DNA from: an uncultured Methanobacteriaceae archaeon
Lineage (GTDB): Archaea > Methanobacteriota > Methanobacteria > Methanobacteriales > Methanobacteriaceae
Length of the DNA stretch: 64,000 bases
Assembly (NCBI GenBank): GCA_902782945.1
Contig: CACZOU010000026.1
Coordinates: forward strand, 1-64,000
Reading direction: 5' to 3'
Shown piece after piece: positions 1 to 64,000 of this stretch. The translations under genes were made by a program, and so were the position numbers. The notes beneath the pieces are model-generated. The model was not told the DNA's origin and searched no databases. It was given only the letters and a program-made list of their open reading frames with translations. Every line of letters starts with the position of its first letter. The stretch's first letter is position 1.

Positions 1-1
1 G

Positions 2-247
2 TATCCTAATACTGATTGGACATATGTTAGTGTAACATACTATTCAAAAATCCCAGAAATTGTAGTAACCGACTCCCGTAATAACACTTATATTGAAGTT
101 AGTCCAAATGGTGAGCTAATGGGTGGTTACTCTGTGGATGAAGTAGTACCAGACCAGAGTACTATTGAAAATAAAACAAACAGCAATTATCAAGAGATAA
201 ACAATAATAACTACTCTAACAATTATAGTGATAATTATTCTGGATGA
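2..247 (+). CDS. C-terminal end of a secreted or surface hypothetical protein (partial)
   Basis: An open frame runs in from the left edge and stops at TGA (245-247), giving the last 81 residues of a protein. The visible part has a beta-like stretch (WTYVSVTYYSKIPEIVVT) and ends in a tail very rich in Asn, Ser and Tyr. That composition is typical of exported or cell-surface proteins of Methanosphaera-like archaea, but no family can be named from this fragment. A hairpin followed by a T-run lies directly after the stop (259-292), which supports this being a genuine gene end. The start and any signal peptide are outside the window. Confidence 0.6.
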   Translation, partial: YPNTDWTYVSVTYYSKIPEIVVTDSRNNTYIEVSPNGELMGGYSVDEVVPDQSTIENKTNSNYQEINNNNYSNNYSDNYSG

Positions 248-258
248 TAAATAAAGAA

Positions 259-292
259 TATGTAGTTCTTTTGACTACATAATCTTTTTTTT
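259..292 (+). terminator. Hairpin plus T-run terminator of the leading partial gene
   Basis: An 8-bp perfect stem (TATGTAGT at 259-266, ACTACATA at 274-281) with a 7-nt loop is followed by an 8-T run at 285-292. It begins 11 bases after the stop codon of the preceding gene. Archaeal termination needs mainly the T-run, so the hairpin is additional support. Confidence 0.6.
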
Positions 293-824
293 ATTTAATT
301 AGGTTTAAATCTAATTTTTTATATATTTAAATAACTACTTTTATTAAATTAATTTTTGATTTATTTTGTTAAGATTAGGACAGGTAATTTTTTTATTAGT
401 TTTGTTTTTCATGTATTGAGGTGTGGGTATGGTTTTTCATATTTACACTTGAAATTGTTTTCTAGTATTATCTTTTATTGTTGTTTGGGGTATATGGCGT
501 GTTTGATTTTTAGGTTGAAGTAGTGTATTTTTGCGGTGAAATTTTTTGTTTTTGGTTTTATTTGTATTTTTGCTTCGTAATATCTATGTATAACGAATCA
601 AAAATGCTTTTTTTTCAAGAAAATACAACAAAAAAACAAGAATATCAGAAAAGCAAAAAACTCCTTTTTACTATAAAAAGTAAAAAAATAACAAAGATAC
701 ATATATATATTACCTCATACAAAATAAGAATGATAATATACAATAGTTAGTAATATTGTATTATTATTAACTTGTATTAGATAAACTCCCTATTAAATAA
801 ACAATGTTGAAAAAGGTGAAAGAT
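293..824. other. Long intergenic region with a G+T-rich stretch, no convincing gene
   Basis: About 530 bases lie between the terminator and the next gene. From about 360 to 580 the plus strand is markedly rich in T and G and poor in C, unlike the A/T-balanced spacers elsewhere. The one open frame here (523-750) encodes a Phe/Tyr/Lys-rich peptide without a ribosome binding site, and I regard it as noise. A promoter for the next gene probably lies near 760-800. Confidence 0.4.
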
Positions 825-1043
825 ATGGAAAACAAAATATTAGCAGCAATAATTTCATTATTCCTTCCAGGAATAGGTCAATATCTATTAGGTAAAGGAA
901 ATAACTGGATAATCCTATTTGTAGTTATACTAATCATCGATATTATACTCGCAGCGCTTCTAGGAGGAGCAGGAACATACATAGCAGGACTCATCGGAAT
1001 TATATTTGCACTTGATGCATATTGTGGATGGATAAATATATAA
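825..1043 (+). CDS. Small TM2-like membrane protein
   Basis: This 72-residue protein is almost entirely hydrophobic. A first segment contains the FLPGIGQYLLGK motif, which resembles the short amphipathic Pro-Gly-Xaa-Gly-Gln signature of TM2-domain and related small membrane proteins. Two further hydrophobic helices follow (IILFVVILIIDIILAALL and a Gly-rich helix near the C terminus). The start at 825 is chosen over an in-frame ATG at 804 because AGGTGA (814-819) sits 5 nt upstream of it. It stands alone between long spacers. A membrane role is clear; the molecular function is not known. Confidence 0.7.
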   Translation: MENKILAAIISLFLPGIGQYLLGKGNNWIILFVVILIIDIILAALLGGAGTYIAGLIGIIFALDAYCGWINI

Positions 1044-1522
1044 TAATCTAAAAAACTAATTCTTCCATTTTATTTCTTTTTTTATACAAATTTCAAACAC
1101 ACAACTAATTTTAATAAAAAATAATACCACCTAGTCTAGCTTCCTAAAACATAAAATATTAATCACTTGATATATATGTAATATATGTAAAAATATAAAA
1201 TAATAAAAATATTCTAAAGTCTATAAAAAAATTAGAAATAGTTATAGAAATATATAATAATAGGTTTCAATGTTCATTATAAATGGATAATTAGTATAAC
1301 ATTATATTTATTCTTTGAAGCAGATACCTACTTCAATGGATTAACATAAAAAATTACAAAACAAGCCCTGTTCATTTTTTATAATTATTAAAATTAATTT
1401 AACTAGTATTATATCAAAAAAATAACATTATTTTCAATATTGATGATAAAATACTGGTTAAATGGAAAAAAATAAAATTAAAAAAGAAAAATAGAAATTT
1501 TTTAATATATGGATAAAAAAGA
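1044..1522. other. Intergenic region without recognisable genes
   Basis: These 479 bases hold A/T-rich spacer with a T-run after the upstream gene (around 1074-1083) that probably ends its transcript. A weak 6-bp inverted repeat (TTGAAG at 1315-1320, CTTCAA at 1331-1336) is the only other structure seen. No open frame with a ribosome binding site is present on either strand. Confidence 0.4.
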
Positions 1523-1738
1523 TTACTTTTCACTTGCTTGTAAAGCTTCGTAGCATCTTTTACATAAGATCCTAGGTAAAGTTACATCTAATTTCTCTGC
1601 TGGGAATGGGTATCCTCCAGTCCACATTTCAATTTCTTCGCGTACTATGTGATCTTCACATAATCCCATACCACACACTATACATATTGCTACTGCTTCT
1701 GTGTCCTTTCCTTCTTGAGCACATACATAACATTTCAT
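1523..1738 (-). CDS. DUF2180-type small zinc-ribbon protein
   Basis: This 71-residue protein starts MKCYVCAQEG and carries Cys pairs that would make a double zinc site: CYVC at residues 3-6, CIVCGMGLCEDH at about 19-30, and CKRC near the C terminus. This arrangement and length fit the archaeal DUF2180 family, which occurs mainly in methanogens and has no established function. A perfect GGAGG lies in front of the ATG on the minus strand. It is flanked by long spacers, so it is probably transcribed alone. Metal binding is inferred from the Cys/His spacing. Confidence 0.75.
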   Translation of the reverse strand: MKCYVCAQEGKDTEAVAICIVCGMGLCEDHIVREEIEMWTGGYPFPAEKLDVTLPRILCKRCYEALQASEK

Positions 1739-1912
1739 GATTAATTCCTCCTTAATGATTATATTGTAAATTAGAATATATAAAATTATGTTTAATAATA
1801 ACAGACGTTGAATTATTATTTACAACTAAAAATAAAAAAGATTAACAAATGTTTAATATATTCAATGGAGAAAAATAATAAAAAAATATATGGAAAAAAG
1901 ATTATGAAATAA

Positions 1913-2329
1913 TCAATATGATGAATCGATTCTTAAATTATCAGAGCCAGTATAATTAAAATTATTATCTCTAACTATATGAGAAAAACTATTATTTAAG
2001 TTAAAAGCCCTGTTAAATGGATTATTTGGATTTTTAAAGAAGTCCTGACCATCAGACAGATTATTGTAAATAATTTGTTCTAACTTTAGACGTTTTATTT
2101 CATTATATACATATTCTTTATATGTTTCATTGTCTGAATCATTTCTTAGTTCTTCTAAAATGTTAATCTGCTGGCTGATTGTTTCATTTTCATCCGGAAT
2201 TTGCAATCCACTATTTGAAACATTTTGAAATCCTGAGTAACTGTTACCTGCAGCAGAAACTGTACTTATTGCTAATAGACTTGTTACAAGTAATGTAAAT
2301 AAAAACATGATTTTAGATTTATTTTTCAT
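1913..2329 (-). CDS. Secreted hypothetical protein with signal peptide
   Basis: This 138-residue protein has a clear Sec signal peptide: a Lys-rich start (MKNKSKIM), a hydrophobic core (FLFTLLVTSLLAI) and a likely cleavage after STVSAA. The mature part is short, polar and rich in Asn, with several N-x-S/T sites, and contains a probable helical stretch around residues 50-75. There is no membrane anchor after the signal, so it is probably released or held at the cell surface. AAGGAA precedes the ATG by about 9 nt. I do not recognise a family. Confidence 0.65.
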   Translation of the reverse strand: MKNKSKIMFLFTLLVTSLLAISTVSAAGNSYSGFQNVSNSGLQIPDENETISQQINILEELRNDSDNETYKEYVYNEIKRLKLEQIIYNNLSDGQDFFKNPNNPFNRAFNLNNSFSHIVRDNNFNYTGSDNLRIDSSY

Positions 2330-2777
2330 ATTTGCTGTTCCTTAATAATGTTTATGTCATAAATATGATTTTCTTATAATGTACTATTTTTATATGTTTA
2401 CATATATATGATTTGGTATTTTTTTAATATTTTTACTTAGTTCATATTATGAGAAATAATATTCTCTAAAATAAATAAAATGAATTTTAAAAACTAATAA
2501 TAATATCCAAAAATACTTATAATTACTTAGTATACTTTAATATTAAGATATATCATTATATAATCATTAATAGATTGAATAAAGTATGTATATTTTTTTG
2601 CGATGATTTTAATCTCATTATTTAATAGTTTAAAACTCTTTGTAATCTGGAATATTAAAGATTATAAATTAATTCCCTAAAAAATCATCCCTTTATTAAA
2701 TAAAAATTAAGTATATACACCATAACATAGAAATAATAAAAAAATAGTTAAATCCTGTATATAAAAAAAGTTAAAAT
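2330..2777. other. Intergenic region without recognisable genes
   Basis: These 448 bases are A/T-rich spacer. The stretch just upstream of the secreted protein gene (about 2340-2420) must hold its minus-strand promoter, and TATA-like sequence is abundant. No RNA gene, repeat or coding frame could be supported. Confidence 0.35.
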
Positions 2778-3074
2778 TTAGATATCTAAACTCTTCAATG
2801 ATGACTTAGTCATATCCTTAGATAATTGATACAACTCTTCTGCTTCTTCTTCTTTTGAATAATAAATTTTATCGTTCTGTGGATTATAGTAAGGATAATT
2901 TTCTCTTACATAAACCGTAATACCATTATAGGTTGTTTCAATGTAATCCCCAGCTTCTTCCAAACTGTAAACTTTACTAGTTTCTCCTGAGTTATTATCT
3001 GATGCTGTATTATGTACCGAAGAAGTACCTGGATTACTAAGACCTTTTAAAATATTAGATAGTCTTGAATTCAT
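2778..3074 (-). CDS. Hypothetical small acidic protein
   Basis: This 98-residue protein has a polar, disordered Ser/Asn-rich N-terminal third followed by a segment rich in Tyr and Glu (ITVYVRENYPYYNPQNDKIYY). It ends in a predicted helix rich in Glu and Lys. There is no signal peptide, membrane segment or Cys pair. AAAGGCGAT upstream of the ATG is a reasonable ribosome binding site. No family is recognised; it belongs to a run of lineage-specific small genes in this part of the window. Confidence 0.5.
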   Translation of the reverse strand: MNSRLSNILKGLSNPGTSSVHNTASDNNSGETSKVYSLEEAGDYIETTYNGITVYVRENYPYYNPQNDKIYYSKEEEAEELYQLSKDMTKSSLKSLDI

Positions 3075-3208
3075 TTAAATCGCCTTTATTATAATATAGC
3101 TTTGAGTATAGAAAAATTATGTTATACTATATTTCTGTTATATACTACTATGTTAAAAATTGTATATAAAATATCCCATTATTAATACAAATATATTTAA
3201 AAGTATTA

Positions 3209-3637
3209 TTATTTATGTTCAAGATAATCAAGAATAGACGTAGAAGAATCCCATACAATTGATTCATCATCATCTGAAGCACTAACGGGTGCATTCAAAT
3301 AATTAATAATTTCCGATAAATCATTAAACATCACATCATAATCAGCACTATACGAAAGATAATTAAAACCACTTTCATCAAGATTTAATGTGATAACAAT
3401 ACGTTCCTGATTAAAATAACGGTTTATAAAATAATATACTATATTCAGAAGTCCAAATGAAAACCAAAATGTTAGAATAAACAAGACTACATGGATTAAT
3501 AAATTACCATAGATTGGCCTTTCCAAACAAAACATATTATTCTCATGAGCAATAATACGGTAATTATTATCAAGATATGTCTGAACAAGATGTCTAAAAT
3601 CATTATCAGTATATACATGATGTCTATGAACTTTCAT
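3209..3637 (-). CDS. Hypothetical membrane protein with a central hydrophobic hairpin
   Basis: About 142 residues starting MKVHRHHVYTDND. A polar N-terminal domain is followed by two closely spaced hydrophobic stretches (LLIHVVLFILTFWFSFGLL and the following IVYYFI) forming a membrane hairpin, and then by an acidic cytoplasmic-like tail. Upstream in-frame starts exist at 3649 and 3658, but none has a good ribosome binding site, so the exact start is uncertain. The organisation (short soluble part, helical hairpin, soluble part) recurs in small uncharacterised archaeal membrane proteins. No function can be given. Confidence 0.55.
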   Translation of the reverse strand: MKVHRHHVYTDNDFRHLVQTYLDNNYRIIAHENNMFCLERPIYGNLLIHVVLFILTFWFSFGLLNIVYYFINRYFNQERIVITLNLDESGFNYLSYSADYDVMFNDLSEIINYLNAPVSASDDDESIVWDSSTSILDYLEHK

Positions 3638-3658
3638 AATTATCAACATAAAAAACAA

Positions 3659-3996
3659 ATAGTCTATTATTATATATAACAGTAAACTAAAATAATACTT
3701 TTCATTAAGAAAAGACTACAGAAAGATAAAATTAGGTCAATAAATAGGAAATAAACCGTTTTAAGTAGAGTATAATAAAATTAATAACTCCTACATTAGA
3801 CATAAAGATTATATATATTTAATAATAAAGGAATTCATGTGCAATAATCTAATTACGCTTTAAATTATTCAAATATTTAAATTATAGATATTTAGACCTG
3901 TATAAATGAATTAAATATTTAAAGAGGATATATTCTAGAATATATTCTTTAAATAGGAATCATGCACACTCACAATAAAAAAAAGGAGATGAAAAT
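3659..3996. other. Promoter-bearing spacer before the adhesin-like gene
   Basis: These 338 bases separate two divergent genes, so promoters for both should lie here. Near the plus-strand gene there is a perfect 18-bp palindrome (3928-3945), described separately, and GGAG at 3985-3988 acts as its ribosome binding site. The rest is A/T-rich with nothing else I can support. Confidence 0.4.
3928..3945. promoter_or_regulatory. 18-bp perfect palindrome upstream of the adhesin-like gene
   Basis: ATATATTCTAGAATATAT is its own reverse complement. The symmetry extends imperfectly outwards (AAAGAGG on the left, TTCTTT on the right). It is centred about 60 nt upstream of the proposed start of the adhesin-like gene, where a transcription start or operator would be expected. 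Regulatory function is inferred only from position and symmetry. Confidence 0.4.
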
Positions 3997-6057
3997 ATAA
4001 AAAAAATAAAATTAATACAGCAAATAGTTCTGTTCAGTTTAATAATCCTCTTATGCTGTGGAGCAATATATGCTACAGACAGTAACACAACAAACTCAAA
4101 TAATACAGAAATTACTCATACAAATCATCATCCCAATAACCTCAGCAATACATATAAACAAGTAAAAACAGAGAATAATAATTACAATATATACCATAAT
4201 AAAAGTGTAGTGCCTTCTAACACTTCAGAAAAAAATTATACTAATCACAACCAATCAACAAGTGAACCATGGGACATAGAGACACCAGTACCTGTAACAG
4301 CCAATATTAAGGGCGCATACACGCAATTTAGTGATGGTTATTGGGCTTATTGTATTGATGAATCAAAAGATGCTGCACGAGTAAATGAATCATATACTAG
4401 ATATAAGTTAACAAATGAAACTAGTATAAATGAATTATATACTCCAAATGTCAATGTTCTACCGTATATTAAATTATTCATGGTAAATCATTGTAATGAC
4501 CCTGATTTCATAAATTCAGTAAATGTCCATCAATCAAACAGAGAAGTTATTGAAGGATTTACAGCATACGATATTTTACAATACAATAACGGTACATTAA
4601 ATGATGAAGTAGATCAAGAATGGTTTGACAGAGAAATAAGTGACAAGGTTGTAGGTTATTATATAAATGAAACTATAAACATGTATAAAACACTAAATAA
4701 GGATATAGCAAACTATGGTATCTACGTTCAACCTAATGGTACAACAATAGCATATCAATTCCTAATCTATAAACCAGATTCTAATGTATTTCAAAACTAC
4801 ATAACTATCAACTACAAAGTAGTAGAAAAAAACTCATTATCATGGGCATGGAAAGTACTCAACAAAACAATAACCCATGATAACATTACAGAAATAACTG
4901 TATCCATACCATATAATACAACAGAGACATACTATACAAATGAAACAGTACAAGTACCATATAATACAACAGAGACATATTATACAAATAAGACAATACA
5001 AGAACCCTATAATACAACAGAGACATATTATACAAATAAGACAGTACAAGTACCATATAATACAACAGAGACATATTATACAAATAAGACAATACAAGAA
5101 CCATACAATACAACAGAAATATATTATACAAATAAGACAATACAAGAACCATACAATATAACAAAGACGTATTATACAAATAAGACTATACAGATACCAT
5201 ATAATAACACAATTAAACATTATAATACCACAAATACAACAAAACAGCCGATAGAACACAAAAATATAAGAACTATCAATAACATGCCTAACAATATAAA
5301 CAGAAATAAGGGTATTAATACAAAAATAATCACAAAACCAACTAATTCAACACAATTTATAAAATCAAATCTAAAACCAAGACAACATAATATAACTATA
5401 ATAAATAAAAATAATACTAAATATATAACCAAAACAATACAGGTAGCACATAATCAGACAATAACTCTTTATAGGACAAAAATTGTACAAGTTGCTAATA
5501 ACAGAACAGTAACTAAATTTAAAACAATAACCGTAGAAGTACCGCACAATAGAACCATAACTACATACAAAAATGAAACACGACAAGTAGCACATAACAG
5601 AACAATATTATCTTACCAAAATAAAACAGTGCAGGTAGCAAATAATAGAACTATAACCTATTATGCAAATAAAACAATGCAAGTAGCACATACACATGTT
5701 GTAACAAAATATAGGGAAGAAATAAGAAAAGAAAATCATCCATATACAACATCAAGTTATGTTTTATACATTTATCTATTATATTTAAATGGTAACTTAA
5801 CATATGACCAACTTGTAGCAATTTTAGGAACATCCACAGCACAACATTTATTTGATTCAAATGGTACAATAATGCTTGAATATAATGATATTACAGATAT
5901 ACCAGGTAGTATAACTGTGGAAGGTACTAATTCATCAGTAGTTATTCATCCAACTAGTGATAATGTGGATTTAAATAATCCTGAAGGATTATCTGATGAT
6001 TCATTGAATTCTAATGAAAAACTTATTGATGCAGGAATAGTAAATGCAGAATACTAA
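3997..6057 (+). CDS. Adhesin-like secreted protein with two 16-residue repeat arrays; apparent AUA start
   Basis: The frame gives 686 residues if read from ATA at 3997, 8 nt after GGAG (3985-3988). The next possible start (GTG 4210) would remove a complete signal peptide, KKIKLIQQIVLFSLIILLCC followed by GAIYA. A globular N-terminal region (about residues 70-290) precedes two repeat arrays: six 16-residue units of the type PYNTTETYYTNKTIQE (4909-5196) and six of the type VAxNRTITxYxNKTxQ (5443-5730). A polar C-terminal domain of about 110 residues follows, with no membrane anchor. The repeats are crowded with N-x-T glycosylation sites. It fits the adhesin-like proteins abundant in gut Methanosphaera and is probably a secreted or wall-associated surface protein. 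The repeats also produce long meaningless frames on the opposite strand. Confidence 0.75.
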   Translation: MKKIKLIQQIVLFSLIILLCCGAIYATDSNTTNSNNTEITHTNHHPNNLSNTYKQVKTENNNYNIYHNKSVVPSNTSEKNYTNHNQSTSEPWDIETPVPVTANIKGAYTQFSDGYWAYCIDESKDAARVNESYTRYKLTNETSINELYTPNVNVLPYIKLFMVNHCNDPDFINSVNVHQSNREVIEGFTAYDILQYNNGTLNDEVDQEWFDREISDKVVGYYINETINMYKTLNKDIANYGIYVQPNGTTIAYQFLIYKPDSNVFQNYITINYKVVEKNSLSWAWKVLNKTITHDNITEITVSIPYNTTETYYTNETVQVPYNTTETYYTNKTIQEPYNTTETYYTNKTVQVPYNTTETYYTNKTIQEPYNTTEIYYTNKTIQEPYNITKTYYTNKTIQIPYNNTIKHYNTTNTTKQPIEHKNIRTINNMPNNINRNKGINTKIITKPTNSTQFIKSNLKPRQHNITIINKNNTKYITKTIQVAHNQTITLYRTKIVQVANNRTVTKFKTITVEVPHNRTITTYKNETRQVAHNRTILSYQNKTVQVANNRTITYYANKTMQVAHTHVVTKYREEIRKENHPYTTSSYVLYIYLLYLNGNLTYDQLVAILGTSTAQHLFDSNGTIMLEYNDITDIPGSITVEGTNSSVVIHPTSDNVDLNNPEGLSDDSLNSNEKLIDAGIVNAEY
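4909..5196 (+). repeat. Six tandem 48-bp coding repeats, array 1
   Basis: Six units of 48 bp begin at 4909, 4957, 5005, 5053, 5101 and 5149, with a decaying seventh after 5197. Units 2 to 4 are nearly identical at DNA level and alternate between VQVP and IQEP endings. The period is a multiple of three, so gain or loss of units keeps the reading frame. Confidence 0.85.
5443..5730 (+). repeat. Six diverged 48-bp coding repeats, array 2
   Basis: Units begin at 5443, 5491, 5539, 5587, 5635 and 5683. They encode a 16-residue motif beginning V-A-(H/N)-N-R-T and share period and overall plan with array 1 but are more diverged, suggesting an older amplification of the same ancestral unit. Confidence 0.8.
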
Positions 6058-6108
6058 ATAGGTGGAAGGAATCTCAAATACTTTCCATCCTATTTTTACT
6101 CTTTTTTT
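6057..6108 (+). terminator. Hairpin plus T-run terminator of the adhesin-like gene
   Basis: AATAGGTGGAAG (from 6057) can pair with CTTTCCATCCTATT (6081-6094) with single-base bulges, followed by a 7-T run at 6102-6108. It overlaps the last base of the stop codon. A clear end of transcription. Confidence 0.6.
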
Positions 6109-6276
6109 GGGAATTACTGAATAATTAACTTAGTATAAACAACCAAGTACTTTATTCAATTATTAAATAGTCTTTAATTTCATTTATTGAATTAATAGTC
6201 TCCCTTATTATGAGAGAAAAAATAATAAAAAATATTTTTTACTTAAATTTACATAAAATAGATTAAAGTGATAAAT

Positions 6277-6756
6277 ATGGAAATTAATTTAGATTCACTA
6301 AATGGTGATTTAGATTTAGATGTTAATTCTAATTGTAAAAAGTTATCATTTAATCTATTAGATGAAGGTAAACTAAGATATGTGTTCCGTTCATGTTCTA
6401 AAATTACGCCTTTTGGATACATTATTATTCCAAGATACATATTTGATTTTGCAAAGTATTATGACGTGATAAATGACCTATATGCTATAAAAAAAGATAG
6501 TACTACATGGTATATAACCAACAACACTAAAGAGAATAATAAAATCAACATAATTGATGAAAATGAGGATCAATATTACATAGGTATTAATAAAGACCTC
6601 ATAGAAAAATATAAGAAAAAGCATGAAGAAGAATATAAAAGAAGTAGAATGCCCTTCCATGAAGAACAAGTATCCTATAAATTACAAGTAAGTACAGATA
6701 AATTAAGCCATGAAACTATATACACATTAGAAGTATACTTAAAAGAAAGAGAATAG
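6277..6756 (+). CDS. Hypothetical soluble protein
   Basis: This 159-residue protein begins MEINLDSLNGD. The ATG at 6277 is preferred over an in-frame GTG at 6268, because AAGTGA overlapping that GTG is better read as the ribosome binding site. It is acidic at the N terminus and has a Lys/Glu-rich helix near residues 110-130. It has no signal peptide, membrane segment or metal motif. The following flavin-protein gene begins 34 nt after its stop, so the two may share a transcript. No family recognised. Confidence 0.55.
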   Translation: MEINLDSLNGDLDLDVNSNCKKLSFNLLDEGKLRYVFRSCSKITPFGYIIIPRYIFDFAKYYDVINDLYAIKKDSTTWYITNNTKENNKINIIDENEDQYYIGINKDLIEKYKKKHEEEYKRSRMPFHEEQVSYKLQVSTDKLSHETIYTLEVYLKERE

Positions 6757-6790
6757 AATTCTAAAAATTAGTATTAAGGGAGGAATTATT

Positions 6791-7240
6791 ATAAGAAGAA
6801 AAGATCTAGAAGTTACAGATTTTAACGAGATAGTAAATTTTATTGATTCATCAGAGGTTGTTAGATTAGGCCTTAAAGATGATGATTATGCATATGTTGT
6901 TCCATTAGCTTTTGGATATGAAGTAGTGAATAATGAAATTATTATATATATTCATTCAGCTAGTGAAGGTCATAAAATAGATTTGATTAACAGAAATTCA
7001 AATGTTTTCGTTGAATTTGATAATATCATCAGATTTTATGACATTACCTGTAAATATAACTCTGTCATGGCTCATGGTCATGCCGAATTAGTTGAAGATA
7101 TTGAAGATAAAACTCATGCGTATAAATTAATGTTAAATCATTGTAAATTAGAATATAACGAAATCAACAAAATAGCAGAGTGTCCAGCTATTGTTTATAA
7201 AATTATTCTGAAGGATATTACAGCTAAATATCATGAATAA
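6791..7240 (+). CDS. Pyridoxamine 5'-phosphate oxidase-related flavin-binding protein; apparent AUA start
   Basis: Read from ATA at 6791 this gives 149 residues beginning (M)RRKDLEVTDFNEI. The N terminus with Arg-Arg-Lys, then a helix, then VVRLGLKDDDYAYVVPLAFGY, matches NimA/PPOX-type split-barrel flavoproteins, which usually start with just such an MRRKD segment. IHSASEGHKIDLI later in the chain is the family's FMN-phosphate-binding loop region. There is no ATG, GTG or TTG in frame before GTG 6926, which would delete the first third of the barrel. GGGAGG (6778-6783) lies 7 nt before the ATA. Members bind FMN or F420 and reduce small substrates; the substrate here is unknown. Confidence 0.75.
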   Translation: MRRKDLEVTDFNEIVNFIDSSEVVRLGLKDDDYAYVVPLAFGYEVVNNEIIIYIHSASEGHKIDLINRNSNVFVEFDNIIRFYDITCKYNSVMAHGHAELVEDIEDKTHAYKLMLNHCKLEYNEINKIAECPAIVYKIILKDITAKYHE

Positions 7241-7368
7241 CAACATAAATATTCTTTTTAGTACATACTGTATTTTAAAAATTATATTTAAAGCGTATTA
7301 TCTTTATTAATATCATTAAACAAAATCTATAATGTATAATTAGATTAATAAAATAAAGGTGAAATTTA

Positions 7369-7692
7369 ATGATAGAAACATATGAATATAATCTTACAGA
7401 CATGGATAATGATTCCTTTTTTTTAAAATGTAAGGTAGAATATGACACTAACAATGATTATAACACCAACTATTACTTTTTTGATGGTGATAAATGGCTT
7501 AAAGATTTCATAGACCTCAATAAGTTATCACCAAACGACAAGGCTAGTCGAGATGAATTTGAGGATTTTGTAACAAGAGTACATGATTATATGGTTCATG
7601 GAAACATATGGAAGGATTTAAAAGCAATGAACGACAAACAAACAACTGATAAAGAACAATATAAGTTACATATTATCGCAAATAAATTATAG
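7369..7692 (+). CDS. Hypothetical acidic protein, first of a tandem paralogous pair
   Basis: This 107-residue, Asp/Asn/Tyr-rich soluble protein has an AGGTGA ribosome binding site and an ATG start. Its plan, a beta-like N-terminal half ending in FFDGDKWLKDF and then a helix EFEDFVTRVHDYMVHGNIW, recurs in the next gene (WDGFEWSVKGF and YDEFLERIYKLRDTG). Only 11 nt separate the two genes, so they look like a cotranscribed duplication. No known family. Confidence 0.55.
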   Translation: MIETYEYNLTDMDNDSFFLKCKVEYDTNNDYNTNYYFFDGDKWLKDFIDLNKLSPNDKASRDEFEDFVTRVHDYMVHGNIWKDLKAMNDKQTTDKEQYKLHIIANKL

Positions 7693-7703
7693 AGGTTGTA
7701 GTC

Positions 7704-8036
7704 TTGTCTGTTAAGGAGATTGAATGTATCATATTAGATGATAAATATGAAGATGATGATTTTGAAATCAATGCAAAAATAGTTACACAGCCCCCTAAAA
7801 CACCTGAATTATATGCGTGGGATGGCTTTGAATGGAGTGTTAAAGGTTTTAACAGAGTATATACTAATAGAAACAGTCAGTATGATTATGATGAATTCCT
7901 GGAAAGAATCTATAAATTAAGAGATACAGGATTACTCTACGAGATTGCATATGACTTAGAAGTAGATCAGAGTTATTTCTTCAAGGAAGAAAGAATATAC
8001 TTATATATAGAATCTAAAAAGATACTCGATGAATAA
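7704..8036 (+). CDS. Hypothetical acidic protein, second of a tandem paralogous pair
   Basis: This 110-residue protein starts at TTG (7704), 8 nt after GAGG. It shares with the gene before it a D-G-x-x-W-x-x-x-F motif and a following helix with D/E-E-F-x-x-R-(I/V), although overall identity is low. It is rich in Asp, Glu and Tyr and has no transmembrane or export signal. A T-rich stretch beyond 8100 probably ends the transcript. Function unknown. Confidence 0.55.
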   Translation: MSVKEIECIILDDKYEDDDFEINAKIVTQPPKTPELYAWDGFEWSVKGFNRVYTNRNSQYDYDEFLERIYKLRDTGLLYEIAYDLEVDQSYFFKEERIYLYIESKKILDE

Positions 8037-8220
8037 TCACCCATTCATCTTCTTTTACCTAACAAGGAATAAATACTAATTTTTTATAGGAATAATAGTT
8101 ATAATATCCTCTTTTTTTAAAACAAGTGCTGATTTTTTTTATTTAAGGTTTAATTCTGGAAAAAAAATAATTAAATTAGAAAATGGTGGTTAGTTTTAGA
8201 AGTGTAAACCCTACACCTGC

Positions 8221-9540
8221 TTAAGGTGTGAGTCGTCTTCTGTCTCTTGGGAATAATACTGTTTCTCTTATGTTTTTAGAACCTGTAAGAACCATTGTAA
8301 GTCTATCTGCACCCATCCCCCATCCAGAGTGTGGTGGCATACCATACTTGAATGCTTCAAGGTATTTCTCGAATGAATCAGGATTTAAATCTTTAGCTTC
8401 TAATCTAGAGTATAATAAATCATAATCATGTATACGTTGTGATCCACTTGATAACTCTAGGTCTCTGTACATTAAATCGAATGATGTACTTATTTCAGGG
8501 TCTTTTGTACTTGGCATTACATAAAATGGTTTAATAGACATTGGCCATTCTGTGATGAAATAGTAACTACCCATTTCTTCTCCTAATACTTTTTCTGCTG
8601 CTCTGCTTAAGTCATCACCATAGTTCATTTCAACATCATGACTGTTTACAATATCAAGTACTTTATCATAGGATACTACTGGGAATGGTTCTGTTGGTAT
8701 GTCTAATTCATGACCTAAATCTTCTAGTTCTTTAGCACAGTTTTCTTGTATGTTAGCTAGAATTGTTTTTATTAAACTTTCTAGTGTGTTCATTGCATCT
8801 TCCTGGCTTCTGAAGGACATTTCTGCATCTATGGATAATGCTTCGTTTAAGTGTCTTAGTGTATCATGTTCCTCTGCTCTGAAGATTTGACCTATTTCAA
8901 ATACATTGTCCAGTCCTGTTGCCATCATCATTTGTTTGTATAATTGTGGGCTTTGTCCTAGGAATGCTTCTTTTTCAAAGTAGGTGATTGGGAATAATTC
9001 TGTTCCACCCTCTGTTGCTGATGCTACTAGTTTTGGTGTTGTTATTTCTGTGAAATCATGGTCATAGAAGTAGTTACGTGCTGTGTGTAACATTTGACTT
9101 TTTATTTTGAAGATTGCACTTACATCATGTTTTCTTATATCTATGAATCTTGAATCTAATCTTGTGTCTAGTTCTGCATCTACTTTTTCTGTTGTATCTA
9201 ATGGTAGGGGTAGCTGTGCTACGTTGATTATATCTATGTTTGAAGGAATTATTTCAATTCCATTTGGTGCTTTTGGTGATTTTTGTACTGTTCCTGTTAC
9301 TGTGATGATTGTTTCTTTTCTTGCAGCTCTGATATCTTCCATCATTTCAGCTGATACTTTTTTACTTGGAGCTGTTATCTGTGTTATTCCATTTTTATCT
9401 CTTAGTAATAGGAATACTATTCCACCAAGGTCTCTTATCTCGTGTACCCATCCAGTTACTTTTACTGTTTCTCCCTCGTTTTCTGGGCTTATCTGGTTTG
9501 AGTAGTGTGTTCTTTTACATTTATCGAATATGTCTGTCAA
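8221..9540 (-). CDS. aspS: Aspartyl-tRNA synthetase, archaeal type
   Basis: This 439-residue protein charges tRNA-Asp with aspartate; archaeal forms often also charge tRNA-Asn. The N-terminal OB-fold anticodon-binding domain ([20 protein letters not shown]) and the class II catalytic core are complete. Visible class II motifs include the motif 2 loop [14 protein letters not shown] and motif 3 near the C terminus, [15 protein letters not shown], ending in [10 protein letters not shown] as usual for the archaeal enzymes. Start is TTG at 9540 behind AGGTGAAAA. Length is normal for the family. It lies alone on the minus strand, with hisD upstream across 171 bases. Confidence 0.95.
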
Positions 9541-9711
9541 GTTTTCACCTAATTTATATTTTATATGATTTAAATAAAAATAATAAAGTATTAATATTTA
9601 TATTTGTTTTTCTTGATTGATATAATTTATTTATGTTATTTCATAATAGGATTATTTGATTCCTGTTATTATTATTAAAAAAAATAGTAATTAATGAGAA
9701 TATGAAAAGTT

Positions 9712-10995
9712 TTATTCTATATCCTCAGCACGTTTCTTTATGGATAATGCATGTGCGTATAATCCTTCTGCTTCAGCTAGGTTTACTACCATATCTTTTA
9801 TGTTCATAACGCCCTCTGGTGATAGTTCCTGTATGGTTGGTTTTTTGATGAATGAATCAGCTGATAGTCCGGAGTACATTCTTGCACCACCACTTGTTGG
9901 TAATACGTGGTTTGTACCTGAACCATAATCTCCACCAGCTACTGGTGTAAGATTACCTAGAAATATTGATCCAGCATTATTAATGGATTCTAATGTTTTA
10001 TAGTAGTCTTCAGTTACTATTACTAAGTGTTCTGGAGCATATGCATTAGTAAAGTCAATTGCATCTTGCATGTTATCTGCTACTAGTATGTGACTGTATT
10101 TTGTTAGTGATTCTTCTATTATTTCCTTTCTTTCTTGTTCTTCCAGGTACTGTTTCACATATTTAACAGTTTCTTCTGCTACTTCACGTGATGTTGACAC
10201 CATTATTGTTGCTGCATTAGGATCGTGTTCTGCCTGTGATAGTAATTCTGTTGCCATGTATGATGGATTAGCTGTATGGTCAACTAGTGCTAACATTTCT
10301 GATGGTCCTGCTGGGAATTCTATGTCTACATCACCATAGACTAGTTTTTTTGCTGTTGCTACGAATATATTTCCTGGACCTACTATTTTATCTACTGATG
10401 GTATTGTTTCAGTGGAGTATGCCATTGCTGCAATTGCCTGTGCTCCTCCTACTTTGTAGATTTTATCTGCTCCTGCAATGTATGCTGCTGCTAGTATTTC
10501 ATTACTTATGTTTCCATCTTTATCAGGAGGTGTGCAACATATTATTTCCTTTACTCCAGCTATCTTTGCTGGTATTACTGTCATTAATATTGATGATGGG
10601 TATGCTGCCCGTCCGCCTGGAATATAACATCCGACACGTTCTAATGGTCTTATTATTTGTCCTGCTTTAACACCATCTTTTACTGTCATTGTCCAGTCTG
10701 ATGGTATTTGTGCTTTATGGAATTTACTAATATTTTCTGCAGCGTCTTCTAATGCTTGTCTTAGTTTTGGACTAATATGATTAACACTATCTTTTATTGT
10801 TTCAACAGGTACCATTAAGTCGGTTATATCTGCTTTATCAAATTTAAGAGTGTAGTCATGTAGTGCTTTGTCTTTATTTTCTTGTACATTGGCTATTATT
10901 TCTTGTACTGGTTGTATTACTTCGTTTGAATTCATTTGAATTCTTTGTGTATATTTTGAGAAGTCCTCTCTTTTTAAATCTATTATTTCTAGCAA
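9712..10995 (-). CDS. hisD: Histidinol dehydrogenase
   Basis: This 427-residue protein catalyses the last two steps of histidine synthesis, oxidising L-histidinol to L-histidine with two NAD+. The hallmark segments are present: [33 protein letters not shown], the FPAGPSE loop and SQAEHDPNA with the zinc and substrate ligands, then PEHLVI and [10 protein letters not shown]. Start is TTG at 10995, 7-8 nt behind GGAGG. Length is normal. No other his gene is adjacent, as usual in Methanobacteriales where the pathway genes are scattered. Confidence 0.95.
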
Positions 10996-11200
10996 TTTAA
11001 TCCTCCAGAATACATTAATAAAATATTATAATTAAATATATCTTTTTTAATACTATTAAAAATATGCTATAATATGACTAATTATGTAATTTATCTTAAA
11101 AAAAGCCTAGATAACTCTATATTTAAATTGTTAATATAAAAATTAAATATTATTTATAATAGGGCGATTATGTGTATTGGATAAATAGAATAAGGTTTAT

Positions 11201-11235
11201 TTAAGAAGAAGGGATGAATTATCCTTCATTCTTAA
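11201..11235 (-). terminator. Imperfect hairpin after the first thermosome gene
   Basis: Just past the stop of the minus-strand thermosome gene, a long imperfect inverted repeat (TTAAGAAGAAGGGAT at 11201-11215 against ATCCTTCATTCTTAA at 11221-11235) can form a 15-bp stem with mismatches and a 5-nt loop. No strong T-run follows on the minus strand, so it may stabilise the transcript end and not terminate it. Confidence 0.35.
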
Positions 11236-11247
11236 GTGTTTCCATCT

Positions 11248-12855
11248 CTACATGTATGGGTTTGGTGTTCCAGGCATGTCTCCTCCTACTGGAGTTTCTG
11301 GTTTTGTAGCTACTACATCATCAATACGTAGTATTTCACATGCTATTTCTGTTGCACCTGATACTATTTCGTCTTCAGAGTTTTTAGAGTCAAGTACTCC
11401 ATCATCTTTCATGTTGGATACTTCTCTTTTTATGACGTTTATACCCATGTTTGTTGATTTTTCTTGTGCTGCTAGTAATTCTGTTGTTACATCGATTGTA
11501 TCCATTCCAGCATTTTTAGCTAGTGCTACTGGTAGTTGTTCTAGTGCTTTTGCGTATGCTGCTACTACTAGTTGTTTTTTATCTTCAAATTGGTTTGCAT
11601 ATTTCTTTAATGCTTTGGATGCTGCAATAGCTGCTGCTCCTCCACCTGGAAGTGCTTTGTTTTCTTTTCTTGCTTTTATTACTGCACCAATTGCATCGTT
11701 AATTGCTTGTTCTAGTTGGTCAGTGACGTGTTTTGTACTTCCTCTTACGATTATGTTTAAAACACCAGGGTATTTACAACCTTCTATGAAAATGTATTCT
11801 CTGTCTTCAAATACTTCTCTTTCATATACGTGTTCCGCTTCTCCGATATCATCAGGAGTTAGTTCACGTACATTATTTACAATGTTTGCTCCTGTTGCTT
11901 TGGATAATCTTCTGAGGTCTCCTGCTTTTACTCTTTTAGCTGTTAATATTCCAGCTTTTGTTAGGTAGTGTTGTCCGAGGTCACTGATTTTTTTGTTGTT
12001 GAATAAAACGTTTGCACCAGAGTCTACTATTTTTTGTACTTCTTCTTTTAGCATTTCTGCTTCTTTATCAAGGTAGGATTGGTATTCTCCCGGTGTTGTT
12101 AGTTTTATTTTTGCATCGTTTTGTAGTTCTCTTGCATCTATTGGGTATTGTAGTAATGCTATTTTAGCGTTTTTAACATCTTTTGGCATTTCTGATTCTA
12201 CGACGTTTTTATCTACTGTGATTGATTCAGAAATCTCGGTATCTTCTGTTGCTTCACCGTGGATTTTTCTTATTTTAATCATGTCTTGATCTATTTCACC
12301 GTCTTTTTCTACATCTAATAGTGCTTCTACTAGTTCTGTTGCCATTTTGTCGATATTTCTAAATGAGCCTTTTCCAGTCATTGATGTTCTTGCTATGTTT
12401 ATTAGTTCTTCTTTGTCTGTTGTGATTGCGATGTCATTGAATACTTCTAGTGTTTTGTTTCTTGCTTCGTGGAATCCTTTTTCTATTGTTGATATTGGTA
12501 TTCCTTGTTCTATTAATTCTTCAGCTTGTTTTAATATTTCTCCAACTAATACTACTGCTGTTGTTGTTCCATCCCCAAAATCTTCTTCTTGTGATTTTGC
12601 TAAATCTACAATCATTTTTGCTGCTGGATGATCTGGTTCTGTTTCTTTTAGTATTGTATAACCATCATTGGTTATTTTAACATCACCAATAGTGTTTACT
12701 AACATTTTGTCCATTCCTCTTGGACCTAATGTTGTTTTTAGTGCGTTGGATAATATTTTAGCTGCCATTATATTGTTTCTAGTTGCCTGGCTTCCGCTTT
12801 TTCTTGTGGATCCATCAGCTAGAATGATTAATGGTTGTTGGTTTTGTCTTGCCAT
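11248..12855 (-). CDS. Thermosome (group II chaperonin) subunit
   Basis: This 535-residue subunit belongs to the double-ring, ATP-driven archaeal chaperonin that folds proteins in the cytoplasm. It has the N-terminal TTLGPRGMDKMLVN motif, the ATP-phosphate motif GDGTTTAVV, a central apical domain with helical protrusion, and a C-terminal equatorial half with PGGGAAAIAAS. The tail ends in a short GGDMPGTPNPYM and not in the Gly-Met-rich repeats common in this family. A second, different subunit lies at 32123-33742; the ring is probably hetero-oligomeric. A strong GGAGG precedes the ATG. Both genes share a nearly identical promoter block (see 13101-13129). Confidence 0.95.
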   Translation of the reverse strand: MARQNQQPLIILADGSTRKSGSQATRNNIMAAKILSNALKTTLGPRGMDKMLVNTIGDVKITNDGYTILKETEPDHPAAKMIVDLAKSQEEDFGDGTTTAVVLVGEILKQAEELIEQGIPISTIEKGFHEARNKTLEVFNDIAITTDKEELINIARTSMTGKGSFRNIDKMATELVEALLDVEKDGEIDQDMIKIRKIHGEATEDTEISESITVDKNVVESEMPKDVKNAKIALLQYPIDARELQNDAKIKLTTPGEYQSYLDKEAEMLKEEVQKIVDSGANVLFNNKKISDLGQHYLTKAGILTAKRVKAGDLRRLSKATGANIVNNVRELTPDDIGEAEHVYEREVFEDREYIFIEGCKYPGVLNIIVRGSTKHVTDQLEQAINDAIGAVIKARKENKALPGGGAAAIAASKALKKYANQFEDKKQLVVAAYAKALEQLPVALAKNAGMDTIDVTTELLAAQEKSTNMGINVIKREVSNMKDDGVLDSKNSEDEIVSGATEIACEILRIDDVVATKPETPVGGDMPGTPNPYM

Positions 12856-13100
12856 ATTAATTATCCTCCAATTTTAGATATTACTGATAAATTCATTAAA
12901 TTTATTTTATAGACTGATTATTTATTTTTTATGAATTTTTAGATGAATAATATCCTAAAAAAACCGTGTTTCATAGACTGATATAAAATTTTTGATAATT
13001 AATAAAATATTCATGAAAATAATTTTTCTTAAATATTATTCTTTCCAACTGTTATTATAATATATATTTATCTATATATATAGTTAATGATTATAACGGT

Positions 13101-13129
13101 GTTTGAACTTATATAAATACTTTATGGTT
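13101..13129 (-). promoter_or_regulatory. Thermosome-type promoter block, copy 1
   Basis: A 29-bp block whose core is CTTATATAAATACTTT (plus-strand reading) matches 26 of 29 positions of a block at 33838-33866 upstream of the other thermosome gene. On the minus strand it reads as a BRE-like AAAG followed by the TATA box TTTATATA. It lies about 250 bases before the start of the thermosome gene, implying a leader of roughly 220 nt unless a second promoter is used. Confidence 0.6.
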
Positions 13130-13162
13130 TTCTATTAAAAAAAAATAAAAATAATCAAATAA

Positions 13163-14551
13163 TTAATTATTCTTATCATTAAAGTATTCAACAGCATCAT
13201 GAACTAAATTCATAATAGATTTATCAAGATTATAACTTGAATCAATTGGAATAGGAATATTATCACAGTAAACTACTTTTAAACCTTTTTGAAGAGCATC
13301 TTTAGTGGCAACATCTACAGCTGCAGCTTTAAGTTCTGTTAACATGATATCTACTTTGTCAATATTGTCTTCAATATCTTTCTGAAGTAGTGGTCTATTA
13401 GATAAGTTAGATGAAATAGCAACCACGTTACAATTAAAGTTTTCCTCTAAATATTCTTTTAATAAATGTTGAACAGATTCTGGAGCTGTGGTAGCAAATA
13501 ATATATTCTTACCCTCAATTGAATCAACAGGATGAGGCCTAAATATTGTAGGAACAATATCAGCACTAGGATTAATAGCGTGAATCTCTTTTAGTAATAA
13601 ATCTAATTTATCTGGAGAGCAGATTTCTTCATCACACATTGTTATGATAACAAGGTCAGCTAATTTAATTCTATATGGTCCAAAGAACTCAGTGATAGTG
13701 TCAATAGGCTGATTAGCACCAACTAATACTATTTCTTTATCGGTTTTTATTGGTGGAATTGCAGATCCGCTACCTTCTATGGCTATTAAGTTAGTGTCTA
13801 ATGCATTTGTCATCCTTGCACCTTCAACCATGTTTGTGATATATACCTTTCCTGCCATACCTCCAGCACATCTACGGCAACCTACTGTTAATACTCTGCT
13901 CATTAGAGCATCTTCCCAGTGATCTGATGCTGCATGTAAACCTTTATCTGATTGTTCCATAAGATATTCTGGTGTTAGTTTTATCTTATCACCATGTACT
14001 ATTTCCGGAATTTCGGGTCCACCTCTACCCATTGCAACTACACATGGCGTGAATTTATCTTCCTTGTTGATTAATCTTGCAGTGTATGCTGATACTGCTG
14101 TTTTTCCTATTCTTTTACCTGTTCCTATTATTTTATATGATGGATTTTTTAGAACTTCCTCTTCCTTAAGTGGCTTGAATTCAAAATCTGGACCCTTATA
14201 TATTACTCCTTCCTGTAGAACTACTGTTGCTATCTTAAATCTTTTACCATAATTTACAACTGGTTCATCTGATAAGTCTATTACAATATCTGGATTGTAT
14301 TTTTCTATTGATTTTTTTATTAAATCATAGGGGATTAGTTTATGATCTTCTCCAAATATTACTGGCTTATTGAAGAATTCAGATATCACATCTACATTGC
14401 TATCTCTTAGTTTTTCTGTTCCACCTATGAATAATAGTAATTCTACTTCATATCCTTTTGATTCTATTTTATTTATTGCTGATTTTGTTACAGGAAAGTA
14501 ATGTTCTCCATCTACAAGACATATTACTTTTTTAGAGTTTTCTTTTTCCAT
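13163..14551 (-). CDS. cpgS: Cyclic 2,3-diphosphoglycerate synthetase
   Basis: This 462-residue protein closes 2,3-diphosphoglycerate to the cyclic trianionic form using ATP. Cyclic 2,3-DPG is a major solute and phosphate store known from Methanobacteriales and Methanopyrus, so the gene supports the taxonomic call. The N terminus reads [19 protein letters not shown], a mononucleotide-binding loop [16 protein letters not shown] lies near residue 150, and [16 protein letters not shown] follows. Start ATG 14551 is chosen over TTG 14566 because GGAG falls between them at suitable spacing. Length is close to the roughly 460 residues of the Methanothermus enzyme. Confidence 0.9.
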
Positions 14552-14566
14552 GTTAACTGTCTCCAA

Positions 14567-14914
14567 CTTTTTATCTCTATATATGATATATTACATTTAC
14601 TTGTAAAATAATTTATCAATTGTCAAGTTAGAATTCATAAATAGTGAAAAGTTACACTTGAAATATACGTCTGGATGTGAATAAGAACAGTAAAAATAAA
14701 ATACATTACCACAATAGAAAACAAGAATAGGAACCCTGATTACAAATGAAAAAATATATATTATTGTTTTTAAATATAATTATATATACTATTTCATGAT
14801 GAAAACTTAATATAATATATTAAGTATAAGAAACGGACATTATCTGAAAAATCATAATAAAGATGGATAATGAATAATATAACGATTCATAGAAAATTAA
14901 CAGGAGGGAACATC
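14567..14914. other. Spacer between divergent genes, with a palindrome near the small basic gene
   Basis: These 348 bases lie between the starts of cpgS (minus) and the 35-residue gene (plus) and should hold both promoters. A TATA-like stretch (TTTAAATATAATTATATATA) begins near 14769. A 21-bp inverted repeat follows (14805-14825) and the ribosome binding site AGGAGGG ends near 14909. No further coding frame is supported. Confidence 0.4.
14805..14825. promoter_or_regulatory. 21-bp inverted repeat upstream of the small basic gene
   Basis: ACTTAATATA and TATATTAAGT are exact reverse complements separated by a single A. The repeat is centred 100 nt before the ATG of the 35-residue gene and just after a TATA-like run. 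It could be an operator, or a weak hairpin in the leader. Function is inferred from symmetry and position only. Confidence 0.35.
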
Positions 14915-15022
14915 ATGGCAAAAGTCAAAGGAACAAACAGAAGAACCAGACCAAAATCTGGATACAAAAAACAAGGAAACAAGAAAGGAAGAGGAGTAAG
15001 AGAAAAAAGATACCACGGATAA
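14915..15022 (+). CDS. Very small, very basic protein (35 residues)
   Basis: ATG at 14915 follows AGGAGGG at ideal spacing, and the frame ends with TAA at 15020-15022, directly before a hairpin terminator. The product starts MAKVKGTNRRTRPKSGYKK and ends GRGVREKRYHG. About 15 of its 35 residues are Lys or Arg and 7 are Gly, with no acidic residue except one Glu. This composition fits a small ribosome- or nucleic-acid-binding protein, although I cannot match it to a named ribosomal protein such as eL41 or eS30. Its own promoter region, strong translation signal and terminator argue that it is a real, well-expressed gene. Confidence 0.75.
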   Translation: MAKVKGTNRRTRPKSGYKKQGNKKGRGVREKRYHG

Positions 15023-15059
15023 GTGTTATAATAAATAACACATCAAAACTCTTTTTTTT
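15023..15059 (+). terminator. Terminator of the small basic gene
   Basis: A perfect 7-bp stem (GTGTTAT at 15023-15029, ATAACAC at 15035-15041) with a 5-nt loop begins immediately after the stop codon and is followed by a long T-run from 15052. It closes a single-gene transcription unit. Confidence 0.7.
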
Positions 15060-15135
15060 ATTCTAAACTACTAATTTTTAAAACAATTATTTAATTACTC
15101 ATTTTAAAATAAATTAAACAAAGATACGTATACAT

Positions 15136-17337
15136 TTAAATATTTAACAAATTATTCAAATTATCCCAATGCCAAACCTTATCCCTGCTCCAACCAGTAG
15201 CAACATTAGGAATTAAAATATTATCCTGGAAATCACCCTTATAACCATAACGCATACTATTCAATCCAACAAGAATAAGTACAGACTTTGCACGAGTATA
15301 AGCAACAAAATAACGTCTTATAAGATCATTAAACTCATCATCAAGACCCGTATGTGAATCATAACTATCATCTAAACTAGAATATTTCCTAAGATATCTT
15401 TCAATATTAAATGTCTTACCACCACGATTAGGGAAACGCTTAAATGCTGTAGAACTTGAATTATTATAGATATCCGAGCCCACATCAACAATGACAACAT
15501 CAAACTCCAATCCCTTAGACTGATGAATAGACATTATATTAATATTATCCTCATAATTAATTTCAAACATGTCATCATCAATATCAATAGCACCAGAGGC
15601 AATAGGAACTAGAATATGCCAAAAGACCTGCTTTGTAGATAATAAACCATCAACTGTAATAGCATTCTTTGTCTGAGTAATAGTATCCATTATAATATCA
15701 TGATAAATTGCGTTCTCCTGTGACTCATCCACTAAAGAATTACATTCATTATCTATATCTTCCAGTAAGTTATCTAGGTTAATAACATCCCCCTCTAAAA
15801 TAATTGATTTATCCGTGCTAGATATGTACTCTGTAGCATATTTTCTCCATGATTTTAATACATTCTTTGTATGTGGTGGAATATTATCAAGATTATCCTG
15901 AGTTTTACCTTCAGGGTCAATAGACAACAAAATCAAACCACAAATCAATGACACTATATCAGTAGATTCAATATTTTGACCACGGGGATTAAATACAACC
16001 ATCTTCTCATCCTTATAAGATATGCTTTCCCTCACATAGAAAGGTAATCTCTTCTTATTAAACGCGTTAATCTCCTTAGGAGAATTAATAAGTAATGCAA
16101 TATACGGATTATTTCCTGCAGAAATATCATAAGAAACACCGTGACGAGTAACCTTAAAACTGTTACCCATTTTAAGATTATATATCAAATTAGATAAATC
16201 AGTGGATAACTCCTCAATATTATTTCTAAATAAACCAATAACAGGTAAACCATCCACAGTATTCTCACATGGAACAATCAAAGGCTTGTTAATAGTACGG
16301 TTAGAAAGATATCTATTATCCATATGAATAAATTCATTTGTAAAATCAATAATATTACTTGTAGACCTGTAATTCTTTTGTAAGAATATAGTATTAGGCC
16401 TAATAGATAAAGCTTCATCAATTCTTTCCACGTAATCTGTAAATAATTCAACACTAGCACCACGGAATCTATATAATGACTGGTCATCATCACCAACTAC
16501 GGTAATATTACCATTATTATCATTCACATGACGTGCTAATTTAAAATAAATCTGTTCCTGAAGATAATTCGTATCCTGATATTCATCAATTAATAATACA
16601 CGTACACCTTTAACCTCAGGAATAAGATTATCAGCTAATAAATCATAGAATATCCTCTCAAGTAATGGATAATCAAGAATATCCCGTGAATACAAGCGTT
16701 GATTATAATCATCAATAATCTCATACATTACCTGTTCACGACCAGCACTAGCCTTAATAGCATCATAATCCACCATGTCATAAACCAATCTTTCCCTGAT
16801 ATCCTGTACCAGATTATTCATTTCAGCAGTATTAACACCACCACTATTATTCTTTAATTGCTTAAAGAACTGTTTTAAACGTTTATCAGTATTACGTTCT
16901 CCATCAAGTAATGTTTGCATCATCACAGCAGAAGATGTGAAATTATCAATAACATCAATATCACGAACTTTTGACACGTAATCCTCTGCAATACTATCAA
17001 GCGTGCCTATCATCAGAGAATTAAATGATTTAGGTAAAGGTATGTCTAATGCACCACATAATAACTTAGCCCATTCAATAGTTCGATTATTCAATTCACG
17101 TGCAGCTTTCTTTGTGAAAGTAGTGACTATAACTTCATCTAAATTTACATCATCAACAAAAAAATACTTTAAAATCTTTAAAACAAGAACAGTAGTCTTT
17201 CCACTACCAGGGCCCGCTACAATATACTGACTATTAGATATATCTGCCATGATAGCTTCTTTCTGATTAATATTTTCACTGATATTTCTATCTAATACAG
17301 TATCTACTAATTCTATAAATTTATCCTCAGATATCAT
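15136..17337 (-). CDS. UvrD/Rep-type superfamily 1 DNA helicase
   Basis: This 733-residue protein has the complete set of SF1A helicase motifs. Walker A is AGPGSGKTTVLVLKIL near residue 38, and motif Ia includes VTTFTKKAARELNNR. Walker B is LLIDEYQDTNYLQEQ, motif III is VVGDDDQSLYRFRGA, and motif IV begins LQKNYRST. Motif V is SIHQSKGLEFDVVIVD and motif VI is FVAYTRAKSVLILVG. The family translocates 3' to 5' on single-stranded DNA and acts in repair and replication restart. There is no fused nuclease domain. It starts with ATG behind a distant GAGG. The hdr cluster ends upstream, 87 bases away, on the same strand. The physiological role cannot be narrowed further. Confidence 0.9.
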   Translation of the reverse strand: MISEDKFIELVDTVLDRNISENINQKEAIMADISNSQYIVAGPGSGKTTVLVLKILKYFFVDDVNLDEVIVTTFTKKAARELNNRTIEWAKLLCGALDIPLPKSFNSLMIGTLDSIAEDYVSKVRDIDVIDNFTSSAVMMQTLLDGERNTDKRLKQFFKQLKNNSGGVNTAEMNNLVQDIRERLVYDMVDYDAIKASAGREQVMYEIIDDYNQRLYSRDILDYPLLERIFYDLLADNLIPEVKGVRVLLIDEYQDTNYLQEQIYFKLARHVNDNNGNITVVGDDDQSLYRFRGASVELFTDYVERIDEALSIRPNTIFLQKNYRSTSNIIDFTNEFIHMDNRYLSNRTINKPLIVPCENTVDGLPVIGLFRNNIEELSTDLSNLIYNLKMGNSFKVTRHGVSYDISAGNNPYIALLINSPKEINAFNKKRLPFYVRESISYKDEKMVVFNPRGQNIESTDIVSLICGLILLSIDPEGKTQDNLDNIPPHTKNVLKSWRKYATEYISSTDKSIILEGDVINLDNLLEDIDNECNSLVDESQENAIYHDIIMDTITQTKNAITVDGLLSTKQVFWHILVPIASGAIDIDDDMFEINYEDNINIMSIHQSKGLEFDVVIVDVGSDIYNNSSSTAFKRFPNRGGKTFNIERYLRKYSSLDDSYDSHTGLDDEFNDLIRRYFVAYTRAKSVLILVGLNSMRYGYKGDFQDNILIPNVATGWSRDKVWHWDNLNNLLNI

Positions 17338-17424
17338 GTGTAATCTAAACCTCTATTACTAAAAAAAGAAATAATATGGGAGAGTAGCATGGAAGTGATT
17401 TACATTCAACTACTCTTCTGAATG

Positions 17425-19740
17425 TTAATATGATTCATTTTTGAGATTATTATCAAACTCTTTAAACTGATTAGCCAATCCTCTAAAGTATGGAATAAAT
17501 ACACTGTGAATTAACAATCGGTTAGGATTAATACCATCCTCTTCTAATTGTTTCTTCATGATATTCACGTTTTTTCTAATCTCATTATGTTTAGAAGTAT
17601 CAGGATACTCTCCTAGGAATACTCCATCAGCACCATGAGTTAAAGCATATTTAACATGTCTATACTTTACACGGTTGATGAATGGAACATTGATAATACG
17701 TACAGAGTCAGGACAAGTAACTCTGTTAATACCCATATTGTTTGCTGAAACATTACCAATATCATCCAGGAATGCTATGATTATTTGTTCATCATCACGT
17801 TTATCTTTCAACATTCCACGAATACTTGCCTCTAATTTATCATCACTCTGTCCCTGTATACTAATAGCTTCCTGTGGACATGTGAGTATACAATCACCAC
17901 ATCCAGTACAGGAGATAGGATCTACATGGATAGACTGCCTGCTAAGTGTAATCGCCTGATAAATACAATTATCCACACAGGTACCACATAGGATACAGTT
18001 TTTAACATTAACTGTAGCAATAAATGGTTCAACCTCTAAACCACCATTAACTAACTCGGAAATCTTAGTTGCAGCTGCATTAGCTTGAATAATACTATCA
18101 GTAATATCTTTTGGTCCCTGAGCTGTACCACATACGAAAATACCTTCAATATCTGTTGTAACAGGTTTCATCTTAGGATGTTTTTCTTTGATGAAATTAT
18201 CCTCTGTTCTTGGAACATTCAATGTATTTGAAACTTCAATAGTTCCAGCACTAGCTTCAAGTGCAGCTGATAACACTACCAGGTCTGTTGGAATCTCTTC
18301 CCTAATACCGGTTAGTGTATCTTCTATCCTTACTATCATATGGTCATCTTCCTGTGCAATTTCTCCAGGACGTCCACGAATAAGCTCTACACCATTATCT
18401 TGAACATACTTGTAATATTTCTCATAAACACCTACGGTACGGATATCAGTGTAGCATATGATAACCTCTGTATCAGGGTAATGTGTACGGATAAGATTAG
18501 CATTTTTAAGAGCAACCATACAGCATACCTTGGAGCAGTATTTATTACCACCTGGAAGCTGGTCTCTTGAACCAACACATTGTATCATTACAACACGTCT
18601 TGGCACCTTACCTGTTGAGGGTACAAGTAATTTTCCATGAGTAGGACCATTAACACCCATAATACGTGCTAATTCCATTTGACTAATTACATCATCATAT
18701 AATTCATGACCATACTCTGGTCTTTTACTTGTATCAAAACGTTGATGTCCAGTTGCTATTACAACAGATCCTACTGTTAGTGATATGATATCATCAATAG
18801 CATCTAAGTTTATTGCATCTGTTGGACATACCTTTGTACATGCTCCACATTTTATACAGTGTTCATCATCGAGTGTGTATGTACTTGGAACTGCCTGCGG
18901 AAATGGCTTATATATTGCTTTACGATTAATTAATCCTTCATTCCACTCATCTGGTGTGATTACAGGACATGCCTCGGTACATCGGCCGCATCCAGTACAC
19001 TTGTTTGGATCAACATATTTAGGTTTTTTTCTTAGGATTACATCAAAGTTACCTGCTCTTCTTTCAGAACGTTCTAGTTTAGTGTTAGTTAGTAATTGAA
19101 TGTTCTTATTATGTACCATCTCGTTTATAACTGGATTTAACAGACAAGCGGCACAGTCCTCTGTTAATTTTTCTGGCGAGAATACTTTACCTACCTGTAC
19201 CATTGCTCCGCCTACTGCAGGTTTTTGTTCTATTAATGTTACTTTCATTCCCTGTTTTGCTAGGGATATTGCTGTTGTTATACCAGATATACCTGCTCCT
19301 ATTACCAGTACCTTATTTTTTACCTGTGTTGGTATTTTCTGTAGTGGTTCATCATATTTTACTGATTCTATTCCTGAGTTAATTAGAGATATTGCCTTTA
19401 CTGTTGCTTTTTCAGGGTTTTCTGTTACCCATGAGCATTGTTCTCTTATATTTGGCATCTCATATAAGTATGGATTTAATGGTTTTATGTAGTTCTGGAA
19501 TGTTTCTCCATGTGTTACCTTTGAACATGCTGAAATTACTACTCTATCTAATCCTTCTCTTAGGATTTGGTCTTTTATTATTTTTCTTCCTTCTAATGAG
19601 CATAGATTTTGATGGTGTTTTATGGATACTACTTCATCATTTTTAGATAATTCTTCCTCTATTTTATCCATATCTAATACATCAGATATGTTTCCACCAC
19701 AGTGACAGAGAAATACTCCTATTTTATGTTTTTCAGTCAT
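17425..19740 (-). CDS. hdrA: Heterodisulfide reductase subunit A fused to a degenerate MvhD-like domain
   Basis: HdrA carries the electron-bifurcating FAD of the heterodisulfide reductase complex. This 771-residue version has the N-terminal iron-sulfur domain (GVFLCHCGGN), a Rossmann FAD site (VIGAGISGITTAISLAKQG), the DCAACLLNP cluster motif, two ferredoxin motifs around CTGCGRCTEACP and CIKCGACTKVCP, KYCSKVCCM, and a second C-terminal ferredoxin pair. Residues about 650-771 resemble MvhD, the hydrogenase delta subunit, as in Methanosarcina HdrA2-type fusions. All cysteines that normally hold the MvhD [2Fe-2S] cluster are replaced. Start 19740 is chosen for its GGAGG; it overlaps the hdrB stop by 8 nt. 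Confidence 0.85.
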   Translation of the reverse strand: MTEKHKIGVFLCHCGGNISDVLDMDKIEEELSKNDEVVSIKHHQNLCSLEGRKIIKDQILREGLDRVVISACSKVTHGETFQNYIKPLNPYLYEMPNIREQCSWVTENPEKATVKAISLINSGIESVKYDEPLQKIPTQVKNKVLVIGAGISGITTAISLAKQGMKVTLIEQKPAVGGAMVQVGKVFSPEKLTEDCAACLLNPVINEMVHNKNIQLLTNTKLERSERRAGNFDVILRKKPKYVDPNKCTGCGRCTEACPVITPDEWNEGLINRKAIYKPFPQAVPSTYTLDDEHCIKCGACTKVCPTDAINLDAIDDIISLTVGSVVIATGHQRFDTSKRPEYGHELYDDVISQMELARIMGVNGPTHGKLLVPSTGKVPRRVVMIQCVGSRDQLPGGNKYCSKVCCMVALKNANLIRTHYPDTEVIICYTDIRTVGVYEKYYKYVQDNGVELIRGRPGEIAQEDDHMIVRIEDTLTGIREEIPTDLVVLSAALEASAGTIEVSNTLNVPRTEDNFIKEKHPKMKPVTTDIEGIFVCGTAQGPKDITDSIIQANAAATKISELVNGGLEVEPFIATVNVKNCILCGTCVDNCIYQAITLSRQSIHVDPISCTGCGDCILTCPQEAISIQGQSDDKLEASIRGMLKDKRDDEQIIIAFLDDIGNVSANNMGINRVTCPDSVRIINVPFINRVKYRHVKYALTHGADGVFLGEYPDTSKHNEIRKNVNIMKKQLEEDGINPNRLLIHSVFIPYFRGLANQFKEFDNNLKNESY

Positions 19741-20710
19741 GTATTTTATCCTCCCTGTCATCATACTCTATGCCTAGTTTATCTAGTAATGGTTCTACTC
19801 TTATTGTATGAGTTTGTATTCCCAGTACTTTATATGGGTCTGCTCCCATGTATAATGCTACTAGTTGTGCTATGTTTAATACTGCCATGTGTTTTTTATG
19901 ATTTGTCTGGTTTTGTATTACTTTTTCATATCTGTCGAATTGTAGGTGGCAGTTTGGACACATTACTATTAATAAGTCCACATCTTCATTGTATAGACTT
20001 TCAAATTTATCTGTTGATACTTCTAGTGATAAATCCCTATTAGCATATCTCTGTCTGAATCCACATCCGCATGTGAGTTTTTTATGGTCATACCATCCTA
20101 TTGTTGGTGCACCTATTGCTTCACATATTTTATCTAAGAGTTCTGGGTCTCTTACTCCTTCTAATGTGTCATGGTAGTGTACCTTGCAGTAGTGGCATCC
20201 GTGGTGTGTTGCTATTTTTATTCCGGATAGATCTACTTTTTTATATTTTGATAGTTCGTCTCTGTGAGCATATAGTATTTCTGCTGCGTGTGTTATATCA
20301 TTTACGGGGTCTATATCTCCTTTATGATATTGTAAGTCTTCTAATCCATTTTCTCGGAATGATTTGTTGATTTCCTCTCTTACATCATCTTTTTCGTTTA
20401 GTATTACTGCTGCATTCTTTAATATTGCATAGCATGTTGCACACATTGGTACGTAGTGTTTGTGATTGTTTTTGATTGCGTGACTGAAGTTTCTTGCTGC
20501 TAATGCTGTTGTTGATAATTCATCAAATATATCATAATAATGTCCTAGTCCTGTACAACATGACTGATTACGGTCTATTACGTATTCTATTCCTAATTTA
20601 TCAAATATATATTTTGTTGAGGCTTCTATACCTGGATATTCTGCAGATACTAGACAACTTCTAAATAGGGTGATGTCTTTATCAGGTATAAATTTGTTCA
20701 ATTCTTCCAC
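19733..20710 (-). CDS. hdrB: Heterodisulfide reductase subunit B, second CCG motif altered
   Basis: HdrB holds two noncubane [4Fe-4S] clusters that cleave the CoM-S-S-CoB disulfide in methanogens. In this 325-residue protein the first CCG motif is intact (C19, C51-C52, C90, C93: RSCL, SCCTGLG, CATC). In the second, Cys172 and the terminal CPNC (251-254) are present, but the middle element reads LTCGCGF in place of CCG, so one of the paired cysteines is displaced. It starts at GTG 20710, 8 nt after GGAGG. It lies between hdrC and hdrA with tight spacing, so the three form one operon. The altered site suggests a diverged substrate or cluster. Confidence 0.85.
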   Translation of the reverse strand: MEELNKFIPDKDITLFRSCLVSAEYPGIEASTKYIFDKLGIEYVIDRNQSCCTGLGHYYDIFDELSTTALAARNFSHAIKNNHKHYVPMCATCYAILKNAAVILNEKDDVREEINKSFRENGLEDLQYHKGDIDPVNDITHAAEILYAHRDELSKYKKVDLSGIKIATHHGCHYCKVHYHDTLEGVRDPELLDKICEAIGAPTIGWYDHKKLTCGCGFRQRYANRDLSLEVSTDKFESLYNEDVDLLIVMCPNCHLQFDRYEKVIQNQTNHKKHMAVLNIAQLVALYMGADPYKVLGIQTHTIRVEPLLDKLGIEYDDREDKIHD

Positions 20711-20729
20711 TCCTTTAACCTCCTACCTG

Positions 20730-21338
20730 TTATTTCTTTTCCACGTCTTTAATTTCCTGGGTACGTTTTGTGAATCCTATAGCTTTTAGTGTTTGTCCTA
20801 TTTCTTCCTCTGCTTCTGGTAATAAATACATGCTTTCTAATCCTAAATCATCACGTACTTCTTCTAAATGATCTTGTAATCTATTCCAGTGATTTCCATA
20901 GTCTTTTGATAGTTGTCCATGATATTCTTTAGGTATTATTCCCAGTCCTTTTTCAATGTAGCTATCTGCAAAGCTTATGAATGAGTTTACTTCTTTTTTT
21001 CCGTTATCTTGTTCTATTGCCATTTGTCTTAGTATTTGATTTATTTCGCATACACTGTTTCCTACTGGACAGATACTGTGACAATTATAGCAGTAGAAGC
21101 ATTTCCATATTTCTTTATCTTCAAGGATTGTTTTATCATTATCTAGCACTCTTTTTGTTACTTCTCTTGGGTCATAGTCTGAGTGTCTTGCTGCCGGGCA
21201 TGTTGATGCACACATTCCACATTGTACACATCTTAGTAATCCTAAGTCTTTTGAGGCTTTTATGTCTTTTAGTACCTGGTGTGCTAAATCATTTTCGTCT
21301 CCTTGTTTTTTCATTTCTCGTCTTCTAACTTTTGTCAA
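20730..21338 (-). CDS. hdrC: Heterodisulfide reductase subunit C
   Basis: This is the electron-transfer subunit that links HdrA to HdrB. The roughly 202-residue protein has two complete [4Fe-4S] motifs, CVQCGMCASTCPAA and CFYCYNCHSICPVG, followed by a helical C-terminal region. The start is uncertain: TTG at 21338 fits AGGTG best, whereas GTG 21347 and ATG 21314 are also in frame. It is the first gene of the hdrC-hdrB-hdrA unit, 19 bases before hdrB. No hydrogenase or formate dehydrogenase genes are adjacent, so the electron donor of this complex is not shown by context. Confidence 0.88.
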   Translation of the reverse strand: MTKVRRREMKKQGDENDLAHQVLKDIKASKDLGLLRCVQCGMCASTCPAARHSDYDPREVTKRVLDNDKTILEDKEIWKCFYCYNCHSICPVGNSVCEINQILRQMAIEQDNGKKEVNSFISFADSYIEKGLGIIPKEYHGQLSKDYGNHWNRLQDHLEEVRDDLGLESMYLLPEAEEEIGQTLKAIGFTKRTQEIKDVEKK

Positions 21339-21525
21339 AGCTAACACCTATTATAAATAAAATTTTATGTAATTATTTTCATTCATTTTTACTTAATGTA
21401 TCATTATTTTCTTGATAATTTATTATTTATTTCATTAACAATAATAAATTTAGTATATATCTTTTATCAATTAATAGATTAATTTAACAACGTTATATAT
21501 TTTATTAAAAAAATAAGAAAAAGGA

Positions 21526-22905
21526 TTATTTATCCTCAAGATTAATATCCAAACTAGCTAATTCATCCCTTATTTTATCAGCTAAATCCCACTCTTTTTT
21601 GGCTCTTAATTCCTGTCTAACATCAGTAATTAATGTTAATAATTCATCAGATAAGTCAGAACTTAAATCATTTACAGGTACAACAGAAAATCCAAGAATA
21701 TCCTCAACTTCTTCAAATGTATCTAAGATAATCTTTAAAGAATCTTTTGAAATAGCATTATCATTTAATGATTTATTTAATTTATGAGTAAAATCAAATA
21801 AACTAGATAATGCAATAGGAGTGTTAAAATCATTATTCATAGCATCAAAGAATTCATTTTTAAATTCATTTACCATACTTAACACATCTACTTTATCCTC
21901 TGCAGGTAAATCATCTTCACCATATTTTTCCAGTACATTTTTACCAGTGTTCTGTATACGGTTTAAACTATTTTCTGCCTGTTTAAGTATTTCCTCACTA
22001 AAATCAATAGGACTTCTGTAATGAGTAGATAATACGAAGAATCTGTATACTTCTGGACTGAACATTTCAAGTAATTCCTTAATTGTAATGAAGTTACCTA
22101 ATGATTTACTCATCTTTTCTCCACGTACATTAAGAAAACCTGTGTGCATCCAGTATTGCACTAACGGTTTTTTACCAGAAGCTGCTTCCATCTGTGCTAT
22201 TTCAGCATCATGATGAGGGAATATTAAGTCTAAGCCCCCACCGTGTACATCATATTGTGGTCCAAAGTATGCCTCAGTTATTGCTGTATCTTCTATATGC
22301 CATCCCGGTCTTCCATTACCCCATGGTGATTCCCAGTATGGTTCTTCACCTTGTTTTTTCCATAATGCAAAATCTTTAGGATCTCTTTTGTTACTATCTG
22401 TCTGAACTCTTGCATTATCCTGTAAATCATCAAGATTTCTGTTTGATAATTTACCAAAGTCTTCATATGCTGATACATCAAAGTATACTCCTGATTCAGT
22501 ATCATATGCATATCCCTTATCTATGAGTGTTTGAACTTGATTTATTATTTCATCCATATGCTCAGTAGCACGTGCATAGAAGTTAACATTATTCACATTT
22601 AATCTTTTCATATCATTAAGATATTCCTTTTCAAATCTATGTGATAATTCCAGTGGGTCTTCTCCTCTTTCTTTTGCTCTTTTTATTATTTTATCATCTA
22701 TATCTGTAATATTTTGTAGATAAAATACTGAATATCCTTCATGTTTAAGATATCTTACTATTACATCAAAGGAAATATATGTTCTTGCATGTCCTATGTG
22801 TGAATAATCATATACTGTTGGTCCACAGACGAAAAGTTTAATTTTATTGTTTTTTACCTTTAACTCTTCTTTTTCTCGGGTCATTGTGTTGTAGATATTA
22901 ATCAT
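21526..22905 (-). CDS. cysS: Cysteinyl-tRNA synthetase
   Basis: This class I synthetase charges tRNA-Cys with cysteine. The 459-residue sequence shows FVCGPTVYDYSHIGHARTY with the zinc-binding Cys and the HIGH motif, the second zinc element in GGGLDLIFPHHDAEIAQME, and the KMSKS loop GEKMSKSLGNF. A DALR-type anticodon-binding domain forms the C-terminal third. GGAG precedes the ATG. The gene for tRNA-Cys lies 153 bases upstream on the same strand, so enzyme and substrate may be cotranscribed. Presence of a direct CysRS is notable because several methanogens use the SepRS/SepCysS route instead. Confidence 0.95.
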   Translation of the reverse strand: MINIYNTMTREKEELKVKNNKIKLFVCGPTVYDYSHIGHARTYISFDVIVRYLKHEGYSVFYLQNITDIDDKIIKRAKERGEDPLELSHRFEKEYLNDMKRLNVNNVNFYARATEHMDEIINQVQTLIDKGYAYDTESGVYFDVSAYEDFGKLSNRNLDDLQDNARVQTDSNKRDPKDFALWKKQGEEPYWESPWGNGRPGWHIEDTAITEAYFGPQYDVHGGGLDLIFPHHDAEIAQMEAASGKKPLVQYWMHTGFLNVRGEKMSKSLGNFITIKELLEMFSPEVYRFFVLSTHYRSPIDFSEEILKQAENSLNRIQNTGKNVLEKYGEDDLPAEDKVDVLSMVNEFKNEFFDAMNNDFNTPIALSSLFDFTHKLNKSLNDNAISKDSLKIILDTFEEVEDILGFSVVPVNDLSSDLSDELLTLITDVRQELRAKKEWDLADKIRDELASLDINLEDK

Positions 22906-23058
22906 GATTTCTAAATACTCCTAAAATAATTGTAAATCATATAAGAATTATGTATATTGTTAAAACTATAAAATTTTTATTTAAATAAAATATTCTATTA
23001 AAAAAAATAGTCAGTTCTTGTAGATAAAATTATTAAATATTAAGTTTAATTATATTGA

Positions 23059-23129
23059 AGCCAAGGTAGGGATTTGAACCCTAGTATTATGGTCTGCAGC
23101 CACACACCTAGCCGCTCGGTCACCTTGGC
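23059..23129 (-). tRNA. tRNA-Cys (anticodon GCA)
   Basis: The minus strand folds as a full cloverleaf. The acceptor stem is GCCAAGG with CCTTGGC, the D stem ACC with GGT, and the anticodon stem TGTGG with CCATA around the loop CTGCAGA, giving anticodon GCA. The T arm is TAGGG with CCCTA around TTCAAAT. The discriminator base is U, the identity base of tRNA-Cys. CCA is not encoded, so the CCA-adding enzyme at 57.5 kb is needed. It lies upstream of cysS on the same strand. Confidence 0.93.
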
Positions 23130-23575
23130 ATATAAAAATAGTTAAAATTTAGTAAGCATTATTATATATCCAGTAAATAATATTTATACTTTACGGTATT
23201 ATAATATGGAAAAAAATATTAAAAATAAATGAAAAATTAAAAACATGAAAATTATTAAAATAACATGATTTTTTAATAAATTTATAAATATTTTAAAAAT
23301 AAAATAATATTTCTATAAAAAATAACAAATTAAAAATGATTAAAATTTCTAAAATAAAATTAGATATAAATTAATAAAATAAGCAAAATTAATCAAAATC
23401 GATAGTAAAAAAGATACTTTAATAAGCTAAGATAAGTTTTTTAAATTTAACATTACCATCATATATAATATTCAATTAAATTAATTCATTTAAAAAAATA
23501 GTCTCTAATAATTAAGTTAAATAGTTTTAAAAAAAAAATAAAAATATAAAAGTCTTATATAAACCTCATATGTGA
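23130..23575. other. Extremely A/T-rich intergenic region
   Basis: About 445 bases between tRNA-Cys and the histone gene consist almost wholly of A and T with few G or C. The left part must hold the promoter for tRNA-Cys and the right part the transcript end of the histone gene. I see no coding frame, hairpin or tandem repeat that can be supported. Confidence 0.35.
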
Positions 23576-23782
23576 TTATAAATCTTTGCAAGCTAATTCT
23601 ATATCTGATGCTTTAACTGTTTTTCTTCCTGCGTGTTTTGCAAGTTTTACTGCATCTTCTGCAATATCTGTACCGATTGATTCTAGTACATCAGCTAATT
23701 CTGCTTTTGCATCATCACTAATTCTAGCTGCACCTGCGTTTTTTAATAATCTACCTACAGGAGCAATTGGTAACTCAGCCAC
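23576..23782 (-). CDS. Archaeal histone (HMf family)
   Basis: This 68-residue histone-fold protein dimerises and wraps DNA in archaeal nucleosome-like fibres. It starts [18 protein letters not shown] and shows RISDDA at the start of the long central helix and [11 protein letters not shown] in the last helix, all as in HMfB. It ends shortly after the third helix without a tail. The start is GTG at 23782, 7-8 nt behind GGAGGTGA. A TATA-like TTTATATATT lies on the minus strand just upstream (about 23844-23853), suggesting a short leader. Transcribed alone. Confidence 0.95.
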
Positions 23783-24040
23783 ATTTTCACCTCCATCTAT
23801 ATTTATAATTAGGTTATAATACTATTTAAAGATATTGTAATATATAAACTCTTTTATGTTAAAAATAAGAATTAATTATTGATAAATTTGTTAACTTAGA
23901 ATTAATTATAAGATATTGATAAAATACATTACTAAAAAGAAGTCTATATTATAATAAAATAATTTAACCGTGTTTATGATATAATAATAAAAAGAGTTTT
24001 AAAAGATTCATAAAAAAATAAGAGATAAAAGATACAATGT

Positions 24041-26365
24041 TTAAAATATTGGATCTTTTACAATTCCTATTCTAAATGAGTTAAGGATAACCAACAAGGT
24101 TAGTCCGAGATCTCCTATACCTACAGCCATCATTAATGTAATTAATCCTAATATTGCAAGTATTACAAATAAGAATTTTACAGATAAAGCTGTAACTATA
24201 TTCTGTTTAATAATATTATCCGTTTTGATACTTAATTTAAATAAATATGGTAATTTTGTTAAATCATCCTGCATTAAAGCAACATCCGCAGTTTCTATTG
24301 CAACGTCAGATCCTGCTGCACCCATAGCTACTCCTATATTAGATCTTGCTAGTGCTGGTGCATCATTAATACCGTCACCAACCATTGCAACATCACCAAA
24401 TTTATTTCTGATTGTGTCAAGTATATTTAATTTATCTTCTGGTAATAAGTCTGAGTAAATGTAATCTATGTTGATTTCTTCACCTACTGCTTTTGCTGCT
24501 ATGCTGTTATCACCTGTTAGCATAACTGTTTTTATACCAGATTGTTTGAGATTTTCTATTACTTCTTTCGTTTCATCTCTAATTTTATCGGTTACTGTTA
24601 ATATACCTATTACTCCTACTTTGTCTCCTACAAATACTACTGTTTCTCCTTTATTTGCATATTTTACAACAGTATCGTATGGTATATCAAAGTCACTTTC
24701 TTCTATTAGACATTCATTTGCTGCGTAGTATTGTTTGTCTCCGATATATCCCACAATACCTTTACCTGGTACATTTTTAAAGTTATCAATTTCTTCTAAG
24801 GATATATTTTTTTCTTCAGCGTAATTAGTTATTGCTTTACCTATAGGGTGACTTGCTTTTGTTTCAAGTGAAGCAGCAATTTTTATCATGTCTTCTTCAG
24901 AGTAGTTATCATTTATCATTTCTATGTTGTTAAGTTTTAATTTACCCTCAGTGAGTGTTCCTGTTTTATCAAAGATAACTGCTTTTATTTTACGCATTTC
25001 TTCTACGTAGCTACTTCCTTTGATAAGTACTCCTTTTCTAGTTGCTGAGGTTATTGCTGATACCATTCCTATTGGTGTTGATATTAGGAATGCACATGGA
25101 CATGATATTACCATTAATGATAATGCCCTGTATACCCAGTTTACTAGGTCTCCTCCAAAGAATAGTGGTGGTATGAATGCTACACATGCTGTGATTACTA
25201 CAATTACTGGTGTGTAGTATTTTGCTATTTTTTCTACGAGTGTCTCTGTATGTGATCTGTTTAATTGAGATCTTTTTACTAATGTTACAATTTTTGATAT
25301 AACACTATCTTTGGATTCTTTTGTAACCTGTACTTCTATATAACCATCCTGGTTTACTGTACCTGCATATACTATGTCATCTACAGCTTTATTTACTGGT
25401 ACACTTTCACCAGTGATTGATGCCTGGTCTATTGATGATGTTCCTGCAATAACTGTACCGTCTAATGGTACTTTATCTCCAGGTCTTACTACTACAGTAT
25501 CATTTATATGTACTTCTTCAATAGGTTTTATTTCTTCAGCACCATTTATTTTTACTCTTGCAGTTTCTGGTGCTATTTCTACTAATGATTTGATTGAATG
25601 CTGTGCCCTTTGTTCTGAGTAATCCTCAAGGAATTCTGATAGGAAGTATAATAATGTTACTGCGGCACCTTCTTCTGGATGTCCTATTAGGAAAGAAGCT
25701 ACTGCTGCTATACACATTAATACTGCTGGTGATATATTGTGACGTTTTAATGCATTTTTAGCCATGATTGCAATGTCATAACCAGATATTACTGCACCTA
25801 ATCCAAATACTAATGTTGCTGGTATTCCATTATATACTGAGAAGTAATTTAGTATATGACCTATAACAAATAGTATACCGCTTGATACAATAATTTGTAT
25901 AGATCTGTTCTGAATTAATGGTACACCTTCTTTTATTACTTCTTCTTCATCGTCATCATCATCACAACAATCATCACAGTTGCATATTTTTATATCATCG
26001 TCATCACAGCAATCGCAGTTATCTTCATGATGGTCATGTTCGTGATGGTGATGATGTTCGTGTTCATGTTCGTGATGGTGATGATGTTCATCGTCGTTAC
26101 AATCATCACATGTACACATTTTCACATCAACATCTTCCATATCTTCGATTTTTTCAGTATTGTGTTGATATACACTGAAATCTGTGTGTTCTTGGAAGTC
26201 TTTTAGTAATTTTTTATTATAATGCTGATGATTCATACAGTGAGTGTTTTCACAGTTAGGATCCATACATATATAGTTAAAGTGTTCAGGGTTAAAACAC
26301 TCTTTTTTATCACAGGATGGATCATAACACCTATTTTGTTCAACATTTTTATGAACTTCTGCCAT
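24041..26365 (-). CDS. P1B-type zinc/cadmium-exporting ATPase with a Cys/His-rich N-terminal tail
   Basis: This 774-residue pump exports heavy-metal ions across the cell membrane using ATP. The core is complete: ITGES actuator motif (about 318-321), SCPC in a membrane helix (421-424), the phosphorylated DKTGT (466-470), SHPIGKAI, and GDGINDAPALA. The last membrane segment has DLGLTLLVILNSFRI, whose Asp is characteristic of the Zn/Cd/Pb subgroup. The usual ferredoxin-like HMA domain is absent. Instead residues 13-50 contain two 20-residue copies of C-x-D-P-x-C-x4-C, and residues 84-134 a His/Asp/Cys-rich tract. It lies 22 bases after its likely repressor on the same strand. Confidence 0.92.
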   Translation of the reverse strand: MAEVHKNVEQNRCYDPSCDKKECFNPEHFNYICMDPNCENTHCMNHQHYNKKLLKDFQEHTDFSVYQHNTEKIEDMEDVDVKMCTCDDCNDDEHHHHHEHEHEHHHHHEHDHHEDNCDCCDDDDIKICNCDDCCDDDDDEEEVIKEGVPLIQNRSIQIIVSSGILFVIGHILNYFSVYNGIPATLVFGLGAVISGYDIAIMAKNALKRHNISPAVLMCIAAVASFLIGHPEEGAAVTLLYFLSEFLEDYSEQRAQHSIKSLVEIAPETARVKINGAEEIKPIEEVHINDTVVVRPGDKVPLDGTVIAGTSSIDQASITGESVPVNKAVDDIVYAGTVNQDGYIEVQVTKESKDSVISKIVTLVKRSQLNRSHTETLVEKIAKYYTPVIVVITACVAFIPPLFFGGDLVNWVYRALSLMVISCPCAFLISTPIGMVSAITSATRKGVLIKGSSYVEEMRKIKAVIFDKTGTLTEGKLKLNNIEMINDNYSEEDMIKIAASLETKASHPIGKAITNYAEEKNISLEEIDNFKNVPGKGIVGYIGDKQYYAANECLIEESDFDIPYDTVVKYANKGETVVFVGDKVGVIGILTVTDKIRDETKEVIENLKQSGIKTVMLTGDNSIAAKAVGEEINIDYIYSDLLPEDKLNILDTIRNKFGDVAMVGDGINDAPALARSNIGVAMGAAGSDVAIETADVALMQDDLTKLPYLFKLSIKTDNIIKQNIVTALSVKFLFVILAILGLITLMMAVGIGDLGLTLLVILNSFRIGIVKDPIF

Positions 26366-26387
26366 ATATTTCCACCTTATATAAGTT

Positions 26388-26762
26388 TTATTCTAATACG
26401 TGTTCGATTCCTATTTTAAGTATTTCGGTTACGTGTCTATCTGCTAAAGAGTATCTTGCTTGTTTTCCTTCTTTAACAAATTTTACTAAGTTTTTACTTC
26501 TTAGTGTTCTTAATTGATGTGATACTGCTGATTGACTCATATCTAATGCTTCTGAAATATCACATACACATAAGTCTTCAACAGCTAACAAGGATAATAT
26601 TTTTAGTCTTGTTGGATTTCCGAAGATTTTAAACGTATCGGATAATTCCATGTATGCCTCTTCGTTTAATAAATTCTCTTTTGCTCTTTTTATTGGTTCT
26701 TGATGTAACACTGGTATGCTGCACATGTCATCTCCGACATTGTATAATTTATCTTCTTTCAT
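26388..26762 (-). CDS. SmtB/ArsR-family metal-sensing repressor
   Basis: This 124-residue winged-helix repressor should release DNA when it binds zinc, cadmium or a similar ion. The DNA-binding helix is SQSAVSHQLRTLRSKNLV. Both classical metal sites are visible: DLCVCD (Cys65, Cys67) as in the CadC-type alpha-3N site, with Cys14 available in the N-terminal arm, and a perfect alpha-5 site Asp108-x-His110-x10-His121-x2-Glu124 as in SmtB. ATG 26762 is preferred to GTG 26771 because AAGTGA lies between them. A perfect inverted repeat lies just upstream (26775-26798). It is the first gene of the operon with the metal pump. Confidence 0.92.
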   Translation of the reverse strand: MKEDKLYNVGDDMCSIPVLHQEPIKRAKENLLNEEAYMELSDTFKIFGNPTRLKILSLLAVEDLCVCDISEALDMSQSAVSHQLRTLRSKNLVKFVKEGKQARYSLADRHVTEILKIGIEHVLE

Positions 26763-26774
26763 TTGAATCACTTT

Positions 26775-26798
26775 ACATATGAATATTTATTCATATGT
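26775..26798 (-). promoter_or_regulatory. Operator for the SmtB/ArsR-type repressor
   Basis: ACATATGAATA and TATTCATATGT form a perfect 11-bp inverted repeat separated by TT, containing the TGAA-N6-TTCA core known from SmtB/ArsR operators. It lies between a minus-strand TATA-like sequence (about 26799-26809) and the start of the repressor gene, so bound repressor would block transcription of its own operon. Confidence 0.8.
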
Positions 26799-26929
26799 TA
26801 ATATAAAGTTTTTTGAAAATTACTAAAAAAAATATTAATATTAAAAGATAAAAACAACCTAAAAACAAAAATAAACACTACAAAAAATTAATTAGAAAAA
26901 AAGAAAAATTAAGATAAGAGAATAAATAA

Positions 26930-27820
26930 TTATTTAATCTCTGTGTTACCACTTTCTACAGAGGCCATAGTATCACTACTACTTGAATTATTACTACTTG
27001 AACTATTAGTAGTACCATTACCAGTACTATTACCACTAGTGCTATTGTCTAATAAATGATTAAAATCAAAATTATCTAAAGCACTGATTACATTACTAAT
27101 TTCCTGTGAAGTACTGTTACCATAATACTCATTAGTTACATAAACTATTGATGGAATATTATCTGAAATTAATGGAATTGACACTGAACTTGCATATGAA
27201 TATTTATTTGGAGTATATACTCCTATACCTGTAGTATTTGAAATATTTGAAACAGCTACTTTTGAAGTAAATGTATCCTCAGATGGTACAAACATGTATG
27301 AATTTGAATCATTTGCATCATGTATATCTACACTGAAATTATATTGATTGTTAATTATATCTGGTACTGCATATTCATTAGCTAATGACTCAGACATATT
27401 ATTTACTGTAAGGTTACTTGAACTATTGCTACTGTTATTAGTTTGAGTATTGTTTGTTGTGTTAATCACGTATATATCATAGGCATATTTTAAATTTTTA
27501 GCATTTTCCATTGTTGGAATAATAGCATTTGAACTCTGTTTTCTCTGATCCACACCAACAATTAATGCAATATGAATATCGGAACTAGCATCACCATAAG
27601 AAGAATACTTAGTAACACTACCCATACTATTATTACCAATTACCGTTTGTTCAACACTAACCGTATTATTAGTCTGATTCTCAGTATCATTTTCAACAGG
27701 AGCTGTTGGCTGTGTACCATTTAACATGACAGTAGCCCCCATAATAACAATTACTGCAATAATCAATACGACAAGTATCTTAGAAGAACTGATTGGAGAA
27801 CGTCCTGAATCACCATACAT
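26930..27820 (-). CDS. Membrane-anchored extracellular hypothetical protein, related to 30537-31229
   Basis: This 296-residue protein has a short cytoplasmic N terminus, one hydrophobic anchor (ILVVLIIAVIVIMGATVML, about residues 15-33) and a long extracytoplasmic part. Asn/Ser/Thr-rich linkers with many N-x-S/T sites surround a core with NSMGSVTKYSSYGD and HIALIVGVDQRKQ. These match the plan of the protein at 30537-31229 (NDMGYVEKTVYNP and ATIVLVTGIHPREK), as does the later NEYAVPDI against NQYVVPDI. The C terminus is again low-complexity Ser/Asn. It starts with ATG behind GGAGG. Function unknown; the paralogue keeps a HPRE motif seen in carboxypeptidase-like hydrolases, which this copy has lost. 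Confidence 0.6.
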   Translation of the reverse strand: MYGDSGRSPISSSKILVVLIIAVIVIMGATVMLNGTQPTAPVENDTENQTNNTVSVEQTVIGNNSMGSVTKYSSYGDASSDIHIALIVGVDQRKQSSNAIIPTMENAKNLKYAYDIYVINTTNNTQTNNSSNSSSNLTVNNMSESLANEYAVPDIINNQYNFSVDIHDANDSNSYMFVPSEDTFTSKVAVSNISNTTGIGVYTPNKYSYASSVSIPLISDNIPSIVYVTNEYYGNSTSQEISNVISALDNFDFNHLLDNSTSGNSTGNGTTNSSSSNNSSSSDTMASVESGNTEIK

Positions 27821-28185
27821 AAATTAACCTCCAATTACCTAATTGTCTCATTCTGACTATATGCATATAATAGAATATTAGTCCATGAAAATCTTATCTA
27901 TTAATAAGATATATTATTATAAAACACGTGACTAATTCCTAAGATAAATATTTTTTATATTAATATTATTTGTTACTCACATAATAAGAAAGTTATTATA
28001 TTAGGTTATTCTATATAAAAGATAACAAAAATTTGACAAAATATGATAAATATATTAATATTATTAACTAAATCATATAATTATAGACTAGATAATTGAT
28101 TCTAAAATATATTAGGTATAATACATTTATACAAAATATTTAGAAAAGAAAAAAATATTATTAATTATACATCGCGGGTGATAAA
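27821..28185. other. Divergent promoter region before HMG-CoA synthase
   Basis: These 365 bases separate two divergently transcribed genes and should contain both promoters. The sequence is dominated by A and T with several TATA-like runs. GGGTGAT at about 28175 is the ribosome binding site of HMG-CoA synthase. No coding frame or repeat could be supported. Confidence 0.35.
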
Positions 28186-29226
28186 ATGACAGGAATCGTC
28201 GGATATGGAGCTCATATTCCCTCATACAGAATAAAAGTAGAAGAAATTGCTAAAGTATGGGGAGATGACCCAGAATCTATTTCAAAAGGATTAATAGTAA
28301 AACAAAAATCAGTCCCAGGACCAGATGAAGACACTGTAACAATTGCAGTAGAAGCAGCAAGACGCGCACTTAAACGAGCAGAAATAGATCCACAAGATAT
28401 AGGCGCAATATATGTAGGATCAGAATCACATCCATACGCAGTAAAACCAACAGCAACAATAGTAGCAGATGCAATAAGAGCAACACCAAACCTCACAGCT
28501 GCAGATTTAGAATTTGCATGTAAAGCAGGAACAGCAGGTATTCAAGCAGCAATGGGATTAGTAAAATCAGGAATGATTAAATACGGATTAGCAATAGGAG
28601 CTGACACATCCCAAGGAGCACCAGGAGATGCATTAGAATACACTGCAGCAGCAGGAGGAGCAGCATACATCATCGGTGAAGATAACACAATTGCAGACAT
28701 TGAAAAAACATGCAGTTACACTACTGATACACCTGACTTCTACAGAAGAGAAGGACAAACATACCCTTCACACGGAGGAAGATTCACAGGACAACCAGCA
28801 TACTTCAGACATGTTCTAGGAGCAGCTAATAGGATGCTAGAAGAAACAGGTACCACTGCAAAAGATTATGACTATTGTGTATTCCACCAGCCAAATGGTA
28901 AATTCTACATAAGAGCAGCAAAGAAATTAGGATTCACAGAAGAACAATACAAACGAGGATTACTAACTCCAACCATAGGAAACACTTATTCCGGAGCAAC
29001 ACCACTTGGATTAGCATCAGTACTTGATATAGCAAAACCAGGAGATAATATATTCGTAGTATCATACGGTTCAGGTGCAGGAAGTGACGCATTCAAAATA
29101 ACTGTAAATGATAGAATAGATGAAGTACGTAATAATGCTAAAACATCCGATGAAATACAGAAAAATGTAACCTACGTAAACTATGCAACATATGCTAAAT
29201 TCAAAGGTAAAATACGAATGGATTAG
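28186..29226 (+). CDS. Hydroxymethylglutaryl-CoA synthase, archaeal type
   Basis: This 346-residue enzyme condenses acetyl-CoA with acetoacetyl-CoA to HMG-CoA, the second step of the mevalonate route to archaeal isoprenoid lipids. It begins [14 protein letters not shown]. It carries the nucleophilic Cys in [13 protein letters not shown], the conserved [11 protein letters not shown] with the catalytic His, and a C-terminal [13 protein letters not shown] and [11 protein letters not shown]. Start ATG follows GGGTGAT. The thiolase gene starts 54 bases downstream behind GGAGG, so the two are probably one operon and one enzyme complex. Length is normal for archaea. Confidence 0.95.
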
Positions 29227-29277
29227 AAAGACTATAAAAACGTGAAACCAAGAAATAAACAAGAAATAGGAGGATAA

Positions 29278-30441
<1,164 letters not shown>

Positions 30442-30536
30442 GAATAATTATAATTCATCCCCTCCACATTTATACTTTTTCTATACTTAATTTAATTAAA
30501 GATAATATTCCTATATAAATAATAGGAGATGATGAT

Positions 30537-31229
30537 TTGCGAAAATCATTAAAAATAGGAATTACACTCATCATACTATTACTAATCATAGTCTCAGTAT
30601 ACTTTCTAGTATTAGATAACAATACCCATACTATTGGATCCAATGATATGGGCTATGTGGAAAAAACAGTATATAATCCTACAGGAGCAGATGCTACAAT
30701 AGTTCTTGTTACTGGAATTCATCCAAGAGAAAAACTAGCAATAGACCCTGAAATAGATAGTGCTAATCAATTTGCATCAAATAATAGAAATGTTAAAGTA
30801 ATTAACTATAATGTTAAAGTAACTAAAGATGCTGATGATTATTCAAAAAGTCGTTATAATGGAGAACATCTAGTAAATCAGTATGTTGTACCCGACATTA
30901 ATAATACTGATGCAGATGTAGTGATAATTAGCCACTCCCATATACCTACCTATGGTGAAGGTTATTATATTGCAACACCCGCTATGGATTCAGCATCAGT
31001 AAATCTTGCTCATTCAATTAATAACAGTAATATTGATTTTAACTATTACAGTACACAGAAAACAGAAAATTATAAAAGTACATCTATAGAATTAACATCA
31101 AAACCTATTGCTGATGCAGGTTATAAAACACTAGTATATGAAATACCTGAAAACATAACAGAACAAGACAGTACAAACAGGACATATGATTTAATAAATA
31201 AGTGTTATGAAATAATAACTACTAACTAA
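30537..31229 (+). CDS. Membrane-anchored extracellular protein with a HPRE motif
   Basis: This 230-residue protein starts at TTG (30537), 8 nt after GGAG. One N-terminal anchor (LKIGITLIILLLIIVSVYFLV) is followed by an extracytoplasmic domain with ATIVLVTGIHPREKLA, later NQYVVPDI and VVIISHSH, and then KTLVYEIPENI. The GxHPRE segment and a later His-containing strand resemble the zinc-binding parts of succinylglutamate-desuccinylase/M14-like hydrolases, but overall similarity is too weak to assign an activity. It shares its architecture with the gene at 26930-27820, so the two mevalonate genes sit between distant paralogues. A T-run follows the stop. Confidence 0.6.
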   Translation: MRKSLKIGITLIILLLIIVSVYFLVLDNNTHTIGSNDMGYVEKTVYNPTGADATIVLVTGIHPREKLAIDPEIDSANQFASNNRNVKVINYNVKVTKDADDYSKSRYNGEHLVNQYVVPDINNTDADVVIISHSHIPTYGEGYYIATPAMDSASVNLAHSINNSNIDFNYYSTQKTENYKSTSIELTSKPIADAGYKTLVYEIPENITEQDSTNRTYDLINKCYEIITTN

Positions 31230-31426
31230 AAAAAAATACAATTAACTACTTTTTTTCATTTTTTTAGATATTTTAGAAAATAGCAGGAATACCTGAAAAA
31301 CAAATTACAGTTGAAATTATTCTCTAAAAGCACAGATAAATAAAATAAAGTGAAAAAAAAGAGAACTCAAACAAAGAAAATCTAAAAAAAAGGAATCTAT
31401 TTAAAAAAAAATAGTAAAAAAAAAGA

Positions 31427-31930
31427 TTACTTATGTAACTCCATAAATTCATCACGATAATTATTAAAACGTTTGAAATAATTATCAAGCTCTCTATCAT
31501 ATTCCTCAATTACATTTTGAGGCGCTTCAATCTCAGTTTGACATCCATCAAACAACAACAATTTAACCTCTAATAATGTGAAAAAATCTGAGGTTAATGT
31601 AATAGCTAAATTAAGAAACTCGTCAGATTCATATATGGGATCCATTAATAAACATTCAACCATTTCCTTAGTTTCCACAAAATAAGGAAATTCATGAGCC
31701 ATTAATGTATTAGAATATAAGTTATCAGAAACTGCATCGAAAGAATCCAAGATAATATTAATAATTTCCATTGTAACAACAGTAGATAATCCCTTTTTTG
31801 TAGAAGCATCCATACTCCAGAACGTAGTGGGTGATACTATTCTTAAAGATTCTAATAATTCTATAATTAATTTTTTATATTCAGTTAAATCTCCGAAAAA
31901 AAGTTCATTAAAATCTAATATCTTACTCAT
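31427..31930 (-). CDS. Hypothetical helical protein
   Basis: This 167-residue protein begins MSKILDFNELFFGDLTEYKK. The ATG at 31930 is preferred over 31948 because AGGGGT lies between them. It appears largely alpha-helical, acidic and soluble, with no signal peptide, metal site or nucleotide motif. It is separated by spacers from the thermosome gene upstream and from the gene at 30537, which converges on it. I do not recognise a family. Confidence 0.55.
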   Translation of the reverse strand: MSKILDFNELFFGDLTEYKKLIIELLESLRIVSPTTFWSMDASTKKGLSTVVTMEIINIILDSFDAVSDNLYSNTLMAHEFPYFVETKEMVECLLMDPIYESDEFLNLAITLTSDFFTLLEVKLLLFDGCQTEIEAPQNVIEEYDRELDNYFKRFNNYRDEFMELHK

Positions 31931-32122
31931 AATTGCTACCCCTAACATGTTAAAAGAATAATTATTGTCTAAGTAAATGTTTGTAAAAAATAAGATATAA
32001 TAATATAGTTAATAAAAAAAAAGAGTTCATGAAAAAAATTAATTCATGAACTTTCCATTTAAATATTATGATTACAAATTATCAGTAGTCTAGTAGTTCT
32101 TAACTAAATAGATCTATCCAAT

Positions 32123-33742
32123 TTACATTGGAGGCATTCCGCCCATACCGCCTTGAGCAGCTGCTGCTGCTGCAGCGTCGCCTTCACTTGAGGAAGCGAT
32201 TACGTCATCAATTCTTAAAATCATTTCAGCTGCTTCTGCTGCAGATTGTATAGCTTGTTTTTTAACTCTGTGAGGTTCGATAACTCCAGCTTCTTTCATG
32301 TCAGTTACTCCACCTTCAAATACATTTAATCCCATGTATATTGAATCTTCGTGAGCTGCTCTTAAATCTACTAAGGAGTCAATACTGTCGAGTCCAGCGT
32401 TTTCTGCGAGTGTTCTAGGAACAACTTCTAATGCTTCTGCAAATGCAGTTACTGCTAATTGTTCTCTTCCACTGATGGTTTCTGCATAGTCTTTTAATCC
32501 TTTTGCAATTGCTATTTCTGGAGCTCCTCCACCGATAACAACTTTTCCATCTTCAACTGTGGATGCTACTACACCTATTGCGTCTTCAACTGCTCTCTCG
32601 ATTTCGTCAACAACGTGTGATGTTGAACCTCTTAATAATAAGGTTACTGCTTTAGGATCTTTACATTCTTTTACGAATATCATGTCGTCGCCAGCTACTT
32701 TGTCTTCTGTTACGTTTCCAGCTACTCCTAAGTCATCTGCTGTTAAATCTTCGAGGTTTGTGATGATTTTTGCACCAGTTGCTTTTGCTAATTTTTCCAT
32801 ATCTGATTTTTTAACTCTTCTTACTGCTAAGATTCCTGCTTTAGCTAAGTAGTGTTGTGCTAAATCATCAATACCTTTTTGACAGAATAATACGTTTGCT
32901 CCAGCTGCTGCTAATCCATCAACCATTTCTTTTATCATAGCTTCTTCTTGTTCTATGAATGCTTGCATTTGATTTGGATCAGTGATTCTTATTTCTGCAT
33001 CTACTTCTGTTTCTTTTACTTCAATTGCACTGTTTACTAATGCGATTTTTGCATCTGAAACTTCTGATGGCATACCTGGGTGTACTTTTTCCTTGTCGAT
33101 GATTACTCCTGATACTAATTCGGAATCATCAATTGCTGCACCGTCTTTTGATTCAATTTTGATTTGTTCGGTGTCTACTTTTCCATCTTCTACTACTTGG
33201 TTTACTGCACCTACGATGAGCTCTGCTAATGGTTCTCTTGCTTTTTCTGTTCCTTTACCAGTCATTGCTGTCATTGCAACTTTGGTTAAGGTATCTTCAT
33301 CTTTTGCATCAATTGCAATGTCGTCTAATAATTCGATTGCTTTTGCTGCTGCTTGTCTGTATCCTAATGCTATGATTGTTGGGTGGATTTCCTGGTCTAA
33401 TAAATCTTCTGATTTTTTGAGTAATTCTCCTGCGATAATTACTGCTGTTGTTGTTCCGTCTCCAACTTCGTCTTCTTGTGTTTTTGCAACTTCTACTAAC
33501 ATTTTTGCTGCAGGGTGTTCAATATCCATTTCTTTTAGGATTGTTACACCGTCGTTTGTTACTACAATATCTCCTAGTCCGTCTACAAGCATTTTGTCCA
33601 TTCCTTTTGGACCTAATGTTGTTCTTACTGTTTCTGCTAATACTTTTGCAGCTAAGATATTGTTTCTTTGTGCATCTCTACCTATGCTTCTTGATGTTCC
33701 TTCAGGTAAGATGATTAATGGTTGTTGTTGTTGTTGTGCCAT
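32123..33742 (-). CDS. Thermosome (group II chaperonin) subunit with Gly-Met tail
   Basis: This second chaperonin subunit has 539 residues. It carries [14 protein letters not shown] near the N terminus, the nucleotide motif [30 protein letters not shown] in the core and [11 protein letters not shown] in the C-terminal half. Unlike the subunit at 11248-12855 it ends in an Ala-rich linker and GGMGGMPPM, the typical flexible tail that projects into the chamber. It probably assembles with the other subunit into the same ring. Start ATG follows AGAGG. The promoter block at 33838-33866 lies about 100 bases upstream, giving a leader of roughly 70-80 nt. Confidence 0.95.
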
Positions 33743-33837
33743 GTTATTACCTCTATTAATTTAAATCATATATTTTTAGTTTAATATTATTTCATTAAAA
33801 AATCTAAATTTCATAATCAGTCTATATTCATAAATGG

Positions 33838-33866
33838 GTTTGACCTTATATAAATACTTTGCGGTT
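33838..33866 (-). promoter_or_regulatory. Thermosome-type promoter block, copy 2
   Basis: This 29-bp block has the same core CTTATATAAATACTTT (plus-strand reading) as 13101-13129, with only three mismatches over its length. On the minus strand it gives AAAG then TTTATATA, a BRE and TATA box, at a suitable distance before the thermosome start. The conserved flanks (GTTTGA on one side, GGTT on the other) go beyond what a TATA box needs. Confidence 0.65.
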
Positions 33867-33964
33867 ATTTTTCTGTACAAAACACAGAAAAAGATTAAAT
33901 CAAATATAATCAAATAAAAACAGAAAATAATATAAAAAAAAGTAATTAAAGAGAAGTGTGGAGT

Positions 33965-36900
33965 TTATTTACCTGATTTTACCCAAATAACTCTATCTCC
34001 ATCACGTGCTCTCTGATAATATTCACGTTTTTCTAATGCTTTAAGTGTTTTAGCAAAGTTCTCTTTCTCAAGATCTGTGAAACCTAACTCTAATAAGTAA
34101 TCATATAATTCTGTAGCACTCTTAGCATCAGGTAATAATTGATAAATTTGTGATTGGAAACTTGTTAGACCAGGTAATGGTTTAGCAATCATCACTGTGA
34201 AGAAATCCTTATACCTTTCATAATCTGTAAGTTGAGCATCTTTGTCATCAAGTTCCTCATTTAACCTATTGATTTCCTGTGAATTTTTCTCATTCTCTTC
34301 ATGTAAGAGATCAATCTTTGAAAGATCAGATTTTAATGAAGCTATTTCTTTCTCATAATCTGTTTTTAAAGTTGCTTTTTCAGATTCTAATTCACGTACA
34401 CGAGGTTTTAAATCTTTAAGTTTATCTAATTCCTCATTCTTGTCAGAGATAAGTTTTTTATGATTTTCTATATCTTGATTTTTACGTTCAACAATGTCTT
34501 TAAGCTCAGCTATACGGGTATTCTCAACTTCAAGAGCTCGTGAGTTTTCTTGTATAAGTTTTTCTTTATCCTCAATAACTCCATCTTTTCTAGTTATCTC
34601 TTCAGATAAATTATCCATTTCTACAAGTTTCCTATTAGCATCGTCAATCTCTGTTTTAAGATTATTAATTACACCATCTTTATCTGAAATGACATTATTT
34701 AAGTCAGTTAAATCATCATCTTTAAGTTTTAATTTGTTTTCTAATCTTTCAAGTTGTCTGTTTAAATCCTCTACTGATTCTTCTCTATCTCTTATTTGTT
34801 TATCTTTTAATTGAATAATTTCTGCAGATTGTGAATTTCTATCAGATTCATCTTTAAGATTAGATTTCAAGGAATCAATATCATTATTTAATGATTCAAT
34901 ACTTTCAGTTAATTCATCAATCTTATATTTTCTCTGGTTAAGTAAGGAAGTAAGTTTGGTTATTTCCTGGTCTTTTTCTTTCTTATCAGCGTTAAAGTTC
35001 TCTTTTAATTTGAATATTTCATCTTCTTTTGAGGATAATTTTTCTTCTACAGCGTTGGAACTTTCTGATAATTTATCTGTTAAGTTCTTGATTTTTTCCT
35101 GTGCAAGCTGTAAATTATTTCTTAAATCTTTGATTTCCTTGTTTTTACTAGTGGTTTCTACTTCACTTGATTTGAGTAATTTATTTAGCTGTGATATTTC
35201 AATGTCCTTTAATTCTAATTTTTGAGGTAATGCTGCTATTTTATCATTTTTATCTTGAACATCTTGTTTTAATTTGCTTATTTGATCTTCAGAGTTTTTT
35301 CTAGTTTCCAGGTAATTATTTCTTAAGTTCTGGTAATCGGAATCTTTTTCTTTTATTAGTATATCTAATGAGTTTTTCTCTTGTTCTAACTTGTTAATTG
35401 ATGTATTTTTCTCATTTAATGCTTTTTCAAGATATTCTTTCTCTGATTTTATTTTTTCATTATCATTACTTACTTGTTCTAGTCCTTCATTGAGTTCTCT
35501 TATTTGTGCTGAAGTATTTCTGCGTAGTTGATTGTAATCTAGTTTTAATTTGTCATATTCTGCATCTTTATCATATAATTGTTTTTTAGTTTCTTTAAGT
35601 TGATTATTTAAATCAGATGATTCTTCCCGTGATTGTGATTCTATGTCAACTGAGTCTAATTTTACTTTTAGTTCTGCTAGTTCATCATCTTTTTTAGATA
35701 ATAGATTCTCTAAATCTTTTACTTTTGATTCGTTTGCATCATTATCTTGAGTTAATGATCTTATTGCTGCATCTTGTTCATTATTTTTTCCTTTGAGTTC
35801 TGATAGTTCTTCTGCTAATTTTTGATTACTGTCTTTAAGATCATCGTATCTTTGCTGTAATGTGTTTAATTCTATTGTTTTCTCGTTGAAATCTTTTTTA
35901 AGATCTTGTTGTTCACCAGTCTTTTCTCTTGTTTCTGTTAATTCATTTGATAATTTCTCGTTCTTCTCTTCTAGGTCAGAGTATTGTTGTTGTAATTCTT
36001 CTAGTTGTGAAATTTTTTCATCTAATTCTTCTTTGAAATTGTTGTTTTCTGATTCTTGTGATATTTCTGTTAATTTATCACTTAATTCTTTGTTGTCTGT
36101 TTCGATGTTTATGTATTGTTGTTGTAAGGTATCATATTCTTTCTTTAGAACATCATAATCATTATTTTTATCAACTAGTTCTTGTTTTATTGTGTTGTAT
36201 TCTGTGTCTGGTACGTTTTTAATTTCTTCTACTTGTGATTCTGTTTCTTTTATTTTATTGTTTAGTTGTTTTATCTTGTCATTTGCTATTTTGAGTTGTT
36301 GTTCTTTGTCTATAACTGATTCTTTGAGAGCTTCTATTTCAGATGAATCATTAAGATTTACAGAGTTTTTTAATTTGGCGTTTTCTTTTTGTAACTCTTC
36401 CATCTTAAATCCTGTTATCTTATTTGAATCTTCTAGTCTTTGATAATCTGCTCTTAGTGAGATTAGTTCTTCTGATTTCTTGGTGTAATCTTCCAGTATA
36501 CTGCTTGATGTTAATGATTCATCAGATGTTGATTGTTCTTTTAACAAGTTATTTTCTTGTTCTAATTGTTCTATTTTATTATTTAGTTCTGTTACTGTTT
36601 CTTGATTTTCTGTCGTTGCTGCATCCTGTATTTCTGCTAATTGTTGTTCTAATTCAGCTATCCTTTGTTCACTCTCAGCATTATCTGCATTAGTATTATT
36701 ATTTTTTAAGGATTCTATTTCTTCTTCGTATTTTTTTATCTTCTGATCTCTCAGTCCAACTTCTCTTGTTAGTTGATTTTTTAGTTCAGGAATCTCTTTT
36801 AATTCTTCATTTTGTCTATCTATTACAGTTTTTAGTTGATGAATTTCTGTCTGTGATGATGCTCCCTTAAGTTGTTCATTTTCAGATTTTAGTCTTGAAA

Positions 36901-37375
36901 TTTCATCTTTTAAATCTTTTTCTGCATCATCATCTGATATTTTTTCAGATTCCTTTAGTTCTGATATTTCTACATTCTGTGTTCTTATTTTATCTTGAAG
37001 GTCGTTTATTTGTTTTTTATATTCATCTACATCTTCTGTTGAATTTAAAGAAGATAGGGAAGTCTCTAGTTTGGATTGTATTTCACTTATTTGTAAATCT
37101 TTTTCCTTTAATTGTGTGTCTTTTTCCTGTATTTTAAGTTCATTTTCTTTGAGAGCATTTTCTTGCTTTTCTAATTCGTCTGATAATTCATTTATTCTTT
37201 TATGTAAATCTGATTTATTACTCTCATTTTGTATTAAAACGTTTTTTACTACTTCGTTTGTCTTGATATCCTTGTTTTCTTCATTTAATTGCTCTTTAAG
37301 GCTATTTATTTCTTTAAAACAAGATTTTACTAGTTCTCTCAATTCCTCTGATTCTACATCCTTTAAAAACGCCAT
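33965..37375 (-). CDS. Giant coiled-coil protein with a C-terminal globular domain
   Basis: About 1,136 residues, of which roughly residues 60-1040 are almost uninterrupted heptad-rich coiled coil dominated by Lys, Glu, Asp, Leu and Asn. There is no Walker A or B motif or hinge, so it is not an SMC or Rad50 ATPase. The last 90 residues (KPLPGLTSFQSQIYQLLPDA and the final EYYQRARDGDRVIWVKSGK) look like a small winged-helix-type domain. No signal peptide or membrane segment is present. ATG 37375 is chosen because AGTGATGA precedes it. It may be a cytoskeletal, tethering or chromosome-associated protein, but this cannot be settled from the sequence. Confidence 0.75.
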   Translation of the reverse strand: MAFLKDVESEELRELVKSCFKEINSLKEQLNEENKDIKTNEVVKNVLIQNESNKSDLHKRINELSDELEKQENALKENELKIQEKDTQLKEKDLQISEIQSKLETSLSSLNSTEDVDEYKKQINDLQDKIRTQNVEISELKESEKISDDDAEKDLKDEISRLKSENEQLKGASSQTEIHQLKTVIDRQNEELKEIPELKNQLTREVGLRDQKIKKYEEEIESLKNNNTNADNAESEQRIAELEQQLAEIQDAATTENQETVTELNNKIEQLEQENNLLKEQSTSDESLTSSSILEDYTKKSEELISLRADYQRLEDSNKITGFKMEELQKENAKLKNSVNLNDSSEIEALKESVIDKEQQLKIANDKIKQLNNKIKETESQVEEIKNVPDTEYNTIKQELVDKNNDYDVLKKEYDTLQQQYINIETDNKELSDKLTEISQESENNNFKEELDEKISQLEELQQQYSDLEEKNEKLSNELTETREKTGEQQDLKKDFNEKTIELNTLQQRYDDLKDSNQKLAEELSELKGKNNEQDAAIRSLTQDNDANESKVKDLENLLSKKDDELAELKVKLDSVDIESQSREESSDLNNQLKETKKQLYDKDAEYDKLKLDYNQLRRNTSAQIRELNEGLEQVSNDNEKIKSEKEYLEKALNEKNTSINKLEQEKNSLDILIKEKDSDYQNLRNNYLETRKNSEDQISKLKQDVQDKNDKIAALPQKLELKDIEISQLNKLLKSSEVETTSKNKEIKDLRNNLQLAQEKIKNLTDKLSESSNAVEEKLSSKEDEIFKLKENFNADKKEKDQEITKLTSLLNQRKYKIDELTESIESLNNDIDSLKSNLKDESDRNSQSAEIIQLKDKQIRDREESVEDLNRQLERLENKLKLKDDDLTDLNNVISDKDGVINNLKTEIDDANRKLVEMDNLSEEITRKDGVIEDKEKLIQENSRALEVENTRIAELKDIVERKNQDIENHKKLISDKNEELDKLKDLKPRVRELESEKATLKTDYEKEIASLKSDLSKIDLLHEENEKNSQEINRLNEELDDKDAQLTDYERYKDFFTVMIAKPLPGLTSFQSQIYQLLPDAKSATELYDYLLELGFTDLEKENFAKTLKALEKREYYQRARDGDRVIWVKSGK

Positions 37376-37427
37376 ATTCATCACTAATTTATATATATTA
37401 ATTTTAAAGTTTAAAAGTTTTTCTTTA

Positions 37428-37970
37428 TTATAAGTATTTTCTTATTGTTTTATTCATAAACAAATATTCACATAGATAAACGGTGAAAATACCAAATAAA
37501 AAACCACCAATTACATCTGATGGATAGTGTACCCCTAAATATAATCTAGAAAGTCCTACAAGTATAGGTATTATCATAAAATATCTACGATGTCCATAAT
37601 TCTTTCCTAATACATATGCCCATGCAGTACTTAATGCAGTATGTCCTGATGGAAATGAAAAATCTGGTTCCAGACTCACAACAATCAATGTAGATAACAC
37701 AGTATAAGGTCTTGGACGCATGACACAAATTTTCACTATCTGAACTAAAACATAAGTCACTAATAGTATAACAAATAACCTTTTAGCAACATGCTTTTCT
37801 TTTTTGCCACCAAGTAGATATAATATCACTGCTACAGCTAATCCAAAATAAAGTATACCCATACATGAAACAAGCTGAGCTAACATATTAGTAAAAGGTG
37901 TATGATACGATAAATTCACAAACTCAAGTATCGCCACATCTATAGAATATAATGAAATCATGATAATCAT
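37428..37970 (-). CDS. PAP2-family membrane phosphatase
   Basis: This 180-residue membrane protein of the type-2 phosphatidic acid phosphatase family contains all three catalytic motifs: KICVMRPRP (K-x6-RP), FPSGHTALS (PSGH) and SRLYLGVHYPSD (SR-x5-H-x3-D). Five to six membrane helices surround them. In archaea such proteins are candidates for dephosphorylating polyprenyl (dolichyl-type) pyrophosphates used in surface glycan synthesis, so this role is inferred. No clear ribosome binding site is seen at either of the two N-terminal ATGs (37970, 37961). It lies 54 bases after asd on the same strand. Confidence 0.85.
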   Translation of the reverse strand: MIIMISLYSIDVAILEFVNLSYHTPFTNMLAQLVSCMGILYFGLAVAVILYLLGGKKEKHVAKRLFVILLVTYVLVQIVKICVMRPRPYTVLSTLIVVSLEPDFSFPSGHTALSTAWAYVLGKNYGHRRYFMIIPILVGLSRLYLGVHYPSDVIGGFLFGIFTVYLCEYLFMNKTIRKYL

Positions 37971-38024
37971 CTAAATAAAAGAAATTGAAAAAAAAGGAAA
38001 AGAATTGGTGGGGTTAAATCTGAC

Positions 38025-39077
38025 TTATAAATATAATTTAGAAATTAACTGAGCATTTAATATTGAAGCTCCTGCTGCACCACGTATAGTGTTATGTCCT
38101 ACTAGTGTATACTTGAAACTGTTATCGAATACATCTTCACGTACACGACCAACAGAAACACTCATACCATGACCAGCATCCCTGTCCATACGAGGCTGTG
38201 GTCTATCCTCCTCTTTTCTTACAATAACCGGTTGTTCTGGAGCAAAGGATAATTTTTCTTTCTGCGGTAATCCTCTGAATTCAGACATTGTTTTTTCTAT
38301 ATCCTCAACAGTAACATCATCTTCCTCAAATTCTATTGCAACAGATTCTGTATGACCGTCTACAACAGCTACTCTATTACATGATGCACTGAGTGGGAAA
38401 TCTGCTTTTTCAACTAATCCACCATTTACTTTACCTAGTAAATGTAATGTTTCAGACTGCATCTTTTCCTCTTCACTGCCAATGTATGGTATAATATTAT
38501 CAAGTATACCCATTGATGGAACACCATTATATCCTGCACCACTAATTGCCTGCATTGTAGTAACAGTTACTCTTCTGAATGTATATTTATCAAATAATGG
38601 TTTAAGAGTTAATGTTAATGCTATTGTTGAACAGTTAGGATTTGTTACTATACATCCATCCCATCCATTAATATCTTTCTGTAATTCCATCATTTCAAGA
38701 TGTTCAGGGTTAACCTCTGGAATTACAAGAGGAATATTTTCTTTCATACGATTAACACTAGCATTTGATGCTACAATGAATTTTTCTGCAAATGCAGCTT
38801 CTACTGGTCCAGCAAGCTGTGCTGGTAATGAAGCAAATACAAAGTCTACATCATCACTAACTTCATTAGGATCAGTGTTTACTATTCTCATATCCCTTAC
38901 TTCTTCAGGTATAGGTGTTGTCTGATGCCATGTTACTGCATCTTCATATCTTTTACCTGCAGACCTTTCTGAAGCTGCTACATTTACAATATTAAAGTCA
39001 GGTATATTGGAGAGTAATTGTATAAATCTCTGTCCTACCATTCCAGTAGCACCAAGTACACATACATTTTTTACCAT
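38025..39077 (-). CDS. asd: Aspartate-semialdehyde dehydrogenase
   Basis: This 350-residue enzyme reduces aspartyl phosphate to aspartate semialdehyde with NADPH, the branch point for lysine, threonine, methionine and, in methanogens, the aromatic amino acids. The NADP-binding loop is [13 protein letters not shown], the catalytic Cys lies in [14 protein letters not shown], and the conserved [12 protein letters not shown] follows. Start 39077 is chosen over 39086 because GGAATGA lies just upstream. It is the last gene of the lysC-dapA-dapB-asd block, 33 bases after dapB. Confidence 0.95.
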
Positions 39078-39110
39078 TTTAATCATTCCATAATTCCATT
39101 AGTACTTTAT

Positions 39111-39932
39111 TTATAATCCAAGTACATCAAACATGTCTGCAATATTTTTATCTTGTTTAGTATTTTGATAGTTAATTGCTCTTATCACACCATTTGCAAA
39201 TGCTTGTCTTGATGATGCTCTGTGAACTACTTCTATTCTTTCACCATCACCTGCAAACATTACAGTATGATCTCCAACAATGTCTCCACCACGTACAGCA
39301 TGAATTCCTATTTCATCTTTAGGACGTTTACCAACCATACCTTCTCTTCCATAACAAGCATTTTCTTTAAGATTTAAGTCAAGGTTTTCAGCTATAATTT
39401 CTGCTGCTCTTTTAGCTGTTCCTGATGGTGCGTCTTGTTTGTTATGATGGTGAGCTTCTATTATTTCTACATCATAGTCATTACCTAGTATTTTTGCTAC
39501 TTGTCCTACGATTTCAAAGAATACGTTTACACCGGTAGCCATGTTAGGAGATATTACTGCTTTTACATCATTGTCTTTTATTGCCTTATGCATAACATCT
39601 AATTGTTCATCTGTTAATCCAGTTGTTCCTACAACAACATTTACTCCACATTCTGCACATGTTTTTACTGTTTCTACTGCTGCTGATGCTATTGTGAAAT
39701 CTACTAATACATCTGGTTTAACTGATTCTAATCCTTCTTTTAGGTTTTGTGAGCCTATTATTTCAACGCCCATAGTTCCTAATCCTAATTGTTCTCCTAA
39801 ATCTTTACCTTCTAAAGGTGTGTTAGGAATTTCTATACCTAATACTACTTCCATATTATCTTGTGCTTGTACTGTTCTAATTATTCTAGAACCCATATTT
39901 CCTGCGCAACCTGTTACTGCTACTTTTATCAT
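39111..39932 (-). CDS. dapB: 4-hydroxy-tetrahydrodipicolinate reductase
   Basis: This 273-residue enzyme reduces the product of DapA on the way to diaminopimelate and lysine. The N-terminal nucleotide-binding loop is VTGCAGNMGSRII, and the active-site segment EAHHHNKQDAPSGTAKR contains the catalytic His and Lys. GIHAVRGGDIVGDHTVMF is the typical substrate-domain strand. GGAGAG precedes the ATG. Placed between dapA (25 bases upstream) and asd on the same strand. Confidence 0.96.
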   Translation of the reverse strand: MIKVAVTGCAGNMGSRIIRTVQAQDNMEVVLGIEIPNTPLEGKDLGEQLGLGTMGVEIIGSQNLKEGLESVKPDVLVDFTIASAAVETVKTCAECGVNVVVGTTGLTDEQLDVMHKAIKDNDVKAVISPNMATGVNVFFEIVGQVAKILGNDYDVEIIEAHHHNKQDAPSGTAKRAAEIIAENLDLNLKENACYGREGMVGKRPKDEIGIHAVRGGDIVGDHTVMFAGDGERIEVVHRASSRQAFANGVIRAINYQNTKQDKNIADMFDVLGL

Positions 39933-39957
39933 GTGATTATCTCTCCAAATTATTATT

Positions 39958-40851
39958 TTATATTAAATTGTGGTTTTTAAGTACTTCTGTTAGTATTTCT
40001 TCATTTTCTTTACAAATTTCATTTATAGGCATTCTTAGTCCACCAACATCATGTCCCATTAGTCTTAATGCTTTTTTAGTTGGTGCTGGACTAGCTTCTA
40101 TAAATAAAACATCCATTAAATCAAATAAATCATTTGATAATTCTCTTGCTTTATCATAATCCCCCTTTAATGCACTGTTTACCATGTCAGACATTTCATC
40201 AGGTAGTATGTTTGCTACTACACTTACTACTCCTCTTGCTCCTTGGGATATCATAGGTAGTGTAAGAGAGTCGTTTCCAGATAGTACTGTGAAATTATCT
40301 GTTAAGTTGTTTTTTGTTAATTGGCTGAATACATTTGCAAGTTTATTAAGGTCAGGGTTTGCTTCTTTTATTGCTACTATATTATCAAGTTTTGCTAAGT
40401 CTATTATTGTATCTACTGCTAAATCTACTCCTGTTCTTGAAGGTACGTTGTATGCTATTATAGGAATGTTGTTTGAATCATTGAGTATTTTGAAGTGGTT
40501 ATATAATCCACTTTGTTGTGGTTTATTATAGTATGGTGTTATTACTAGTGCTGTGTCTGCCCCTGCATCTTCAGCATATTTTACTAAATCCTGTGCTTCT
40601 GATGTTGCATTACTTCCTGCTCCAGCTATGGTTGTGACTTTTCCATTAGCTTCATCAACCATTATATCTATTACTTTTTGATGTTCAGAATGGCTCATTG
40701 TTGCTGATTCACCAGTAGTTCCTGCAGCAACTACTCCAGATACTCCTCCTTCTATGAGAAAATCTATTAAACTTCTGAATTTTTCTTCATCAATATTATT
40801 ATCTGCATCCATAGGTGTTATCATTGCTACGTGTGTTCCATCTAAATTCAT
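39958..40851 (-). CDS. dapA: 4-hydroxy-tetrahydrodipicolinate synthase
   Basis: This 297-residue TIM-barrel enzyme condenses aspartate semialdehyde with pyruvate, the first committed step to lysine. Landmarks are the [14 protein letters not shown] phosphate/pyruvate loop, [11 protein letters not shown] with the catalytic Tyr region, and [11 protein letters not shown] with the Schiff-base Lys. Its ATG overlaps the lysC stop by 4 bases, and AAGGAG lies inside the end of lysC, so the two are translationally coupled. Confidence 0.96.
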
Positions 40852-42074
40852 TGTAAATTCTCCTTAATTAGCTTATATGCTTTATCACCATCACTCCAAT
40901 CAACAAATACTATTACTGCTGTTTGGCTAGAGGATAATTCAACTATATTTATATTGTTTTCATGTAACGGTTTTGTTATACTTGTTATTATGCCTGGTGT
41001 ATCAATAAAATCATGACTTACAACAGAAATCATTGCAATCTTTTGACCTAATGATATAGAACTTAATCTATCACCATGTATTATAAGATCATGTAATACT
41101 TCATGTGCCTTACTTGCATCTTTTTCCTTGAAGAATAATGTTATAGAACTTTCGCCAGTTGAAATACCATAGATTCCAATGTTATTTTCATATACTTTCT
41201 CTGTAATATTTGCAATTATTCCCTGTTTATTCATTAAATTTTCGCCTACTACAGCGACCAAGGATAATTTTTCATCTAATTTTGTTATTGTTATAACATC
41301 TTCTTCAGAATAAGTTGGTCCTATAATATCAGTCCCCTGTACTCTCAAATCTCCATATTCAAAACTAATTATTTTTGCTTTTATATTTGGATCCTTGAAT
41401 CTTAATGCATTAGGATGTAATACCTGTGCTCCATAATTTGCTAAATCAATCATTTCTTCTACTGTAATTTTATCTAATTTACGAGCAGTGTTTAGTTTAC
41501 GTGGATCTGTGGACATGACTCCTTTTACATCTGTAACTATTATTACTTCATCAGCATTTAAACAGTGCCCTATTAAAAATGCTGAAACATCACTTCCACC
41601 TCTACCAAGAGTTGTTACACATCCCTCATCATCTCTTCCTAGGAAGCCACATACTACTGGTATAATCCCTTGATTTAATAGTTTCTGAATATGTTCTTCT
41701 ACTCGTTTCTTTGTTTCTTTCCTGTCTATTTTAGCATTTAGATAATTATTATCTGTTATTACAGGCCATTTTTCACTGAATGGGTCAATATATTCTGCTT
41801 TAACACCTAGTGACTCTATTGTAGCAGCCATTATACGTACACTTTGCATTTCTCCCATGGAGAGGATGCCTGCTAATTGTTTTTCAGTGATATTTTCTCC
41901 AATTGATTCATCAACTAATTTTATAGATTCATCAGTAGTTTTATTAATAGCAGAGACCACAACCACTATTTGATTTCCCTGCATGTATTCATTAACAACG
42001 GAATTGGCAGCTTTATGAATCCTTTCTCCTGTACCTACAGATGTACCACCAAATTTCGCCACGATTATTCCCAT
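40848..42074 (-). CDS. lysC: Aspartate kinase
   Basis: This 408-residue enzyme phosphorylates aspartate, opening the aspartate family of amino acids. The kinase domain starts [15 protein letters not shown] and includes [19 protein letters not shown]. Two C-terminal ACT domains (about residues 265-408, e.g. [19 protein letters not shown] and [18 protein letters not shown]) point to feedback control by lysine or threonine. AGGTGA precedes the ATG. First gene of the four-gene block; a 264-base spacer upstream should contain its promoter. Confidence 0.95.
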
Positions 42075-42338
42075 AAATTCACCTTTTATTCTAATTATTC
42101 TTATAAATAATATTTTTTCTTAATAACAAGTTAACCATAAAGTTATTATTAAATAAATATATGATTTTATACTATTAAAAATTTTTATATATATTTATAA
42201 ATCATTAAAGTAGAATTTCAGGTAATGTGATTAAAAAATAGTGACTATGACTGAGTAATAGTATTAAAAAATAGTCCAATTAAATAGAATATAAAATTTA
42301 TTTAAAAAAAATAGATTAAAAATAAATAATTTAATTAT

Positions 42339-42521
42339 TTATTGTTCTAAAAGGTGAGTTGCATATCCAGCAATTTGATTTCTTAAGTGTTTTGTGGATA
42401 CTGTTGAGTATTCGGCAACTACTTGTTTGTTGTTTTCGAAATCGTTTGTGAATTTATCACCGTGTAATTCTAATAATTCTTTTGCTGTTCTTTTTACGAA
42501 TGTTGTTCTTATGTTTCCCAT
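42339..42521 (-). CDS. rps17e: 30S ribosomal protein S17e
   Basis: This 60-residue archaeal/eukaryotic ribosomal protein (eS17) starts [18 protein letters not shown] and contains [12 protein letters not shown] and the conserved [19 protein letters not shown] 42521 is chosen over 42527 for its 7-nt distance from GGAGG. It follows the chorismate mutase gene on the same strand by 50 bases, so a ribosomal protein appears to be cotranscribed with aromatic amino-acid genes. A run of T on the minus strand after its stop probably ends the transcript. Confidence 0.95.
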
Positions 42522-42571
42522 AATCATGCCTCCATATATTTTGTATAAAAAATTCTTTTTTTAAATTAACG

Positions 42572-42862
42572 TTAATCTAAATATTTTTTCTGCTCTTCTT
42601 TACTCATAGATGCTAGAATGCCAAAGATTTCTATCACACTATCTTTATCAATATCTATACCATCTAACAAATTATTTATCTTATCATGGATAATATTTTC
42701 CCTTGAAGTATCTAATAACTCTTTATTAAGAGCTTTCTTAGATATTGCAATATCATATGCCAGAGATGTACGTTTAACAATTAAATTTATTATTTGTTCA
42801 TCTAGCACGTCTATTTTATCCCGGGATTCTTTTAATAAATTTTCTGCTTCTTCTTTATTCAT
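42572..42862 (-). CDS. Chorismate mutase, AroQ type
   Basis: This 96-residue all-helical enzyme rearranges chorismate to prephenate for phenylalanine and tyrosine synthesis. ESRDKIDVLDEQIINLIVKR in the first helix is the family signature with the substrate-binding Arg. RTSLAYDIAISKKALNKELL follows, and the C-terminal helix ends KYLD. Stand-alone AroQ domains of about 90-100 residues are usual in archaea. Its start lies 4 bases after the shikimate kinase stop. Confidence 0.9.
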   Translation of the reverse strand: MNKEEAENLLKESRDKIDVLDEQIINLIVKRTSLAYDIAISKKALNKELLDTSRENIIHDKINNLLDGIDIDKDSVIEIFGILASMSKEEQKKYLD

Positions 42863-42866
42863 ATTA

Positions 42867-43790
42867 TCACAAGTTATCTAATACTACAGATCCCACATTA
42901 TCAGGCTCAGTTTCTACTAATCTTCCAGGATACTTTGAAAGTGCACTTTTTATTTCATCAATATCCGTTGAATCATCTACTAATATAGAATATGCAGAAC
43001 CTGTTCCAGATAATCCTGCAGCCTTTGCTCCTGCTTTAAGTGCATCCATTGAAACTTGAGAATCTACATTCAATGCAACACAAAATAAGAAGCCATTCAG
43101 AGTAAGAGCTTTCTCAATATTCTTTTTCATAGCATATGAAAATGCTATTTCCACAAGTGGTGCTAAGGTTTGCATAGCCTTAACATCAGACTGTGCAGTA
43201 TATAACGATTTGTTCGGTATATATATTAAAACTTTCGAATAGTCAACTAGATAATCATGTAAAATTTCTCTATTATAATTATTAGTAACCTTCCAACCAC
43301 CATAAAATGATGCAGTAGCATCGTCAAAAGAACCAGTTTTAGTAACACCAACCTCTAATGATGCATCAATACCAATATTAAGAAGATCCCACTCAGATAT
43401 ATCAACATCTTCCCTTGTCATACCAGCTTCTTCAAGTAATAATAAAAAAGTAGCATATACAACTGAATTTGAAGCAGCACTACTGCTAGATAAACCAGAA
43501 CCTGGTGGAATATCCGATTTAGTCTCAACTTTTAAACAAATATTTTTTAAATTAAAATCATCATACTTATTTAATTCATCATAAACCATTCTAATACATA
43601 ATTCAACAAGTTCAGAGTCCATATCTGGATCATCAAGACTCTTAAATCTACATTCAATATCTTTATCTGAATCATAATTTAAAACAGTGACATCTGCAGT
43701 AACATATAATTTTATACCAAAAGCAGAACCTTTACCCATACTTATAGCATTGACTACAGTTGCAGATGCTGGTGAACGAACTATAACCAT
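42867..43790 (-). CDS. Shikimate kinase, archaeal GHMP type
   Basis: This 307-residue enzyme phosphorylates shikimate. Archaea use a GHMP-kinase-fold enzyme unrelated to bacterial AroK, and this one shows that fold: N-terminal VRSPASATVVNAISMGKGSA, the ATP loop SDIPPGSGLSSSSAASNSVV, and a C-terminal GLSGTGSAYSILVD. It begins the aromatic genes here and is followed almost without gap by chorismate mutase. GAAGTG precedes the ATG. Length normal. Confidence 0.92.
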   Translation of the reverse strand: MVIVRSPASATVVNAISMGKGSAFGIKLYVTADVTVLNYDSDKDIECRFKSLDDPDMDSELVELCIRMVYDELNKYDDFNLKNICLKVETKSDIPPGSGLSSSSAASNSVVYATFLLLLEEAGMTREDVDISEWDLLNIGIDASLEVGVTKTGSFDDATASFYGGWKVTNNYNREILHDYLVDYSKVLIYIPNKSLYTAQSDVKAMQTLAPLVEIAFSYAMKKNIEKALTLNGFLFCVALNVDSQVSMDALKAGAKAAGLSGTGSAYSILVDDSTDIDEIKSALSKYPGRLVETEPDNVGSVVLDNL

Positions 43791-44043
43791 AAATATACAC
43801 TTCTCTAATTTATATATTATATATCTTCCCCTATATTCATAAATTTAACCATTAACCCCTACATGGAAAATAAAAAAAAATACATAATAATATATAATAC
43901 ATTCTGAATACACTCCTAAAACAAAATAATAGAAAAAAATTTATATATACAAGAAGTATTTATAAAATCATAAGAAAGAAAAAAATAAATAAAAAAAAAT
44001 GACAGACAAAATATTAATTATAATAATTTAAGGAGGACTATCA

Positions 44044-44298
44044 ATGGCAGTAAAATTAGAAGTTTACACATCACAATCATGTCCATACTGCCCAATGGCA
44101 GTAGCAGCTGCAGAAGATGCAGTAAAAGAATTAGGTGACAAAATAGAGTATGAACACCTAGACGTAAATGAACATATGGACAAAGTAAGAGAATACCAGA
44201 TTATGTCTGTACCAACAGTAGTTATAGATGGTGAAGTAGCATTCATTGGTGCACCAGAATCTGATGAACTAATCGAAAAACTAAAAGAAAAAATATAA
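44044..44298 (+). CDS. Small thioredoxin/glutaredoxin-like redox protein
   Basis: This 84-residue protein has a thioredoxin fold reduced to its core. The active site is CPYC (residues 14-17) in TSQSCPYCPMAVAAAEDA, and the cis-proline lies in IMSVPTVVIDGE. It matches the small glutaredoxin-like thioredoxins of Methanothermobacter and Methanocaldococcus, which reduce protein disulfides. A strong AAGGAGG precedes the ATG, and a T-run follows the stop. Transcribed alone and divergently from shikimate kinase. Confidence 0.9.
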   Translation: MAVKLEVYTSQSCPYCPMAVAAAEDAVKELGDKIEYEHLDVNEHMDKVREYQIMSVPTVVIDGEVAFIGAPESDELIEKLKEKI

Positions 44299-44512
44299 AC
44301 CCATACCCTTCTTTTTTTAAACTTTTTTTAATAATTTAAAATTTATCTAAATTTTCATTTTAATCCTCTAATACATCTAAATAATATAATGCTAATTAAT
44401 TCAAATTTTATATGAAATATTTTAGAATAATTAACTCATAATATATTAATTAATAAAAAGAATTAATAAAAATTCAAATACAATATAACCATCCATAAAT
44501 GGGGGAATTAAA

Positions 44513-45616
44513 ATAGAAGCTCATAAAAACTCTGATGAAAAATCAGGAATTACCACTGGAAGTGTTGCAACAGCAGCTAGTGTAGCAGCAATACTCACCA
44601 TAACAGATAAAGCTCCTGAAGTAATTGAAATAACTGCTCCAAATGATGAACTAACAGTTGAAATAGAAGATAACAAATTATTAAGTAAAAATAAAGCTAT
44701 ATCAACCGTTAGAAAACCTACATATAATGATCCTGATGTTACACGTGGAATCCTTATTAAATCAGAGGTGACCTTAACTGATGATGCTGGTAACGTGGAA
44801 ATAACTGCCGGAGAAGGAGTGGGAAAAGTAACTAAATCTGGACTCCAAATACCTGTTGGAGAATATGCTATAAATCCTGTTCCAAGAAAAATGATAAAAG
44901 CAAATGTTAAAAAATATCTTCCAGAAAATAAGGGAGCTATAGTGAAAATTATTATTCCTGAAGGAAAAGAAATAGCACCTAAAACAATGAATAGCCGACT
45001 TGGAATAATAGATGGTATATCTATATTAGGAACAACAGGTATAGCCCGTCCAATGTCTTCAAAAGCATACACAGACTCATTAAAAATACAGATAGATGTT
45101 GCAATAGCTAATAAATATGAAGATTTACTATTTGTACCAGGAAATATTGGAACAAGAATAGCAAATGAGAGATTAGTAATAGATGAGGATGCAATAATAG
45201 AGATGAGTAACTTTGTAGGATACATGTTAGATGAAGCTGATAAAACTGGAAAAATAAAATCTATCACACTTTTTGGCCATGCAGGTAAACTAATAAAAAT
45301 TGCAGCAGGAATATTTAACACAAAACAGAGTGTTGCAGATGCAAGACGAGAGATAATGACAGCATACACTGCACTAATAGGGGCAGATAAGGAAACATTA
45401 CAAGCCGTATATGATTGTATCACCACAGAAGATGTTATAAAAATACTAGACAAGAAAGGCATTACAACAGAAGTATTTGAATTAATTGCAGATAAGATTA
45501 TAGAATTATGTAACTCAAAATATAACATAGAATTCCATGCAATAATAGCTAAAATGGATGGAACAATATTAACACCTTCTAAAATGAAAGATATACCATT
45601 TGAATGGAAGAATTAG
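44513..45616 (+). CDS. cbiD: Cobalt-precorrin-5B C1-methyltransferase; apparent AUA start
   Basis: This 367-residue enzyme methylates C1 of the corrin ring in anaerobic cobalamin synthesis. The N terminus has the family's GITTGSVATAASVAAI, then VTLTDDAGNVEITAGEGVG, SRLGIIDGISILGTTGIARPMS and ITLFGHAGKLIKIAAGIFNT. Coding similarity reaches back to the GITTG motif, 12 codons after ATA 44513, yet no ATG, GTG or TTG lies between an in-frame stop (44486) and that motif. GGGGGA (44501-44506) lies 7 nt before the ATA. Initiation at AUA is therefore the simplest reading. The next gene begins 18 bases later. Confidence 0.9.
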   Translation: MEAHKNSDEKSGITTGSVATAASVAAILTITDKAPEVIEITAPNDELTVEIEDNKLLSKNKAISTVRKPTYNDPDVTRGILIKSEVTLTDDAGNVEITAGEGVGKVTKSGLQIPVGEYAINPVPRKMIKANVKKYLPENKGAIVKIIIPEGKEIAPKTMNSRLGIIDGISILGTTGIARPMSSKAYTDSLKIQIDVAIANKYEDLLFVPGNIGTRIANERLVIDEDAIIEMSNFVGYMLDEADKTGKIKSITLFGHAGKLIKIAAGIFNTKQSVADARREIMTAYTALIGADKETLQAVYDCITTEDVIKILDKKGITTEVFELIADKIIELCNSKYNIEFHAIIAKMDGTILTPSKMKDIPFEWKN

Positions 45617-45634
45617 AATACATTAGGTGCTATT

Positions 45635-46708
45635 ATGAATATATGTATATTAGGTCAATATCCCCCACAGGTTGGTGGAATAGCAACATACACTAAACAA
45701 TTAGAGGATGAATTAAGAAGTAGAGGACATAATGTATATATATTAACTTATGCACAGAATTGTCCAAGAAAAGATAACGTGTTTGAGGCAAATGTTATTA
45801 ATATTCCTCTGCTAAGAGGTATAAGCTTCACAATATCCAGTTATAAGCTTCTAAAAAGAATTGTCAAAGAATATAATATAGATGTAATTCATGCAAATTA
45901 CATAATTCCTCCTGGATTAGTAGCATCATTAATTAAAGATAGTCATGTAAAGATAGTGATAACTGCACATGGATCAGACATAAATATATTATCTACAAAC
46001 ATGATTACAAAACAACTAATAAAACGAACCCTGAAAAGGGCGGATGAAGTATATTTTGTAAGTGAAAAATTAGAGGAAAAAGCATTACAAATTGGAATAC
46101 CTGGATTAAAAGAAAAGTCAAGTATAACACCCAACACTGTGAATACAGAGAAATTCAAACCAATAATCCCTGATAAAAAAACATTAAACAAGAAATATAA
46201 CATGCCAATAGTAATGTTCATAGGAAACCTCGTAGAACAAAAAGGACTAGAATACCTCTTGGAAGCAAAGAAAATATCAGAAACAGAGTACACTCTTCTA
46301 ATCTATGGTGACGGTCCAGAACATGACAAGCTTTCAAATATTATAAGAGAAAATAATATCCAAGACACATACCTAATGGGAAAAACAATGGAACCCGAAA
46401 AGATAATACCCGAATCAGATATAATGGTGTTACCATCAGTATCAGAGGGCGCTAGTATAGTAGCACTTGAAAGTATGTCCTGTGGAAAACCATTAATATC
46501 AACAGATACGGGCAATATAAGAACAACCATAACAAATAATACAAATGGAATAATAGTACCCACAAGAAATCCGACAAAACTATCCCACGCTATAGATAAT
46601 CTTATAGAGGATAAAACTAGAAGAGAGGAAATAGGAAAAAATGCACGTAAACGAATAATAGAAAAATATTCTAAAATGAATATTCCATACATAAATAATA
46701 TAAAATAA
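45635..46708 (+). CDS. Family 4 glycosyltransferase
   Basis: This 357-residue GT-B enzyme transfers a sugar from a nucleotide donor. The acceptor domain starts ICILGQYPPQVGGIATYTKQ with the usual glycine loop. The donor domain includes MFIGNLVEQKGLEYLLEAKK and the E-x7-E retaining motif in PSVSEGASIVALESMSCGKP. No signal or membrane anchor is present, so it acts on the cytoplasmic side, probably in lipid-glycan or surface polysaccharide synthesis. It follows cbiD by 18 bases; no functional link is apparent. Confidence 0.88.
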   Translation: MNICILGQYPPQVGGIATYTKQLEDELRSRGHNVYILTYAQNCPRKDNVFEANVINIPLLRGISFTISSYKLLKRIVKEYNIDVIHANYIIPPGLVASLIKDSHVKIVITAHGSDINILSTNMITKQLIKRTLKRADEVYFVSEKLEEKALQIGIPGLKEKSSITPNTVNTEKFKPIIPDKKTLNKKYNMPIVMFIGNLVEQKGLEYLLEAKKISETEYTLLIYGDGPEHDKLSNIIRENNIQDTYLMGKTMEPEKIIPESDIMVLPSVSEGASIVALESMSCGKPLISTDTGNIRTTITNNTNGIIVPTRNPTKLSHAIDNLIEDKTRREEIGKNARKRIIEKYSKMNIPYINNIK

Positions 46709-46759
46709 ATAACTAAAATTAGAATAAAACTGGAGCTAAACTAAAGTGGAGGTGAACTT

Positions 46760-48844
46760 TTGAATAATATAGATCCTGATATTCAGAAGATAATGAAAGA
46801 GTGTTATCCATATATAGAAGAATATAATCCAGCACAAAAAGCAGTGATAGAATCAGGATATCTAGATAATGATGAGAATTATATTATATCTATTCCAACA
46901 GCAAGTGGAAAGACAGTACTAGGAGTATTAGCAGCGCTTAAAGTATTACTCAAAGGGGGTAAAGTAGTATATGCTGTTCCTTTAATCTCACTACAAAATG
47001 AGAAATACAAGGAATTCAAAGTATTTGAGAAATTTGGATTTAAAGTAGGAAAACATCCGTCAAGAGCAGACATTGCAGTAATGGTCTTTGAATCCTTCGA
47101 TGCATTAACAAGATTTTCAAGAAATGTGTTAAATGAAATAGATCTTCTCATACTAGACGAATTCCATATGATAGGCGATTATTCAAGGGGACCAACAATA
47201 GAATGTGCAATAACAAGAATAAAGGAACATAACCCTGGAATAAGAATAATAGCACTTTCAGCAACACTACAGAACATGGACGAAATGGCACACTGGCTAG
47301 AAGCAGAAGTAGTGACCCATGACTACCGACCAGTACCCTTACATAAGGAAGTACTATGTGCTGAGGAATTCGGAACAAAAGATAAAAACAACATGGTATT
47401 TAAGATACTTAATGATTCACTTAATGAATCCTCACAAATGTTAACATTTGTATCTACTAGAAGATTCACAGAATCATTAGCTCAGAATATGTCCAAGAAA
47501 ATTTCAAAATACATACCTGATGGTAAAAGAGAAATATTCAATAACATAGCTGAGGATATACTGGATGTTCCTCGAAGAAACAATACACAGCCAACGGAAG
47601 TCTGTTACAAACTAGCGGATTGTGTTAAAAATGGTATAGCTTTCCACCATGCAGGATTATTTGATAAACAAAAGGAAATAATAGAAGAAGAATTTGTTAA
47701 TGGTAATCTTCTAATGATAACAGCAACACCTAGTCTTATGTATGGTGTAAACCTTCCATCAAAAAATGTAGTTATACGTGATTATACACGATGGACTGAT
47801 CAAGGACAGACAAATATACCTGTATTTGACTATGAACAGATGTCAGGAAGAGCTGGAAGACCCGGCTTTGATACCGAAGGATACTCCTACCTACTAGCAA
47901 AAACATATGATGAAGCATTCAATCTTGATGAATACTATGTACATGGAGAAATAGAGGTGACAAACTCCAAACTCATAGATAACGAAGATGCAGTACTAAA
48001 ACAAATCATAACACAGGTATCAAGTGGATTTGCAAAAGACATGGATGAGCTTGTAGATTTCTTTAACAAGACATTCTATGGATTCCAGATATCACATACC
48101 TATAACACTATGAGTCTAGGCTTTTCAGATGAATCCATAAAATATGAAATATCTAGTGCACTAGAATATCTTGTACAGAATGGTATTATACGAATTACTC
48201 CGTCAGGACTACAAACAACGCCTCTTGGAACACTGATTTCAAGGAATAATTATGAGGTAAAAACTGCAGTAAAACTTAAAGATTACAGTACAATGATGGG
48301 TGATAACTTTAATCCGGGATCACTTATATATGAAATATCAAAGACACATGACATGCCAAAAATCAACACTAAATTTAGGGCAAACAAGGATAATATCAAG
48401 GAAGTTTTAAGTAAAAATGGAGTATTTATAAGCTTTGTATCTAATAATGAATCAACAGCTGCAAGTCTACTAGAATGGATTAATGAAAGAAAAGAATATG
48501 AAATTGAGAATTACTTAAAGGTCTATGCAGCTTCTACAAGAAGAGCTAGTTATGAAGCATCCAACCTTGTCAAATACTTCTATGATATATGTGATGTCCT
48601 CGGTAATTACAAATTCCTTAATGAGATAGATAAACTAGCATCAAGATTATATTATGGAGTAAAAGAAGAATTAATACCATTAGTTGTTGGTATAAAACGT
48701 TTAGGTCGACAACGTGCACGTACCCTTGTTGATACATATGGAGATAATCTGGGTAATGCTCGTATTAAAGATTTAACACGTATTGATGGTATTGGAGAAA
48801 AAACTGCAGAAAATATTATAAAATTCTATGAAAATAAGGAGTGA
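46760..48844 (+). CDS. Hel308-like superfamily 2 DNA helicase
   Basis: This 694-residue Ski2-type helicase has Walker A in IPTASGKTVLGVLAALKVLL, Walker B DEFHMIGD (most Hel308 proteins have DEIH or DEVH), SAT in LSATLQNMDEMAHWLEAE, TPSLMYGVNLPSKNVVIRD and QMSGRAGRPGFD. A ratchet domain follows, then a C-terminal helix-hairpin-helix end (RIDGIGEKTAENIIKFYE). Hel308 unwinds stalled replication forks 3' to 5'. It starts at TTG 46760 behind GGAGGTGA. The DUF2115 gene follows after 7 bases. Confidence 0.9.
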   Translation: MNNIDPDIQKIMKECYPYIEEYNPAQKAVIESGYLDNDENYIISIPTASGKTVLGVLAALKVLLKGGKVVYAVPLISLQNEKYKEFKVFEKFGFKVGKHPSRADIAVMVFESFDALTRFSRNVLNEIDLLILDEFHMIGDYSRGPTIECAITRIKEHNPGIRIIALSATLQNMDEMAHWLEAEVVTHDYRPVPLHKEVLCAEEFGTKDKNNMVFKILNDSLNESSQMLTFVSTRRFTESLAQNMSKKISKYIPDGKREIFNNIAEDILDVPRRNNTQPTEVCYKLADCVKNGIAFHHAGLFDKQKEIIEEEFVNGNLLMITATPSLMYGVNLPSKNVVIRDYTRWTDQGQTNIPVFDYEQMSGRAGRPGFDTEGYSYLLAKTYDEAFNLDEYYVHGEIEVTNSKLIDNEDAVLKQIITQVSSGFAKDMDELVDFFNKTFYGFQISHTYNTMSLGFSDESIKYEISSALEYLVQNGIIRITPSGLQTTPLGTLISRNNYEVKTAVKLKDYSTMMGDNFNPGSLIYEISKTHDMPKINTKFRANKDNIKEVLSKNGVFISFVSNNESTAASLLEWINERKEYEIENYLKVYAASTRRASYEASNLVKYFYDICDVLGNYKFLNEIDKLASRLYYGVKEELIPLVVGIKRLGRQRARTLVDTYGDNLGNARIKDLTRIDGIGEKTAENIIKFYENKE

Positions 48845-48851
48845 ATAAAGT

Positions 48852-49337
48852 ATGGAAAAAGTTAAAGCAGGATTAGAAAAAAATAAACTAAAAGAAATGT
48901 TACAGAATGAAATAAAAAATGTAACATTAGAAGAGTTATATGAGTTATCATTTCAATTCAATGAAGACACACGATACTTGCCAAGAGAGTATAAGAAGAA
49001 ATACACTGAATCCGTACTCAATGTAATTATCAGTAGATTTGCAATGCTGAAGAATACAAAGATAAACTTTGAAGGTCAGATAACAGAAAAAGAAGCAAAG
49101 GAAATTAATGAACTACTTGATGATAATGATGAATTAGTAGGACATATATTAAATGTAATTGTAGTATATACAACATATCTAAAACATAGGCCAGTGCATC
49201 TTCCTGGCACCGTATTCCCTGGTATGGTAAGTATCTATACTGATGGTGAAAAATATTATTGTCCTGTGAAAAAATACAATATAGATAATGAAAAAGCAGT
49301 GTGTAGATATTGTATAGCTGTTATTCCAGATGAATAA
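48852..49337 (+). CDS. DUF2115 (UPF0305) protein
   Basis: This 161-residue archaeal protein has a helical N-terminal half. Its conserved C-terminal half contains HRPVHLPGTVFPGMVSIYTD and then YYCPVKKYNIDNEKAVCRYC. The Cys-x(n)-Cys-x2-Cys arrangement suggests metal binding. This matches the methanogen-restricted DUF2115/UPF0305 family, of unknown function. It follows the Hel308-like gene by 7 bases with GGAG inside that gene's end, so the two are probably translated from one message. Confidence 0.8.
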   Translation: MEKVKAGLEKNKLKEMLQNEIKNVTLEELYELSFQFNEDTRYLPREYKKKYTESVLNVIISRFAMLKNTKINFEGQITEKEAKEINELLDDNDELVGHILNVIVVYTTYLKHRPVHLPGTVFPGMVSIYTDGEKYYCPVKKYNIDNEKAVCRYCIAVIPDE

Positions 49338-49361
49338 TCAATGAAGGGTTAGGTGGTAATT

Positions 49362-49721
49362 ATGCTTAGGTCAAAAACTAAAGATTTAATTGACGAAACT
49401 CTTGAAAAACGTGAAAAAATACGTGACGAGTTAATTGATAAAGGAGTAAAGGATTTAGATGAAAAATTAAAAAGTGATAAGTATACTGTTGAAAGTTTAA
49501 TCTCTGACAGTAGTATTGGTGAAGTATATCATGACCTTATTGACTCTAAGGATCAAATTAATTCAGAACATCAAAAATTATTTAACAAGAAATATCATGA
49601 GATTGATGTTGAATTATATAAAATGAATAAGAAAATTGATAGAAAAGCTAGAATGATTGAATACGAAATGAATAATAAGAAAAATAATGTTTATCAAAAA
49701 ATCAGAGAAGATTTAGATTAA
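49362..49721 (+). CDS. Hypothetical coiled-coil protein
   Basis: This 119-residue protein begins MLRSKTKDLIDETLEKREK. It is almost wholly charged helix (Lys, Glu, Asp, Ile), with a short break near SLISDSSIGEVYHDLIDSKD. It looks like a small antiparallel coiled coil and has no cysteines or nucleotide motif. ATG 49362 is chosen over GTG 49353 because AGGTGG precedes it. Possibly the last gene of the helicase/DUF2115 transcript (24 bases after DUF2115). Function unknown. Confidence 0.6.
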   Translation: MLRSKTKDLIDETLEKREKIRDELIDKGVKDLDEKLKSDKYTVESLISDSSIGEVYHDLIDSKDQINSEHQKLFNKKYHEIDVELYKMNKKIDRKARMIEYEMNNKKNNVYQKIREDLD

Positions 49722-49759
49722 AAAAATTAAATAAAAATAGTTTATAATGATTTAGGAGG

Positions 49760-50068
49760 TTATCCTCCTCCTACTCCATCATCACCCATTTCCGTGTTTT
49801 CAAAATTATTTTTAAGTTCATCCTTAATATCATCAATGGATACTTCTTTATCCTTTTCTTCATTGAATGTTACTTTGGATGTCTGATCTGTTAATTCCAC
49901 ATATTCTGTGTTATACCAAAGTTTTGTTAATTCATCAATTTGTATAAGAACCCAGGATCCATTTTCATCTGTTTTAATATCCTGAACCTTACCAATAGTT
50001 CCGACATTTGTATATATTACATGTGCACCTTCAGTTATTTCTCTTCCTAATTTATCAGTGACAACCAT
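49760..50068 (-). CDS. DUF2098 protein
   Basis: This 102-residue protein contains a small beta-barrel-like N-terminal domain (TDKLGREITEGAHVIYTNVG, then WVLIQIDELTKLWYNTEYVE) and an acidic tail ending GDDGVGGG. It fits DUF2098, found in methanogenic archaea, function unknown. AGGAAG precedes the ATG. It follows the Sua5-family gene on the same strand by 35 bases and converges on the coiled-coil gene. Confidence 0.75.
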   Translation of the reverse strand: MVVTDKLGREITEGAHVIYTNVGTIGKVQDIKTDENGSWVLIQIDELTKLWYNTEYVELTDQTSKVTFNEEKDKEVSIDDIKDELKNNFENTEMGDDGVGGG

Positions 50069-50103
50069 GATTACACTTCCTATAATAATAGTTATTAAAA
50101 TAA

Positions 50104-50724
50104 TTAATATAAATTAATTTTCAATATACTCTCTAATAATTTAGTATGCTGCTGAGTATTTCTTATAATTTCAGGATATTCACCAGTTAAATCAATAATT
50201 GTAGAAGGAGTATTATCTGTTACATCTCCACAATCAATATAGGTGTTTATTTTACTTCCTAATTGCTTAACAATATCATCAATATTATTAGGAGTTTCCA
50301 TGTTAGATATATTAGCACTAGTACTTGTAATAGGGAACTCTTTTGTTAATTCATAACATAGCCTATTATTGGGTATTCTAACACCAACAATACTGGTATT
50401 TGAAGTTAAAATATCCGGAACAATATCCCTTTTCTCGAGTAATAATGTGTATGGTCCTGGCAGAATCTTTTCTATAATATCTTTTATAGGCTTAGTTAAA
50501 TATGCCACATCCTCCATTTGATTAATATCATGTAAACATAATGATACTGGTTTTGAAATATCCCTATGTTTAACATCATACACCTTCTTCAGAGCATCAT
50601 TTTCATAAATATTTGCTCCTATACCATAAATTGTATCAGTAGGATAAACAATCAAATGACCCTTTTTTAAATCAGAAATCACACATTCTAACTCTTTTTT
50701 ATTAGGGTTTTCTACTATATTCAT
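50104..50724 (-). CDS. L-threonylcarbamoyladenylate synthase (Sua5/YrdC family)
   Basis: This 206-residue enzyme makes threonylcarbamoyl-AMP from threonine, bicarbonate and ATP, the precursor for the universal t6A modification at tRNA position 37. The signature KKGHLIVYPTDTIYGIGANI and KHRDISKPVSLCLHD line the nucleotide cleft, and ITSTSANISNMETPNN is the conserved C-terminal loop. Only the YrdC domain is present. ATG 50724 is preferred to GTG 50736 because of the GGATGGT between them. Confidence 0.9.
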   Translation of the reverse strand: MNIVENPNKKELECVISDLKKGHLIVYPTDTIYGIGANIYENDALKKVYDVKHRDISKPVSLCLHDINQMEDVAYLTKPIKDIIEKILPGPYTLLLEKRDIVPDILTSNTSIVGVRIPNNRLCYELTKEFPITSTSANISNMETPNNIDDIVKQLGSKINTYIDCGDVTDNTPSTIIDLTGEYPEIIRNTQQHTKLLESILKINLY

Positions 50725-50785
50725 TCTACCATCCACTAAAATTAATTATATACTTATATATAACCTAATTTATAAATAAAATACT

Positions 50786-51364
50786 ATGTTAAATAATAGA
50801 TTACGACCACAGACTAATGAAATTACAGGAAAGATAGGTAAAAACATACCTATAAATCCAAACATAATCACGTTGCTTGGATTATTTATTAGTATTTTTG
50901 CAGGAGTATTATTTGCTTCAGGAAATTTAGCAGCTGGAGCATTATTCATTCTTGTTAGTGGAGTCTGTGATATGATAGATGGAGCAATTGCACGCTCTCA
51001 AAATCGTAAAACAAAATTTGGAGGATTTTTAGATTCCACTTGTGATCGTTTTGCAGATGCTGCTATAATTATAGGAATAATGTATAGTGGATTTGTAGAC
51101 CCAATACTAGGAGCTTTAGCAATACATTCTTCATTAACAGTGAGTTATGTTCGTTCACGGGCAGAAAGTGAAGGAATAAAATGTTCAGTGGGAATTGCAG
51201 AAAGAGCAGAAAGATTACTTATAATTGTTGTAGGTTCTATAATAGCAGCCATATTTGGTGGATCACACAGTATAATGTTTATAACAATGGCATTACTAAC
51301 AATACTCAGTTACATTACAGTATTCCAAAGAGTATACCATGTATATGTAGAACTAAACAATTAA
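50786..51364 (+). CDS. Archaetidylinositol phosphate synthase (CDP-alcohol phosphatidyltransferase)
   Basis: This 192-residue integral membrane enzyme transfers inositol phosphate to CDP-archaeol, making a polar archaeal lipid. The full CDP-alcohol transferase signature is visible in DMIDGAIARSQNRKTKFGG and then FLDSTCDRFAD, giving the four metal-binding Asp residues. Six membrane helices follow the usual pattern. The N terminus (MLNNRLRPQTNEITGKIGKN) is that of the archaetidylinositol branch. It is divergent from Sua5, with only 61 bases between the starts. Confidence 0.88.
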   Translation: MLNNRLRPQTNEITGKIGKNIPINPNIITLLGLFISIFAGVLFASGNLAAGALFILVSGVCDMIDGAIARSQNRKTKFGGFLDSTCDRFADAAIIIGIMYSGFVDPILGALAIHSSLTVSYVRSRAESEGIKCSVGIAERAERLLIIVVGSIIAAIFGGSHSIMFITMALLTILSYITVFQRVYHVYVELNN

Positions 51365-51603
51365 AATAACCTCCTTATTCCTATTTTTTTATAGTATTGA
51401 AAAAGCAAATATTCTTCTCAAAAAAACTATAAATAACCAATACTTTTTGAATTATTAGAAATTAATACTTAATAATTTAATTCCAACTATTTTTTTCTTT
51501 TTAAATTTTTTTAATTACAATTGAAATATACTGACTATTTTTATGAATATTAAAATAAACAATCAAAAACAGATAATATACTAAAAAGAGGATATGATTC
51601 ATT

Positions 51604-51843
51604 ATGAAACCAGAAGAACGTATAACTAAAGATTTAAAAATATTTGAAGATAATATTGTAGAAGTTGAAAAATTAGATTTAACAGAAAAAGAAGTGCTAG
51701 TTAAAGACATGGCTATAAGATATTACAAAGACACAAAGTATTATTTAGATATTGATGACGAACTAACCTCATTTGCCTGTATTGCCTATGCACATGGACT
51801 ACTTGACTCAATCAGAATAATGTACAATCTAATTGATGAATAG
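51604..51843 (+). CDS. DUF357 protein
   Basis: This 79-residue helical protein ends in ACIAYAHGLLDSIRIMYNL, the most conserved part of archaeal DUF357. The upstream DMAIRYYKDTKYYLDIDDEL also fits. The family is known only from archaea and structural data suggest a helical bundle; function is not established. AGAGGA lies before the ATG. The flavoprotein gene follows after 14 bases. Confidence 0.82.
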   Translation: MKPEERITKDLKIFEDNIVEVEKLDLTEKEVLVKDMAIRYYKDTKYYLDIDDELTSFACIAYAHGLLDSIRIMYNLIDE

Positions 51844-51857
51844 GGATTTGATTAAAA

Positions 51858-53087
51858 GTGAAGAATTATGATACAGTCATAATAGGTGGAGGAGCAAGTG
51901 GTATATTAGCAGGAATATATCTTAACGACCCACATAGTATAATTCTAGAAAAAAACAATACTCTTGGAAAGAAGCTACTGATTACAGGAGGAGGACGCTG
52001 CAATCTAACCAACAATAGTACACTCAAGGAATACATTAATAGTTATTATAACTCAGGAAACTATTTTAGACCAGCCTTCAACATATTCTTTAATAAAGAC
52101 ATTATAGAATTACTAGAATCCAATGGTTGTAAAACAAAAGTGGAAGATGATAACCGCGTGTTCCCAGTTACTGATAAATCAAAAACTGTATTAAACACGT
52201 TAATAAACATACTTGACAATAAGAAAACTCAATACAAGCTAAACTGTAACGTAAATTCAATAACAAGAAACGATAATCAATTTATCATAGATTATAACAA
52301 TACCCGTATTAGTGCAAATAACATTATACTAGCTACAGGAGGTTTATCCTATCCTGAAACTGGTTCAACTGGTGATGGTAAACGTTTTGCAGTAGCATTA
52401 GGACATAAGAATACAAAAAATATGGGTGGTCTTTCACCAATAAAAATAGAGGAAACCTGGATAAATAAGTTGCAAGGAATAACACTACCTGTAAAACTTG
52501 AATTTAAAGCAGATAACAAGTCAATAGTGAAGGATTCTGGTTCAATAATATTCACTCATAATGGAATTAGCGGATTTGTAATAATGAATAATAGTATGAC
52601 TATTGAAAGACATTTACGTAAAAACAGGGAAGTTATTCTTAATATGGATGTAACTCCGGATTATACTTATGAATCATTATATAAAACCTTGCAGGAGGAT
52701 TTTCAAAAACATCCTACACAGGGCTTGAAGAGATATCTTCACAAATATCTTCCAAAAAATATGGTGGAAATATTTCTAGAACAGATTAATATTGACCAAA
52801 CAACCAAGTTAAATCAAGTGACTAAGAAAGACAGGGTGAAAATAAGAGACTTATTAAAAAGAACAAGACTAACGGTTGTAGATGTTCTGGAAAATGAGAG
52901 TCAAGTGACAAATAGCGGAATAAAACGAAAAGAAATTAATCCTGACACATGTGAATCAAAAATAGTACCTCACTTATATATTGTAGGAGAACTTATAGAG
53001 GGATGTGGAATATGTGGCGGATATAACTTGCAGAAAGCATTTTCAACAGGAGTTCTTGCAGCCACATCAATAAGATCAAGGAGATAA
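51858..53087 (+). CDS. HI0933/BaiN-family flavoprotein
   Basis: This 409-residue FAD-dependent protein has the Rossmann loop VIIGGGASGILAGIYL at the N terminus, LGKKLLITGGGRCNLTN typical of the HI0933 family, GGLSYPETGSTGDGKRFAV, and a C-terminal FAD-binding end GGYNLQKAFSTGVLAA. A substrate domain is inserted between the FAD halves. Members include reductases of uncertain natural substrate. It starts at GTG 51858; a weak GGGAT lies upstream. The methyltransferase gene begins 2 bases after its stop, so both are in one operon. Confidence 0.88.
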   Translation: MKNYDTVIIGGGASGILAGIYLNDPHSIILEKNNTLGKKLLITGGGRCNLTNNSTLKEYINSYYNSGNYFRPAFNIFFNKDIIELLESNGCKTKVEDDNRVFPVTDKSKTVLNTLINILDNKKTQYKLNCNVNSITRNDNQFIIDYNNTRISANNIILATGGLSYPETGSTGDGKRFAVALGHKNTKNMGGLSPIKIEETWINKLQGITLPVKLEFKADNKSIVKDSGSIIFTHNGISGFVIMNNSMTIERHLRKNREVILNMDVTPDYTYESLYKTLQEDFQKHPTQGLKRYLHKYLPKNMVEIFLEQINIDQTTKLNQVTKKDRVKIRDLLKRTRLTVVDVLENESQVTNSGIKRKEINPDTCESKIVPHLYIVGELIEGCGICGGYNLQKAFSTGVLAATSIRSRR

Positions 53088-53089
53088 TC

Positions 53090-53602
53090 ATGATTCATAT
53101 TAGTTATAACAGAGATGTATATCAAGAAGATATGATTAAACATGTTAAATTATTAGATAATGTGGTTGAGTTAGGATGTCATATTGGAACATCCACAAAG
53201 ATATTGTCACGATTATGCCAAGATGGAACTGTTTATGCCTTTGATAACAGTCCTGAAAGTGTAGAGGCTATGCACAATTTAGGAATAGAGTATAGAAATA
53301 TTGAATTTAAACAGCTAGATGTACGGGATAAGAAATCATTATATGAATTTTCAAAAAAATGTGATGATATTGACGTTTTATGTATAGATCTTGGCGGAGG
53401 ATACCATCCGGATACTGTATTCAAAGTATTCTTTTTATGGTCTTCAATACTTCGGCCACGTGTAACTTTAATAAGAAACAGGGGTTTGATGGACTTTGTA
53501 AACACGTCCATTTCAAGTGAAAATATCCTGTCAAATAAGGGGTATCTAACTTCTTCTGCTAAAGAAATAATACCCTCAGAACTCAAAAAGAGAACAAAAT
53601 AA
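53090..53602 (+). CDS. Class I SAM-dependent methyltransferase-like protein
   Basis: This 170-residue protein has the SAM-binding motif NVVELGCHIGTSTKILSRL, the acidic motif II at YAFDNSPESVEAM, and a CIDLGGGYHPDTVFKVFFLW segment in the place of motif IV. The fold is a minimal Rossmann methyltransferase with no extra recognition domain, so the substrate cannot be predicted. AAGGAG for this gene lies inside the end of the flavoprotein gene, so they are translationally linked. Confidence 0.8.
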   Translation: MIHISYNRDVYQEDMIKHVKLLDNVVELGCHIGTSTKILSRLCQDGTVYAFDNSPESVEAMHNLGIEYRNIEFKQLDVRDKKSLYEFSKKCDDIDVLCIDLGGGYHPDTVFKVFFLWSSILRPRVTLIRNRGLMDFVNTSISSENILSNKGYLTSSAKEIIPSELKKRTK

Positions 53603-53720
53603 TAAAAATATTACCTCTATAGAGAACATGAAAATCAATAACTGTTTAAAGAATAAAAAACATAAAATAACGTATAATAGATATACGTTGAAATAGAAAA
53701 TTTTTATTAAAAGGGATACA

Positions 53721-54515
53721 ATGATTGGAAAAAAAATAAGAATTGAAAGAATAATAAATCGTAAGACAGGAAAATGTGTTATAGCTCCAATGGACCATGG
53801 AATATCTGGCGGACCTATACCAGGACTAATTAACATGACAAAGACCATTGATGCAGTAGCAAATGGTGGAGCTAATGCTGTACTTATGCATAAAGGTATG
53901 GTAAAAAACGGACACCGTGGATACGGTAGTGATATAGGATTAATTTTACACTTATCTGCAAGTACAGATTTAAGTATAGACCCATACCACAAAGTACAAG
54001 TAACAAGCGTAGAAAAAGCATTACAATTAGGTGCAGACGCTGTAAGTGTACACGTAAACATAGGTTCAGAAAAAGAACCAGAAATGTTAGCAACTACTGG
54101 TAGAATAGCAGAAGAATGTGATGAATGGGGAATGCCATTACTAGCAATGATGTACCCAAGAGGACCAAAAATTGAGAATGAACATGACCCTGAAGTAGTT
54201 AAACTAGCAGCACGTGTAGGAGCAGAACTTGGAGCTGACATAGTAAAAACAAACTACACCGGAGACCCAGACACATTCAAAGAAGTAGTGGATGGATGTC
54301 CAGTACCTGTAATAATTGCAGGCGGACCAAAAATTGAAACAGAAAGACAATTATTTGAAATGGTATACGATGCAATTAGTGTAGGTGGAGCAGGAGTAGC
54401 ATTCGGAAGAAACATATTCCAAGCTAAAAACCCAACTAAAATAACAAGAGCACTTGTTGAAGTTGTACATAACAAAGCAACACCTGACGAAGCATTAGAA
54501 ATATTAAAAGAATAA
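53721..54515 (+). CDS. 2-amino-3,7-dideoxy-D-threo-hept-6-ulosonate synthase
   Basis: This 264-residue class I aldolase starts the methanogen-type route to 3-dehydroquinate, joining a sugar-derived carbon unit with aspartate semialdehyde. It opens [18 protein letters not shown] and includes [45 protein letters not shown] and the Schiff-base Lys in VKTNYTGD. The next enzyme of the same route begins 12 bases downstream. A weak purine-rich GGGATA precedes the ATG. Confidence 0.95.
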
Positions 54516-54527
54516 GAGGGAAAAACA

Positions 54528-55607
54528 ATGAAATTTGCATGGATAAGACCAAATGGAACATGGAACGATAGAAAAGATGCAATAGTAGATGCATTAGAAT
54601 CAGGATTTGATCATATCCTTGACTTTGACAACACCGATACAATAAAACAATTAGGAAACGTATCCATAATATCTGATAAAGATGATGCAGATATTAAACT
54701 ACTAGGATTTAATGAAAAAGTAACAGTAGCCGATGTTAAAAAAGAACAAAACAAAGGAAAACAAGTAGCTGCATACGTCGAAATAAACAATAAAGAAGAT
54801 GAAAAACTAGTATCCAAACTAGGAACAGTAGCAGATTATGTTATACTAAAAGGAAAAAATTGGAAAGTTATCCCTCTAGAAAACATCATAGCAAGCTTAC
54901 AAGACCGTAGCAGCAAAATAATTGTAGACGTACCAAACTATGATGAAGCAAAACTAGCACTAGAAACAATGGAACATGGATCAGATGGAGTACTTCTATC
55001 ATCAAATGAAGGAAGCGAAATAAGAAAATTAGGAACCCTAATAGAAAAAGAATCCAAAGAAACATATGACCTTAAAGCAGCAACAGTAACAAAAGTGGAA
55101 CCAGTAGGAATTGGAGACCGTGTATGCGTAGACACCTGCTCCATGATGCAAGTAGGTGAGGGAATGCTAATAGGATCATATGCCACAGGATTATTCCTAG
55201 TTCACAGTGAAACACTAGAAAGTGAATATGTAGCTTCAAGACCATTTAGAGTAAATGCAGGACCTGTACAAGCATATGTGATGACACCCGGAAACAAAAC
55301 AAGATATCTCTCCGAACTAGAAGCAGGAGATGAAGTTCTTACAATAAACACAAAAGGTGAAGCATCAACAGCAATAGTAGGACGTGTGAAAATAGAAAAA
55401 CGTCCATTACTACTAGTAGAAGCTGAATATGAAGGAATAAAAATCAGAACACTTCTACAAAATGCTGAAACAATTAGATTAGTATCAGACAAACAAGAAC
55501 CCGTATCTGTAGCTAAACTAAAAGTAGGCGACAAAATATTAGCATTCTTTAGTGAAGGAGCAAGACACTTTGGAATGGCAATAGAAGAACAAATTATTGA
55601 AAAATAA
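54528..55607 (+). CDS. 3-dehydroquinate synthase II
   Basis: This 359-residue enzyme oxidatively deaminates and cyclises the product of the preceding gene to 3-dehydroquinate using NAD+. It is the archaeal enzyme unrelated to bacterial AroB. It opens MKFAWIRPNGTWNDRKDAIV and contains VEPVGIGDRVCVDTCSMMQ and then GEGMLIGSYATGLFLVHSET, conserved in the family. GAGGG precedes the ATG. The pair ends at a strong hairpin terminator (55633-55670). Confidence 0.95.
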   Translation: MKFAWIRPNGTWNDRKDAIVDALESGFDHILDFDNTDTIKQLGNVSIISDKDDADIKLLGFNEKVTVADVKKEQNKGKQVAAYVEINNKEDEKLVSKLGTVADYVILKGKNWKVIPLENIIASLQDRSSKIIVDVPNYDEAKLALETMEHGSDGVLLSSNEGSEIRKLGTLIEKESKETYDLKAATVTKVEPVGIGDRVCVDTCSMMQVGEGMLIGSYATGLFLVHSETLESEYVASRPFRVNAGPVQAYVMTPGNKTRYLSELEAGDEVLTINTKGEASTAIVGRVKIEKRPLLLVEAEYEGIKIRTLLQNAETIRLVSDKQEPVSVAKLKVGDKILAFFSEGARHFGMAIEEQIIEK

Positions 55608-55632
55608 ATAGAACAATTCCCCAATTAAATTA

Positions 55633-55670
55633 ATATCACAGGATTACCCCTGTGATATAACCCTTTTTTT
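55633..55670 (+). terminator. Strong hairpin and T-run terminator
   Basis: A perfect 10-bp stem (ATATCACAGG at 55633-55642, CCTGTGATAT at 55649-55658) with a 6-nt loop is followed by a 7-T run at 55664-55670. It closes the ADH synthase/DHQ synthase operon and is the clearest bacterial-looking terminator in the window. Confidence 0.8.
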
Positions 55671-55719
55671 ATTATTAAAAATTTTATACATTAAAGAAAA
55701 AATAATGGAGTTAATTCTT

Positions 55720-56274
55720 ATGCGTGCATTTTTAGCAATAGAATTAGATGATTATCTAAAAAACAAGATTAACGATACGCAAGATATTCTTAGAAAGAAT
55801 AAAAATGCTAAAATCAAATACGTTGAAAATGAAAATCTTCATCTAACTCTTAAATTCTTCGGAGATATTAACAAAAGAAAACAAAAACAAATCTCTAAAA
55901 TAATTAACAACACAATAGAAAACTATGAACCATATACTCTGAAGTTAGCTAAAGTAGGCACATTTCCAAACAATAACCGTCCAAGAGTAATATGGGTAGG
56001 TGCCAGAGATAAGAATAAAAACACTATAAAACTATCTAAAGAATTAGATGAATCATTTAACAAGATAGGATTTAAAAAAGAACATGATTATGTTCCTCAT
56101 ATTACCATAGGAAGAGTAAAGAAAGTATCTGACAATACAGAATTAACAAAAACACTAAAAAAACTAAAAAATAATTATTATGGTAAACTTGAAGTGAATA
56201 AAATCTGTCTTAAATCCAGCCAACTTACACCTAACGGTCCTATCTATAACACAGAAGAAGAATACATATTATGA
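55720..56274 (+). CDS. thpR: RNA 2',3'-cyclic phosphodiesterase (2H family)
   Basis: This 184-residue member of the LigT/ThpR group opens 2',3'-cyclic phosphate ends of RNA. It starts MRAFLAIELDDYLKN and carries both H-x-T-x motifs, HLTLKFFGD and, in the second half, HITIGRVKK, which supply the paired catalytic histidines. ATG 55720 is chosen over 55705 because GGAG lies between them. UbiX follows after about 10 bases, but a shared function is not evident. Confidence 0.9.
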   Translation: MRAFLAIELDDYLKNKINDTQDILRKNKNAKIKYVENENLHLTLKFFGDINKRKQKQISKIINNTIENYEPYTLKLAKVGTFPNNNRPRVIWVGARDKNKNTIKLSKELDESFNKIGFKKEHDYVPHITIGRVKKVSDNTELTKTLKKLKNNYYGKLEVNKICLKSSQLTPNGPIYNTEEEYIL

Positions 56275-56284
56275 GGCAATGAAA

Positions 56285-56839
56285 ATGAAAATAGTAGTAT
56301 GCATAACAGGTGCTAGTGGAGTAATCTATGGAATTAGATTACTAGAAGAATTAAAAAAGAAGGAAATTGAAACACATCTTGTGATATCCAACATGGCAAA
56401 GGACATCATAGAATATGAAACAGACTACTCCGTTAAGGATGTTGAATCTATAGCAAGCTTCTTTTATGATGAAGATGACCTTAGTGCTATAATTAATAGT
56501 GGTTCATTTAAATTTGATGCTACTATAATCATACCAGCAAGTATGAAAACTGTATCAGCAATAAGTAATGGTTATGCAGATAATACTATAAATCGTGTTG
56601 CTGATGTAACACTAAAAGAAAGAAGAAAACTTATCATTGTACCTCGTGAAACTCCCTTACGTACTATACATCTAGAAAATATGGTGAATATTAGTAGAGA
56701 AGGTGGAATAATCCTACCACCTATGCCTGGATTCTATCATAAACCTAAAACAATTGATGACCAGATTGATTTTATTATAGGAAAAATTTTCGATATACTT
56801 GATATTAATAATAATCTATTTACAAAATGGAAACAATAA
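56285..56839 (+). CDS. UbiX-family flavin prenyltransferase
   Basis: This 184-residue flavoprotein attaches a dimethylallyl group to FMN, making the cofactor of UbiD-type decarboxylases. It shows VVCITGASGVIYGIRLLEEL at the N terminus, IIPASMKTVSAISNGYADN in the middle and VPRETPLRTIHLENM followed by PPMPGFYHKPKTIDDQIDF, all family landmarks. An ATG at 56279 is also in frame; GAGG allows either. No UbiD partner is in the window. Confidence 0.9.
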   Translation: MKIVVCITGASGVIYGIRLLEELKKKEIETHLVISNMAKDIIEYETDYSVKDVESIASFFYDEDDLSAIINSGSFKFDATIIIPASMKTVSAISNGYADNTINRVADVTLKERRKLIIVPRETPLRTIHLENMVNISREGGIILPPMPGFYHKPKTIDDQIDFIIGKIFDILDINNNLFTKWKQ

Positions 56840-56877
56840 CTTAATAATAACATATAATAATTTTAGGAGAATTTTAA

Positions 56878-57453
56878 ATGTATTTCGAAATAACACCCGA
56901 TGATGAATTCATCAAAACAAAAAAAGTACCAGGACCTACAAAGGAAGAAATAAGAGCACTTGTTATTAGTAAAGTACGATTAACCGATGAAGATGTTGTA
57001 GTTGATGTTGGATGTGGTACCGGCGGATTAACCCTAGAATTTGCAAAACGTGCCAAAAAAGTATACAGTATCGACATGAATCCTGATGCAATAGAAACTA
57101 CCAGAAAAAATCTTGAGAAATTCGGACTTCAAAACAAAGTTGAATTAATAGAAGATGAAGGTCTAAAAGCATTAGATAATATAGAAGACTTTACTAAATT
57201 AATGATAGGGGGAAGTGGAGGTAATCTTCAGAACATTATCGAAACAGGATATCTTAAACTACCAATTGGTGGACGTATTATTATTACTTCAATAGTTCTA
57301 GAAACAGCAACTGACAGTGTTCACATGCTAAAAGAATTAGGTGCAAAGCCAGAGGTTGTTAACATAACAGTATCTCGAGGTCACCTATTAGACCGTGGAG
57401 TTATGATGAAAGCATTAAATCCAATAACTATTGTAAGTGCTAAAAAAATATAA
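56878..57453 (+). CDS. cbiT: Cobalt-precorrin-6B C15-methyltransferase/decarboxylase subunit
   Basis: This 191-residue SAM enzyme acts on ring carbon C15 with loss of the acetate carboxyl group in anaerobic corrin synthesis. FIKTKKVPGPTKEEIRALVI is the distinctive CbiT N terminus, VVDVGCGTGGLTLEFAKRAK the SAM loop, and MIGGSGGNLQNIIE the family substrate loop. AGGAGA precedes the ATG. cbiD lies 12 kb away, so corrin genes are scattered here. Confidence 0.93.
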   Translation: MYFEITPDDEFIKTKKVPGPTKEEIRALVISKVRLTDEDVVVDVGCGTGGLTLEFAKRAKKVYSIDMNPDAIETTRKNLEKFGLQNKVELIEDEGLKALDNIEDFTKLMIGGSGGNLQNIIETGYLKLPIGGRIIITSIVLETATDSVHMLKELGAKPEVVNITVSRGHLLDRGVMMKALNPITIVSAKKI

Positions 57454-57528
57454 AACAACCAATTAAATTTTCTTTTTAAATTTTTTTTTCAACACCAAAT
57501 TAAACTTGTTTTACTAAAATAATTATAG

Positions 57529-58896
57529 GTGATACATATTTACGATAAAATACTAGATACAATCAAACCAACTGCTACTGAAAGAAAAAAGATAATAGAT
57601 TTCTCGGATAAGCTTATAAACATAATACTAGAATATGCTAATAGTAAAGGCGTAGATATTGATTGTAGACTTGTAGGTTCTATGGCTAAGAAAACATCAC
57701 TTAAAAACAAAGCAGATATTGACATATTCATGACTTTTCCACTTAGTTACTCGGATGATGAGCTTAAAGAATATGGCCTTGAATTCGGACAGTATTGTAT
57801 TAACAAGGTTCATGGTAAATCTGAGAAGAGATATGCATCACACCCTTATATCACAGGATTAATAGACGGCTATGAGATAGATTTTGTACCTTGCTATCAT
57901 ATAAAAGATGCAAGTCAACTAAAATCTGCTGTAGACCGTACCATACTACACACAGATTATGTTCAAAAACATCTTACAGACAAAGAAGCTGATGAAGTAT
58001 TATTACTTAAGAAATTCATGACGTCAATAAACACGTATGGAGCAAACTATAAGGTAAGCGGATTTTCTGGTTATCTCTGTGAAATATTAATACTAAAATA
58101 TCATTCATTTATCAATGTAATAAAGGAAGCTGCTAATAATTGGCATATGAAATTTCATATTGATATTGAAGATTATGGTACCTGTGATAACTATAAAGAC
58201 CCCTTAATAGCAATTGATCCAGTAGATGCAAATAGAAATGTGGCTGCTGCACTATCTATGCAAAAATTATCAGAATTTATTGTAGCAGCACGTAATTACC
58301 TGGCTAATCCAAGTATAGAGTACTTCCAGGATAGAACCATATGCACATCAGACAAGGATTTAATAAACATATTCAATACTAGAGGTACACATTGCTATGT
58401 TTTATCATTTAATGTGCCCGACCTACCAACAGATGTTATTTATCCACAGGTAAATAAGACTATGAACTCATTGGAAAAGGTCTCAAAGATGTATGATTTC
58501 AGATTACTAGAAAAAGGATATTATATCACAAAAGATAATACGGCAAATATCATCCTAGAATATGATGTTGATACTCTAAGCAATGTTAAGATACATCATG
58601 GTCCACTAATCCAGGATGAGAAAAATAGTAATAGCTTTAAAAAGAAATATCCAGAAGCATATATTCATAACAATAAATGGATAGTATTAAGTAACCGTAA
58701 ATATGTTAACGTGGATGATATGATACATGATATACTAAAAGAAGAGAACATGAGTATATTAAAACTTGGAAAAAATATAAAAAAGGAAATACTGGATAAC
58801 TACCAGTTAATGAAAATTAACGAATTCATAGAAAAACAGGATGATATGTCAGAGTTATACCTGTATTTACATCCAAATTATCTATTAGAACGTTAA
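57529..58896 (+). CDS. cca: CCA-adding enzyme, archaeal class I
   Basis: This enzyme of up to 455 residues adds CCA to tRNA 3' ends, which the tRNA-Cys gene here needs because it does not encode CCA. The nucleotidyltransferase signature RLVGSMAKKTSLKNKADIDI supplies two catalytic carboxylates, and YEIDFVPCYHI the third. The tail domain ends LYLYLHPNYLLER. The start is unclear: GTG 57529 lies inside the GGTGAT Shine-Dalgarno sequence (57528-57533), so the ribosome may begin at ATT 57538, 4 nt further on, in front of YDKILDTIKP. It converges with priS, 7 bases apart. Confidence 0.92.
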   Translation: MIHIYDKILDTIKPTATERKKIIDFSDKLINIILEYANSKGVDIDCRLVGSMAKKTSLKNKADIDIFMTFPLSYSDDELKEYGLEFGQYCINKVHGKSEKRYASHPYITGLIDGYEIDFVPCYHIKDASQLKSAVDRTILHTDYVQKHLTDKEADEVLLLKKFMTSINTYGANYKVSGFSGYLCEILILKYHSFINVIKEAANNWHMKFHIDIEDYGTCDNYKDPLIAIDPVDANRNVAAALSMQKLSEFIVAARNYLANPSIEYFQDRTICTSDKDLINIFNTRGTHCYVLSFNVPDLPTDVIYPQVNKTMNSLEKVSKMYDFRLLEKGYYITKDNTANIILEYDVDTLSNVKIHHGPLIQDEKNSNSFKKKYPEAYIHNNKWIVLSNRKYVNVDDMIHDILKEENMSILKLGKNIKKEILDNYQLMKINEFIEKQDDMSELYLYLHPNYLLER

Positions 58897-58903
58897 TTCC
58901 ATT

Positions 58904-59875
58904 TTATTTACGGTCATATACAAATTGAGGTACTGCATCATCAAATGGGTCAAAAGTTTCAATATTTTTAATAAGTGTTGATTTCATACTTACTTTAGAG
59001 TGTAATGTGGATGGAAGACGTAATATACGTTTTAAGTCAATGGAAACTTTTGTATCTGTAATACCCATATTTACACGGGCAACAGCACTTATTAACCTTT
59101 TATATCTTATAGGACCAATGTTAGCCCTAAATAATCCCCATGAATCTTCTTCAAGGAAATGTCTTTCCTTTAATACATCACGCAATAGTTTTTTATTTAC
59201 ATTATCTAGTTCTGAATCCTTTGTAAGATGAAGTATTGTGTATTTTGCCCATCTTGTGAAATTATATGGATAACCATAAGGTATGATGAAATGCTGTAAG
59301 TTATTAAATCCAAGATTATTTGTTAAATCTGGCTCTTTTGCACCTATAACATACTGTACAATTTGTCCTCTAAGGTCACTGGAAGCATCCATCACTTCCT
59401 CATCAAGCACTCTCACGTGATATCCTCTTCCAGAGTACACCATGTTAATATTATTAAGCCCGAAATCATCATTAAGAACATCTTTTATCATTAAAACAAT
59501 GTCTTTTGCTTGATTTAAGCATTTATCACATACTTCTCCTTCTTTACAGTCACATGTTCTTATTGGTATATCCTTTGCATCTACATCAAAGACTAGTTCT
59601 GATTGTTGCCATCCTTTTCTCTGTTTTGGTTTTTCATAAAAAGCAACAGAACAATATGCTGCAAATGGTTGTTTTACTTTAATAAAACGTTTTAATCTTA
59701 GAGCATCTGGAAATGTTTTATATCTATCATTTGGTCCTTGACCATAATGATCAAATCCAAATTCTCTACTTGTTATTGAATCAATTATAAAGTCTGGAAC
59801 ATCTTTAACATTCCATTCCTCTTTATAGAATATTCTACGTTCATATTTTGATGCAGGTTTAAGTTCAATTTCCAT
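58904..59875 (-). CDS. priS: DNA primase small (catalytic) subunit
   Basis: This 323-residue catalytic subunit of archaeal/eukaryotic primase makes primers for replication. The catalytic Asp pair is in [14 protein letters not shown] zinc-binding knuckle, [18 protein letters not shown], follows, and [14 protein letters not shown] contains the conserved Ser-Gly-x-Gly-x-His motif. AGGTGA overlaps the end of priL, whose stop is 6 bases before this ATG. The two are translationally coupled, as befits a heterodimer. Confidence 0.95.
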
Positions 59876-59881
59876 TATTAT

Positions 59882-61225
59882 TCACCTGCCTTTGTTATTT
59901 TTATTATCTCGTTTCATTAGTTTTCGTTTACGATTATAATATGTGAGAGGATTTCCTATTTTTTTACAGTCTATATTAGGCGTACATAAGCTTGGCATGT
60001 GTAATTTTATTTTTTCACAACTCATAGGAGTATACCATTGTGTTTCTCCCTCACTCTCTAATTTTAATTCTTCATGCATTCCAAAGCCTAATTTAGAGTT
60101 AATATTAATCTTTTCTTGAGGCTGGTCTTTAAATAATGGTGGACTGCAAGCTTCTGCAGCATCATAAATCATAGGAATTACTTCATTATGTGTTATTTCT
60201 AGTGACGGATCTACATCAGATACTTTAACCGTGCCTTCCTGTGAGAATATTCCTGGATATAATCTTGCATATGAAATGAATGGTGTGAGAAATAGTACTA
60301 TTGCATCATTACGTCCACCACTTTTTATTCCACGCATACATTTACGTACACATGGTGGAAATGCTTCCATTTCATATGTTACTGGCTGATTATCTGCGAA
60401 GATTGAACCTGCTTTACCACCGTATCTTGCTTCCTGTGCTTTAAGTTGAATTTCTTTAAGGCTCTGTGATATGTCCTGCATTAATGGATTTGGTTCAACC
60501 ATCCTTTTTGACATTTCAGATACTGTTTTAATGTAGTTTTTTGTATGTAACATTATTAAGCTTTTCAGTAGTCGTGATTTAAGTTCTACTCCACATGTTA
60601 CTTCATACATTGTACGTGGGTCTCTATGTTCTATTAGGTTTCCATATTCTTCCATGAAGTCCTCGTATTCTATTATTACTCTACCATTAACTAATAATAG
60701 TTTATTAAGATCTAATTCTCCTTGTTCTAGTACTTCTTTTAGATTTACCCAGTATGTGTTGTTTGTATCTATTAGTTGGTTTAATGTTTTTCTCAGGAAG
60801 CTTTCCTGGAAGTCGTTAGGTTCTATCTTTATTTTTTCTAGTCTTTGATTGATAAGTTCTTTTTCCATGTCTATTACTTGTTTTGTCTCATGACTATCCG
60901 GACCGTATCCTATTGCTACTGCTTGACATAAAAGATAAAATGATACTACATCATATTCATAGATATCCGGATTAAAAAGGTATTCGTATCTTTTTTCATC
61001 AAATTTATCTGTTTTCCTGTAAAGATACCATTCATATTTACGTATTGCTAGTTGTTTTATTGTTTCTGGTATTTTTGCAGAACGGTCTAATATTTGTCCA
61101 TGTGTGTGATTGATGATATTTATTAAATTAGCCTCTTGAGTGTCTAGTTTATCAATTTGTCCTAGTTTACTTACAATTTCTTTAGCATCACTGCTAAATG
61201 GATTTATAAATGAAGTCTTTATCAT
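59882..61225 (-). CDS. priL: DNA primase large subunit
   Basis: This 447-residue partner of PriS regulates primer length and carries a [4Fe-4S] cluster. The four ligands are likely the Cys residues in FPPCVRKCMRG and then EACSPPLF and MPSLCTPNIDC in the C-terminal domain. The N-terminal domain is helical. No clear ribosome binding site is seen before the ATG, so the message may be leaderless or nearly so. It is transcribed divergently from metG with a 315-base spacer. Confidence 0.92.
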   Translation of the reverse strand: MIKTSFINPFSSDAKEIVSKLGQIDKLDTQEANLINIINHTHGQILDRSAKIPETIKQLAIRKYEWYLYRKTDKFDEKRYEYLFNPDIYEYDVVSFYLLCQAVAIGYGPDSHETKQVIDMEKELINQRLEKIKIEPNDFQESFLRKTLNQLIDTNNTYWVNLKEVLEQGELDLNKLLLVNGRVIIEYEDFMEEYGNLIEHRDPRTMYEVTCGVELKSRLLKSLIMLHTKNYIKTVSEMSKRMVEPNPLMQDISQSLKEIQLKAQEARYGGKAGSIFADNQPVTYEMEAFPPCVRKCMRGIKSGGRNDAIVLFLTPFISYARLYPGIFSQEGTVKVSDVDPSLEITHNEVIPMIYDAAEACSPPLFKDQPQEKININSKLGFGMHEELKLESEGETQWYTPMSCEKIKLHMPSLCTPNIDCKKIGNPLTYYNRKRKLMKRDNKNNKGR

Positions 61226-61540
61226 GATAATATAATATCTATAATCTATTGTAGTAATAATTATATACTGATTTTTTCACTTTAGGTGTTAAAAGTATTA
61301 TCTAGTAAAATAAATAAATGATTAAAAACATATATAAATATTAATAATATCTTATTATCCTTAATTGGAATTAATTATATTTACTCTAAATAAAGAAATT
61401 AGATTAAATTAAAGAATAAGAGAAGAATAACGAGTTTATATAATAATTATACTTAAAAATTGATTATTGATTATTTTATTATAGAAATTACACATTATAT
61501 TTAATAATAATGTAAAATGAAGTATGGAGAATTAAAAAAA
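61226..61540. other. Divergent promoter region of priL and metG
   Basis: These 315 bases contain the promoters of both genes. TATA-like sequence such as ATATATAAATATT (near 61330) is present, and GGAGA at 61526-61530 is the metG ribosome binding site. Nothing else could be supported. Confidence 0.35.
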
Positions 61541-63583
61541 ATGAGTAAATTATTTATATCATGTGCATTACCATATGCAAATGGTCCTTGTCACTTAGGA
61601 CATCTACGTTCTACCTATATTCCAGCAGACATCTATGCTAGATTTAATAGAATGAATGGCGTAGATACTGTAATGGTATGTTCTAGTGATGAACATGGGA
61701 CACCTATTGCGGTAAGGGCTGAACAGGAAAATAAAGATCCTATAGATATAGCAACTTATTATCATAAAGTAATAGAAGATGACCTTAAAGCATGTAATAT
61801 TTCACTCGATAGCTTTAGAAGAACTACCGATGAATTACATTATGAAATGGCACAAGACTTCTTCAAAACATTATATGATAAAGGATACATTTATGAAAAG
61901 AAGATTGACCAGTTATATTGTGATACATGTCAACGTAGTCTACCTGATAGATATGTTGAGGGAATATGTCCATATTGTGATAGTGAAGCAAGAGGAGATC
62001 AATGTGAAGTATGTGGACGTCATTTAAATCCTACAGAACTTAAAGAGCCTCATTGTTTAATATGTGATGGAACACCACATGTTCAACAATCAGAACAGTA
62101 TTACTTTAAATTACATGAATTTGAAGAACCTCTCCGTGAATGGATATCTAACAATGACCATTTATCTTCTAATATTAAAAATTTTGCAAAAGAATGGATA
62201 AAAGATGGTTTAAAGGATTGGGTTATGACCCGTGATATGAATTGGGGAATTCCTGTACCTCTTGAAGGAGCAGAAGGTAAAGTATTATATGTATGGGCAG
62301 AAGCATTCGTAGGTTATCAATCATCAGCAGGTGCATGGGCAAAAGAACATGGACTGGATTGGAAGGAATACTGGGATGATAAAACTGTACACTTCATAGG
62401 AAAAGATATTATATATCATCATACCATTTTCTGGCCAAGTATGTTAATGGGACATGACTGGAAACTACCATACTCAGTAGTAGGTGGAGGATACCTTTCA
62501 CTTGAAGGACAGAAAATGTCAACAAGTCGAGGATGGGTTATCTGGGTAAAAGATTTCCTAGAAAAATTTGATAGTGATTTACTCAGATATTACATGGTAA
62601 TTAATGCACCCTTAAGCAAAGACACTGATTTCTCATGGGATGACTTCCAGAGAAGAATAAATAATGAATTAACAGACAATCTTGGTAACTTCATACACAG
62701 GACATTTACATTTACAAACAAATTCTTTGATGGTAAAATACCAGAACCTGGTAGATATGATGAAATAGACAAAGAATTTGAAGCAAAAATCAAAGCATTA
62801 CCTGATACTGTAGCTGAAAAGATTGAAGAATTTGAATTCCGTGATGGATTACTGGAAATCATGACATTAACCAAAGAAGCAAATAAATACTTCAATGATA
62901 AAAAACCATGGAAAGGAGTTAAAGAAGATATAGAAAGTGCAAAAACATGCTTATATCTTTCCAACCAATTAGTACATGAATTAGCAGTAATATTAACCCC
63001 ATACATACCTGAAAGTGCACAGAAAATAAGAGAAGTTCTAAGTATGCCTGTTGAGAATGTCAAGGGATTCACAGAATTTGATGAAAGAGAACCATTAGTA
63101 AAATGGGATGAATCAAAAGAATTCCTAGAACCAGGACATGAAATTAAAAAATCAAAACCTTTATTTAAGAAAATAGAGGATAAAGTAATAAAAGAAGAGA
63201 AAGACAAATTATATGCACTAGAACAGGCAGAAGAAGAAAAAGAAAAAGATAAGAAAGAGGAAAAAAATATGAGCGAACAAATATCAATAGATGAATTCGG
63301 AAAGGTACAATTAGTAGTAGGACAGGTAAAGGAAGCAGAAAGAATTGAAGGATCAGACAACCTATTAAAACTACAAGTAGACCTTGGAGATGAAATAAGA
63401 CAAATTGTAGCAGGTCTTGCAAAGAAATATGCACCTGATGAAATAATTGACAGAAAAGTAATAGTAGTTGCAAACCTTAAACCAGCAAAACTATTCGGAG
63501 TACAATCCAATGGTATGTTACTAGCAACTGATAGCATGGAACTTTTAACAACAGAAGGAAATGTTGGTGAATATATAAAATGA
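61541..63583 (+). CDS. metG: Methionyl-tRNA synthetase with fused tRNA-binding domain
   Basis: This 680-residue class I synthetase charges both initiator and elongator tRNA-Met. HIGH appears as HLGH in ALPYANGPCHLGHLRSTYI. The zinc domain has CDTCQRSLPDRY and CPYCDSEARGDQCEVCGRH, and the KMSKS loop is GQKMSTSRGW. After a Lys/Glu-rich linker (about residues 550-570) an EMAP/Trbp111-like OB domain follows, with VGQVKEAERIEGSDNLLKLQ and KLFGVQSNGMLLA. ATG 61541 follows GGAGA; an upstream in-frame ATG at 61517 is before the ribosome binding site. Its stop overlaps the next start. Confidence 0.95.
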   Translation: MSKLFISCALPYANGPCHLGHLRSTYIPADIYARFNRMNGVDTVMVCSSDEHGTPIAVRAEQENKDPIDIATYYHKVIEDDLKACNISLDSFRRTTDELHYEMAQDFFKTLYDKGYIYEKKIDQLYCDTCQRSLPDRYVEGICPYCDSEARGDQCEVCGRHLNPTELKEPHCLICDGTPHVQQSEQYYFKLHEFEEPLREWISNNDHLSSNIKNFAKEWIKDGLKDWVMTRDMNWGIPVPLEGAEGKVLYVWAEAFVGYQSSAGAWAKEHGLDWKEYWDDKTVHFIGKDIIYHHTIFWPSMLMGHDWKLPYSVVGGGYLSLEGQKMSTSRGWVIWVKDFLEKFDSDLLRYYMVINAPLSKDTDFSWDDFQRRINNELTDNLGNFIHRTFTFTNKFFDGKIPEPGRYDEIDKEFEAKIKALPDTVAEKIEEFEFRDGLLEIMTLTKEANKYFNDKKPWKGVKEDIESAKTCLYLSNQLVHELAVILTPYIPESAQKIREVLSMPVENVKGFTEFDEREPLVKWDESKEFLEPGHEIKKSKPLFKKIEDKVIKEEKDKLYALEQAEEEKEKDKKEEKNMSEQISIDEFGKVQLVVGQVKEAERIEGSDNLLKLQVDLGDEIRQIVAGLAKKYAPDEIIDRKVIVVANLKPAKLFGVQSNGMLLATDSMELLTTEGNVGEYIK

Positions 63584-64000
63584 GCGAACTCTTAGTGACA
63601 CAGAGTGAGAAGTTTCTTAAAGAGATACAGCATAAACCCATAATAGCTGAATCCATTGAAGATTTTGATAGCTTTATAGAAATATACAGCTATCTTAAGA
63701 ATAATCTTAACAAATTACAAGATCTTCGAAATAAAATGGAAATCAGAGGGTTTACTTCTCCTTATAGTGCTTTGAAAAGATATGGAAAAGGTAATAGTAA
63801 TCAAGAAATTATTCCTGATGACGTCTATGACCAGTCAAGGCATGCTCAATATTTCCGTATTAAAGCATCAAATAAGAAGAATATTCTCGACCAGGTAAAA
63901 TCTGCTATTGCATCACATAAGATAGCAATAGGTCACTTAGAAGAATACGCTGAAATCACATGTAAACAATGTGGACAGGAATATAAGACAAATACTCTTG
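63580..64000 (+). CDS. 5' part of a conserved archaeal hypothetical gene (cut off by window end)
   Basis: ATG at 63580 overlaps the TGA of metG (63581-63583), and the frame stays open to the end of the window (140 codons). The visible part starts MSELLVTQSEKFLKEIQHKP, is mostly helical, and reaches a Cys pair ITCKQCGQEY near its right end, suggesting a zinc ribbon. In Methanobacteriales, metG is followed by a large DUF530-type protein and this could be its start, but I cannot confirm that from the fragment. Confidence 0.7.
   Translation, partial: MSELLVTQSEKFLKEIQHKPIIAESIEDFDSFIEIYSYLKNNLNKLQDLRNKMEIRGFTSPYSALKRYGKGNSNQEIIPDDVYDQSRHAQYFRIKASNKKNILDQVKSAIASHKIAIGHLEEYAEITCKQCGQEYKTNTL

Follow-up and report, generated by a model that had tools for sequence, protein, structure and literature searches.

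A Cys-less MvhD-fold domain that is real, ancient and maintained was found at the C-terminus of an HdrA protein encoded in a 64,000-nucleotide stretch of DNA from an uncultured Methanobacteriaceae archaeon, hereafter the window. It is very probably a non-redox structural domain, and the reading preferred here, to which a probability of about 0.5 is assigned, is that of an HdrA1B1C1-type complex in which the MvhD domain would act as a structural dock, with the electrons of the complex going to coenzyme M synthesis.

The hdrA gene is the last one of an hdrC-hdrB-hdrA operon on the reverse strand (-) of the window, on which all the genes, domains and motifs of this operon located below are encoded. 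It corresponds to an ORF of 779 aa (17425..19764), with a likely real start at the ATG in position 19740, and its product matched the NCBIfam family NF041891 (hdrA_Methbact) over positions 2-760 of 762 with 1214 bits (equivalog cut-off, 1300), while it reached 768 bits against a cut-off of 1100 for NF040770 (HdrA2, type Ia). The partner genes were hdrB (19733..20710; NF041780, 523 bits, cut-off 450), whose product shared only 32% identity with the genome's canonical HdrB, and hdrC (20730..21347; NF041890, 266 bits, just below the cut-off of 270). Upstream of the operon lies cysS, and a UvrD-like helicase gene is found downstream. Since the genome has its own canonical HdrA elsewhere (652 aa), canonical HdrB/HdrC and an mvhD adjoining a hydrogenase small-subunit-like gene, the window operon represents a second Hdr set, the canonical HdrABC-MvhAGD set being encoded separately (C19, C8 and C2). 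Both sets have in common the HdrA core, the FAD and Fe-S motifs and the HdrB/HdrC architecture, and the C-terminal 2x[4Fe-4S] ferredoxin motifs of the window HdrA are intact (17890..17997; profile match and alignment). In contrast, the canonical HdrA is tail-less and keeps the glutamate E356 that is treated below. Furthermore, two other clusters were observed: a His-rich and Cys-rich heavy-metal P-type ATPase is encoded at 24041-26771 of the window, with an ArsR-type regulator adjoining on the same strand, and at a separate locus (L069, G000:C18) a Cys-bearing MvhD is clustered with an FdhB-like protein and with a short FdhA-like protein of 350 aa, recalling the catalytically dead molybdopterin-protein/FdhB/MvhD F420 modules (PMC12054007).

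The first-pass annotation had proposed that the C-terminal region of this HdrA is homologous to MvhD and that the cysteines of its three cluster elements are gone, and both proposals were borne out. The domain (residues 662-775; 17440..17781) was delimited from profile and fold matches, alignments and dN/dS. It matched the Pfam family FlpD/MvhD (PF02662) with an E-value of 4.2e-22 (78.9 bits, gathering cut-off 22.3), and the AlphaFold model of the domain alone (pLDDT 88.8) keeps the MvhD fold, its best PDB match being the solved MvhD 5odc_D (E 9e-10, TM 0.74/0.78, rmsd 2.0 Å); the model of the full-length HdrA was weak (pLDDT 77, pTM 0.62, 12 sequences). In the alignment with the two genuine MvhD that the genome encodes, FLDDIG (17755..17772) takes the place of the ligand motif FCCNWC, VPFINR (17671..17688) that of VMCSGR, and GEYPDTSK (17590..17613) that of GGCHxGDC; with their flanking residues, FCCNWCCY reads FLDDIGNV and GGCHMGDCHY reads GEYPDTSKH. 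Moreover, every ligand Cys of the window domain was replaced in the alignment of HdrA fusions with MvhD, which rules out displaced cysteines, and the sole Cys of the domain region, C684, occupies a non-ligand position and is restricted to the window's genus. Thus, the fold and the sequence landmarks are those of the stand-alone MvhD/VhuD/FlpD proteins, but the window domain is fused to HdrA and has lost all the cluster ligands: by its descent and fold it qualifies as a homologue of MvhD, but not as a functional MvhD electron carrier.

A search for fused HdrA was performed in 139 genomes of the family and 152 of the phylum, and 108 genomes presented it, all of them belonging to the window's family, Methanobacteriaceae. 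The ligand cysteines were lost in 50 out of 50 fused family proteins examined, so this loss is a fixed family trait and not the peculiarity of one genome, and the Cys-less domain has its own clade-specific conserved residues (FLD, GYTAADNIG, NR and GE(Y/F)P). The dN/dS of the MvhD-like domain was 0.087 in the window's genus, compared to 0.079 for the HdrA core, and 0.047 in g9/g10, compared to 0.024. As to the role of the cluster-less domain, for which a structural dock or the acceptance of another electron donor had been suggested earlier, the former fits the purifying selection and the intact fold, while the latter is not directly supported, because a cluster cannot sit there without its ligands.

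For comparison, Methanosarcinales genomes were reached via a Methanosarcinales 16S probe, while a search with a published primer for the M. acetivorans hdrA locus gave no match. Two kinds of fused HdrA were found in this order. The first one, HdrA2 (type Ia, as in M. acetivorans HdrA2B2C2), likewise carries a C-terminal MvhD fusion, but its MvhD cysteines are intact and its gene adjoins a polyferredoxin gene; an Fe2S2 cluster and the use of F420H2 have been reported for it (PMC5296606). The second one, HdrA1 of Methanosarcina (MA3126-3128 type), matched NF041778 with 1525 bits (cut-off 1400) and is encoded in an hdrA-hdrC-hdrB operon. Although HdrA1 has been described in a review as having no MvhD extension (PMC6019823), its Cys-less tail was matched by PF02662 with an E-value of 3e-15.

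A tree of the HdrA core was built without the MvhD-like domain, leaving out an unrelated antisense ORF (L150_nofus) as distorting. All the Cys-less HdrA fell on one side of a branch, with a support of 99/98 when ANME-2 sequences were included, and without them the window HdrA grouped with Methanosarcina HdrA1 (100/99). The Cys-less clade was sister to the Cys-bearing HdrA2 (100/99). By parsimony, and with a small sample outside Methanobacteriota, these sequences would require one fusion and one cluster loss. In addition to the clade, Methanosarcina HdrA1 and the window HdrA (~41% identity) have in common an architecture of 760-805 aa with a Cys-less MvhD-fold tail, the loss of E356 and a CC to TC change in HdrB. 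They differ in the gene order (hdrC-hdrB-hdrA in the window), and in Methanobrevibacter-like genera, unlike Methanosarcina HdrA1, the genes are part of a coenzyme M gene cluster. The window protein was also considered as an HdrA2-type F420H2-dependent enzyme, an assignment that was rejected given the absence of the ligand cysteines and its position outside the HdrA2 clade. Two ANME-2 loci (L158 and L159) encode a Cys-less fused HdrA retaining E356 and adjoining an HdrB whose CC motif is intact; these HdrA may have branched off early or be partly different in kind. Another locus (L053, G135:C4) encodes a divergent paralogue of the Cys-less HdrA; in its HdrB, the second CCG motif retains CC and the first one has damaged cysteines, the reverse of the main clade.

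Further redox changes were found in the HdrA core and in HdrB. In M. thermolithotrophicus HdrA, E356 positions K409 at the flavin N5 (PMC12054007). The equivalent of E356 is A366 in the window protein (18667..18669; alignment), and Ala or Gly appeared at this position in 19 out of 19 Cys-less rows outside ANME-2, while Glu was kept in HdrA2 (13/13), non-fused (7/7) and ANME-2 rows (2/2). As K409 is kept in the window HdrA (K420) next to the A366 substitution, the joint presence of both residues, which is a sequence proxy only for bifurcation, was not found, and the core Fe-S cysteines and the flavin-contacting Lys are all kept across the clade. Moreover, the alignments showed two gained cysteines, C437 (18454..18456), found only in the Cys-less clade with ANME-2 excepted, and C545 (18130..18132), gained in the clade with one exception and located beside a conserved GTAQ stretch. 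In HdrB, the second CCG motif is LTCGCGFRQR (20048..20077; alignment), where the canonical CC reads TC. The first Cys of CC was lost in 28 of the 29 family proteins, with TC as the rule, and the same type of change occurred in both Methanosarcina HdrB1 examined; in addition, the family HdrB proteins gain a Cys in HHxCHYC. From these residues we infer that the E356, Cys and HdrB changes may bear on bifurcation and on the substrate.

The genes hdrCBA were located at ≤12 kb from the coenzyme M synthase gene mmp16 in 66 of the 108 genomes with fused HdrA, representing five Methanobacteriaceae genera, with the com annotations checked against NCBIfam (ComA, TIGR03849; MMP16, TIGR03287; ComD, TIGR03845; ComE, TIGR03846). 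In g3, g6, g9 and g10, comA and mmp16 are followed by hdrCBA in the tight order comA-mmp16-hdrC-hdrB-hdrA, with comE/comD and COG2122 in the vicinity, these five genes being almost contiguous at L048, and in g5 hdrCBA is near mmp16 in another arrangement. Other arrangements with com genes nearby appeared at L050 and L057 and in G011, and within the genus of the window hdrCBA is not linked to the com genes. At a further locus (L059, G055:C30, 2209-14148), mmp16-hdrC-hdrB-hdrA occurs twice in tandem, with a DUF169 gene in between.

The occurrence of fused HdrA and comA was compared in 78 high-quality family genomes. Both were present in 68 genomes and both absent in seven, while three had comA without fused HdrA and none had fused HdrA without comA (Fisher 4.5e-8, uncorrected for kinship). 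The association with comA/mmp16 is strong among the Methanobrevibacter-like genera, and across the family it holds in one direction. Thus, seven out of the ten good genomes without fused HdrA were also without comA, mmp16, COG2122 and the partner HdrB, and these seven retained canonical HdrA and HdrB. The co-losses span three genera only, and where the genes cluster, one deletion could take all of them. M. ruminantium requires coenzyme M and is without MMP16 (PMC12068725). On the other hand, 13 genomes of the Methanothermobacter-like families f2-f4 had comA without fused HdrA (mmp16 in 12 of them), as did G133 and G138, and the Methanolobus and Methanothrix genomes had MMP16 with HdrA2 only; hence, coenzyme M synthesis does not in general require the complex. 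A COG2122/UPF0280-like protein (NF003321) is encoded at L048:219-932 and by homologues of this gene; it was missing in exactly the seven genomes without coenzyme M genes and present in 11 out of 11 others tested, a pattern that makes it a candidate coenzyme M biosynthesis gene.

A literature search, excluding supplementary files and most subscription journals, found no paper describing the Cys-less domain or using gene order to connect this Hdr complex with the synthesis of coenzyme M. In M. acetivorans, MMP16 acts as the main coenzyme M synthase; which sulfur species and how many electrons its step uses is unclear, and the phenotype of ΔMMP16 is masked by sulfide, with hdrABC transcripts up (PMC12068725). 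Sulfide, or coenzyme M together with acetate, partially rescued the ΔhdrA1B1C1 mutant of M. acetivorans, which presented raised cs/comDE and 34% lower CoM-SH; the authors interpreted these results as slowed heterodisulfide reduction, and not as an effect on coenzyme M synthesis (PMC9963511, PMC12713407). The genomic linkage and the co-loss offer an alternative reading of this phenotype.

According to a rival explanation, the complex would be a methanogenic CoM-S-S-CoB reductase working with ferredoxin (or with ferredoxin and F420), along the lines proposed for HdrA1B1C1 of M. acetivorans; the MvhD domain would then be left over as a structural piece, and the com linkage would stem from a shared regulation of the coenzyme M thiol pool. 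This explanation is rather unlikely, even if it agrees with the NCBIfam family name (ferredoxin:CoB-CoM heterodisulfide reductase), with the proposal of F420 plus heterodisulfide reduction with ferredoxin (PMC6019823) and with the methylotrophic character of the hdrABC phenotype. The genomes without coenzyme M genes must still form CoM-S-S-CoB, and a methanogenic heterodisulfide-reducing complex is not expected to vanish in those strains, yet this one was lost while canonical HdrA and HdrB were kept. Moreover, the loss of the bifurcation-associated Glu and the altered second CCG site of HdrB argue against it. The identical pattern of comA co-loss and the requirement of ComA for sulfite would also be explained by an oxidative, sHdr-like complex making sulfite for ComA (or for cysteate synthase) in coenzyme M synthesis, and Hdr-like complexes that oxidize sulfane sulfur exist. 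However, the G055 duplication comprises mmp16-hdrCBA and no second comA, and no lipoate-binding sHdr partner appeared among the neighbour genes examined, making this possibility improbable.

The remaining alternatives concern the domain itself. It might bind a non-Fe-S group or a substrate such as F420 and still pass electrons, which would be in line with its new clade-specific conserved residues and with the use of F420H2 by HdrA2B2C2 without a recognizable F420 site (PMC12054007). Nevertheless, the fold search gave only MvhD at E < 0.001 and no cofactor-binding family was matched within the domain, so this explanation is given slightly less credit than that of sulfite production. Finally, plain decay, with a non-functional tail being lost, is hardly credible: all the ligand cysteines are gone, but the dN/dS of the domain (0.05-0.09, similar to the core value) refutes it, and the domain is kept not only in the family proteins examined (50/50) but also in Methanosarcina HdrA1.

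The MvhD-fold tail lost its [2Fe-2S] ligands in what parsimony makes a single ancient event, and it has been held under strong purifying selection. In the preferred reading of a structural dock within a complex serving coenzyme M synthesis, electrons would no longer enter via the MvhD domain from hydrogenase or formate dehydrogenase, which would leave the domain as a structural or docking piece. The donor may instead be reduced ferredoxin or something similar, entering at the ferredoxin clusters of HdrA, and the electron path would run linearly from HdrA to HdrC and HdrB, probably without bifurcation. The gene linkage and the co-loss suggest that the complex serves coenzyme M biosynthesis, where its most likely role would be that of reductant in the last step, from sulfoacetaldehyde to coenzyme M, carried out by the COG1900 protein MMP16/ComF; the molecule reduced by HdrB is a guess. 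More specifically, HdrA1B1C1 may be the electron-delivering or persulfide-reducing partner of MMP16, and not primarily a methanogenic heterodisulfide reductase, in which case the dead MvhD domain would serve it for docking and the C-terminal site of HdrB would have been adapted to another sulfur substrate, a proposal that is tentative and rated somewhat below even odds.

Overall, the view of HdrA1 as lacking an MvhD domain is corrected, and a hit to the FlpD profile alone is an unsafe basis for assigning electron transfer to a 'type Ia' HdrA. Furthermore, the gene order, the co-loss and the clade-wide redox changes join the electron donor of MMP16 and the role of HdrA1B1C1 into a single testable claim.
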